Origin: Phormidium tenue FACHB-1050
GTDB lineage: Bacteria > Cyanobacteriota > Cyanobacteriia > Pseudanabaenales > Pseudanabaenaceae
Length of the DNA: 44,432 nucleotides
Assembly (NCBI RefSeq): GCF_014696925.1
Contig: NZ_JACJQY010000047.1
Span: forward strand, 1-44,432
Direction: 5' to 3'
The translations under genes and the position numbers were made by a program. Positions 1 through 44,432 of this stretch are shown one piece after another. The notes under the pieces were generated by a model. The model was not told where the DNA came from and searched no databases. It saw only the letters and a list, made by a program, of their open reading frames with translations. Each line of letters starts with the position of its first letter. Position 1 is the stretch's first letter.

Positions 1-34
1 AAATAGGTTAATCTCTTTCATAGGGGTTTTATTT

Positions 35-1033
35 GTGATGTGGTTATCTTTTATAAAACCCCTTCCTGCCTACTTTTGCAACTTTTTGTCCTGTACTAAG
101 TTATATAATGCTAAACCTGATACTGAGATCTGTTTTCTAACAGGAGGTAAAATTGTTGAATTGTCAGACATTATGACTCTTGAGGAGGAAGTTGCAGCTA
201 AACTTGGGAATCATGAAACTACTGGGCAAACGGTATCAATAGCCTTTACTCTCGCCAACAAAAGAATAAAGGATTTTTCTACTTGGGCTGAGTTTGAAAG
301 AGTAAAATGGAATACAGTAAATGAAAAGGTTGATGCCATTAGCATGAATTGGAATATCCTTATTCAATTGCCACAGCATAAATCTCCTCAAACCCATTCA
401 ATGAAACTAAGAATTGGGAATGCAATACCACCTAAAGATATATTTCAAATGATGCTTACTAGTGATGATATCTCAGAGGTTAAAGAAGCTATTTCTGCGG
501 GTGTTTGTAAAGTTGATTTTATTAATACTATAGTTGCAAATGAATTACTTTTTATTGTAGAAAAATGGTATAAAGGCTTAAAAAAAGTTCCAGAGCCTGA
601 ACTTATCCAGAACCTTCTAAAGAAGTACGGAAAATCAACAACTGGATTCATTCGATATTTTTTCCCCCTTCTAATACTAATTATCATTTTTAGTTATACT
701 GACTATCTATACCCTATTATTGGCATTGAGAAAGACCTCTCACTTGACAGTTTACAAACAAGTCTAATATTTTTATTGGGTTTCTTTATGGTTGGATCTT
801 TTGTCGGTAGTCTTATTGAAAAGTCAATTGACAAGCAAATTGACAAACTAGAAGAATATCCAAATTTCCAAATCACAAAAGGAGATGAAAATGCTAAAGA
901 TGACTTTGAACGAAAGAACAAAAAGTTAACTAAGAAAATTTCTAACAAAGTACTCGCGATATTATTTGCTGCCCCGTTTAATTATTTTATAAAGTTTTTA
1001 CTAGATCACTTTCTAAAATCAATTATAAATTAG
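35..1033 (+). CDS. Hypothetical membrane-anchored protein
   Basis: I do not recognise a family. The first ~200 residues are soluble and mixed-charge. Hydrophobic segments at about residues 205-230 and 243-263 are followed by a lysine-rich stretch and a third, weaker amphipathic or hydrophobic segment near 305-327, so it is probably a small inner-membrane protein with an N-terminal cytoplasmic domain. The start is uncertain. The longest frame begins with GTG at 35 (ATG at 38), but an AGGAGG at 142-147 precedes an in-frame TTG at 161 and ATG at 173, and the product would then start MTLEEEV. The gene is AT-rich compared with the housekeeping genes further right, which fits an accessory gene. It stands alone on its strand, and the next gene is convergent. 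Confidence 0.6.
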   Translation: MMWLSFIKPLPAYFCNFLSCTKLYNAKPDTEICFLTGGKIVELSDIMTLEEEVAAKLGNHETTGQTVSIAFTLANKRIKDFSTWAEFERVKWNTVNEKVDAISMNWNILIQLPQHKSPQTHSMKLRIGNAIPPKDIFQMMLTSDDISEVKEAISAGVCKVDFINTIVANELLFIVEKWYKGLKKVPEPELIQNLLKKYGKSTTGFIRYFFPLLILIIIFSYTDYLYPIIGIEKDLSLDSLQTSLIFLLGFFMVGSFVGSLIEKSIDKQIDKLEEYPNFQITKGDENAKDDFERKNKKLTKKISNKVLAILFAAPFNYFIKFLLDHFLKSIIN

Positions 1034-1322
1034 ACTAATCATCTATCTAGGGAGATTCATTATTAATATAATTCTTGGGTTTCTATTTGTAATTTAATAT
1101 ATTTTCTTATTTGTAATTTAAAAAGCATATTAACTAGATTTTATTCTATATAGCTACAGAAAAAAATATTAAGTGTCATCTCCCTTACTTTATCTACAAA
1201 ATTAACCATGCTCTCCTAGCACGATGAAAAGACAGGCTTTGAAATGTTTTTAAATTCCTGAGAGAGTTTCAAGTACGTGATCAAGTTAAAGAAGCAGTAA
1301 CGGATTAAAAAATAAGCAAATT
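1034..1322. other. AT-rich intergenic stretch
   Basis: About 290 bases between two convergent genes. It is AT-rich, with no convincing reading frame, hairpin or RNA gene that I can see. Confidence 0.5.
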
Positions 1323-1733
1323 CTAAATCGTAAAATCATCAAAATCTTTCGGCAAAACTACTGGAATCTCCCCACTGATAAACCCCGATACATCACGAGT
1401 TACAATTACATCCACACTATGCACAACTCCACAAGCATATTGCACCGCATCCTCAAAATCTCGAAAATTAAGTTTGATAGCCTGTTCTAAAACATCTCGA
1501 TCTACAGGGCAAATATTTAGATCAGCTAAGACTTGTGCGATCGCATTTTGAGCGGCTTCCATTCCTGCCGCTCTACGGACAATATAATAGATGTTGGTGA
1601 TTGTCGTCGCAGCAATGAATCCCTCAATTTCCCCAGCATCAATTCGCGCAAACAATCTCGCCGCATCTTTTACAAACGGCTCACGTTCTTGCAAGAAATC
1701 AAGAACAACATTAGTGTCAATCAGAACTCTCAT
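1323..1733 (-). CDS. PIN-domain toxin (VapC-like ribonuclease)
   Basis: A 136-residue PIN-fold protein, the usual size of a VapC-type toxin. It begins MRVLIDTNVVLD, giving the first catalytic Asp (D6). An acidic cluster follows in RDFEDAVQYA near residue 93, and VIVTRD near residue 112 supplies the last acidic position. Family members are Mg-dependent ribonucleases that cleave tRNA or other RNA when freed from their antitoxin. The ATG overlaps the stop codon of the upstream gene by one base (TAATG), which indicates translational coupling to a cognate antitoxin. The RNA target cannot be read from sequence. Confidence 0.85.
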   Translation of the reverse strand: MRVLIDTNVVLDFLQEREPFVKDAARLFARIDAGEIEGFIAATTITNIYYIVRRAAGMEAAQNAIAQVLADLNICPVDRDVLEQAIKLNFRDFEDAVQYACGVVHSVDVIVTRDVSGFISGEIPVVLPKDFDDFTI

Positions 1734-1954
1734 TACTGGTATTTTTCAGTGAGATAGTTAGTATATTCTTCCTTAGCATCAAGTTCATCCATTCCAGTCG
1801 AACTTTTAGCTATACCTCTAAGGCTCGATAGATTACCACGTTTTACACTTGGTTGAGACTCCCGTTTTAGAGACTCTAGGAGAGTTTGTACCAACTGCCA
1901 GCGATCGCTAATCGGCAATTGCAACGCTTGTTTTTGTAGTTCTTGAGATGTCAT
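1733..1954 (-). CDS. Antitoxin partner of the PIN toxin
   Basis: A 73-residue protein starting MTSQELQKQALQLP. I use the ATG at 1952-1954 rather than the longer frame from 2011, because the extra 19 residues look like translated leader. The opening helix (sQELqkqALqLpisDRwqLvqtLLeSL) is the common N-terminus of cyanobacterial antitoxins found upstream of PIN toxins. The C-terminal half is charged and probably unfolded until it binds the toxin. It is the first gene of a two-gene operon with the VapC-like toxin and would be expected to repress that promoter. Function is inferred from position and the N-terminal pattern. Confidence 0.75.
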   Translation of the reverse strand: MTSQELQKQALQLPISDRWQLVQTLLESLKRESQPSVKRGNLSSLRGIAKSSTGMDELDAKEEYTNYLTEKYQ

Positions 1955-2130
1955 AACAAAGAATTTAAAGCTTACTTTGTATAAATTGTAATCTAGTTTA
2001 AAAATACGCAAACACAGAAAGCAAAAGTATACTTGTTGTAAGTTATTGGAATAAATCTAAGCCAATGACTGAATCTAATGCTACTAGTACAACAATGCAA
2101 CAAATAGCCCATGCATCAAAATAAAATATT

Positions 2131-2442
2131 ATGTTAGCCCTAAGTTATCCACATATCGAAAAAAGCGACAACCAACCCGCTAGACTGCAACGTCTACCGC
2201 GCATTCGAGTAGCGCAAATCGTCATGGATTACCTCGCCTATGGTTGGTCAGTCGAAGAAATATGCCGTCAACACCTTTACCTAACACCCGCAGAAGCCCA
2301 TGCAGCAATGGGTTATTACTTCGATCATCAAAAAGAAATTGACCAAGAAATCAAAGAAGAATGGGAGCAAGTCCAAGGAAGTACTAGCCAATCTATGCGA
2401 TCGCCTTTTTACGTCAGGATGAAAGCGCAAGGAGTTCTCTAA
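2131..2442 (+). CDS. DUF433-type antitoxin
   Basis: A 103-residue protein with the DUF433 pattern: a short N-terminus, then IRVAQIVMDYLAYGWSVEEICRQH, a helix-turn-helix-like segment, and YLTPAEAHAAMGYYFDHQKEID. DUF433 proteins normally sit directly before a DUF5615 PIN-like toxin, as here, where the next ATG follows the stop by one base. The pair is a presumed type II toxin-antitoxin module in which this protein binds DNA and neutralises the toxin. The assignment rests on the motif and the gene order. Confidence 0.82.
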   Translation: MLALSYPHIEKSDNQPARLQRLPRIRVAQIVMDYLAYGWSVEEICRQHLYLTPAEAHAAMGYYFDHQKEIDQEIKEEWEQVQGSTSQSMRSPFYVRMKAQGVL

Positions 2443-2443
2443 A

Positions 2444-2794
2444 ATGGCGATCGCTTTGTACATGGATGTTCATGTCCCTCAAGCAATTACACAACAACTG
2501 CGTCGTAAAGGCATAGACGTATTAACAGCCTTTGAGGATGAAACTACAGAATTGCCTGATGATCAACTTTTAGAACGAACAACAGAACTCAAACGAGTTC
2601 TCTTTACCCAAGACATTCGCTTTCGAGTTCTAGCTGAGACTTGGCAAGTAGAAGGCAAACAATTTGCAGGATTAATCTTTGGACATCAACTCGGTGGCAC
2701 AATTGGGCAATTCGTCAAAGATCTAGAACTGATCGCTCAAGCTTCGGAGCCTAACGAATGGATGAATACAGTTGAATATATTCCTTTTAAGTGA
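2444..2794 (+). CDS. DUF5615 PIN-like toxin
   Basis: A 116-residue protein beginning MAIALYMDVHVPQAITQQLRRKGIDVLTAFED. The early Asp (MDVHVP) and the following LRRKGIDV are typical of the DUF5615 PIN-like family. TQDIRFRVLAE near residue 68 supplies the second acidic position. It lies immediately behind the DUF433 gene and is probably co-translated with it. It is likely a ribonuclease toxin by family, although few members have been tested. It is the second toxin-antitoxin pair within 1.5 kb and is unrelated in sequence to the first. Confidence 0.82.
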   Translation: MAIALYMDVHVPQAITQQLRRKGIDVLTAFEDETTELPDDQLLERTTELKRVLFTQDIRFRVLAETWQVEGKQFAGLIFGHQLGGTIGQFVKDLELIAQASEPNEWMNTVEYIPFK

Positions 2795-3071
2795 AATTGC
2801 ATGGACAATCTTAACGTAGCGCAGATATCCAAATTAGTTGTAATTTTTGAAGAAGCGATCGCAATTTTTGGTAAAGAGTTTAGAGCGATCACCATTTCAT
2901 CTAAAAGGTTCTCTACGCGATCGCAATACCTCTAAAAAATATATCTCAACCGCATATTTTATGTGTATAAAAAATAAAAGAAAATGTATATCAGTCTTTA
3001 GTTTAGATTACACCCCGCAATTTAGGGAATAATATGCAGTAATTTAAATATGTGCGTTTACTAAAAGAGAT

Positions 3072-5330
3072 ATGACCCCAACCATCCCCACCGAGCAAAT
3101 CGATCGCATTGTGTGGAATCAACACCACGACCCCTTTACAGTCCTTGGTCCCCATGAAATTGAGCAAGATGGTAAGTCGGTATGGGTGGTTAGAGCGTAT
3201 CTACCCGATGCAGAGGCAGTCTATGTAGTTACGCCCGATCAGCACAAAGAATATCCAATGCAATCAGTGCATCATCCCCACTTTTTTGAATGTGTGATTA
3301 GCGATGCGCCCCACCTGTTTAATTACCAGTTTAGAGTCAAGGCTGGAGACAGCGATCGCCTAATTCACGATCCCTACTATTTTAAATCACCATTGCTGAC
3401 TGAGTTTGACGCTTACCTATTTGGTGAAGGTACACATTATCAAATTTACGAAAAAATGGGCGCACACCCCACCACCATTGACGGTGTAAGTGGCGTTTAT
3501 TTTGCAGTCTGGGCTCCTAATGCCCGTAACGTCTCGATTATCGGCGATTTTAATAGCTGGGATGGACGCAAGCACCAAATGCGTAAAGGCAATACAGGCA
3601 TTTGGGATCTATTTATTCCTGAATTAGTCGTTGGTACTGTTTACAAATACGAAATTAAGAGTCCTGAAGGTCATATTTACGAAAAATCCGATCCCTATGG
3701 ATACTTCCAAGAGGTTCGCCCCAAGACAGCCTCAATAGTCACCGATCTCAGTACCTACGAATGGAATGATCAGGCATGGTTAGAAAAACGTCGCACTGAA
3801 GATCCTCTCAAAAAGCCGATTTCTGTCTACGAAATGCACCTTGGCTCATGGATGCACGCCTCCGCAGCCAATCCTCCAGCCAGTGGCTATCCTGCGGTAT
3901 CAGCCGCCGACCTCAAACCAGGGGCAAGATTTCTCACCTATCGTGAGCTTGCCGAAGACCTGATCCCCTACGTCAAGGAGATGGGCTATACCCACATTGA
4001 AATGATGCCTGTAGCAGAGCATCCCTTCGATGGCTCATGGGGTTATCAAGTGACGGGCTACTATGCCGCCACGTCGCGCTATGGCACACCCCAAGATTTG
4101 ATGTACTTCATCGATAAGTGTCACCAAAATGACATTGGCATCATTGTCGATTGGGTTCCCGCCCACTTCCCTAAGGATGGACATGGTTTATCTTTCTTTG
4201 ATGGTACATTCCTCTATGAACCCGCCGATGTCCGCATTGGTGAGCATAAGGAATGGGGAACCAAGATCTTTAACTACAAGCGTAGTGAAGTTAAGAATTT
4301 CTTGATCGCCAATGTGCTGTTTTGGTTTGATAAATATCACATTGATGGCATTCGCGTTGATGCCGTCGCCTCAATGATCTATCGCGATTACAACCGTGAA
4401 CCAGGGACATGGCTAGCTAATGAGTATGGCGGTCGTGAAAGCTTAGAAGCGATCGAGTTATTCCGTCACCTACACAGCATTCTATTCACCTACTATCCAG
4501 GGGCATTATCGATCGCCGAAGAATCAACTTCATGGCCGATGGTGACATGGCCCGCTTATTCAGGAGGCTTAGGCTTTAACCTGAAATGGAACATGGGTTG
4601 GATGCACGATATGCTTGATTACTTCAAGCTTGACCCATACTTCCGTGGGCATAACAACAATTATCTTACCTTTAGCATTTGGTATGCCTTCAGTGAAAAC
4701 TTCATGTTGGCGCTATCCCATGATGAAGTAGTACATGGTAAGAGTCCGATGATCGGCAAGATGCCGGGGGATGAGTGGCAGAAGTTTGCTAACTTGCGCT
4801 GTCTCTATGGCTATATGTTTACTCACCCAGGTAAGAAGACCATGTTTATGGGCATGGAAATTGGACAATGGGCTGAGTGGAACGTTTGGGGCGATTTGGA
4901 ATGGCATTTGCTGCAATATCCTAGCCACAAGACTCTGCAAAAATATGTTGGCGATCTGAATAAACTTTTGCGATCGCTACCTGAGCTTTACACTCAAGAC
5001 TTTACTCAAGATGGATTTGAATGGATTGAGTGTAACGACACCCAGAACTCCGTCATCTCTTTCTTGCGAAAAGCTGATGATGGTGAATTTGTGTTGGTGG
5101 TCTGCAACTTTACACCTGTTGTTCATCATAACTATCGTGTTGGTGTACCTGAGAAGGGCTTCTATAAGGAAGTGCTTAACAGTGATGCGCCGATCTACGG
5201 CGGTAGTGGTATTGGCAATCTGGGCGGTAAGTATGCTGATGACTATGGAACTCACGGCAAGCCTTACTCAATTGACGTAACTGCACCACCATTAAGTGTA
5301 GTAGTGCTGAAATACATCGGCGAAGTGTAA
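3072..5330 (+). CDS. glgB: 1,4-alpha-glucan branching enzyme
   Basis: A 752-residue GH13 branching enzyme that forms the alpha-1,6 branches of glycogen. Order: an N-terminal beta domain (about 20-105), a CBM48 module (about 125-215, with VYFAVWAPNARNVSIIGDFN), the catalytic barrel (about 260-600) and a C-terminal all-beta domain. The catalytic nucleophile is D430 in GIRVDAV, the acid/base is in the E483-E484 pair of IAEEST, and the transition-state Asp is D551 in SHDEVVHGK. The length matches the long bacterial GlgB class. A weak purine-rich AGAGA precedes the ATG. It is transcribed alone and ends at a strong hairpin terminator. Confidence 0.97.
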   Translation: MTPTIPTEQIDRIVWNQHHDPFTVLGPHEIEQDGKSVWVVRAYLPDAEAVYVVTPDQHKEYPMQSVHHPHFFECVISDAPHLFNYQFRVKAGDSDRLIHDPYYFKSPLLTEFDAYLFGEGTHYQIYEKMGAHPTTIDGVSGVYFAVWAPNARNVSIIGDFNSWDGRKHQMRKGNTGIWDLFIPELVVGTVYKYEIKSPEGHIYEKSDPYGYFQEVRPKTASIVTDLSTYEWNDQAWLEKRRTEDPLKKPISVYEMHLGSWMHASAANPPASGYPAVSAADLKPGARFLTYRELAEDLIPYVKEMGYTHIEMMPVAEHPFDGSWGYQVTGYYAATSRYGTPQDLMYFIDKCHQNDIGIIVDWVPAHFPKDGHGLSFFDGTFLYEPADVRIGEHKEWGTKIFNYKRSEVKNFLIANVLFWFDKYHIDGIRVDAVASMIYRDYNREPGTWLANEYGGRESLEAIELFRHLHSILFTYYPGALSIAEESTSWPMVTWPAYSGGLGFNLKWNMGWMHDMLDYFKLDPYFRGHNNNYLTFSIWYAFSENFMLALSHDEVVHGKSPMIGKMPGDEWQKFANLRCLYGYMFTHPGKKTMFMGMEIGQWAEWNVWGDLEWHLLQYPSHKTLQKYVGDLNKLLRSLPELYTQDFTQDGFEWIECNDTQNSVISFLRKADDGEFVLVVCNFTPVVHHNYRVGVPEKGFYKEVLNSDAPIYGGSGIGNLGGKYADDYGTHGKPYSIDVTAPPLSVVVLKYIGEV

Positions 5331-5361
5331 AAAAAGGGGGCGCAATGCGCCCCTTTTTTTA
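5328..5361. terminator. Bidirectional rho-independent terminator
   Basis: An A-rich run, a GGGGCGC/GCGCCCC stem with an AAT loop, then a run of seven T. It lies between the convergent glgB and EamA genes, and the A and T tracts make it usable in both directions. It overlaps the last codons of the minus-strand gene. Confidence 0.9.
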
Positions 5362-6405
5362 TACTCCTCGAAAACCACCCATCATTTCCTCTGCTTCAGG
5401 AAGATTTGGCTTCTTTAATTTTTGACTAATCTTTGTTTGGTAGCGATTGCCAATAAAACTGAAGATAAACCCGATTAACAAAAGGCTACCTCCTAAATAT
5501 TGGGCTTGAGTAGGAACTTCAGCCAAAATCAGATACGCCATAATAATCGCGATGATTGGATTGAATAAACTGGCTAAATTTAGTTCTGTGGAAGTAGCAT
5601 TTTTTAGCCCTGCTAACCAACATATTTGCCCAACCACCACAATCACAGCAGCATAGATGAGCATCCATTGCCAGAGCAAAGGAGACAGCACATCGGTAAA
5701 ATGCACTGCTCCATAAAGCACATTCGCTATTATAAAAAAAATCACAGTTCCCAACGCATTACGATAAAGGGTCATAATCCCCAAGGGAATCGCCCGTAAT
5801 TGCAATTTACTAACAATCGTGGAAATGGAAACTATCACCGCCGCGATCGCTACTAAAATTTCGCCAGTACCAATCGCAAATCCTCCCATCATCATCATTT
5901 TGCTACTGGATGTTGTTAAAAGGGCTGTGATGACGACACCCGCAAAGGATAAGAAAGAACCTGCGATCGTCCAAATGTTAACTGATGCACCTAATAAACA
6001 AACATTTAATATCAATGTCAGGATTGGCTCAATCCGCCCAATTAAGACGATATTAGTCACATTTGTTTGCTCAAGTGCTGTAAAAATTAAGGCTGGGGCA
6101 ATCGCGCCAGACAGGATGCCCATGATGGTGAGGCTAATCCAATTTTTAAGAGATATTGCCTTGAGGTTCTTAATTTTCCAGTCTTGATGAAAGATACAAG
6201 CCATCAATCCAAAGGCGCAAATATTACCCACAAACAGAACGTTACAGAGTGAGATGGGATTTCTACCATCGATCAAGTTCTGTTTCCCAATGGCTACGAT
6301 TTTGCGAGTAATCGAGTTAGAAGATGCAAAAATCAAGACAGCAATAGCAAGGTAAATTGAGCTAGGAGTGCGTTCTAAGAATTTCTGAATATTGTTGATT
6401 TTCAC
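5359..6405 (-). CDS. EamA/DMT-family transporter
   Basis: A 348-residue protein made almost wholly of hydrophobic helices, about ten, arranged as two EamA repeats (roughly residues 15-165 and 180-325). The second half carries the usual NLASLFNPIIAIIMAYLILAEVPTQAQYLGGSLLLIG signature near its end. Members are drug/metabolite exporters of the inner membrane; the substrate cannot be told from sequence. The tail (about 325-348) is charged and cytoplasmic. It is a single gene convergent with glgB, sharing its terminator. Confidence 0.9.
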   Translation of the reverse strand: MKINNIQKFLERTPSSIYLAIAVLIFASSNSITRKIVAIGKQNLIDGRNPISLCNVLFVGNICAFGLMACIFHQDWKIKNLKAISLKNWISLTIMGILSGAIAPALIFTALEQTNVTNIVLIGRIEPILTLILNVCLLGASVNIWTIAGSFLSFAGVVITALLTTSSSKMMMMGGFAIGTGEILVAIAAVIVSISTIVSKLQLRAIPLGIMTLYRNALGTVIFFIIANVLYGAVHFTDVLSPLLWQWMLIYAAVIVVVGQICWLAGLKNATSTELNLASLFNPIIAIIMAYLILAEVPTQAQYLGGSLLLIGFIFSFIGNRYQTKISQKLKKPNLPEAEEMMGGFRGV

Positions 6406-6455
6406 TATGGCAATTTACATAAGGGAATTTAAAGCAAATCGCTGCAAAAGAGGAT

Positions 6456-6505
6456 TTGGAGACCAAATCCCTACATTTTTGTAGAGGTAGGGACTTGGTC
6501 TCCAA
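6456..6505. repeat. Imperfect inverted repeat
   Basis: Arms TTGGAGACCAAATCCCTACA and, reversed, TTGGAGACCAAGTCCCTACC around a short T-rich centre. It is upstream of the EamA gene and could form a long hairpin. It has no GC core like the other palindromes here. Confidence 0.75.
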
Positions 6506-6546
6506 GCCCCTAATCTCTGATTCTATAGCTGTCGTCATTCTTAAAT

Positions 6547-6631
6547 CCAAATAGTGTGAGGCGGCGCTTCGCGCCGCCTCACACTATTTGGGTTTTGATT
6601 TGTCCTGATACAGGTAGCTATAGCTATAAGC
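6547..6631 (+). repeat. Hairpin repeat with one-sided tail, copy 1
   Basis: A perfect 21-bp stem around TTC (6547-6591) with core GGCGGCGC-TTC-GCGCCGCC, followed by a tail containing TTTGTCCTGATACAGGTAGC. The same stem and tail occur in the opposite orientation at 21551-21636, with loop AAA there and one base different in the tail. No protein is encoded, so this is a dispersed non-autonomous repeat. Confidence 0.9.
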
Positions 6632-6643
6632 AACATAAGCTGA

Positions 6644-7402
6644 TCATAAATTGCTGTAAATAGGCTCTACATTAGTTGGAGTGTAAAAAGCTGTAGATTT
6701 TGGACAGGTTCTCGTTTTGGAATCGCAAGGACGCAGATATTCTTTTTGCCAACTATAAGGTATCGATAATAAATCTCTAGCACCAGTCATTCCCTGTCCA
6801 ACAAATAGAAGTAAAGCAAAACAGTTAAGAATAATGTGGATATTCCGCCAGCGATTTTGTTTGTCCTTGTAAATATCTTGAGTAATAGCGACCGAAATAA
6901 TCATCAATATCGCGGCAGCAATACCATAGTAATAATGAGAAAAGAACCATTCATTATCCCGACGAAATACTTCTGGCTGCGCCCCTAACACAATCAATCC
7001 AATTGATGTTAAAGCTGCAAAAATATTTCGCCCTATTTTGACCTTAGCCTTAAACAGAAACGTAAATGAAGCGATCGTGGCTATGAAAATAGCGACTACA
7101 AAAGACGCACGCAAAGAATCCTTAGAGAAGACATTATTTTTGAGAAATCTGGAAAAAATTGGATAAGCCATACCCAATAAAGTAACTCCTACAACTGAGA
7201 TGCTCAACCAGTTACCGATCGCTACATGTTCAGATCCCACAACTGGAGGAATCTTGCTTTTTTCGCCATCGATCACTTGCAGGCGGCGCTGTCGAACTAG
7301 CCAAGCGCGATTTGTGACAATGCCGATTAAGGGAAACACCACAATAACCGCGATCGCAGGATGTACTAAAGCAAAAAAATCTTCCAGTTCCATAGTCTTC
7401 AT
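6644..7402 (-). CDS. DUF4079-like integral membrane protein
   Basis: A 252-residue protein with about six or seven hydrophobic helices. The pattern HPAIAVIVVFPLIG near the N-terminus, PPVVGSEHVAIGNWL around residue 55, HYYYG around 156 and VGQGMTGARDLL around 205 fits the cyanobacterial DUF4079 family, which resembles cytochrome b561-like membrane folds. The conserved His residues could bind haem, but that is inference. MELEDFF at 7393 is an equally good start. Its role is unknown. It lies downstream of a small coiled-coil gene on the same strand but is separated from it by a terminator-like hairpin. Confidence 0.7.
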   Translation of the reverse strand: MKTMELEDFFALVHPAIAVIVVFPLIGIVTNRAWLVRQRRLQVIDGEKSKIPPVVGSEHVAIGNWLSISVVGVTLLGMAYPIFSRFLKNNVFSKDSLRASFVVAIFIATIASFTFLFKAKVKIGRNIFAALTSIGLIVLGAQPEVFRRDNEWFFSHYYYGIAAAILMIISVAITQDIYKDKQNRWRNIHIILNCFALLLFVGQGMTGARDLLSIPYSWQKEYLRPCDSKTRTCPKSTAFYTPTNVEPIYSNL

Positions 7403-7469
7403 CCACGAATTAATATAGCAATTTTCACATTAATTCTCTGATTTGTAAAAGGAACATTTTCTGAAAACT

Positions 7470-7508
7470 AAAAAAGAGATGGCGTGTTCTGCACGTCATC
7501 TCTTTTTT
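7470..7508 (-). terminator. Rho-independent terminator
   Basis: AAAAAAGAGATG pairs with CATCTCTTTTTT around an inner CGTG/CACG stem. It follows the stop of the minus-strand 93-aa gene and gives an A/T-flanked hairpin readable in both directions. Confidence 0.8.
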
Positions 7509-7529
7509 GATAAACACAAGTACCACAGT

Positions 7530-7811
7530 TTAAGAAGCCCTAGCAACTAGGCGATCGCGTGAATTTTCATGATTTCCTGCATCAGGATAATCATGCTTCC
7601 ATGTGCGTGCATGTAAAAATGTAGGTAGTTGGATTTTGCTGTTGGGAATTATATCTATAGTTTGAGATTGATGCTGATACTCTAAAGATTTTGCTACTTC
7701 TTGAGAATCATTTTCTATTTCATTTAAAACCTGTAAAGCTAGATGGAGATGTGCTTCCAGATACTTAATTCGATTTTGCAAGGATTCGATGGTCGCTTCT
7801 TGTGTATTCAT
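7530..7811 (-). CDS. Small coiled-coil protein of unknown function
   Basis: A 93-residue protein. The first ~45 residues (ATIESLQNRIKYLEAHLHLA and on) form a clear heptad coiled coil; the rest is polar with scattered aromatic residues. No domain is recognised. A terminator hairpin directly follows the stop, and HIP1 sites do not break the frame, so I accept it as real. A cyanobacterial orphan is the best description. Confidence 0.6.
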   Translation of the reverse strand: MNTQEATIESLQNRIKYLEAHLHLALQVLNEIENDSQEVAKSLEYQHQSQTIDIIPNSKIQLPTFLHARTWKHDYPDAGNHENSRDRLVARAS

Positions 7812-8071
7812 AACATGATCTCCACCAGTTAGCTGATACTGATTTTTTATCCAAATCTTTGCAGTAAAGTCTAGTACTTATATCCACACATCATCATCCT
7901 ACCAAAGCATGATACTCATAAAACCCATATTAATGAGAATCAATGAAAAGCATTAACTCTCATTAATATAGCAGTCCTAAATCATGTGTAGATTTGTGGG
8001 TTTAACGAAGTACTTTATGCTCTGATTTGGGAATGCTATATCTATTGCATTTTATCTAAATTAATGGATGT

Positions 8072-11000
8072 ATGGCTACCTCTAAATATCAGGTTTTAAT
8101 TATCGCGGCTAACTATAACGATTTGGTTTGTCAGTATCTTGCGTTGTCTAGCCATACAAGCACTTTAAAACACCGCCAAAATTCTTACCATATTCAGCTT
8201 TGCCTGTCACATTTTGAAGCCATAGAAGCCAGTCTAATCAAAAATCCTGATTGCATTTTGTTGGATTGGGAATTGCCCAACCTAGATGGATCAACTTTTT
8301 TACAACAGATGAGTTTGCGTCAAATTCCTGTAGTGCTTTTGATAAGCACACTCATGGAGAAATTAATATCCAATATGCAATGGGATTATCATGATTATTT
8401 AATTAAAGAAGTCCTAAATAAAGAATTAATTTTCTCAGCAATTAGGAATGCGATCTCCCAATCTCAGTTACATCAAGAAGTCATCAGTACCAATAAAAAA
8501 TTGCAAAAATTTGTATTTAATAATAGCTTTACTGAGATACAGACCAAACAGAATCAAACCCAGCAAGATTTTTTTGAACAAGACATTAAGACAGAATTTA
8601 GTAAATATAATCTTTCGGAATCATTACTAGAAATCCAAAATCGTTGCCTAGGCTGTATTGCGATGGGCGATCCCCTTGCAGAAACATTTAATCTTCTTTC
8701 GTTGTTAATTGATTTGCAAACAAATGATGCCCTATGTTCTATTTTAGTGATTGATCATCAAGACAAACTCAAATGTATTGCTGAACCTAATTTGCCAAAT
8801 GATTTTAGTCTTGTTCTCAATGATATTCCTTTAGATGAAATCACGCCTGTTTTTGGTAATACTCTTGAAGGCAAAAGTGTCAATATAAGTGACATTACTA
8901 ATTCCCATTTGCAAGACTATAAAAATTTAGCAATATCTCACGGTTTCAAAGCTCTATGGATCAATCCAATTCTTGCACGCAATCAACAAAAGGTATTAGG
9001 ATTCTGCATTCTATGCTATCGAGAGTTATTACAGCCATCCATAGAAGAACTCAAAGTAATTAGGAATACTATTTACGCTGCAAGTATTGCCATTGAGCGC
9101 AATCACAGTGATGTCAATTTACAGCAGCAGTTGCAACGCGAAAAATTGCTCTATCAACAACTACAACAAGAATTAAGCGATCGCCAAAAAGTTGAGTTCG
9201 AGCTTCGAGAAAGTCAAAAATTTATTCAGCAAATCGCCGAGGCATCCCCAAACATTCTTTATCTATACAACGTACAAGAGCGGCGAAACATCTACGCGAA
9301 CCGCGAGATTTATTGCATACTTGGATACACGACCCAAGACGTACAGGACATGGGGGCAGATCTTTTTCAAAGACTGATTCATCCCGATGACATTGGTCAA
9401 GTATCGATTAATTTAGCGCGACTCCATGCTGCGGAAGATGGCACAATCATCGATATGGACTACCGTATGCAACATGCTAATGGAGAATGGCGTTGGTTGC
9501 ATAGCCGAGATGCTGTGTTTAGTCGAGATGAGCATGGTAATATCTTGTTGGTAATTGGCAGCGCTCAAGACATCACTGATCGCAAACGCTATGAAAAAGC
9601 TCTACAAACTAGCGAAGCCCATCAACGAGCCTTAATCAGTGCGTTGCCAGACCTACTCATGCGAATTAATCGAGAAGGAATCTATTTAGAATTTCTTGCC
9701 AGTCCAAATTTCCATGTTTTAGGTAGTAGTACTGATTTGGTAGGAACCAGCATCTCACAAGTTCTATCCCATGAGTTAGCACAAGAACGCATTGAATATA
9801 TTTGCAAAGCATTAGATACTAATTCTATTCAAGTATATGAACAGATTCTTCTCATTGATGGAAAAACTCAAGTTGAGGAGGTGCGAATTGTTCCCTATGC
9901 TAAGGACGAAGTTTTGCTTTTAGTTCGAGATATTAGCGAAAAGAAGCGTACTGAGGAAGCACTACGCATCAGTGAGAGAAGATTTGAGCGCATTGCTGCA
10001 ACTCTGCCTGGGATGATTTACACGATGATTCAACGTGTAGATGGTTCTCATTATTTTGAATACATTAGTTCGGGAGTCGAGAAAATTAGTGAAGTAGCGG
10101 TTGAGCAAATATTAGAAGATCCAAAATGGCTTGATGATAAGCACCATCCCGATGATCGAGCAGGCTTTGCTGCTGCCGCTAATCATAGTGTTACAACGAT
10201 GACCCCCTTTAATCATGAATGGCGCATTATTACTCCTTCAGGTAAGATTAAATGGCTACAGCTTAGATCTTTACCCGAAAAGATAGAAGAAATTGATGTC
10301 GCACTATTAAACCGCCAACATGGAGATATTGCTCGGCATGGCATTATGTTAGAAATAACCGATCGCAAAATTGCTGAAGAAGCTCTGCGTGAAAGTGAGA
10401 GAAGATTTGAAAGGATCGCCGAAACTTTACCTGGAATTATCTATACTACCATTCAACGTCCCGATGGTTCAGAGTATTTAGAGTATGTAAGCTCTGGCGT
10501 TGAAAGAATCTATGAAGTTACAGTGGAGGAAGCTCTTAATAACCCTCAATTTATCTACGATTGTATTCATCCTGAAACTCAAACAAGTTTGTTCAAATCC
10601 TTAAATCGTAGTGCTGAGAATTTATTGTCTTTTAGTAATGAATGGCGCATTATCACTCCTTCAGGCAAGATTAAATGGCTACAGATTAGTGCCTTTGTGG
10701 AAAAAACTCATGGAATGGATATCAATCTATTTAAACGTCAAAATGGTGACATCGTAAGGCATGGACTTGTCTTAGAGATTACTGATCGCAAACTTGCTGA
10801 GCTACAAGTAAGACAGCAGACAGAGCAGCAAAAGCTAATTGGTTCAATCACTCAGCGCATTCGAGCCTCTCTTAACCTTGAAGAAATCCTGAATACAACT
10901 GTTGCGGAAATACATCAGGTCTTAAACTCAAGTAGAGTATTGGTTTATCAAGTATTTGCAGATGGAACGGGGACAGCTATTGCTGAATCTGTAAGCTTTA

Positions 11001-12244
11001 GCTGTCAACCAATCCTAAATAACACCTATAGTGAAGAAGTTTTTCCCATCGAGATCCAAGAACAATATCTAAAAGGAAAGGTTTATGCGCTCAGCGATCT
11101 TGAGATTGAGATGATGTTACCATGCCTAGTAGAATTTCTTAAAGAAATCAAAGTAAGAGCCAAGCTAGTCGTCCCAATTATTCAAGATGAAAAACTTTGG
11201 GGATTGCTAATTGCTCATCAATGCGATCACCCACGTCATTGGCAAGATTGGGAAATAGATCTGATGCAGCAGCTATCTAGCCAATTTGCGATCGCTATTC
11301 AACAGGCGAGCCTATATCAACAACTGCAACTGGAACTGCACGATCGACAATATGCAGAAAAGCTCATTCGTCAACAGGCAGATAGAGAGGCTTTACTGCG
11401 CGAGATTATGCAGCGTATTCGCCAATCCCTTGATCTGCATACTATTTTTGAGACCGCCACTTTAGAAATTCGGCAGTTTCTGCAAGCAGATCGTGTTGGC
11501 ATCTTCAAATTTGAACCTGACTCTGGTTTTAATGATGGTGAATTTGTTGCCGAATCCGTAGTTGCTGGATTTTATTCAGTAGTCAAGATTCCTTGTCACG
11601 ATCATTGTTTTGGTGAGCGATATTCTCAGTCTTACAAATATGGAGACTATCAAGCCGTAGGGGATATCTACAATGCTGGGCTTTCACAATGTCATATTGA
11701 TGTCTTAGAGGCATTTCAAATTAGAGCAAATTTAGTTGTCCCACTACTCAATGGTTCATCACTATGGGGACTCATCTGTATTCACCAATGTTCATCGCCT
11801 CGCAATTGGGAAATAGAGGAAATCATCCTCATCCAGCAAATTAGTAATCAATTAGCGATCGCCATTCAACAGGCAAACTTATATCAGCAAGTACAGGAAG
11901 AGCTAGCAAACAAAGAAACACTGTATATCCAGTTAGCCAATGAATTGCACCAAAAGAAAGTACTGCTCAAAGAAGTACATCACCGAGTCAAAAATAATTT
12001 GCAAGTGATGTCTAGTCTCTTGAGAATGCAATTCCGCAAAACCACGCCCGATCTCAAAATCTTGATTGAAGATTACCAAAATCGGATTCAATCTATGGCT
12101 TTAATTCATGCCCAATTACATCGCAATGATGATCTCGCTAGCATTGATTTCCATGACTACATATCCGACTTACTCTCTAATTTATTTCAGTGCTATGGCA
12201 ATGCATCGGCAAATATTCAATCTCAAGTAGATGTTACTAACTGA
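8072..12244 (+). CDS. Multi-sensor histidine kinase, N-terminal part (split by MITE)
   Basis: 1390 residues. Order: receiver-like domain (1-130, Asp65 in LLDWELPNLDG), GAF1 (about 190-350), four PAS domains (about 383-503, 519-625, 636-767, 776-907; the last two are near-duplicates starting RRFERIAxTLPGxIYT), GAF2 (about 923-1080), GAF3 (about 1108-1270) and a HisKA_2 dimerisation domain with phospho-acceptor His1303 in KEVHHRVKNNLQ. GAF3 has D1177-H-C1179-F and C1207-H1208, the two cysteine motifs of DXCF-type cyanobacteriochromes, so blue/green light sensing is plausible. The ATPase domain is missing: a 165-bp element starting at 12241 brings in a stop after DVTN. Before insertion the protein would have had ~1500 residues. 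Confidence 0.92.
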   Translation: MATSKYQVLIIAANYNDLVCQYLALSSHTSTLKHRQNSYHIQLCLSHFEAIEASLIKNPDCILLDWELPNLDGSTFLQQMSLRQIPVVLLISTLMEKLISNMQWDYHDYLIKEVLNKELIFSAIRNAISQSQLHQEVISTNKKLQKFVFNNSFTEIQTKQNQTQQDFFEQDIKTEFSKYNLSESLLEIQNRCLGCIAMGDPLAETFNLLSLLIDLQTNDALCSILVIDHQDKLKCIAEPNLPNDFSLVLNDIPLDEITPVFGNTLEGKSVNISDITNSHLQDYKNLAISHGFKALWINPILARNQQKVLGFCILCYRELLQPSIEELKVIRNTIYAASIAIERNHSDVNLQQQLQREKLLYQQLQQELSDRQKVEFELRESQKFIQQIAEASPNILYLYNVQERRNIYANREIYCILGYTTQDVQDMGADLFQRLIHPDDIGQVSINLARLHAAEDGTIIDMDYRMQHANGEWRWLHSRDAVFSRDEHGNILLVIGSAQDITDRKRYEKALQTSEAHQRALISALPDLLMRINREGIYLEFLASPNFHVLGSSTDLVGTSISQVLSHELAQERIEYICKALDTNSIQVYEQILLIDGKTQVEEVRIVPYAKDEVLLLVRDISEKKRTEEALRISERRFERIAATLPGMIYTMIQRVDGSHYFEYISSGVEKISEVAVEQILEDPKWLDDKHHPDDRAGFAAAANHSVTTMTPFNHEWRIITPSGKIKWLQLRSLPEKIEEIDVALLNRQHGDIARHGIMLEITDRKIAEEALRESERRFERIAETLPGIIYTTIQRPDGSEYLEYVSSGVERIYEVTVEEALNNPQFIYDCIHPETQTSLFKSLNRSAENLLSFSNEWRIITPSGKIKWLQISAFVEKTHGMDINLFKRQNGDIVRHGLVLEITDRKLAELQVRQQTEQQKLIGSITQRIRASLNLEEILNTTVAEIHQVLNSSRVLVYQVFADGTGTAIAESVSFSCQPILNNTYSEEVFPIEIQEQYLKGKVYALSDLEIEMMLPCLVEFLKEIKVRAKLVVPIIQDEKLWGLLIAHQCDHPRHWQDWEIDLMQQLSSQFAIAIQQASLYQQLQLELHDRQYAEKLIRQQADREALLREIMQRIRQSLDLHTIFETATLEIRQFLQADRVGIFKFEPDSGFNDGEFVAESVVAGFYSVVKIPCHDHCFGERYSQSYKYGDYQAVGDIYNAGLSQCHIDVLEAFQIRANLVVPLLNGSSLWGLICIHQCSSPRNWEIEEIILIQQISNQLAIAIQQANLYQQVQEELANKETLYIQLANELHQKKVLLKEVHHRVKNNLQVMSSLLRMQFRKTTPDLKILIEDYQNRIQSMALIHAQLHRNDDLASIDFHDYISDLLSNLFQCYGNASANIQSQVDVTN

Positions 12245-12412
12245 TGTTACGTGGATAGAATCCCTACGATCATCTAAGTCTAGGGCTGGCACGGGGGCAC
12301 AGCCCCTACAAAAATCTAAATTATTGGAGTAGGGGCAATCCCCCCGTGGTTGCCCTGTCGTGCTAGCAACAAGAGATTCATCATCTGAGTTCCACGTAAC
12401 ATCAGTTACTAA
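12234..12412. mobile_element. 165-bp MITE-like insertion with 7-bp target duplication
   Basis: The element spans 12241-12405. Its ends are 15-bp perfect inverted repeats (CTGATGTTACGTGGA and its complement), flanked by direct repeats TTACTAA at 12234-12240 and 12406-12412. It encodes no protein. The interior holds GC-rich hairpins (GGGGCA...TGCCCC types). Removing the element and one direct repeat joins GAT GTT ACT AAT ATT TTC in frame with the downstream ATPase domain, which confirms the boundaries. Confidence 0.92.
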
Positions 12413-12719
12413 TATTTTCTTACCCATCGAGCAATCTATCCCTCTAGGGCTCATTATTAATGAATTAATATCCAACACTTTGAAATATGCGTTCCCGCAT
12501 GGGTCGGGTGAGATCAATATCCAATTGATGCAAACTGCAAATAAATACCATTTAACTGTTGCAGATAATGGAATTGGAATTCCTCAAGAAATTGATTTAG
12601 AAAATACCGATAGCTTAGGAATGCAGCTAGTCTATAGCCTAACCGAGCAACTAGAAGGACATCTAATTTATAGCAGTGAGAATGGAACTAAGTTCCAAGT
12701 GATTTTTCCTGTCCTTTAA
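12360..12719 (+). CDS. Detached HATPase domain of the split kinase
   Basis: The longest frame starts at a GTG inside the MITE and gives 119 residues. The kinase-derived part starts at about residue 15 (VTNIFLPIEQSIPLGLI). It holds the N-box NELISNTLKYAFPH, the G1 box VADNGIGIP, and the C-terminal GTKFQVIFP of a HATPase_c domain of the HisKA_2/HWE type. It is the missing C-terminus of the upstream sensor. Whether it is translated from the GTG is unknown; no clear Shine-Dalgarno is seen. If made, it could complement the sensor half in trans, but loss of function is the simpler expectation. Confidence 0.85.
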   Translation: MLATRDSSSEFHVTSVTNIFLPIEQSIPLGLIINELISNTLKYAFPHGSGEINIQLMQTANKYHLTVADNGIGIPQEIDLENTDSLGMQLVYSLTEQLEGHLIYSSENGTKFQVIFPVL

Positions 12720-13254
12720 GATTTCATTTAAGATTTGCTGGGTAATTATCGAAGATTTTTAATTTTTTAATCTTAGCTACTCCCTTCCCACCGAAGAAAT
12801 AGACATATAAAACCAAGAAATAGCGTGGCGGCGCTTCGCGCCGCCACGTCTATTCTTTAACTGGGAAGGGAGTATGTAATACCAAAACAGAAAATGACTC
12901 AGCCATTTTCTGTTTTGGTATTACATGGCTCTAGCTTAGGACAAGAGATTTGCTATAAAACAAACTTTGATACTGAGCTATAATCATCACTGCAATTTAG
13001 TAATGTAAACATAAGCTCACTGAAGTAAGCTTTTCCGAATATTTTGCTTAAATATGTAGCAGTCCTTAATCCTTTACTAAGATTATAATTGTGAGTAACA
13101 AATCTTGAAATTGTAATCTACTTAAATTTTAGGATTGCTATAGTAATCCTAAATAATTTGTGGAAGCACACCCCTTAGTGGTGCGCTTCCACAAATTATT
13201 TAGGATTTAGGACTGCTATATGTCATAGGTGTCAGTTTAAGAGAGGTCAAAATA
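12720..13254. repeat. Cluster of three nested or long palindromes
   Basis: A gene-free 535-bp gap. 12779-12873 has outer arms ACTCCCTTCCCA/TGGGAAGGGAGT enclosing a GGCGGCGC-TTC-GCGCCGCC hairpin. 12874-12926 is a 23-bp-arm palindrome whose ends contain ATACCAAAACAG. 13145-13207 has arms AATCCTAAATAATTTGTGGA and an ACACCCCTTAGTGGT-like centre. None encodes protein. The last one lies just before the response-regulator gene and could affect its leader RNA. Confidence 0.85.
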
Positions 13255-14361
13255 TTGAGTACCAGAGTAGTAATAGTTGAAGATGAAAGATTAGTCGCAC
13301 GAGATATTGCTCAAATACTCCAAGACGAAGGCTATGTAATCTGTGCGATCGCGTCGGATGGCGAGACTGCAATTAAAAATATCTTAGACTCTGCTCCTGA
13401 TTTAGTCTTGCTTGATATTCGGATTAAGGGAGCAATCGATGGTATAGATGTTGCTAAATTCATTCAATCCTTCTGTGATATTCCCCTTGTATATCTCTCA
13501 GCTTTCTCAGATGCAGAAACTCTAAAGCGTGCTCAATTAACCAATCCTATGGGATATGTAGTCAAGCCATTCCGTAGTGAGCAGCTTCTTTCGACAATTA
13601 CAATCGCATTAACAACGCATAGCGCCAAACACACAGAGGAGCAAGAATCAGTTCTTAAAGACAAGTTCCTCTCAATTATTAGAGAAGAACTACGTAACCC
13701 CCTCAATGCAATTTTAGGATTCTCAGAGTGCTTAAAGCAAGAGATGCTCGGTACAGTTAATTCAGAGCAAATAGAAGCTTTACAAGCCATTAACAGCAGT
13801 GGTAATCATTTACTCAAAATGATTAATCGAATCATCGATCTATCAATGCTGGAAGCAGGAAAGCTTACATTACAAAGTGATCTAGCACCAATTACACCAA
13901 TCTGTCACTCAGCAATAGATCAAATCAAAGCGGAAGCAGCTCAAAAATCAATTCAAATTGAAGTAAATATTGCTGAAGCTCTTCCCTACTTAATGATTGA
14001 TGAAAGGCGGATGTTCCAAGTATTAGTCAATTTACTTCAAAATGCTGTCAAGTTTACTCCTAACGATGGGCTGATCAGTTTAATAGTTAAGCACAATTTA
14101 GACTCCATATTAACTGAGCAAACAACTACTATTCAAATTTCTGTAATAGATACAGGTATAGGCATTGAACCTCAAAAAATAGCTAAATTATTTCAACCCT
14201 TCAATCAATTTGATAAGAGTTACAATCGCCAAAATAATGGTATAGGGTTAGGACTCGCCTTTGTCAAGAGAATTGTCGAACTACATGGTGGTAAGGTTGA
14301 AGTACATAGTAAATTAGCAGAAGGAAGTTGTTTTACGGTAAGTTTGCCCTGCAAGGTTTGA
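13255..14361 (+). CDS. Response regulator-pseudo histidine kinase
   Basis: A 368-residue protein from a TTG start preceded by GAGAGGT (13241-13247). Residues 1-120 are a CheY-like receiver with phospho-acceptor Asp54 (LVLLDIRIKG) and the usual Thr/Ser and Lys (VVKPF). Residues 130-205 match a HisKA domain, but the H-box reads IIREELRNPLNAILGF where active kinases have MSHELRTPLN: the histidine is replaced by Glu144. The HATPase domain (about 245-365) keeps the N-box NLLQNAVKFTP, the G1 box DTGIGI and the G2 box GIGLGLAFVKRIVELHGG. It may bind ATP without autophosphorylating, perhaps as a partner for the split sensor upstream. That pairing is inference from position. Confidence 0.88.
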   Translation: MSTRVVIVEDERLVARDIAQILQDEGYVICAIASDGETAIKNILDSAPDLVLLDIRIKGAIDGIDVAKFIQSFCDIPLVYLSAFSDAETLKRAQLTNPMGYVVKPFRSEQLLSTITIALTTHSAKHTEEQESVLKDKFLSIIREELRNPLNAILGFSECLKQEMLGTVNSEQIEALQAINSSGNHLLKMINRIIDLSMLEAGKLTLQSDLAPITPICHSAIDQIKAEAAQKSIQIEVNIAEALPYLMIDERRMFQVLVNLLQNAVKFTPNDGLISLIVKHNLDSILTEQTTTIQISVIDTGIGIEPQKIAKLFQPFNQFDKSYNRQNNGIGLGLAFVKRIVELHGGKVEVHSKLAEGSCFTVSLPCKV

Positions 14362-14419
14362 CATATTCCAAATTTTTAAATCCTATAACAATGAACTATG
14401 CTCCACAATTTTGATCGCT

Positions 14420-14497
14420 AAACCCAAGAAGCGAGCTGCGGCGCGAAGCGCCGCAACTCGCTTCTTAGGTTTAGGTTTGTACTAGCTAACTCTTTTT
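14420..14497 (+). repeat. Hairpin repeat, tail type 2, copy 1
   Basis: Arms AACCCAAGAAGCGAG...CTCGCTTCTTAGGTT around a GCGGCGC-GAA-GCGCCGC core, then a tail TTTGTACTAGCTAACTCTTT. The same tail follows, in reverse orientation, the hairpin at 25588-25642, whose arms are different. Confidence 0.85.
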
Positions 14498-14503
14498 TAC
14501 TAT

Positions 14504-14953
14504 ATGACAATCTATTTCTATAGTCAAAATCAAGCCTACGCAGAGTTCTCTAACTTCGCACCCTTTGGCATTGAGCTAGATGGACAATGGTGGCGCACAA
14601 CTGAGCATTATTTTCAGGCACAAAAGTTTTTAGACAAAGCCTATCAAGAAAAAATTCGTTTAGCTCCCGATCCCAAAACTGCCGCTAATTTAGGGAGAAG
14701 TCGTTCAGTTCCACTCCGAGAAGATTGGGAAGAAATTAAAGATGATGTGATGCGGAGGGCTGTTCTCAAGAAGTTTCAAACCCATCCCCAACTCAAAGCT
14801 CTTTTGATTTCCACAGGCGATCAGGAAATTGTGGAAAACGCCGCAGGTGATTATTATTGGGGTTGTGGAGCTGATGGCTCTGGCAAAAATATGTTAGGCA
14901 AAATCTTGCAAGAAGTTCGAGATCAAATCTTAGAAAGCATTTCAAGCTGCTAA
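14504..14953 (+). CDS. NADAR-family protein (YbiA-like)
   Basis: A 149-residue NADAR domain protein of normal family length. Diagnostic pieces are EFSNFAPFGIELDGQWWRTTEHYFQAQKF at the N-terminus, GRSRSVPLREDWEEIKDDVMRRAVLKKF in the middle and GDYYWGCGADGSGKNMLGKILQEVR at the end. Family members are N-glycosidases acting on riboflavin-pathway intermediates (YbiA), and some remove ADP-ribose from DNA guanine. Which applies here cannot be told. It ends 9 bases before an Rpn-type nuclease gene, so the two probably form an operon. Confidence 0.92.
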   Translation: MTIYFYSQNQAYAEFSNFAPFGIELDGQWWRTTEHYFQAQKFLDKAYQEKIRLAPDPKTAANLGRSRSVPLREDWEEIKDDVMRRAVLKKFQTHPQLKALLISTGDQEIVENAAGDYYWGCGADGSGKNMLGKILQEVRDQILESISSC

Positions 14954-14962
14954 AATCCCGCT

Positions 14963-15838
14963 ATGATTGATAACATCTGTAAGTTTTTAGCAGAAAGTTT
15001 CTCCGCAGACTTTGCCAGTTGGATACTAGGAGAGGCGATCGCTTTAACCAAAATCGAACCATCGGAACTGTCCGTTGAACCAATTCGCGCCGACTCCGTG
15101 ATATTTCTAGAATCAAGCGAAATCATCCTGCACATAGAATTTCAGACCGAGCCAAATAAAAATGTTCCCTTCCGCATGGCAGACTATCGGCTCAGGCTAT
15201 ATCGCAAATTTCCCGACAGACAAATTCATCAGGTCGTTATCTATCTCAAGACCAGCCAATCACCATTAGTACATGAAACAACTTTTAGGATTGGCGCACT
15301 AAATCATGAATTTAACGTAATTAGGCTATGGGAACAGCCCACAGAAATATTTCAGCAATATCAAGGACTATTTCCTTTTGCAACATTATCTCAAACCAGC
15401 AACCCCGCAGAAACGCTAAGACAAGTTGCTAAGCAAATCGAAAATATCCAAGATAAAGAATTACAAAGTAACGTGGCTGCCTCGACCGCTATAATATCAG
15501 GTATAGCCCTGAATAAAGAAATCATCCAAAGACTTTTGAGGAGCGATATGATGAAAGAATCTGTAATTTATCAGGAAATTTTACTGCAAGGAAAAGCTGA
15601 AGGTAAGGCTGAAGGAAAAGCTGAAGGTAAGGCTGAAGGAAAAGCTGAAGGTAAGGCTGAAGGTAAGGCTGAAACTGCTAATCAAATTGCCACAAATATG
15701 TTGCTTTCCAATATTTCTGTAGAATTAGTCGCCCAATTTACAGGACTTACCCTCAAACAAGTCGAAAAGCTAAAAAAGCTTTCCCAAAAATCCAAGATGC
15801 CTAAATCGTCTAAACCTAAGCGATCGTCAAAAAATTAA
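14963..15838 (+). CDS. Rpn-family nuclease/transposase-like protein with GKAE repeats
   Basis: A 291-residue protein of the PD-(D/E)XK Rpn/YhgA-like group common in cyanobacteria. The nuclease core is in the first ~120 residues: Asp in RADSVIF, then EIILHIEFQTEPN giving the E-x-Q style catalytic pair, followed by RMADYRLRLYRKFPDRQIHQVVIYL. The middle is helical. At about residue 210 there are seven consecutive GKAE units, encoded by 12-bp repeats, then a helix and a lysine/serine-rich tail. Such proteins are linked to recombination-promoting DNA cleavage. It lies in a likely operon with the NADAR gene. Confidence 0.85.
   Translation: MIDNICKFLAESFSADFASWILGEAIALTKIEPSELSVEPIRADSVIFLESSEIILHIEFQTEPNKNVPFRMADYRLRLYRKFPDRQIHQVVIYLKTSQSPLVHETTFRIGALNHEFNVIRLWEQPTEIFQQYQGLFPFATLSQTSNPAETLRQVAKQIENIQDKELQSNVAASTAIISGIALNKEIIQRLLRSDMMKESVIYQEILLQGKAEGKAEGKAEGKAEGKAEGKAEGKAETANQIATNMLLSNISVELVAQFTGLTLKQVEKLKKLSQKSKMPKSSKPKRSSKN
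15590..15671 (+). repeat. 12-bp coding tandem repeat (GKAE)n
   Basis: Seven 12-bp units, mostly alternating GGAAAAGCTGAA and GGTAAGGCTGAA, so the larger period is 24 bp. Unit gain or loss would keep the reading frame and change the length of a charged, probably helical linker. Confidence 0.92.
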
Positions 15839-15937
15839 TCGTTACCATTCGCATAATGGAAGGGTATCAAGACTACCATGAGTTAAACCTGCAAATAGTT
15901 CATACATTATTTGGGGAGAGAAACTATTGGGATAAAC

Positions 15938-18241
15938 ATGTCACTGACTAATTGGCATATTTCAGAAACAGTTGAACCACCGACTTGGTTAATCAAAAAA
16001 GTTGGTAAGTTTGCAGCAGTATTACTTTTGCAGAGAGGAATAATTGAGCCTGAGCAAATAGCTGCATTTTTAGATACTGAAGCCTATCAACCGACGAGTG
16101 CTTTTGCTTTTCCTGAGATGCAACAGGCGATCGCACGTATTCAAAAAGCCTATGAACAGGGTGAAACGATCGCTATTTGGGGAGATTTTGATGCGGATGG
16201 CATTACGGCAACATCAGTATTGTGGGAAGGATTGGGGCAATTTTTTGCTCAAGGCGATCGCTTAGTTTTTTATATCCCTGATCGCCTTAAGGAATCCCAC
16301 GGGATTTCGATTCGAGGTTTAGATGAACTGCGATCGCACTGCCATTCTGAAGGAAAATCACTCAGCTTAATTATTACTTGTGATACAGGTAGTACTTGTT
16401 TGGCTGCACTAACCTATGCTCAGGCCTTAGGGATTGATGTGATCGTTACGGATCATCACACTTTGCCCGATGCGCGTCCACCTGTCACAGCCATTATCAA
16501 CCCTCGATACTTATCAAATCAGCATCCATTATTTAACTTGTCGGGCGTGGCAGTTGCCTATAAGTTAATGGAAGCATTGTATGCAACCTTGTCGGAAGTA
16601 CCTCAGAAGCCATTAGAGGATTTATTAGATTTAGTGGCGATCGGTTTAGTTGCAGATTTGGTACAACTTACAGGAGACTGTCGTTATCTTGCTCAAAAGG
16701 GAATCGAAGTATTACGTCAAAAGAAACGCCTTGGTGTGCGAATGCTTTTGGAACAATGCAAGCGCGTCGGCGATCGCCCAATTGATATTAGTTTTGGGAT
16801 TGCTCCGCGCATTAATGCTGTCAGTCGCATCTGGGGCGATGTGCGGAAATGTGTGGAATTGTTGACCACCCGTGATGAAAAGGTTTGCAAGTCACTGATC
16901 GAACAAACGGAACTGGCGAATACACAGCGTAAAGCTTTGCAGAAAAAGGTATTCAAACAGGTTCAAGAGAAAATTAAACAGCTTGATTTATCGACAACAG
17001 GAATTATTATCCTTGCCGATCCGCAATGGTCAGTGGGAGTTTTAGGTTTAGTAGCTGGTCAAGTAGTCGCCGAATATGCCCGCCCGACGATTCTCTGTAC
17101 AGTTGAGGATGGAATTGCTAAGGGTAGTGCACGATCAATCGAAGGAATTAATCTTTATGATCTTCTCAAAGAGCAAGAACATTTGTTACTAAGCTTTGGT
17201 GGACATCCTCTAGCAGGTGGCTTGAGCTTTCGATTTGAAAACTTACAGATACTATCGGAGTCAATTGATCGAAAATTTTGGAGTCAATATGGACAACTGC
17301 AAAGTAAGGCAATCCAGATTGATCTGGAAGTAGCGATCGCTGATCTTACAAAGGACTTATTTAACGAATTCAAGCAACTAGAACCCTTTGGCATGGGCAA
17401 TCCCTATCCCAAATTATTAGTTCGCAATTGTATATTCTCAGAAGTATCTAATGCCAATATTCGTACGGCAAAGGGACAGAAGGTTGAATATATTAAAACC
17501 GAATTTACCCTAAGCGATCGCTTTGGCAATCAAATTCATGGTGATTGGTGGGGGCATTACAGCTATGAGTTGCCTGATACAGCTTGTGATGTCGTAATCG
17601 AACTAGTCGATAATGCCTTTCGTCGCCGCTATGATGTGCGTTTGCTGGATTTCCATGCTCAGAGTGCGCCCCTTAGCGCTGAGGGTTCAACTCTTGCGAC
17701 AGCAATCAAAGATCCGCATATTAATCTCAAGATCATTGATTGGCATGGACATGATGCGATTGAACTTGATCAATCTTTATCAGCAACTATTTGCGATCGC
17801 TGTCCTCAGAGTTGGCAAGATTTGAACACTATCATCGAGCTCGCGCATCAAGCTAATCAATCTCTCGCTTTAGTTTATCCAGACCCTCAACAAATCAATG
17901 GAGCGATCGCATGGCAAACCCTAGTGGGAATAGCTAAATATCTGAGTCGGACTGGCAAGGAAATCAAGCGATCGCAGCTAATTACCAAGTTAGGAATTGC
18001 GGATCAAGATGTGTTGCAAATAGGTTTTGATGAGCTTCAACAATATGGCTATGCTGTGCAAGCGATCGCTGATTCTTCGTATGCTTTTGATGTAACTATC
18101 CGCGTCAGTTCAATTCCATCATCGGTTGATAGATCTGCACCAACAAAGCAATTCATACAAGCAGCGAATGAGTTAGCCTTTCAGCAGCAGTTTTTCGATC
18201 ACCAGTTAAAGAAGATAGCAACATACAGCGAAAACAAATAA
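15938..18241 (+). CDS. recJ: Single-stranded-DNA-specific exonuclease RecJ
   Basis: 767 residues from ATG 15938 (MSLTNWHISE); an upstream TTG at 15911 gives nine extra residues that do not look native. The DHH phosphoesterase motifs are present: IWGDFDADGITATS, CDTGSTCLAAL and VTDHHTLPDARPP. DHHA1 is marked by LSFGGHPLAGGLSF, and an OB-like domain follows with FGMGNPYPKLLV. The C-terminal ~190 residues are an extension as in other cyanobacterial RecJ proteins. The enzyme degrades 5' single-strand ends in RecF-type recombination and repair. It is convergent with dprA across a perfect inverted repeat. Confidence 0.95.
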   Translation: MSLTNWHISETVEPPTWLIKKVGKFAAVLLLQRGIIEPEQIAAFLDTEAYQPTSAFAFPEMQQAIARIQKAYEQGETIAIWGDFDADGITATSVLWEGLGQFFAQGDRLVFYIPDRLKESHGISIRGLDELRSHCHSEGKSLSLIITCDTGSTCLAALTYAQALGIDVIVTDHHTLPDARPPVTAIINPRYLSNQHPLFNLSGVAVAYKLMEALYATLSEVPQKPLEDLLDLVAIGLVADLVQLTGDCRYLAQKGIEVLRQKKRLGVRMLLEQCKRVGDRPIDISFGIAPRINAVSRIWGDVRKCVELLTTRDEKVCKSLIEQTELANTQRKALQKKVFKQVQEKIKQLDLSTTGIIILADPQWSVGVLGLVAGQVVAEYARPTILCTVEDGIAKGSARSIEGINLYDLLKEQEHLLLSFGGHPLAGGLSFRFENLQILSESIDRKFWSQYGQLQSKAIQIDLEVAIADLTKDLFNEFKQLEPFGMGNPYPKLLVRNCIFSEVSNANIRTAKGQKVEYIKTEFTLSDRFGNQIHGDWWGHYSYELPDTACDVVIELVDNAFRRRYDVRLLDFHAQSAPLSAEGSTLATAIKDPHINLKIIDWHGHDAIELDQSLSATICDRCPQSWQDLNTIIELAHQANQSLALVYPDPQQINGAIAWQTLVGIAKYLSRTGKEIKRSQLITKLGIADQDVLQIGFDELQQYGYAVQAIADSSYAFDVTIRVSSIPSSVDRSAPTKQFIQAANELAFQQQFFDHQLKKIATYSENK

Positions 18242-18277
18242 ACCTTTACAAGTGCGACACTTGTAAAGGTTTATTTG
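18235..18277. terminator. Perfect inverted repeat between recJ and dprA
   Basis: A 20-bp perfect stem (CAAATAAACCTTTACAAGTG) with a CGA loop, overlapping the recJ stop. It lies between convergent genes, so it probably terminates both transcripts, although the flanking T tract is weak. Confidence 0.7.
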
Positions 18278-18285
18278 AATAAGGT

Positions 18286-19395
18286 TTACACTAAACGTTG
18301 ATATCGCATTCCAGGGTATGGCGCGATCGCACCTATCAGTTCTAAATGGGTTAAAGCGCCCAATACTTCACCCGAAGGCGATTTTGTTTGTTCGACAATC
18401 CAATCTAAGCCGACGGGATCGCCAAAACCGATCGCTTGGAGAATATTTTGTTGCAATAGTGGAAGCTCAGAAATAGCGATCGCAGGTGCGGGTTGATCTA
18501 GATTGGGCAACATACCCAAAGATTCCAATAACTCATCTATGCCTAAAATCGCCTGTGCGCCTTTACCCAATAATTTCAAGCAACCCTTTGCTTCATTGAC
18601 TTCCAATGAATTCGGCAAGGCATAGACATCGCGTCCATATTCATTGGCTTGATAGGCGGTGATTAAGGCTCCTGATCGCTCAGGTGCTTCCATTACTAAA
18701 GTAACACGGCTCAATCCTGCGATAATCCGATTACGTGCAGGGAAATGGGTTTTATCGGGCGGAGTACCTTGAGGATATTCGCTAACTACTAGCCCTGAAG
18801 CGACTATTTGTTCGTAAAGAGATTTGTGTTTGTAGGGATAAATGCGATCAACGCCCGTCCCAACTACGGCCAAGGTTTGACCACCAACTTCCAAACAAGC
18901 TTTGTGGGCTTCGCCATCGATACCTTCAGCCATACCAGAAATAATTGTAAAGCCACGACTTGCTAAGGCTGAGACTAGTTTCTTTGTCCAGCGCTTTCCA
19001 TAGGGCGTAGCGTTGCGCGTTCCGACGATCGCCACTGTATTTCGTTCATTCCACTGGATAAGATGTCCGTGATAATAGAGAATTGGTGGTGGATCGGGGA
19101 TTTCCCAAAGTAACTGCGGATATTCGCGATCGCTGGGAGTCCAGAAATTGAGATTATTATGCTCATGGATCGCCAATAGTGACAAGGGTTCGACTTCGCG
19201 CTGAGCTTGACGAATGGTTTCTAGCGTTTGACCGCCAATACCTTCGACTACTTGCAAATCGCTCGGCAAAGCCTGCCAAGCTTCTGACATGGAACCAAAG
19301 GCTTGATATAGTCGTTTAATCAACACAGGCCCAATGCCGCGAATTTGCGACCATGCTAACCAATAGGCTCTTTCAGAATTAGGGCTAAGGCTCAT
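18286..19395 (-). CDS. dprA: DNA-processing protein DprA
   Basis: 369 residues from ATG 19395 (MSLSPNSERAYW). An upstream in-frame start at 19443 would run into a palindromic repeat, so I reject it. An N-terminal helix-hairpin-helix-like region (IRGIGPVLIKRL, VEGIGGQTL) precedes the Rossmann DprA core with VAIVGTRNATPYG, IISGMAEGIDGEAH, LAVVGTGVDRIYP, FPARNRIIAGLS and ERSGALITA. The C-terminus is a winged-helix DML1-like domain. DprA loads RecA on incoming single-stranded DNA in transformation. It is convergent with recJ. Confidence 0.95.
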   Translation of the reverse strand: MSLSPNSERAYWLAWSQIRGIGPVLIKRLYQAFGSMSEAWQALPSDLQVVEGIGGQTLETIRQAQREVEPLSLLAIHEHNNLNFWTPSDREYPQLLWEIPDPPPILYYHGHLIQWNERNTVAIVGTRNATPYGKRWTKKLVSALASRGFTIISGMAEGIDGEAHKACLEVGGQTLAVVGTGVDRIYPYKHKSLYEQIVASGLVVSEYPQGTPPDKTHFPARNRIIAGLSRVTLVMEAPERSGALITAYQANEYGRDVYALPNSLEVNEAKGCLKLLGKGAQAILGIDELLESLGMLPNLDQPAPAIAISELPLLQQNILQAIGFGDPVGLDWIVEQTKSPSGEVLGALTHLELIGAIAPYPGMRYQRLV

Positions 19396-19432
19396 GAATT
19401 CTATGGTGTTAAGTACTCGTGCAAAATAAATT

Positions 19433-19483
19433 CCCAAATCCACAAAGTTGCGCCTTACAGGGGCTCAACTTTGTGGATTTGGG
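19433..19483. repeat. Palindrome upstream of dprA
   Basis: Arms CCCAAATCCACAAAGTTG and complement (18 bp) around a 15-base GC-rich loop, placed where the dprA promoter or leader should be. Confidence 0.85.
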
Positions 19484-19541
19484 TTTGTAATTAATTATGT
19501 CCATCTATAGCGATTCTAAATGAGTCGTAAGATTTGGATGA

Positions 19542-19578
19542 TTGTGAGATTGCGCCCCAAAGGGGCGCAATCTCACAA
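19542..19578 (-). terminator. Strong hairpin after the adenylate-kinase gene
   Basis: A 17-bp perfect stem (TTGTGAGATTGCGCCCC) with an AAA loop, four bases past the minus-strand stop. Probably terminator or 3' stabiliser of the sufS-adk transcript; no long T tract. Confidence 0.65.
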
Positions 19579-19582
19579 CCAC

Positions 19583-20146
19583 TTATTTCAGTAAATGGTT
19601 AATACCATGCTCTAGACTAGCGCTGACAGTGGCTGCATCACACTCACTATCGATAGTCAACAATTTCTGTTTATAGCCGTAATATTCCAATAAAGGCATA
19701 GTTAGCTCCAGAAATTGCTCAATCCGTTTCTGAATTACCTCGATTGTGTCATCGGAACCACCACGCGATCGCGATCGCTGCATTAATGTCTCTTCCGAAG
19801 CTTGTAAATAAATAGCATGATCAAGGGGACAGCCCAACTCATCTAGCAAAAAGTCTAACTCCTCCGCCTGAAAAGAAGTGCGGGGATAGCCTTCCAAAAT
19901 CCATCCCTGCTGAGCATCTTCCATGCCCAGACGCAAGCGCATCAGTGCAATCATCAGTAGATCAGGAACAAATTTCCCCGCATTAACAAAGCTTTTTACC
20001 TCTAAGCCTAAATCTGTTTCCGATGCCATCTCCAATCGCAAAATTTCGCTAGTTGAGATCACAGGAATATTTAGCAAAGCCTGTAAATGTGAAGCTTGGG
20101 TGGTTCTCCCTGAGCCTGATGCACCTAATAGAACAAGTCTGACCAT
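19583..20146 (-). CDS. adk: Adenylate kinase-like protein with altered P-loop
   Basis: A 187-residue adenylate-kinase fold protein, short form. The P-loop reads GASGSGRTTQ instead of GxPGSGKGTQ, so the phosphate-binding Lys is Arg (codon AGA), and the usual PG is SG. Other motifs are also shifted: STSEILR for STGDxLR, EGYPRT for DGFPRT, and a short LID around RSRSRGGSDD. KRIEQFLELTMPLLEYY matches the family C-terminal half. It is probably a second, divergent nucleoside monophosphate kinase rather than the main Adk; activity is uncertain. It starts four bases after sufS ends and is surely cotranscribed with it. Confidence 0.82.
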   Translation of the reverse strand: MVRLVLLGASGSGRTTQASHLQALLNIPVISTSEILRLEMASETDLGLEVKSFVNAGKFVPDLLMIALMRLRLGMEDAQQGWILEGYPRTSFQAEELDFLLDELGCPLDHAIYLQASEETLMQRSRSRGGSDDTIEVIQKRIEQFLELTMPLLEYYGYKQKLLTIDSECDAATVSASLEHGINHLLK

Positions 20147-20150
20147 AGAG

Positions 20151-21401
20151 TTAAGCCATCACGTTTTTAAAAAAGGCGATCGCATCTTTTAGAGAAGCGA
20201 CAAAGGTATCGATTTCAGATTTAGTGTTATAGAAATAAACACTTGCTCTTGCCGTCCCACTAATTCCTAAAAATCGATGCAATGGTTGCGTGCAGTGATG
20301 TCCTGAACGAATCGCAATGCCGTCTTGATCGAGCATAGCCGATAGGTCATTAGCATGAATCCCGTGAGCGATCGTGAATGAGGCTAAACCTGCGCGATCA
20401 TGGCGGGGACCATAAATTTTAATATCGGGAATATCATCGAGATAATCCATCAAGTAAGTAATTAATTCCTGTTCGTAAGCGTGGATTTTATCCATCCCGA
20501 TCGCTGTTAAATAATCCACCGCCGCACCAAGGGCGATCGCCTCGCCAATTGCAGGAGTTCCCGCCTCAAATTTATGGGGTAAATTAGCATAGGTGGAATG
20601 GTCGAGAAATACATCGGCAATCATTTCGCCACCACCCATAAATGGAGGCATCTCTAGCAAAATATCTCGTTTACCATAGAGAAATCCAATTCCTGTCGGC
20701 GCACACATTTTATGTCCTGAAGCCACGAGCCAATCGCAATCAAGAGCCTGTACATCAATCGGCATATGTGGCACACTCTGGCAAGCATCCAGCAATACCT
20801 TTGCGCCCTGTGCATGTGCTAAGGGAATCATCTCTTCCACTGGATTCACACAGCCGAGAGTATTGGAAACATGGACAATTGAAACTAATTTGGTTTTAGG
20901 ATTGAGCAAGGATTTGAACTGTTCTACGCTCAATATTCCCTCGATAGTCGGTTCTAAAAACTTAAGAACTGCGCCTGTACGCTGAGCGATTAATTGCCAA
21001 GGCACAATATTGCTGTGATGTTCCATAACCGAGAGAATCACTTCATCTCCCTCTTTCAAGTTTGCCCAACCCCAAGTATAGGCAACTAGATTAATCGCTT
21101 CACTAGCATTACGGGTATAAATAATTTCCTGAGATGACTGAGCATTAACAAATTTGGCTATCTTTTCCCGCGCTCCTTCGTAAGCATCAGTGGCTCTTGC
21201 ACTAAGAGTATGAGCGCCACGATGGACGTTAGCGTTATCATGCTCATAATAATATTTCCAAGCATTGATTACTGCCTTAGGCTTTTGAGAACTGGCGGCA
21301 TTGTCAAAATAAATGAGGGGCTTGCCGTTGACCTCTTGATTCAAAATTTCAAAATCTGCTCTGACCCGCTCTGCCAAGGTCTTTTCGTAGGTTAATGTCA
21401 T
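20151..21401 (-). CDS. sufS: Cysteine desulfurase SufS
   Basis: A 416-residue class V aminotransferase-fold enzyme. The PLP lysine is K231 in [16 protein letters not shown]. The active-site cysteine is C370 in [10 protein letters not shown], the group II (SufS) form. [24 protein letters not shown] and [10 protein letters not shown] are also typical. It transfers cysteine sulfur to SufE/SufBCD for iron-sulfur cluster assembly. The rest of the suf operon is not in this window. The downstream adk-like gene overlaps its transcript. Confidence 0.96.
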
Positions 21402-21455
21402 GAGGCTTAGATGATTGCTGTCGTAACTGCTATCTGCATTTTAACAGTTCAAACC

Positions 21456-21502
21456 CCTAAAAAGCATGAAGCGTTGCGAAGCAACGCTTCATGCTTTTTA
21501 GG
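21456..21502. repeat. Hairpin repeat with GTTGC-GAA-GCAAC core
   Basis: A 22-bp perfect stem starting CCTAAAAAGCATGAAGCG around GAA, in the sufS upstream region. The core GCGTTGC-GAA-GCAACGC is shared with 25373-25421, but the outer arms differ. Confidence 0.88.
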
Positions 21503-21550
21503 AGATACCATAAGGTGGCGCTTTGCGCCGACTCTATTCGTTTGGGTTTT

Positions 21551-21636
21551 ATAGCTATAGCCACCTGTATCAGGACAAATCAAAACCCAAATAGTGTGAG
21601 GCGGCGCAAAGCGCCGCCTCACACTATTTGGGTTTT
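21551..21636 (-). repeat. Hairpin repeat with one-sided tail, copy 2
   Basis: Inverted relative to 6547-6631. The tail (complement of TTTGTCCTGATACAGGTGGC) comes first, then a 26-bp perfect stem around AAA. Arms and tail match copy 1 almost exactly, so the two are recent copies. Confidence 0.9.
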
Positions 21637-21665
21637 AAGTTTACTTATGCCTAACTACTTACAGA

Positions 21666-23732
21666 TTAATTCGCCAACTTCCAAACTTTTATCTTTCCGT
21701 CAAGACTGCCACTGACCAACAGTTTTTGATCGGTACTAAATCCCACCGATGACACACCTTGCTCATGTTCTGACAAAACTTGAGGCGATCGCTTGTTTTT
21801 TAAAAACCAAATCCGAATCGTCTTATCGGCACTGCCACTAGCTAGTAAACGGTTGTCATTACTAAAAGCGATCGTATGTACTTCTCCATTATGTCCTGTG
21901 AGAACTTCCTTTAACTGTCCTGTCACCCCATCCCATAGACGGACAGTATTATCTTCCATTGCACTAGCGATGTTTTTACCATCGTTGCTGTAGACAATTG
22001 ATCGCACAGGGCTGCCAGTTTCCACTAAAGTTTTGAGCACTTTCCCTGTGTCCACATCCCATAATCGAATTGCCCCATCTTTGCTGCCACTGGCTAAAAC
22101 TTTGCTGTCTGGTGTAAAGGAAACATCATAAACCCATGATTTTTCAGATAGTGTCCTAATTGGTTTACCCGTTTCAGCATTCCATAAACGAATGGTGCGA
22201 TCGCCACTAGAGCTAGCGATCATCTTCCCGTCAGGACTGAAAATAGTCGTGTATATCCGTTCTTGGTGTCCTTCTAACGTATGGAGAATTTTACCCGTGG
22301 CTACGTCCCAAATAATCACTTTGCGATCGTCACTACCACTGACTAAACGCTTGCCATCAGGACTAAAGTGCACGTCATAGACTCTTCCTGTATGCCCTTT
22401 CAGAGTCCGCAATTTTTGATTCGTTTGTAAGTCCCATAGCCCAATGATTCGTTCTGAGTTAGCCCCTGCTATGATTTTACTATCGGGACTAATCGTAACT
22501 CCATAAATGGCATCCCTTGCACCATCAATGGGAAATTCTTTGACCAAGGATGGAACTACATTTGATAAATTGGAGGAATTAGTTGCAGATTCTGGCAAGG
22601 TCGATTTTTCTGGGGAATCGTCAGAACTATCTGAATTTATTGGTTTTGGGGAATGTCCAAATGTCAGAACTAGAGCCGTAATCATAACCGCGCCCAGAGT
22701 AATGATGCCTAACCCCAAGTGCCAAGGCTGAAAATGTTGCCAAATACCTAATTTAGATATTCCCTGTTTCTGGGCTGAATGGCGATCGCGCACAGGCTCA
22801 TTGTTGGCATAGCTCTTGGGATTGTTGGCTTGAGTCGCCTCTGCACTGATCAGTACCGTTGGCAAACTGTGATTGACCTGAGAACTCGGATAGCGATTGA
22901 TAAATTCCTTGATCTCCTCATAGGCTACTTCCGCACTAGGATAACGTTGCCGAAAATCAAACCGCACCATTCGCGACAGAATATCCGCAAATTCTGGATA
23001 GACTTTGGGAGCAGATTCACGCCACCTAATTTCTAGGTTTTCATCTTTGAGCAGATGACTAGGGGCAAGCCCTGTCAGCGCTTGAATGCCAAGCATTCCG
23101 ATCGCATAGATGTCGCTAGCAAATTTTGGCTCACCATGCGCCTGTTCGCTGGGCATATATCCAGGAGTCCCAATTCCTACGGTATAGCCACCATTATCTG
23201 ATTGTCCTTCTAATATCGCCGTGGGTGTAACGATTTGTTTCACTACGCCAAAATCAATTAAAAAAAGCTGTCCATCACGGCGACGAATAATATTTTCAGG
23301 CTTAATATCACGATGGATTACATTATTTTGATGGACAAAGCTGAGGACAGTTAAGAGATTTTGTAATAAATCCGCAACTGCAAACTGTTCCCAAATCTTG
23401 CCACGCGGTAGTTCATGGCTAAGATCTTTGCCATCAATATATTCTTGAACTAGATAAAATTCTGATAATTCCTCAAAGTGGGCAAACAGTTGGGGGATTT
23501 GGGGATGAGTTCCGAGTCGGTAGAGAACTTGAGCTTCAGTTTCAAACAGTCGTCGGGATAATTGCAAGACGCTAGCTTCTTGAATATGGGGACTCAGCCT
23601 TTTAATTACTCTGGTGGGGCGATCGGGTAGGTGTAAATCTCGTGAGAGATAGGTTTCACCAAATCCGCCACCACCTAAACGCGCCGTAACTTCGTAATGC
23701 CCACCGACTATTTGCCCAGTTGTAAGACTCAT
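21666..23732 (-). CDS. Ser/Thr protein kinase with C-terminal WD40 repeats
   Basis: 688 residues. Residues 12-280 are a Hanks-type kinase: glycine loop LGGGGFGETY, Lys in RVIKRL, catalytic VIHRDIKPENI, LIDFG and the activation segment GTPGYMPSEQ. A proline/serine linker leads to one membrane helix at about 338-360 (GLGIITLGAVMITALVLTFG). Residues 400-688 hold about seven WD40 repeats with H-x-G-x-V...SPDGKxLxSGSxDxTIRLWD patterns, a beta propeller probably outside the cytoplasmic membrane. Such kinase-WD40 fusions are common in cyanobacteria; the ligand and substrate are unknown. Single gene. Confidence 0.94.
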   Translation of the reverse strand: MSLTTGQIVGGHYEVTARLGGGGFGETYLSRDLHLPDRPTRVIKRLSPHIQEASVLQLSRRLFETEAQVLYRLGTHPQIPQLFAHFEELSEFYLVQEYIDGKDLSHELPRGKIWEQFAVADLLQNLLTVLSFVHQNNVIHRDIKPENIIRRRDGQLFLIDFGVVKQIVTPTAILEGQSDNGGYTVGIGTPGYMPSEQAHGEPKFASDIYAIGMLGIQALTGLAPSHLLKDENLEIRWRESAPKVYPEFADILSRMVRFDFRQRYPSAEVAYEEIKEFINRYPSSQVNHSLPTVLISAEATQANNPKSYANNEPVRDRHSAQKQGISKLGIWQHFQPWHLGLGIITLGAVMITALVLTFGHSPKPINSDSSDDSPEKSTLPESATNSSNLSNVVPSLVKEFPIDGARDAIYGVTISPDSKIIAGANSERIIGLWDLQTNQKLRTLKGHTGRVYDVHFSPDGKRLVSGSDDRKVIIWDVATGKILHTLEGHQERIYTTIFSPDGKMIASSSGDRTIRLWNAETGKPIRTLSEKSWVYDVSFTPDSKVLASGSKDGAIRLWDVDTGKVLKTLVETGSPVRSIVYSNDGKNIASAMEDNTVRLWDGVTGQLKEVLTGHNGEVHTIAFSNDNRLLASGSADKTIRIWFLKNKRSPQVLSEHEQGVSSVGFSTDQKLLVSGSLDGKIKVWKLAN

Positions 23733-23782
23733 AAACTATATTCTGTGGATGCCTTGGACTTGATTACAATCTTGCCATACAG

Positions 23783-23884
23783 GGTTGATTGGTTGTCAAT
23801 TACAGCGCAAAGCGCTGTAATTGACAACCAATCAACCTTTAGAATATGGAGACAACGCAAAGCGTCGCCTCCATATTCTAAAGG
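23783..23884. repeat. Two adjoining hairpin repeats
   Basis: 23783-23837 is a perfect 26-bp stem with core CAGCGC-AAA-GCGCTG. 23836-23884 is a 23-bp stem with two mismatches and core ACGC-AAA-GCGT. Same layout, unrelated arms. They lie in the divergent promoter region between the kinase and the blaI-like gene. Confidence 0.9.
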
Positions 23885-23953
23885 TTTACGAAGCACAGCT
23901 TTAGGCTGACTTAAGGCAGTATAGTGTTAGCTAAAGTGCAAGTTTAAGACGCT

Positions 23954-24382
23954 ATGACCCCTTTACCGAAATATCGCCCTAAACAACTATCTTTAGGACG
24001 CTTAGAGGCAGAAATCCTCAATATTATTTGGGATAATACAAGGCTAGGTGCGACAGATATTCACGATCGCATCTTGTCCGATCCCGATCGCGAGTTAGCC
24101 TATGGCTCAGTGATGACGGTACTGCGACGACTAGAGCAGAAGGGCTGGATTCATTGCGAAAAAGAGGGGCGATCGCTTTATTGGCAAGCACGAATTTCTC
24201 GCGAAGAAGCCCAAGCACTGGAAGCCTATCACCAACTCAATCGCTTTTTAGAAGTGGGTGATGCAGATATAGTTGCTGCTTTTGCTAATGATCTCGATCA
24301 TGCCAGTATGGACAAACTTGAAGCGATCGCTGTCCGTCTTAAAAACATCCGTCAATCGAGAGAACAATCACAAGAAGGTTAA
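23954..24382 (+). CDS. BlaI/MecI-family repressor
   Basis: A 142-residue winged-helix repressor. The DNA-binding half shows LSLGRLEAEILNIIWDN, ATDIHDRIL and AYGSVMTVLRRLEQKGWIHCEKEGRSLYWQA, matching BlaI/MecI/CopY. The C-terminal helices would form the dimer interface, with the cleavage site normally in this part. It is followed four bases later by an M56 metalloprotease gene, the standard pairing in which the protease inactivates the repressor. No beta-lactamase is nearby, so the regulated gene may be the pair itself or lie elsewhere. Confidence 0.93.
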   Translation: MTPLPKYRPKQLSLGRLEAEILNIIWDNTRLGATDIHDRILSDPDRELAYGSVMTVLRRLEQKGWIHCEKEGRSLYWQARISREEAQALEAYHQLNRFLEVGDADIVAAFANDLDHASMDKLEAIAVRLKNIRQSREQSQEG

Positions 24383-24386
24383 GCCC

Positions 24387-25271
24387 ATGCCCTTTTTCTC
24401 TATACATTTTGTGATGCTCTTTGGCTCTCTCTGCCTTGCATGGGGGCTGCGCTATGGTTGGCAAAATAGCAATGATGTTACTTACCCTGCAAGTTGGCAA
24501 ATGCGTTGGCAGAAAGCACTAGTATGCTTTGTGCTGCCGCCATTACTAGTCGTGATGACCGCGATCGCCGTGCTATGCATGGGAGCCGAAGGACAAATGA
24601 TTGGATTGCAAGCAGGACGACTCAGCTATGCGATCGCCTTAATGTTTTTGATTTACAGTGTGTTTCGGAGTGGTCAACTCGCTTGGAGCGGCTGGCAATC
24701 TTTACAAAAACTGCAAGAGATGGTTACCGATGTGGAGCATGTTAACTCGGTTAATCAACCGATCCGCTTACTGAATATGCCGATGCTATTTGCTGCTCAA
24801 ATAGGCTTTTGGCGATCGCAACTTTTTGTGAGCCAAGGTTTACTTGACACCCTTGATGCCGAACATCTTGATGCAGTTTTATGGCATGAACGCGCCCATG
24901 CCCATTACCGCGATACATTTTGGTTTTTCTGGCTCGGTTGCCTACGTCAAGTGATGCCTTGGTTGCCAAATACACAAGCTTTATGGGAAGAGTTGCTACT
25001 ATTGAGAGAACTGCGTGCCGATCGCTGGGCGGCTCAATATACAGATGGGTTATTAATCGCTGAGTCATTACTAGCTATGGTTAGTAGCAATATGCACTCC
25101 ACCCCAACTTTTGCCGCAGCCTTTGGGGCGACGAATACAGACAATCGCCTCGAAGAACGGGTGAGTTTTTTACTTGCCGATCCTGAACCATTACCACAAT
25201 TTTCTTGGCGATCGCTATTTTGGATTGGCTTTTCCCTGTTACCGCTTACTGTATTACCATTGCATTACTAA
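24387..25271 (+). CDS. M56-family (BlaR1-like) membrane metalloprotease
   Basis: 294 residues from ATG 24387, behind a GAAGG. Earlier in-frame starts overlap blaI and look artefactual. Several N-terminal hydrophobic helices (about 3-20, 50-75, 85-105) precede the zinc site LWHERAHAHYRD (HEXXH) and the downstream glutamate in LRELRADRWAAQ. A last helix lies near the C-terminus. It lacks the extracellular penicillin-sensor domain of BlaR1, as do most cyanobacterial M56 proteins, so the signal is unknown. Its expected substrate is the adjacent BlaI-like repressor. Confidence 0.9.
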   Translation: MPFFSIHFVMLFGSLCLAWGLRYGWQNSNDVTYPASWQMRWQKALVCFVLPPLLVVMTAIAVLCMGAEGQMIGLQAGRLSYAIALMFLIYSVFRSGQLAWSGWQSLQKLQEMVTDVEHVNSVNQPIRLLNMPMLFAAQIGFWRSQLFVSQGLLDTLDAEHLDAVLWHERAHAHYRDTFWFFWLGCLRQVMPWLPNTQALWEELLLLRELRADRWAAQYTDGLLIAESLLAMVSSNMHSTPTFAAAFGATNTDNRLEERVSFLLADPEPLPQFSWRSLFWIGFSLLPLTVLPLHY

Positions 25272-25804
25272 AAAGTAGAGAGGGCGCGAAGCGCCCTCTC
25301 TACTTTTAGATTTTAAAAACTCTTTCTGGGTTTGATTTTTAATTTACAGCAATTACCGATCAAACGAACTACAAGAAAATTTTTGAAAGCGTTGCGAAGC
25401 AACGCTTTCAAAAATTTTCTTAGTTTGGGTTTGAGCGCAAAGCGCTGTAGGACTTATCCCAAATCACAAAATGGCGTAGCCATTTTGTGATTTGAAAACC
25501 TTTACTGGGTTTGGTTTTTAATTCGCAAAAGTGTTGCCACACTTTCGTGAATTGGTATAGCAAAAAAAGAGTTAGCTAGTACAAACCAAAACCCAAGAAT
25601 CGAGTGGCGGCGCTTCGCGCCGCCACTCGATTCTTGGGTTTTATGTCCTAAGCAAAACTTGTTTTGCTATATTACGCAAAAGAAGACAAAGTAAGGGCAA
25701 TTCATGAATTGCCCTTACTTTGCCCTTACATTGACATTCTGGTTTCAAGTAATCCTTGCGTAAGCCCTATAATTGCCAAAAGTGTCGTCACACTTTTGGC
25801 AATT
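25271..25804. repeat. Dense field of seven palindromes
   Basis: The gene-free gap 25272-25886 carries seven hairpins: 25271-25307 (core GGGCGC-GAA-GCGCCC, touching the protease stop, possibly a terminator), 25373-25421 (core GCGTTGC-GAA-GCAACGC), 25460-25494 (TGGC-GTA-GCCA), 25588-25642 (26-bp stem, core GGCGGCGC-TTC-GCGCCGCC with the type 2 tail), 25687-25722 (36-bp perfect palindrome without loop) and 25771-25804 (15-bp arms), plus the asymmetric segment 25460-25558, which recurs inverted at 42999-43099. No coding potential. Confidence 0.9.
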
Positions 25805-25886
25805 GATATTATTGGTATAAGTATTCAGATAAATCTAGATAAAACAGATCGCCACTATCATCTAGCCATGAGCAAAGCGAGTAAAC

Positions 25887-26990
25887 ATGAATCAACCCAA
25901 GTCCCAGTTTATCCGCATTGATCGAGGTATTAGTCAGTTCAATCATGACTACTACGCCGCACTGGGCTTGCCAATCATCAGCAGTCCTGTTTACATTCGC
26001 CATGTCTATGTGAGTATTGCTCGCATACTCCATCCTGATGTTTATGGCTTTGGATCTGAAGAAAAGGAAATCGCCACACAATATCTAGCGAAATTGGTTA
26101 ATCCCGCCTATAACGTCCTGATGAAGGAGGAAGAGCGCAAAGCTTATCAAGGCATCTTTAAGTTGCTTGCTAAACGGTTAATGCAAAAATCGCGCAATGT
26201 ACCGATTCATTCGGCGATCGCCTGTGATTTGATGATGGCTCCCAATGATGGTCTTTACGAGCGCTCAGTTTCTAAGATCGCGCAGGTACAGTATCAATCC
26301 ATCAAAACTATTCTGGAATATACAGCCCAAATCAGTGAACTCAATCTGGTTTATATTCTCTACAAAGAGGGCTATCACTATGGTGCAGACAATATGCCGC
26401 CAGTACTTATGCCCATGTCACCCACCTACCCCAAGCCTTATGTAGCCCCCTATCCTAACCCAGCCCCCAAAACTAGTTATCCCCAGCCTACTCAATACAA
26501 AAGTTACCAACCTCCGATTAATCGCAAATCTGACCCCGACGAAACTATAATTCAAACCAGAATTGAGGAAAGTGATACTAGCGCGATTGGCGATCGCCTG
26601 AGAATCTGTGAAATCTATATTAGTCAAGGAGATTGGAAATCTGCGCTCAAGGATTTGCGAGAGATCTTACAACTTGATAAGAACAATAGTAAATGTCACG
26701 CCATGCTGGGTGTGGTGTATAAAAACGTCAACCAGCCGCAAATGGCAAAAGTTAGCTTGCAGCGATCGCTTCAGATCAACCCTCGAGAGCCGTTAGCACT
26801 TAAACATATTAAGGAGCTTGATAATCCCAATCCTAGCCAAATTAATACTAAAGACAGTAGTAAAAGTGAACCGAAGCCCAGTCCTGCAAGTACTAAAAAA
26901 ATACCGCTTCCACCACCACAAAAACGCGGTTGGCTGTCCAATCTGCTCGGATGGACTTCATCGGATGATCGCGATGACTCACGTAAATAA
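25887..26990 (+). CDS. J-domain-like/TPR protein
   Basis: A 367-residue cytoplasmic protein. Residues 18-90 resemble a J-domain (HDYYAALGLPIISSPVYIRHVYVSIARILHPDVYG) with the HPD tripeptide kept but altered helices. A helical region runs to ~165. A proline/tyrosine-rich linker (about 170-215) follows, and then two or three TPR units at 225-310 (LRICEIYISQGDWKSALKDLREILQLDKNNSKCHAMLGVVY). The tail is disordered and ends in RGWLSNLLGW. It could recruit Hsp70 to TPR-bound clients, perhaps at a membrane through the tail; this is inference from domains. It stands before ndhS with a ~95-base gap. Confidence 0.88.
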   Translation: MNQPKSQFIRIDRGISQFNHDYYAALGLPIISSPVYIRHVYVSIARILHPDVYGFGSEEKEIATQYLAKLVNPAYNVLMKEEERKAYQGIFKLLAKRLMQKSRNVPIHSAIACDLMMAPNDGLYERSVSKIAQVQYQSIKTILEYTAQISELNLVYILYKEGYHYGADNMPPVLMPMSPTYPKPYVAPYPNPAPKTSYPQPTQYKSYQPPINRKSDPDETIIQTRIEESDTSAIGDRLRICEIYISQGDWKSALKDLREILQLDKNNSKCHAMLGVVYKNVNQPQMAKVSLQRSLQINPREPLALKHIKELDNPNPSQINTKDSSKSEPKPSPASTKKIPLPPPQKRGWLSNLLGWTSSDDRDDSRK

Positions 26991-27084
26991 AGATGAGTCA
27001 TCACGATCGCAACAGTACACAGAGCGGCGGCAAAAGATATAGAATGAACCTAGTTAAAACCATAGTAAGGAGTTTTGAGAGAGT

Positions 27085-27294
27085 ATGCAGCCAATCATTT
27101 TTCCAGGTTCTGCGGTGCGGGTTATCAATGAAGGTGATACCTATTATGGGTTTCAGGGACAAGTACAACGGGTAACCGATGGTCGTGTCGCCGTGATTTT
27201 TGGTGGTGGAAACTGGGAAAAGATCGTTTCGTTTCGTGCTACTGAGTTAGAACTGATTGATACAACTGTTAGCTCTAAAGCAAAGAAGAAATAA
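27085..27294 (+). CDS. ndhS: NAD(P)H dehydrogenase-like complex subunit S
   Basis: A 69-residue SH3-like protein matching cyanobacterial Ndh[55 protein letters not shown]. NdhS forms the ferredoxin-docking site of the photosynthetic NDH-1 complex and supports cyclic electron flow. AAGGAG is found upstream (27067-27072). The stop is two bases before the GTG of the OmpA-like gene, so ndhS heads a tight three-gene run with that gene and rnz. Confidence 0.9.
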
Positions 27295-27296
27295 CT

Positions 27297-27857
27297 GTGA
27301 CAAATTTACCGACTCCAGATAAGTCAATAGGTAAATCTTCGGGGCAACCCTCTGGCGATTTTAGTCAGGTGGGGCGCTCGGCTGTGAAATTTATCGTTCG
27401 CAGCGTGGTTCTGGGCGTGAGTGCGATCGCAGGTACGAGCATTGGCTTAGCGATCGCACTCACGCGACCAGATTTAGTCTGGCAACCCTCATTTAACTTT
27501 TTAAATTACAAAAAACAGCAATTTACCCTTTCATCAGATGCGTTGTTTGATGGGGACAAGTCAAGTATTCGTCCAGAAAGTTTTCGCTTACTTGATGAAG
27601 TGGCGGCTCAATTACCCTTAGCAACGGGCAAACGAGTCAGGATTAATGGGCATATGGATTTGAGCAGTGCAGGGGATGAGCTAACTCTTTCGTATTTACG
27701 AGCTACAGCCGTTAAGGACTATTTGGCAAGACTGCGCGGAGATCAGACCTATTATTGGATGGTGGTTGGTTATGGTGCTAGTCGTCCCTTGGCTAGTAGT
27801 GCGGCTGATAGCAATGGCAAAAGTAACCGTCGCATCGAGATTTTTGTAGATGACTAG
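27297..27857 (+). CDS. OmpA-domain membrane protein
   Basis: 186 residues from a GTG start. A short polar N-terminus, then one membrane helix at about 31-53 (FIVRSVVLGVSAIAGTSIGLAIAL), then an OmpA-like domain (about 75-186): FTLSSDALFDGDKSSIRPESFRLLDEVAAQL, VRINGHMDL, LSYLRATAVKDYLA, VVGYGASRPL and NRRIEIFV. In the family this domain binds peptidoglycan. Here the helix looks like an uncleaved anchor rather than a beta barrel. It is tightly packed between ndhS and rnz. Confidence 0.9.
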   Translation: MTNLPTPDKSIGKSSGQPSGDFSQVGRSAVKFIVRSVVLGVSAIAGTSIGLAIALTRPDLVWQPSFNFLNYKKQQFTLSSDALFDGDKSSIRPESFRLLDEVAAQLPLATGKRVRINGHMDLSSAGDELTLSYLRATAVKDYLARLRGDQTYYWMVVGYGASRPLASSAADSNGKSNRRIEIFVDD

Positions 27858-27859
27858 AT

Positions 27860-28801
27860 ATGCAAATCACCTTTCTCGGTACTAGTTCGGGTGTGCCTAC
27901 ACGCGGGCGCAATGTCTCCAGTGTGGCAGTGCGTCTACCTCAACGTGCCGAAGTTTGGCTTCTCGATTGTGGTGAAGCAACTCAACACCAGTTACTGCGA
28001 AGTGATGTAAAAATTAGCCAAATCACCAAGATCTTTGTCACGCATATGCATGGCGATCATATTTTTGGTTTACCTGGGTTGCTGGCAAGTTGTGGCATGG
28101 CGGGGAATGTCAGCCATATTGATATTTATGGGCCATCAGGTTTGGGTGACTATCTTGATGCTTGTTTGCGCTATAGCGAGACGCGCCTCTCCTATTCGAT
28201 CAAGGTACATAAGGTCAAAACGGGACTAGTTTGCGAAGATTCAGAGTTTTATATGATGGCGGCTCCACTCAAGCATAAAGTCACAGCCCATGGTTATCGC
28301 TTGGTAGAACGCGATCGCGCTGGTAAGTTTGATGTCGATAAGGCGATCGCGATGAATATTCCCTCAGGTCCAATTTTTGGTGAACTGAAGCAAGGTAAAA
28401 CGGTGACGCTTCCCGATGGACGCAAAATAGATGGAAAGGAGTTTTGTGGCGCTCCCCAAATCGGGCGGAAGATCGCCTACTGTACGGATACAATTTTTTG
28501 CGATAGTTCCGTGGAATTAGCTCAAAATGCAGATGTCCTAATCCATGAGACAACCTTTGCTCATCAAGATTCTGACATGGCTTTTCAGCGTTTGCATTCC
28601 ACGAGTACGATGGCGGCTCAAGTAGCACTACTAGCGAATGTGAAGCAATTAATCATGACTCATTTCAGTCCTCGCTATTCCCCTGGTAATCCCATTCTAT
28701 TAGAAGATTTAGTTAATGAAGCACGGATGATTTTTGCGAATACAATTCCTGCCTATGACTTCATGACTTACGAAATCGCTCCTTCTCATCTTGCTAATTG
28801 A
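27860..28801 (+). CDS. rnz: Ribonuclease Z
   Basis: A 313-residue metallo-beta-lactamase-fold tRNA 3' processing endonuclease. It begins MQITFLGTSSGVPTRGRNVSSV. The zinc motif is FVTHMHGDHIFGLPGLL (residues ~61-77), and further ligands are in YCTDT, LIHETTF and HSTSTMAAQ/LIMTHFSPRY. The exosite arm falls in the region after VTAHGYRLVERDR. The ATG is two bases past the OmpA-like stop, so it is the last gene of the ndhS run. Confidence 0.96.
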   Translation: MQITFLGTSSGVPTRGRNVSSVAVRLPQRAEVWLLDCGEATQHQLLRSDVKISQITKIFVTHMHGDHIFGLPGLLASCGMAGNVSHIDIYGPSGLGDYLDACLRYSETRLSYSIKVHKVKTGLVCEDSEFYMMAAPLKHKVTAHGYRLVERDRAGKFDVDKAIAMNIPSGPIFGELKQGKTVTLPDGRKIDGKEFCGAPQIGRKIAYCTDTIFCDSSVELAQNADVLIHETTFAHQDSDMAFQRLHSTSTMAAQVALLANVKQLIMTHFSPRYSPGNPILLEDLVNEARMIFANTIPAYDFMTYEIAPSHLAN

Positions 28802-29088
28802 TGGGGATTTTGTACTCATTACTGAGTATTACATGGCGATCGCTAACCAAATTGTTGAAGCCTATAGTGGTAAGATTAGACTAACTTTTGAAGTCGCGAT
28901 CGCCTTGCATTCAAGTGTGACGCTTAAAGCTAAAACCTATTTTAGGGTTGATTATGCTGCGATAGAAGGGTCGGGGGGATGAGGGTTCAACGTAACATCA
29001 CAGTTACTAATTCTTTATTAATATTGACGATTAAGCAAAATCTTGAATTTTGTTTTTTAATTTTACCTAGCTCCCTGCTAATAAGTTT
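28802..29088. other. Intergenic gap with MITE-end-like segment
   Basis: 287 bases. Two HIP1 sites near 28837 and 28895. Bases 28987-29011 read CAACGTAACATCACAGTTAC and on, closely resembling the right end plus target of the MITE at 12241-12405. No gene is supported; frames crossing the gap are short. Confidence 0.5.
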
Positions 29089-32000
29089 ATGGCTTTTACT
29101 AATGATAGTTCAGAAAAGATTCAGCTTCTGTTTGTCGAAGATGATCAAGAAGATCGCATTGCCTTCACGCGAACTGTAAAACAGCATAGTTTGCCCTATG
29201 AATGTACTTTAGCAAGTTCACTCTCAGAGGCGCTGGAAATTCTGCGCGATCGCAAATTTCAAATAGCGATTCTCGATTACAACTTAGGTGATGGGCGGTC
29301 TAACGAGCTATTTCCAATTCTCAAAGAACAAAATTGTCCATTTGTGATCTCGATAGAGAGTGGGGACGAGGAAACGGCGGCGGGATTGATGAATGAAGGG
29401 GCGGATGACTATCTGATTAAAGATCCCGAACGCAACTACCTGAAAATTTTACCCGTAACCATTAGTAAAACGCTGAGTCGCCACCAAACCGAACGGCAAT
29501 TAAATTTACTCAACCGTGCGGTAACGAGCGTCAAAGACAGCATCTACATTTTAGATAACCAAGGAAAGTTACAGTACATTAACAATACTTTTGCCGAGTT
29601 TAGTAATATTTCTCCCCAAGAGGCGATCGGTCAAACGATTCAAGTTTTAAAACAGCCTGATCTAGAAGAATGGGTGGGAAATCTTCCTACTTTTAGTCAT
29701 GAGAGTTGCAGTATCGAAGCGGAAATTGTGATGCGTCGCGCAGATGGCACAAATTTCGTCGCTTTAGTCTCGGAAACTTGCGTCATCGAAGACCACCACT
29801 TAATTAGGGTTGGGGTAATCCGCAACATCACTTCTCTCAAGTCAGTTGAACTTAAATTGCGACATTATCAACAATGCCTCGAAAATACTGTTAACGAACG
29901 GACTGCCGAACTACAAAAAGCGATCGTGGATTTACAGCAAGAAAATCAAGAACGCACAAAAATCGAGGAGTCATTGCGTACAAATCGGAATCAACTCCAG
30001 CAACAACAGGGATTTTTTAGATTAGTCATTGACAGTATCCCTAACTTAATTTTTGTGAAAGATTATGATGGTCACTATCTCTTTGCTAATCAGACCATGG
30101 CTGAGTTTTATAACACCACAGTTGAAAACCTTGTGTGTAAGACAGATGCAGACTTTCACCCCAATCCTATAGATGCGGAGCGATTCATTCAAGAAAATCG
30201 CCAGATAATTGAAACCCAGCAAGAGCTGTTCCTGCCTGAAGAAAAAATACCTCATGTAGAACTTGGTTCCCAATGGCTTCAGTGGCAAAAGCGCCCAATA
30301 AAAATATATGGCAATACAGAAGGAGTTTTGGGCGTTGGCGTAAATATCACGACTCGAAAACAGATCGAGATTTCCTTAAGTGAGAGTCAGCAACGCTTCG
30401 AGTCTTTAGCCGCAGTTGCGCCTGTGGGCATTTATCGCACTAATACCACTGGTGATGCGATCTACCTCAACGATCGCTGGTGTGAGATCGCAGGCTTGAC
30501 CGCAGCAGAAGCCTATGGTCCTAACTGGGCGAGAGCATTGCACCCAGATGATCGCGAAAAAGTTGGAGCAGAATGGTATGCCTCCGTACAGGAGCATCGC
30601 CCGTTTGAGCTTGAATGCCGTTTTCAAAAGCCTGATGGCACAGTGACTTGGGTGCTTTCACGAGCCAGCGCCGAACGCGATATCTATGGTGAAATCATTG
30701 GCTATGTGGGGACGATTACCGATATTAGCGATCTCAAACGCGCCGAGACAATCTCACAAAAACTAGTCACAGGAACAGCCGCAGTTACAGGAGTAGACTT
30801 TTTTGTAGAATTGGTGCGTCACATTGCCGAGGCTCTTGATGTTACCTATGCTCTCGTGACCGAATTTGTGGATGGACGATTGATTACGCTAGGATTTTGG
30901 GCACATGGCAGAATACAACCTTCTATTTCCTATCTACCTGCCAAGACTCCCTGTGAAATTTCTTTGCAAGAAGGAGAATATCATTGTGAGCAAGCTGTCC
31001 AACAAATCTTTGCGGAAGATCTTGATCTTGCCTCTATGCAAGCTGAAAGCTATTTGGGAATTGCCTTAAAAGACGATCATGACAAGGCGATTGGCAATCT
31101 TTGTATTTTAGACTCAAAGCCTATCTCAAAAATTAAAAGGGCTGAATCGCTCGGTATTTTGCAAGTTTTTGCTGCAAGAGCATCAGCGGAGTTGCAGCGC
31201 AAAAATGTCAACGAAGCACTCAAAACCCTAAACCAAGATTTAGAGATGCGTGTCCAACAGCGTACCCAAGAACTGCAAGAACGGGAGGAACAACTTCGGG
31301 ATTTCTTTGACAATGCTACTGATTTAATCCAAAGCGTATCGCCAGAAGGAAATATCTTATTTGTAAATCAAGCTTGGAAAAGAACCTTAGGCTATAGTGA
31401 AGCCGAACTAGAAAAATTATCGATTTTTCAAATCATCCACCCCGAAGATATTGAACATTGCCAGAGAGCCATGCAAAATTTATTTTGTGGCGCTCAAGGA
31501 GATCAATGTGTAGGGATCGAAACCAGATTCGTTGCTAAGGATGGTCGAACTATTGTTGTGGAAGGTAATGTGAACTGTCAACTAAAAGATGGCTCACCAG
31601 TTGCTACCAGAGGCATCTTTAGAGATGTTACTGCACGCAAACAAACAGAAAATGATCTTCTTGAATCTCAACGGTTTCTGCAACTAGTGCTTGATGCATT
31701 TCCATTGTTTGTATTTTGGAAAGATCGTCAATCAGTCTATTTGGGTTGTAATCAGAACTTTGCTACAGCCGCAGGTTTAAACTCGCCATCGGAAATAGTC
31801 GGTAAGACTGACTATGAGATGCCTTGGGGAAATACTGAAGCATATAGCTATAGAAGTGATGATCAGCAAGTCATCACTTCAGGCAACTCTAAACTAAATA
31901 TTATTGAAACTCAATATAAGCTAAATGGACCAAATATTTGGTTGGAAACCAATAAAGTTCCTTTGCGTGACTTGAAGGGTGACGTAGTAGGTGTTTTAGG

Positions 32001-33630
32001 AACCTATCAAGATATTAGCGATCGCAAGATTGCCGAAGAGACTTTAGCGGAAAGCGAAGCATTTAATCGTCAGTTAGTTACAGAATTTCCGATTGGCTTA
32101 GCAAGCTGTCGCTTGGATGGACACTTAGTATTTGTTAACGCCGTCTTTGCCCAAATCTTAGGATACACAGTTGAGGAAGTTCTATCTCTAAGTTATTGGG
32201 ATATCACGCCTAGTAAATATGCTGAGCAAGAAGCCGAACAGCTACGATTAATTCAAACAGAAGGTTGCTATGGACCCTATGAAAAAGAATACATCCATAA
32301 AGATGGGCATCTTGTGCCAGTAATGTTGTCAGGATTAATGATTTTGAGCAATGGAGAGTTTTTGATTTGGTCTAGTGTGCAGGATATTAGCGATCGCAAA
32401 CAAGCAGAAGCTAAATTACATCTAGCCAACGAAGAACTCAGGCGGGCTACCCGTCTTAAAGATGAGTTTCTTGCTAATATGAGTCACGAGTTGCGGACAC
32501 CGCTCAATTCGATTTTAGGAATGAATGAAGCTCTACAGGATGGCATATTTGGCAGCATTAATGAACGCCAACTCAAAGCACTGCAAACTATTGAGAATAG
32601 CAGTACCCATCTTTTAGCATTGATTAATGACATTCTCGATGTAGCAAAAATTGAATCTGGACAGGTCTTGCTAGACTTAACTGCTACAAATATAGAAATC
32701 TTATGTACATCTAGTTTGTCATTCGTTAAGCAGCAAGCACTCACAAAGCGAATACAGCTAATCCAAAAAATCCCCAAATCCTTGCCAGAAGTAATGGTGG
32801 ATGAGAGGCGGATTCGTCAAGTCTTAATCAATCTGCTAAATAATGCGGTTAAATTCACTCCAGAGGGAGGAACGATTACTTTAGAAGTATCGCTAGTTCA
32901 ATCTAATCCAGTTGCGACCAATCTCACGAATCAAAACCACCTAAGAATCGCTGTAATTGATACGGGGATAGGTATCTCAGCCGAGAATATCCAGAAACTA
33001 TTTCAGCCCTTTATCCAAATTGATAGCGCCTTGAATCGTCAATATACTGGTACTGGTTTGGGGCTGGCTCTAGTCAAAAGAATCGTCGAACTTCACGGAG
33101 GCAGTGTAGAACTAACTAGCAAATTGGGGGGCGGTAGTTGCGTTGCGGTTAATCTTCCCTTTAACATAGGATGTCCTACTCCCGAAGTCCAATCTGAGTA
33201 TGACGCAGTAAATAAATATTTGGTAGGTCAAAGCCAAACAGAAAGTCTAAATCCACCTGTAATTTTGCTAGCAGAAGACAATGAGGCTAATATCGATTCA
33301 TTCTCTAGTTACCTAAAAGCTAAGGGCTATCACCTTTTATTTGCTAAGGATGGACAACAGGCGATCGCAATTACAAAAGCCGAGCACCCTGATTTGATTT
33401 TGATGGATGTGCAAATGCCTGTCATGGATGGTTTAGAAGCAATTAAGCAAATTCGTCTCGATCCTGATGTTGCTGATATTCCGATTATTGCGCTGACAGC
33501 TTTAGCAATGACTGGCGATCGCGAAAGATGTCTGGATGCAGGGGCAAATGAATATCTACAAAAACCCTTAAAGCTTAAGCAACTGGCTACTAGTATTCAA
33601 CAAATTTTAAACGCAAAGAAAAATGTGTAA
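29089..33630 (+). CDS. Hybrid sensor histidine kinase, REC-PAS3-GAF-PAS3-HisKA-HATPase-REC
   Basis: 1513 residues, no membrane helices, so a soluble sensor. Order: receiver (1-130, Asp63 in ILDYNLGDG), PAS (140-255), coiled coil, PAS (318-430), PAS (437-555), GAF (562-712), coiled coil, PAS (740-860), PAS (868-985), PAS (992-1110), HisKA with His1133 in NMSHELRTPLN, HATPase (N-box NLLNNAVKFTP, DTGIGIS, GTGLGLALVKRIVELHGG) and a C-terminal receiver with Asp1440 (LILMDVQMPVMDG). The GAF has no bilin-type cysteine motif. It can take phosphate at its own C-terminal receiver. The next gene, 44 bases on, is a paralogue of its last third. Confidence 0.94.
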   Translation: MAFTNDSSEKIQLLFVEDDQEDRIAFTRTVKQHSLPYECTLASSLSEALEILRDRKFQIAILDYNLGDGRSNELFPILKEQNCPFVISIESGDEETAAGLMNEGADDYLIKDPERNYLKILPVTISKTLSRHQTERQLNLLNRAVTSVKDSIYILDNQGKLQYINNTFAEFSNISPQEAIGQTIQVLKQPDLEEWVGNLPTFSHESCSIEAEIVMRRADGTNFVALVSETCVIEDHHLIRVGVIRNITSLKSVELKLRHYQQCLENTVNERTAELQKAIVDLQQENQERTKIEESLRTNRNQLQQQQGFFRLVIDSIPNLIFVKDYDGHYLFANQTMAEFYNTTVENLVCKTDADFHPNPIDAERFIQENRQIIETQQELFLPEEKIPHVELGSQWLQWQKRPIKIYGNTEGVLGVGVNITTRKQIEISLSESQQRFESLAAVAPVGIYRTNTTGDAIYLNDRWCEIAGLTAAEAYGPNWARALHPDDREKVGAEWYASVQEHRPFELECRFQKPDGTVTWVLSRASAERDIYGEIIGYVGTITDISDLKRAETISQKLVTGTAAVTGVDFFVELVRHIAEALDVTYALVTEFVDGRLITLGFWAHGRIQPSISYLPAKTPCEISLQEGEYHCEQAVQQIFAEDLDLASMQAESYLGIALKDDHDKAIGNLCILDSKPISKIKRAESLGILQVFAARASAELQRKNVNEALKTLNQDLEMRVQQRTQELQEREEQLRDFFDNATDLIQSVSPEGNILFVNQAWKRTLGYSEAELEKLSIFQIIHPEDIEHCQRAMQNLFCGAQGDQCVGIETRFVAKDGRTIVVEGNVNCQLKDGSPVATRGIFRDVTARKQTENDLLESQRFLQLVLDAFPLFVFWKDRQSVYLGCNQNFATAAGLNSPSEIVGKTDYEMPWGNTEAYSYRSDDQQVITSGNSKLNIIETQYKLNGPNIWLETNKVPLRDLKGDVVGVLGTYQDISDRKIAEETLAESEAFNRQLVTEFPIGLASCRLDGHLVFVNAVFAQILGYTVEEVLSLSYWDITPSKYAEQEAEQLRLIQTEGCYGPYEKEYIHKDGHLVPVMLSGLMILSNGEFLIWSSVQDISDRKQAEAKLHLANEELRRATRLKDEFLANMSHELRTPLNSILGMNEALQDGIFGSINERQLKALQTIENSSTHLLALINDILDVAKIESGQVLLDLTATNIEILCTSSLSFVKQQALTKRIQLIQKIPKSLPEVMVDERRIRQVLINLLNNAVKFTPEGGTITLEVSLVQSNPVATNLTNQNHLRIAVIDTGIGISAENIQKLFQPFIQIDSALNRQYTGTGLGLALVKRIVELHGGSVELTSKLGGGSCVAVNLPFNIGCPTPEVQSEYDAVNKYLVGQSQTESLNPPVILLAEDNEANIDSFSSYLKAKGYHLLFAKDGQQAIAITKAEHPDLILMDVQMPVMDGLEAIKQIRLDPDVADIPIIALTALAMTGDRERCLDAGANEYLQKPLKLKQLATSIQQILNAKKNV

Positions 33631-33674
33631 TTTTTTGGATGTTTCTAACCTAAATATTTTTAGCCTTGATATAT

Positions 33675-36083
33675 ATGAGAAAAAGTTTATCTAAAAAGCA
33701 GTCTATCAATTCATTTAAACTAGGAGACTTCGCGCTTTCTTCGATTGGTACACGGTTATTTTTATCAATAATGACACCTGTTACTATCGGATTAGCTGGA
33801 TTGGGGACTCTATTTTATTTTAATTTGGAGGCTGACAAGCTACACCATTTAACTGCGGAAGCGGATCTCAAAGTTAGAGAGGTAGATGCTGAACTTCGTA
33901 ACAGTGAGGTTTTTTTAAAGAGTTTAGTCGCAGCAACTATCAATTTACAAAATAACGGGGTGCGATCGCCATCTGCATACGACCAAATAGTTCTTTCATT
34001 TATGTCTGCTCGTCCCAAACTGATTACTGGCTTTGGCGTGATGCAGACTCCAAATGGCTTGGTAGATCGCCAGTGGTTTGGACCTTATATCGAAGAGACA
34101 CAACCAAATCGAGGTGTTAAACTTCCCGAAGATGCCAATTACAGTTTAGTGGAACTTTGGCAAGTCGATAAATATCATGAATTGCAATATTATACCGATG
34201 CTGTCAAGGAGAACAAGTTTTTTTGGTCAAAGCCATATATCAATGCAGTTTATCCAGTTCCATTAGTAACATATGCGGGACCAATTCGCGATCGCAATGG
34301 CAATTTAATTGGAATTGTGAATGGTGATATTAACATTAGAGATCTTAATCTTAACGAGTACAGTGTCTCCAAGGATGCTGGATATTCAGTATTAGTGACT
34401 CAAGAGGGAATAATCTTAGGCTATGCTCATGAACTTAACAAAGCATTTCAACTAGAAAATATTGCATCAATTCCCGCATACAAAGCTGTTTGGGATTCAG
34501 TTCAATATGAATTAGCTCAAGGGAAATCTCAAGGATTTATCGAGTCAACTGCAACACAAAGTTATTGGGTTTATGAGAGAGTGCCGAGTAGTCAATGGGT
34601 GATGTTGCAATCTATTCCCTATGGTACGGTTGTCAAGCCTGCGCTATTGCTCTCTCTCAGTGCAACTCTCACGGCAGCGATTGTCATGGCTTTTGTTGTA
34701 GGGATATTTGTCCGTTATCTAAACCGTCGATTGCAGCCAATTTTAGAGGCTTGCGAAGTGACATCCACAGAAAGCAATGAGCAAATTAGCTCCAAAGATG
34801 AAATTAGTCGTTTATCGACAGCCTTCTTCAGTATGATGGAACGCCAAGAAAATCTTTTGCAGCAATTGCAACTAACCAATACTCAACTGATTGAATCCCA
34901 TCGTCTAAAGGATAGTTTTTTGGCAAATATGAGTCACGAACTGCGTACTCCCCTCAATGCCATTTTAGGAATGACGGAATCACTGCAAGAACACATATTT
35001 GGCGCAGTCAACGATCGCCAACTTGACGCATTACAAACTGTCGAAAGGAGCGGTAACCATCTTCTCGAATTGATTAACGACATTTTGGACTTAGCAAAAA
35101 TTGAATCTGGTCAGATCGATCTAGATTTTGCGATCGCTTCAATCCCATCGATAGCGCAAGCAAGTTTAGAATTTGTGAAGCAGCAAGCCTTAAAAAAACA
35201 AATTCAATTGACCATCAAACTTGCCCCTAACCTCCCTAATCTGCTAATAGATGAACGGCGTATTCGTCAAGCATTAATTAATCTCCTCAATAATGCAGTT
35301 AAATTTACGCCGACTGGTGGAGGGGCAGTCACCTTAGAAGTCACACAACTGCCTTCTGTCCTCAATAAAACAACAAATACAACACAGGACTATCTACAGA
35401 TTTCTATAAGCGATACGGGTATAGGTATCGCGCCAGAGAATATTCAGAAACTATTTCAGCCCTTTATTCAAATCGATAGCGCCTTAAATCGGCAATTTGA
35501 GGGAACGGGATTGGGGCTAGCATTGGTAAAGCGCATTGTCGAGCTTCATGGTGGCTATGTAGATTTAACTAGCGAACTGGGCGTAGGCAGTTGCTTCTCA
35601 ATCCTGCTACCTTGTCTGCCTCTCCCAAACCCTCAAACTAAAATAGGCTCAAGCAATCGACCAGTTAAGCCCTTAGAGACTGAAATCGCAACCACCTATA
35701 CAGATGTCAGACAGGATTTTCTGATATTGATCGTAGACGATGATGAAGTCAATTCTATGACGGTTTCAAGTTACCTTAAAGTTAAGGGTTATCGAGTTCT
35801 CTTAGCAAAAGATGGGAAAGAAGCGATCGCACTTACTAAAGCCCATAAACCTGATCTGATTTTGATGGATATTCAAATGCCAGTCATGGACGGTTTGGAA
35901 GCAACTCAGCAGATCCGTCTCGATCCAAATCTGGTTGATATTCCAATTATAGCGCTGACGGCTTTAGCAATGGCTGGCGATCGCGAAAGATTTCTAGAAG
36001 CTGGAGCCAGTGATTATTTAGCTAAGCCAGTTAAGTTAAAGAATTTAGCTAAAATGGTTCAAACATTATTAGAGCGTGTTTGA
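33675..36083 (+). CDS. Membrane hybrid histidine kinase with periplasmic Cache-like sensor
   Basis: 802 residues from ATG 33675. Membrane helices at about 33-56 (LFLSIMTPVTIGLAGLGTLFYF) and 320-345 (ALLLSLSATLTAAIVMAFVVGIFV) bracket a ~260-residue extracytoplasmic domain resembling dCache (FFWSKPYINAVYPVPLVTYAGPIRDRNGNLIGIVNGDI). A short HAMP-like linker leads to HisKA with His421, HATPase and a C-terminal receiver with Asp732. From HisKA onward it is closely similar to the preceding 1513-aa kinase, even in phrases such as QKLFQPFIQIDSALNRQ. It is probably cotranscribed with that gene and arose from a tandem duplication followed by sensor replacement. Confidence 0.93.
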   Translation: MRKSLSKKQSINSFKLGDFALSSIGTRLFLSIMTPVTIGLAGLGTLFYFNLEADKLHHLTAEADLKVREVDAELRNSEVFLKSLVAATINLQNNGVRSPSAYDQIVLSFMSARPKLITGFGVMQTPNGLVDRQWFGPYIEETQPNRGVKLPEDANYSLVELWQVDKYHELQYYTDAVKENKFFWSKPYINAVYPVPLVTYAGPIRDRNGNLIGIVNGDINIRDLNLNEYSVSKDAGYSVLVTQEGIILGYAHELNKAFQLENIASIPAYKAVWDSVQYELAQGKSQGFIESTATQSYWVYERVPSSQWVMLQSIPYGTVVKPALLLSLSATLTAAIVMAFVVGIFVRYLNRRLQPILEACEVTSTESNEQISSKDEISRLSTAFFSMMERQENLLQQLQLTNTQLIESHRLKDSFLANMSHELRTPLNAILGMTESLQEHIFGAVNDRQLDALQTVERSGNHLLELINDILDLAKIESGQIDLDFAIASIPSIAQASLEFVKQQALKKQIQLTIKLAPNLPNLLIDERRIRQALINLLNNAVKFTPTGGGAVTLEVTQLPSVLNKTTNTTQDYLQISISDTGIGIAPENIQKLFQPFIQIDSALNRQFEGTGLGLALVKRIVELHGGYVDLTSELGVGSCFSILLPCLPLPNPQTKIGSSNRPVKPLETEIATTYTDVRQDFLILIVDDDEVNSMTVSSYLKVKGYRVLLAKDGKEAIALTKAHKPDLILMDIQMPVMDGLEATQQIRLDPNLVDIPIIALTALAMAGDRERFLEAGASDYLAKPVKLKNLAKMVQTLLERV

Positions 36084-36107
36084 GAATTCGCTAGTCTGTT
36101 ATCATCA

Positions 36108-36250
36108 GTGCCTCAAACATCCATATTTCCACCACACAAGCGATCGCCCCTCAGCAAACCAACAACATCAAACAGCGATCGCCCCTAAATCTTAGTCAAA
36201 AAGCGATCGCCCAAAATATCCATACTTTCACAAATAAGCGATCGCTTTAT
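36108..36250. repeat. HIP1 iterated repeat, locus A
   Basis: Four GCGATCGC octamers at 36140, 36175, 36203 and 36238 (spacing 35, 28, 35). Conserved spacers such as TTTCCACCACACAA and AACCAACAACATCAAACA lie between them. The same unit recurs at 37006-37120 and 42796-43200. Confidence 0.9.
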
Positions 36251-36268
36251 TAGCTTGATGACAAAAAG

Positions 36269-36721
36269 CTAGAAAGATTTCCTTGAATCAGTTGATGGAG
36301 GATGCCAACCAACTCTCACCCATGCTTGTCTGGCTCTCACAATTTCTGCTTCACTGCGAACTTCATCATTCAAATCTAGCCGATTTACAGTTGCTCTTCC
36401 TGTTTCAGTAATACCAATAATCCTACATCCATCGTTACTCCAAATAAAATGATCGTTCCATACTTGATGACGAGGATGAAATAGATTTACGGCATTTAAT
36501 GTTGCTGGATCTTTGCCTTGAATGAAGTTGTAATGATGTGAGTTGCAGCGCTGGCAAGCTAGGGCTAAGTTATCAATATCATCTGACCCTCCAATGGATT
36601 TTGGTTGAATGTGATCTATCTCAAACCTTGCGGGACTAATTTCTTCTGAAGAATGACAATATTCACACAAAAAACTGGCTCTTTGTCTTATTTGAAGTTT
36701 TACTGCGGTAGGAATTGCCAT
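36269..36721 (-). CDS. HNH endonuclease
   Basis: 150 residues from ATG 36721 (MAIPTAVKLQIRQRA). The alternative start at 36754 would overlap the upstream gene. The HNH module is at residues ~19-64: CEYCHSSEEISPARFEIDHIQPKSIGGSDDIDNLALACQRCNSHH, with both zinc CxxC pairs and the catalytic His in DHIQP. The C-terminal part (GRATVNRLDLNDEVRSEAEIVRARQAW) is conserved in cyanobacterial homologues of this type. It follows a 79-aa gene by seven bases. A ruined duplicate of the pair lies at 37258-37929. A role as a standalone or mobile endonuclease is likely; the target is unknown. Confidence 0.9.
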   Translation of the reverse strand: MAIPTAVKLQIRQRASFLCEYCHSSEEISPARFEIDHIQPKSIGGSDDIDNLALACQRCNSHHYNFIQGKDPATLNAVNLFHPRHQVWNDHFIWSNDGCRIIGITETGRATVNRLDLNDEVRSEAEIVRARQAWVRVGWHPPSTDSRKSF

Positions 36722-36728
36722 ACAAAAT

Positions 36729-36968
36729 CTAGGATTCGCTAATAACTTTGGCATTAAGCAAGGTAAAAATTTGGTCTAATTCCAAAATCCCTGCTAATTC
36801 TGCTTTTTCTTGATCATTTAGTCCGATTCCCTTAAGACGCTCATTCAAATTATCTAGGCGCTCTTGTAATGGCTCAGAGAATTTAAATAAATAGCGATCG
36901 CGCACTTTTGCGGTAATAATTCCTGTAGATATCCACGAAGATGGCTTGACCATTGTTTGAGTCATCAT
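36729..36968 (-). CDS. Small protein paired with the HNH endonuclease
   Basis: 79 residues (MMTQTMVKPSSWIST...). A short beta-rich start (ITAKVRDRYLFKFSEPLQERLDNL) and a helical second half (LNDQEKAELAGILELDQIFTLLNAK). No named family recognised. It precedes the HNH gene by seven bases and the same order is kept in the decayed second copy, so the two genes travel together. It could be a regulator or immunity-type partner; that is inference only. Confidence 0.75.
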   Translation of the reverse strand: MMTQTMVKPSSWISTGIITAKVRDRYLFKFSEPLQERLDNLNERLKGIGLNDQEKAELAGILELDQIFTLLNAKVISES

Positions 36969-37005
36969 TTGTTTAACTCCTTGCTCTTGCTAGTAACAAT
37001 TATAA

Positions 37006-37120
37006 GCGATCGCCTCAAATATCCACACTTCCACCACACAAGCGATCACCCCTCAACAAACCAACAACATCAAACAGCGATCGCCCCTAATATCAATTAC
37101 AAAGCGATCGCCTCAAATAT
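37006..37120. repeat. HIP1 iterated repeat, locus B
   Basis: Octamers or one-base variants at 37006, 37042 (GCGATCAC), 37077 and 37104, spacing 36, 35, 27. The spacers match locus A. It lies upstream of the 79-aa/HNH pair, so that pair is bordered by HIP1 repeats on both sides. Its right edge abuts a 137-bp MITE. Confidence 0.9.
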
Positions 37121-37257
37121 GGCACTGGTTGTTAAAGAAGTGATGAATAGCTACAAGGCTTATCCAACAAGGATTTATGGTGATTGAGTAGCAAGCTCGT
37201 GAAAAGCTTGCCCAGAAATACTTTGAGATACTTATCCCTCTTTAACAGTCCAGTGCC
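37121..37257 (+). mobile_element. 137-bp MITE, copy 1
   Basis: Starts GGCACTGGTTGTTAAAGAAG and ends with an imperfect inverted copy (CTCTTTAACAGTCCAGTGCC). No coding capacity. It differs from copy 2 (37737-37873, inverted) by one base near the end. Its flanks do not match each other: array B on the left, the HNH duplicate on the right, so this copy marks a rearrangement junction. Confidence 0.88.
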
Positions 37258-37548
37258 ATCGTTACTCCAAATAAAATGATCGTTCCATACTTGATGACGA
37301 GGATGAAATAGATTTACGGCGTTTAATGTTGCTGGATCTTTGCCTTGAATGAAGTTGTAATGATGTGAGTTGCAGCGCTGGCAAGCTAAGGCTAAGTTAT
37401 CAAGGTTGTCTGAACCTCCAATAGATCTTGGTTGAATGTGATCTATCTCAAACCTTGCGGGACTAATTTCTTCTGAAGAATGGCAATATTCACTCAAGAA
37501 ATTAGCTCTTCATCTTATTTGGAGTCTTATTGCTGTAGAGATTGCCAT
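37258..37548 (-). pseudogene. Decayed HNH endonuclease copy
   Basis: A second copy of the 36269-36721 gene. It starts at ATG 37548 (MAISTAIRLQIR) but codon 13 is TGA where the intact gene has CAA. The first zinc cysteine is Ser (LSEYCHSS for LCEYCHSS), and the C-terminal ~45 residues after SNDG are replaced by the MITE at 37121. The rest is nearly identical to the intact gene. An internal frame (MSEYC...) remains open into the MITE but is not expected to be functional. Confidence 0.9.
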
Positions 37549-37554
37549 TTAAAT

Positions 37555-37929
37555 CTAGAATTCGCTAATAATCGCGGCATTAAGCAAGGTGAAAATTTGA
37601 TCTAATTCTAAAATCCCTACTAATTCCGCTTTTTCTCTGTCATTTAGTCCAATTCCTTTGAGCCGTTCATTCAAGTTATCTAAGCGACTTTGTAATTCTT
37701 CGGAGAACTTAAATAAATAGCGATCACGCACTTTTGGGCTCTGGACTGTTAAAGAGGGATAAGTATCTCAAAGTATTTCTGGGCAAGCTTTTCACGAGCT
37801 TGCTACTCAATCACCATAAATCCTTGTTGGATAAGCCTTGTAGCTATTCATCACTTCTTTAACAACCAGTGCCCACTTTTGCGGTAATAATTCCTGTAGA
37901 TATCCACGAAGACAGCAATTCTCATTATG
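37555..37929 (-). pseudogene. Decayed copy of the 79-aa HNH partner, split by a MITE
   Basis: Matches 36729-36968: the C-terminal two thirds are at 37555-37736 (ending TLLNAAIISEF) and the N-terminal piece at about 37874-37929, separated by the 137-bp MITE. The extreme 5' end is diverged and its ATG is out of frame. No product expected. Confidence 0.85.
37729..37881 (-). mobile_element. 137-bp MITE, copy 2, with 8-bp target duplication
   Basis: Element 37737-37873, inverted relative to copy 1. The direct repeat CACTTTTG at 37729-37736 and 37874-37881 is present once in the intact gene (GCGCACTTTTGCGG), so the empty site is known. Ends resemble each other over ~19 bp with a few mismatches. 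The transposase that moved it is not identified. Confidence 0.92.
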
Positions 37930-37973
37930 AAAGCAAGCTAGTCAAACTATTTATATAGAACCCATTTGGTATC

Positions 37974-38816
37974 TTAGGAAGCTTTAGCAAGGCGCTTAAG
38001 CATAAGCCTAATAAAGCAAAGATGAATTCTTGCATTAGAGTTGTCTAAAGTTCTGTCAAAGTTTTTGACCAGACTTTTACAACGCTCCATCCAAGCATTG
38101 GAACGTTCCACAATCCAACGCATAGGAATGACGACAAAACCAGATATGCCCAAAGACTTCTTCTCCTGACTAGACATTTTCGGAGCAACCTTAAACCTAA
38201 TCTTGGTCATAATCTGTGGATAAATCTCTTCTAAGTCTGGGATCAGCTTATCAGGATGATAACCATGATCAACCATGACAGTTATTTTGGGAATATTCAC
38301 GGGTTTAGATTTAAAGTAATCAATGTTTTGAGCAAACATTTCAAGCAAAGCCTTGTCATCGGACAGACTTGCCTTGGTGCAAAGCGTAAAGAATGGCAAA
38401 CCCAGAGAATCCACACCGAGGTTTTTCTTGATCCCATTTGTGGCTTTGTAGGAGCAGAAACCTTTAGACTCAACGCTTGCATTACAGGTATTTTTGGTGG
38501 CTTGTGAATCGACGATGATTAAGGTTGTCCACTTAGGCTTTTTTTCGGCTTGTCCTCTCACCTGTTCGTGTAATGCGGTCATGATTTCCCTCAGTACTCC
38601 TGACTCTCGCCATTGCTTGTAGTGCCAATACACTGTGGAGTATGGGGGTAAATCCTTGGGTAAGTCTGCCCAATTACATCCTTGCTTGAGTTGGTAAAAT
38701 ATGCCGTCTAATATTTGTCGTTTTGTCCATTTTGGTGGGCAAGTTTTCTTCTTTTTCGGCAACAGAGGTTCAATAATCTCCCACTCCTTGTTGCTTAGGC
38801 TACTGCTATATCCCAT
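37974..38816 (-). CDS. IS5-family transposase
   Basis: 280 residues, full length for the IS5 group with an N-terminal DUF4096-type domain (MGYSSSLSNKEWEIIEPLLP...GCNWADLPKDLPPYSTVYWHYKQW). DDE residues: first Asp in IIVDSQATKN, second in VMVDHGYHPDK, Glu in MRWIVERSNAWMERCKSL. No frame break seen, so this may be the one complete transposase of the zone. I could not define convincing terminal inverted repeats, so element ends are not given. Confidence 0.92.
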   Translation of the reverse strand: MGYSSSLSNKEWEIIEPLLPKKKKTCPPKWTKRQILDGIFYQLKQGCNWADLPKDLPPYSTVYWHYKQWRESGVLREIMTALHEQVRGQAEKKPKWTTLIIVDSQATKNTCNASVESKGFCSYKATNGIKKNLGVDSLGLPFFTLCTKASLSDDKALLEMFAQNIDYFKSKPVNIPKITVMVDHGYHPDKLIPDLEEIYPQIMTKIRFKVAPKMSSQEKKSLGISGFVVIPMRWIVERSNAWMERCKSLVKNFDRTLDNSNARIHLCFIRLMLKRLAKAS

Positions 38817-38863
38817 CTTTGCACCCTTTTCTTACCTCAGATCTTGCACCATTCCTGAAAGAG

Positions 38864-39475
38864 TTAAGTGGGAATGGGTTTGAGAATAATTTCAAAGCCA
38901 TGACGAGCAGCAATATCGGCACTAACTTGAAGATACCTGAGAAGTTTCAACCAAAGGACAGAAGGGAATAAAACTGAAAGAGTTAAATCAGAGGTAGCTT
39001 TCCAGTCCAAGATGGGAGGAATCGACCATTGATCAATCCAATGAGCCAAAAGATAAGAAAGCAGAGAGAGAATCAACCAACGATAAACACCAAGTTTTGT
39101 AGATTGCCCAAAACAATGCAAACCAAAGCGATGCTTGACGGTTTTGAAGAATCCTTCAATCGCCCAACGCTTACGTCCTAACATCACCAGATAAGCACCA
39201 GAATAAGGATGCGAAGAGACGACAAAGCGTAACTCCCGTTTCCTATCTGCTCTTTTGAGCCAGAACCAAGAGATGGTCAAAGGCTTAGTTAGCCCTTTCA
39301 GTAAAACTTGTTGTCCCCGTTTGCCATGACGATAAAGTTGTTTGACGGTACGTCCATCTTGAAGTTTGCGATTGTTGCGTACGCCGACAACTATGCGCCA
39401 AGACTTGGCGCGGACTGCATTGAAAAACTTCACCGTACTAAACTCAGTATCAGCAAGGACAATCGAGATTGTCAA
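38864..39475 (-). pseudogene. Transposase C-terminal remnant (IS4/IS701-like)
   Basis: 203 residues of a larger DDE transposase. LADTEFSTVKFF carries an internal catalytic Asp, and GRKRWAIEGFFKTVKHRFGLHCFGQSTKLGVYRWLILSLLSYLLAHW is the C-terminal catalytic Glu region typical of cyanobacterial transposases of this kind. The N-terminal half, including the first Asp, is absent; the sequence joins an unrelated IS256-type remnant at about 39490. Family naming is tentative. Confidence 0.8.
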
Positions 39476-39498
39476 GCAAAGTGTGTAAAGTCTAGAAG

Positions 39499-39668
39499 CT
39501 AGAGATGGAGACGATCCTCGAAGAGGATAGCAAAGCGATTAAGAGCAGGTTTCCAATCACGAATGGGCATCGTCCATTTCTTAGAAATATTCCGCACTGC
39601 CAAATAAACCAGCTTGAAAGCAGCCTCATCAGAGGGGAAAATCTGTTGGGACTTAATCACTTGGCTCA
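39499..39668 (-). pseudogene. IS256-type transposase C-terminal remnant
   Basis: The last ~55 residues of an IS256-like transposase: [29 protein letters not shown], then [22 protein letters not shown] and stop. The frame upstream (39669-39741) is sequence of the neighbouring IS1595-type element, so the remnant was cut by that insertion, and the rest of the transposase is not found on its other side. Confidence 0.85.
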
Positions 39669-39670
39669 AT

Positions 39671-40701
39671 AGGTGAATCGGGGAGGTGAAAGAAAGGCAG
39701 GAATTGATAAAATTGTAGCGAAATCCCAAAGCAGCGAACACTATGCTGAGCGTGAACTTAACCCATCTAATCGATGATGAAAAATGTTACGAAACAGTGC
39801 GTCAGATGAGATGGACAACAGGAATACACTGTCCAAAATGTAAAAGCTCAGAGGTAATCAAGCGAGGCAAAGATGAAACGCAACCTGCCCGTCAACGATA
39901 CCAGTGTAAAACTTGTAACACTAACTTTGACGATCTAACCGCCACAATATTTGCAGGAAACCATCAACCACTACGGATGTGGATATTGTGCCTATACTTG
40001 ATGGGCTTAAACCTCTCAAACCGACAAATTGCCCAAGAACTAGACCTAGACAAGGATGTAGTGCAAGATATGACCACTCAGTTACGAGAAGGTATTGACC
40101 AAAGCAAGCCTGAAGTAAACTTATCTGGCGCAGTCGAGTGTGACGAGGTATATGTGACAGCAGGCCACAAAGTCAACCCCGAAGAAGTTAAAAAAAAGGG
40201 CGCAAGGGAAGACGTAATCGCCTCAAGGGGTGGCGGGGGACGCTTGAAAAAGAAAAACCACCCATCTTCGGCATGATTCAGCGTGGTGGTGAAGTGGTAA
40301 TTCTCATGATGGAAAACGTTCAACAACGGACTATTGAGCCTCTGATTAAAGCAAAGATTGCTCTTGGTACGATGGTTTACACTGACGAATATGCCATCTA
40401 CAACCCTTTACAATCTTGGGGCTATACGCACAAAACTGTTTGTCATGGCGCGGGAGAATATGCAAGAGATGAAGATGGTGATGGCTTGTGCGAGTTTCAT
40501 GTCAATACGATGGAGGACTTTTAGTCGCTTTTGCGCTCTTGGTTACGTCCTCATCGTGGTATTTCTCAAGAAAAGCTACCTTTATATTTGAGCTTCTTTG
40601 AGTTTGTTCATAATGCTAAGAGAAGGGGTAAAGCTTTGCTCAGTGCCTTTGTTGCACTCTCTACTTTCCTTACCTCCCCGATTCACCTATTGAACCAATG
40701 A
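39671..40701 (+). mobile_element. IS1595 (ISXO2-like) insertion sequence, degenerate
   Basis: Bounded by inverted repeats sharing TCAATAGGTGAATCGGGGAG (left end near 39671, right end complement near 40698). The octamer TAATCACT occurs just left of the element and again at about 40715, ~15 bases beyond the right repeat, so the true right boundary is unclear. Contains one broken transposase gene. Confidence 0.8.
39743..40687 (+). pseudogene. ISXO2-like (IS1595) transposase, frame broken twice
   Basis: The N-terminal zinc ribbon (CPKCKSSEVIKRG...CKTCNTNFDDLTATIFAG) and AVECDEVYVTAGHK with the first catalytic acid are in one frame to 40197. At an A8-G run (40190-40198) homology passes to the -1 frame, continuing GWRGTLEKEKPPIFGMIQRGGEVV, VYTDEYAIYNPL, and CHGAGEYARDEDGDG. 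At 40522 TAG stands where the family has Trp (ENTMEDF*SLLRSWLRPHRGIS). Homology goes on to about 40687. The A_AAA_AAG could permit programmed frameshifting, but the amber codon argues for inactivity. Confidence 0.88.
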
Positions 40702-40755
40702 GAATTGCTGGTAATCACTATATTTTTCTGGCAATTGTATGAACGTTGAAATAGT

Positions 40756-40789
40756 GGGACAAGGGGCTGCGCCCCCTTGCCAGCCCTAG
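40756..40789. repeat. GC-rich hairpin shared with the 165-bp MITE
   Basis: The complement reads CTAGGGCTGGCAAGGGGGCG then CAGCCCC, closely like 12280-12306 inside the MITE (CTAGGGCTGGCACGGGGGCA then CAGCCCC). It is a dispersed module between the IS zone and the PRC-barrel gene. Confidence 0.7.
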
Positions 40790-40987
40790 ACTTTCGCTAT
40801 CGCAGGAAGTTCTTCCATGCATCAATAAAGCATAATGCGATCGCCCGAACAATCGACCGAACAAACGTTAAGATACCGACGGGGATCTAGTCTGCTAAGA
40901 TCAAGCCTAGGTATTTACCGTCCTGTTTAGTTCATGCCCCACTCGTTGGGGATCGTTTGGGAATCTTTTTAGAGCCACGTCACCGCC

Positions 40988-41986
40988 ATGATGCAATCGG
41001 AAAATCTTCGTCAACGTGCCGCCGTATTGGGTTTGCAAGTCTTTAGCAAGCGCTCAGCCGTGCGGCTTGGCATCGTCACCCAAATCTGGCTAGATGTCGA
41101 TCAGAGGCGGGTCGTCGGAATGACCGTCGCTGAAAGATTTGTCCCAGGCACACCCATTGGCATAGGTGACACATTTTTTATGTCCCTCGATAACATTGAC
41201 CTGCTGGGGCCAGATGCCATCTTGGTAGATGACGAGTCGGTACTCGAAGATATTTTAATTACTGAGCGCTACACCACCCTCATTAACAACGAAGTAGTTA
41301 CAGAATCAGGGGAATTGCTTGGTAAAGTACGCGATTTTAGATTTGACCCTGAGACAGGTGATTTACTTTTCTTAATCGTTGCCTCCATTGGTAACCCAAT
41401 TATTCCTGCCAGCCTGATTAGCACCTACGAGCTTGATGTCAATGAAATCATCGCCGTGGGACGCGATCGCATTATTGTCACCGAAGGCATGGAAGATCGG
41501 ATGACCCAACTTAGCAAAGGCTTGTTAGAGCGTCTAGGACTAGGCAAAGCACCTTGGGAAGATGACTTCGAGGATGACTACATGCCACCATCCACCACCA
41601 TTCGCGACAACGCCCTATCGTCTGGCACAAGAAGCACCTATTCACCCCCACCGCAGCAGCAACGTCCTGTCTATCGTCAAGAACAATCATGGGATGATGG
41701 CGATAATTGGGCTGAGGAGCGCATTCCTGTAAATCCCCCGCAGCAACAACGTCGCCAAGCCAGAGCCGAAGTCCGTCCTGAGCCATCGCGCCCGATCGCT
41801 CCACCACCTGCGCCCATCGATAACTATGATGATGAGTATGATGATTTTGAAGACGATTATTTAGATACACCGAAAACTAATTTTCGTAACGAAACCCAAC
41901 AGCAGATCCGTGATGCTTGGGGCGAAACCAAAATTCCTGACAAGTCCAAACAACGTATTCCCGAAGAGGAATTTGACGAAATTTAA
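40988..41986 (+). CDS. PRC-barrel domain protein
   Basis: 332 residues (a second Met is at residue 2). Two PRC-barrel units at about 12-95 (VFSKRSAVRLGIVTQIWLDVDQRRVVGMTV) and 100-175 (INNEVVTESGELLGKVRDFRFDPETGDLLFLIV). The C-terminal half (about 185-332) is disordered, rich in Pro, Gln, Asp and Glu, with several acidic runs. PRC barrels occur in ribosome maturation and photosynthetic complex proteins; this cyanobacterial form has no settled function. The last base of its stop is the first of the next ATG (TAATG), giving translational coupling to the PSII S4 protein. Confidence 0.88.
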   Translation: MMQSENLRQRAAVLGLQVFSKRSAVRLGIVTQIWLDVDQRRVVGMTVAERFVPGTPIGIGDTFFMSLDNIDLLGPDAILVDDESVLEDILITERYTTLINNEVVTESGELLGKVRDFRFDPETGDLLFLIVASIGNPIIPASLISTYELDVNEIIAVGRDRIIVTEGMEDRMTQLSKGLLERLGLGKAPWEDDFEDDYMPPSTTIRDNALSSGTRSTYSPPPQQQRPVYRQEQSWDDGDNWAEERIPVNPPQQQRRQARAEVRPEPSRPIAPPPAPIDNYDDEYDDFEDDYLDTPKTNFRNETQQQIRDAWGETKIPDKSKQRIPEEEFDEI

Positions 41987-42762
41987 TGCTACCTCGTGAC
42001 CTATTGAATCATGTTGAAAATCGCGATACCGTTAGCCGATTGCTGGATTTAGGCGATCGCGCTATCCAGACATGGGATGTCGTATGCAGTGATTTTCTAT
42101 CACCGCCCGAAATTACGGAAGCGCTACAAGTATTCGGCAAAATGACCGAAATCCATTGCCTAGCATGGGGTGGTTATGAACAAGCCGAACGCCAAAGATT
42201 AGCGATCGCTCGTTCTGAGTTGCCCCTTGAACCTTCAATGGTTAGTCTCACTCCCATATCGATTTCTGGCAACTTCCTATTTGACACGGCAACCCATCGC
42301 GATTTTTTGGGTGCGCTCCTTGGTACGGGTATCGAGCGTCAAAAAGTCGGCGATGTTAATGTCCTAGGCGAAAAAGGCGCACAGGCGATCGTTGTTCCAG
42401 AACTCATGGAATATTTGCAAATCCATTTTAATCAAGTGCGAACAGTTCCCGTCAAGGTCAATGCGATCGCGTGGGAAGAGTTGAAAATCCGCATTCCTGT
42501 CACTAAAGAACTTACTTCCACGGAAGCATCCTTAAGACTAGATGCGATCGCCTCCTTCGGTTTTGGGATGTCACGTAGCAAAATGGTGGATCTGATCAAT
42601 GGCGAAGATGTGCGTGTCAATTGGAAAACAGTTTCTCAGCCTAACTATCAACTCAAATCTGGTGATCTGATCGCCATTCGTGGCAAAGGTAGAGTTACGA
42701 TTGGTGAAATTATGATTACCAAAAAGGAACGCTACCGCGTGCAAATGACACGCTCAGTTTAA
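41986..42762 (+). CDS. Photosystem II S4-domain protein
   Basis: 258 residues. The N-terminal two thirds match the cyanobacterial/plastid YlmH-like family (LPRDLLNHVENRDTVSRLLDLGDRAIQTWDVVCSDFLSPPEI, HRDFLGALLGTGIERQKVGDV). The C-terminal S4 RNA-binding domain is at about 180-245 (LRLDAIASFGFGMSRSKMVDLINGEDVRVNWK...LKSGDLIAIRGKGR). Such S4 proteins are annotated as photosystem II related and presumably bind RNA. It is coupled to the PRC-barrel gene. Confidence 0.92.
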   Translation: MLPRDLLNHVENRDTVSRLLDLGDRAIQTWDVVCSDFLSPPEITEALQVFGKMTEIHCLAWGGYEQAERQRLAIARSELPLEPSMVSLTPISISGNFLFDTATHRDFLGALLGTGIERQKVGDVNVLGEKGAQAIVVPELMEYLQIHFNQVRTVPVKVNAIAWEELKIRIPVTKELTSTEASLRLDAIASFGFGMSRSKMVDLINGEDVRVNWKTVSQPNYQLKSGDLIAIRGKGRVTIGEIMITKKERYRVQMTRSV

Positions 42763-42795
42763 TGTAAAACAACTAGGTAAAGTTGCGGAAGAGAG

Positions 42796-43200
42796 AGCAA
42801 TAATCCATAATACTTCCACCACACCGCGATCGCACCTCAACAAACTAACAACACCAAACAGCGATCGCACCTAATCTCAATCACAAAGCGATCGCCTAAA
42901 ATATCCATACTTTCACCACATCAGCGATCGCCCCTCAACAACCAAAAACACCAAACAGCGATCGCCCCTTAAATCTCAATCAAACAGCGATCGCCTAATA
43001 CCAATTCACGAAAGTGTGGCAACACTTTTGTGAATCGAAAACCAAACCCAGTAAGGGTTTTAAAAACACAAAATGGCGTAGCCACTTTGTGTTTTGGTAT
43101 AAAACATCAACACTTTCACCACACAAGCGATCGCCCCCTCAACAAATCAACAACATCAAGCAGCGATCACTCCTAATCTCAGTCATGAAGCAATTGATTA
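42796..43200. repeat. HIP1 iterated repeat, locus C
   Basis: Octamers at 42826, 42861, 42888, 42924, 42958, 42987 and 43127, with a variant at 43163. Spacings 35, 27, 36, 34, 29 define a unit of about 98 bp containing three HIP1 sites. About two units in tandem, then a 101-bp inserted element, then another partial unit. Covers the 452-bp gap before the DUF1524 remnant. Confidence 0.92.
42996..43102 (+). mobile_element. 101-bp non-autonomous element inside HIP1 array
   Basis: Element 42999-43099 with TACCAA/TTGGTA termini and direct repeats TAA on both sides (42996-42998, 43100-43102). Removing it restores the array sequence CCTAAAA...CTTTCACC. A similar segment lies inverted at 25460-25558. 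It contains two small hairpins (GTGTGGCAACAC and TGGCGTAGCCA types). Confidence 0.85.
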
Positions 43201-43214
43201 AAGTTTTATGATTT

Positions 43215-44281
43215 TTATCTTCCCTCTCGTTCTACATTCCAACTATCACATAAATTTCTAATCGTATCTAAACGCATAACTTGCTCACAAAATCGGTATA
43301 TAGTTTTTGAACTTAGTCTGAGTTCGGCAAAGTAATCATTTTGTAGGTCGTAGGATACCGTAAGATTGCGTGGAATATCCGTGATAAAAGAAGGAAACTT
43401 ATTACTAATCTCAGTAAACGATTCAGGAGAATATTCTTGAATCCACTTTAAGATTTCAATGTAAACATCTTTCCAATAAGTTACTTGATATTCGTCTCCT
43501 GCAATTGTCAATTTAGTTGGTCTTGTCCCTGTGACATCATCGGAATAGGAAATAGGATTGTTAGGAACAAAACATGACCATATTTCCAGACACATATCAG
43601 CTAATACTTTAGCTCTATCTTCAATCGCTGATTTATTCCATTGATCAACATTTTGAAAATAATTATTTAAAAGTAGATCACTTTGATTGAAATACTGCTT
43701 CTTCTGCTGATAAGACTTGTTAGCGGAGTTATAATCCAGAGGAACTAAAGTTAAGTTGCTAAGAACTTGTTTATATGTGTAATAATATTGCTGCCAATCC
43801 TCTCCTAGTTCTTTCTCCCATTCAACATTGATTGAGTCGGGCATTATTAACTCTACTTTGTAAGACGAAGATTGGAAAGTATTTGTATCTTTTGAATTTT
43901 GCTTCCTTAAATAGACTTCAATTGTTTCCAGTATCAATTTTGTTCTCTCATCAGTAGCACTAAAAGATGTCCTGAGCATATCCTTACAAAAATCATTGTC
44001 CCTAGGATAACGATTTTTTCCAAGTCTGATTTTTACTCCATCAATTAGGTTTGAGGTGCTTTCATGTCTAGCATCTCTGTAAAGAATTGGGAAAATTCTA
44101 TTGAGTCCAAACGTTTCAATATCACAAACTAAACGTCGTACTGCAAAGTTTTCAAGTGTTTTTAAAATATCAATAAATTCATTTTTTGATATGGAAGAAC
44201 GATTGTATTCGTGATAGCAGTTTAACAAGAAAGGATACATAACTGTATATTTTAATCTATTAATACGCAATAGATTTTCAG
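43215..44281 (-). pseudogene. DUF262/DUF1524 (GmrSD-like) restriction protein, 5'-truncated remnant
   Basis: An open frame runs to 44330, but its first ~16 codons are the complement of an IS66 end. Homologous sequence starts near residue 20 (ENLLRINRLKYTVMYPFLLNCYHEY). The middle is the DUF1524 nuclease region: KVELIMPDSINVEWEKELGEDW, LSNLTLVPLDYNSANKSYQQKK and WNKSAIEDRAKVLADMCLEIW. The catalytic His of the family motif (EHIMP) is Leu (codon TTA). The C-terminus has the family ending (GDEYQVTYWKDVYIEILKWI...SSKTIYRFCEQVM). The N-terminal DUF262 NTPase is missing. It would be a type IV modification-dependent restriction relic. Confidence 0.82.
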
Positions 44282-44432
44282 GTAAGAATTCAGGTAAGAA
44301 TAGGGATGAGAGAGATGGAAGAAGGATCAATTAAAGCTTGACGAAAAAAATCAATGACAGATTTACCTTGAGCTTTACAAGTTTGAATAACCGTCAATAA
44401 AGCGGCGGTATTGCGTAAACCATCCATAGAAC
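44282..44432 (-). pseudogene. IS66-type transposase, C-terminal end (runs off window)
   Basis: Read on the minus strand, the last 100 bases give SMDGLRNTAALLTVIQTCKAQGKS then VIDFFRQAL, the C-terminus of IS66-family transposases, ending at TGA 44290-44292. GTAAGAATT at 44282 fits the GTAAG-type end of IS66 elements. The element extends beyond the window, so I cannot say whether it is complete. It truncates the DUF262/DUF1524 gene. Confidence 0.75.

Follow-up and report, generated by a model that had tools for sequence, protein, structure and literature searches.

What became of a large sensor kinase in Phormidium tenue FACHB-1050 whose gene is interrupted by a short inverted-repeat element? 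Either the two pieces form a natural split kinase, or an intact kinase gene was recently knocked out; the first-pass annotation, made from the letters alone, had offered both readings. The window, i.e. the whole stretch of DNA that was analysed, comprises 44,432 nucleotides of one contig (NZ_JACJQY010000047.1), and the break lies at 12234-12412.

The element and the interrupted gene

The features of the locus are as follows (window coordinates and strand, with the basis of each assignment in brackets).

8072-12244, plus strand: 5' part of the interrupted sensor kinase, 1390 aa (ORF; Pfam; model of an intact homologue)
12234-12240, no strand: left copy of the 7-bp target duplication TTACTAA (direct sequence)
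12241-12405, no strand: MITE, 165 bp (42 matches in its own genome; present in 16 of 58 genomes; empty site in relatives)
12241-12255, plus strand: left terminal inverted repeat CTGATGTTACGTGGA (direct sequence; genome-wide motif count)
12282-12356, no strand: inner imperfect hairpin of the MITE, 28-bp arms, 79% complementary (repeat search; RNA fold)
12360-12719, plus strand: 119-aa ORF with a GTG start inside the element (ORF; HATPase_c from residue 26, 52.8 bits; structure)
12391-12405, minus strand: right terminal inverted repeat TCCACGTAACATCAG (direct sequence)
12406-12412, no strand: right copy of the target duplication TTACTAA (direct sequence)
13255-14361, plus strand: response regulator-HisKA-HATPase gene, intact (Pfam; tblastn in 10 of 10 relative loci)

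The perfect 15-bp terminal inverted repeats (TIRs) and the 7-bp repeat TTACTAA that the first-pass annotation had described can be read directly at 12234-12412; between CTGATGTTACGTGGA and TCCACGTAACATCAG there is no mismatch. The element is thus short, has perfect ends and contains no transposase ORF, as is typical of MITEs. When up to two mismatches were allowed, the TIR was found at three sites in the window versus 0.01 expected, two of them being the element's own ends. With at most one mismatch it occurs at 77 sites in the genome, and a reversed-pattern control gave none. The stretch 12234-12412 folds as RNA with -78.1 kcal/mol, versus a mean of -44.7 for shuffled sequences (z -8.2; none of 200 shuffles was as low). 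At 28987-29001 an isolated degenerate copy of the TIR (two mismatches) is followed two bases on by TTACTAA; it is probably a remnant of the MITE family.

The 5' ORF contains a partial receiver, PAS, GAF and HisKA_2 domains together with the opening helix and strand of the ATPase domain, and it ends within the element. The HisKA_2 assignment is clear (PF07568, 90.8 bits), and its KEVHHRVKNNLQ, which we take to be the phospho-acceptor H-box, is conserved in alignments with homologues. Three claims about the reading frame were borne out: the insertion brings a stop, an in-frame TGA at 12242-12244 inside the left TIR; a GTG in the element opens a second frame, 12360-12719; and removal of the element plus one repeat (172 bp) restores a single frame of 1,491 codons plus stop, which reads ...DVTNIFLPIEQSIPLGLI... 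across the former break. A second stop or frameshift was found in neither half of the kinase.

The uninterrupted gene in relatives

From a collection with one genome per species, ten relatives were chosen that gave matches to the left as well as to the right of the insertion site. In all ten the homologue spans the insertion point uninterrupted. The joined flanks align over the empty site without any gap in seven of them; of the other three, two show short gaps on the upstream side of the junction, and one gave a match to the right half only. The nearest homologue is 92% and 90% identical at the DNA level on the two sides of the site. The ATPase domain is continuous in the nine aligned relatives and gave a Pfam match in both relatives that were scanned. 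The contigs with close kinase homologues include those of Pseudanabaena biceps, P. frigida and Pseudanabaena sp. 'Roaring Creek'. With the gene unsplit in ten of ten relatives, the proposal of a recent disruption stands.

In all ten relatives the kinase is also followed by a gene homologous to the response regulator gene at 13255 (a partial match in one). Between the two genes, further repeats are found in the window. The first, at 12778-12875, is short and has the inverted ends TACTCCCTTCCCA / TGGGAAGGGAGTA and a GC-rich hairpin; the closest relative (G021) lacks it at the corresponding position. It has 58 matches in its own genome, six of which (itself included) are near full length at 87-100% identity and one at 74%. 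The second, at about 13129-13205, is palindromic, lies just upstream of the response regulator gene and is likewise absent in G021; a search of the same genome as the window with 13125-13222 gave 52 matches, both strands counted. In total, three lineage-specific repeats lie within about 1 kb. As a separate observation, the kinase homologue of another genome (G008, L122:5917-5923) shifts frame near window residue 1193, which is either an independent break or a sequencing error.

Two repeats inserted just downstream of the kinase, together with a homologue that changes frame at another place, could mean that the kinase was already dispensable or under relaxed selection and that the MITE was a late, nearly neutral hit. 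This is compatible with a recent knock-out, and we regard it as possible though rather unlikely. It draws further support from the last 305 codons before the break, where 16 synonymous and 16 non-synonymous substitutions fall on the window lineage versus 25 and 7 on the closest relative (Fisher p 0.036). Yet these 305 codons show no elevated pairwise dN/dS (0.09 versus 0.12 in an intact pair), and the cut-off part shows no such shift (6 synonymous and 2 non-synonymous versus 6 and 5, p 0.63; pooled p 0.12, with the compared regions chosen post hoc). Moreover, the kinase carries no further stop or frameshift, and sequencing error may account for the frame change in G008. The substitution data do not decide whether the kinase had begun to decay earlier.

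The MITE family and its target sites

The 165-bp element is a MITE, as had been proposed: it is present in many dispersed copies, it is flanked by a duplication typical of its family, and relatives have the empty site. In its own 5.6-Mb genome it gave 42 BLAST matches at E ≤ 0.001, some of which are two hits to one element, and the best copies besides that in the window are 99% and 98% identical. At E ≤ 1e-10, matches were found in 16 of 58 genomes, its own included, all from one genus, Pseudanabaena. The call as a MITE, for which other copies of the element had to be sought, is not weakened by this search.

Target sites were surveyed in 45 distinct TIR-paired elements of 60-2000 bp with at least 20 bp of flank, among the loci collected by then. 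Exact duplications measure 7 bp in 20 elements, 6 bp in 11, 8 bp and 5 bp in one each, and 3, 2 or 0 bp in the remaining 12. Thus 31 of the 45 have an exact duplication of 6 or 7 bp and 14 do not, which we counted as a constant length. The consensus of the twenty 7-bp duplications is T-W-A-N-T-W-A (T 19/20, T/A 18/20, A 19/20, any base, T 19/20, A/T 19/20, A 20/20), and TTACTAA conforms to it. This match of the insertion target to the family consensus also bears on a technical explanation, namely that the interruption is an assembly artefact or present in part of the culture only. Short-read assemblies do fail at repeated elements, and this genome consists of 89 contigs; however, the duplication is exact to 7 bp and the complete element lies within one contig. 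We therefore consider such an artefact extremely unlikely.

To what extent copies of this family sit in genes was surveyed with 26 complete copies from the same genome as the window (TIRs with at most two mismatches, a length of 60-400 bp and flanks of 300 bp to either side; copies outside these limits were left out). Eight of these have an open frame of at least 90 codons across the virtual empty site. With exactly 7 bp removed, only the window copy has at least 100 codons to either side. The longest frame after that of the window copy, at a copy in L028 (344 + 250 codons, with 6 bp removed only), was rejected as an in-gene insertion, as it proved to mark the end of a gene: the target duplication of this copy (L028:1500-1652) provides the TAA stop of a desaturase-like gene, a name taken from the reading of its sequence. 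TAA is a frequent end of the target duplications of this family. In the open-licence PMC literature, 14 bases of the inverted repeat were not found, nor was any work that joins Pseudanabaena, cyanobacteria, MITE and insertion sequence.

A candidate for mobilisation

A possible source of transposase is a 1134-bp insertion sequence (IS) in another genome of the genus (G005, L136:1405-2538), which has perfect TIRs identical to those of the MITE and an open frame of 365 codons. Of this frame, 355 aa match the NCBIfam model NF049921 (transpos_IS701_2) with 350 bits (cut-off 250), placing the transposase of the putative partner in the IS701 family. Both full copies of this IS in G024 are flanked by 7-bp duplications; at the full copies in G005 and G019 no target duplication was seen. 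The partner transposase, pieces of it or more distant relatives gave matches in 16 of 21 searched genomes (E ≤ 1e-10).

In the genome that carries the window, the protein search and the fetched DNA loci yielded only pieces of this IS. Two protein matches were obtained: one of 39 aa (100% identical), which extends up to the end of contig C85, and one on C56 of 55 aa (60%), which contains a stop. The DNA pieces measure 178 bp (97%, at the end of C85), 85 bp (99%, C23) and 140 bp (79%, C56). The autonomous element that shares its TIRs with the MITE is the 1.1-kb IS of other genomes of the genus. The two have only 15-16 bp at the ends in common. That this IS moves the MITE is what we infer from the shared ends and the shared duplication length, and mobilisation in trans by it is most likely.

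Another candidate, an IS1380-family IS within a 1796-bp stretch of G022 (L118:3356-5151), was rejected as the partner because the IS1380 had itself inserted into a MITE copy. The other long IS1380 copies of G022 span about 122-1757 of this stretch (starts at 121-134, ends at 1753-1770; a few are shorter). The 87% match between the end of this candidate and the MITE thus belongs to the host MITE and not to the IS. Since IS1380 is not the partner, the empty search for it in the genome of the window is uninformative on mobilisation.

Where the cut falls, and what it leaves

The first-pass annotation placed the cut exactly between the dimerisation and ATPase domains. The Pfam spacing and a fold model correct this: the break falls inside the ATPase fold. 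It lies 15 residues past the HisKA_2 match and 7 residues ahead of the HATPase_c match. The kinase core of Pseudanabaena biceps (L212) was modelled from 9 sequences with a mean pLDDT of 84; in the model, residues 90-104 form a helix and 111-117 a strand, with the following helix spanning 125-146, and by alignment the break corresponds to model residue 120. The ATPase domains of solved kinases align to this model from about residue 85 onwards with 126-137 residues aligned, for example VanSA (8dwz, 86-220), CheA (1i58, 84-220) and ThkA (3a0y, 85-220; positions aligned on the P. biceps model). As these alignments start at about 85 and the break is at 120, the model places the cut within the ATPase fold; the sensor half retains about 35 residues of this fold, with its initial helix and strand. 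Judged by the same model, the 119-aa downstream ORF encodes only part of an ATPase domain, roughly the first 35 residues being absent. The window kinase thus has no complete ATPase domain in one protein, since the element cuts it.

Could the two pieces nevertheless work together? The sensor half, with the first helix and strand, would then be complemented in trans by the remainder of the ATPase domain, started from the GTG of the element and acting on the histidine of the sensor half. Both halves are open, the 119-aa fragment retains its HATPase_c match, and the cut-off part shows no decay (dN/dS 0.11 versus the nearest homologue, 0.13 in one intact pair). However, the low dN/dS may be inherited from the time before the insertion, the fragment is predicted to lack about 35 residues of the fold, and the split was found in none of the ten relatives. 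Translation of the fragment is also doubtful. In the RNA fold the GTG is positioned at the base of the inner hairpin, inside the inverted-repeat stem; it is unpaired in the centroid fold, but two of its three bases are paired in the minimum-energy structure of this strongly folding element, and no purine-rich ribosome site was seen ahead of it. The idea that the element supplies a start for a free ATPase domain is therefore poorly supported, and a two-piece kinase of this kind is very unlikely. If it did exist, its regulation would hinge on translation within the hairpin of the element.

A working split kinase is far less probable than a recent knock-out: of the two readings first offered, the knock-out has gained, and the working split has lost with the incomplete ATPase fragment and the unsplit relatives. 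We consider it highly probable that a MITE, moved by an IS with like ends, recently broke an intact HisKA_2 kinase gene and cut its ATPase fold. The observations behind this are the element and its duplication, the empty site in relatives, the restored frame, the copy number and the position of the break on the fold model. In this course of events, a MITE from a family spread through the genus Pseudanabaena would have entered a TTACTAA target in the intact gene, apparently recently as far as the sequences tell, most likely moved in trans by the IS with the same inverted repeats and a transposase named IS701 by NCBIfam. The insertion would halt translation at once through the TGA in the inverted repeat and shift the frame, and the ATPase fold would be severed after its first helix and strand, so that the sensor half could not be phosphorylated by its own ATPase domain. 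The plain expectation is that the function of the kinase was most likely lost.

Comparison with known systems

The best solved match to the kinase core, by sequence as well as by fold, is the blue-light histidine kinase EL346 (PDB 4r39/4r3a). EL346 is intact and far smaller, whereas the gene in the window would encode a kinase with PAS and GAF domains, about 1,490 residues long, and has its ATPase domain cut. The locus probably represents a natural knock-out of a large sensor kinase, with the downstream regulator gene still intact.

Disruption of cyanobacterial genes by MITEs is already known, and in this respect the event described here is ordinary. In Anabaena sp. 90, according to PMC3542288, 15 of 147 MITEs lie in disrupted ORFs, which became pseudogenes; inactivation of mcy by MITEs is cited in the review PMC10969869. 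Like the window MITE, those of Anabaena sp. 90 are short inverted-repeat elements present in many copies in a cyanobacterium. They are, however, described there as type II, without similarity to the inverted repeats of the IS elements of that genome, whereas the window MITE shares its inverted repeats with an IS that is present in related genomes and, in pieces, in the genome of the window. A Pseudanabaena MITE family is documented here together with a candidate mobilising IS.

This putative partner resembles the IS701 family in its transposase, which scores to transpos_IS701_2. For this family, PMC2266710 gives a length of 1400-1550 bp and 4-bp duplications. The partner IS, in contrast, measures about 1.1 kb and is flanked by 7 bp in G024, and most of the MITEs are flanked by 6-7 bp. 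The palindromic 6-7 bp target T-W-A-N-T-W-A and the 7-bp duplications of the IS thus set this pair apart from the 4 bp described for IS701.
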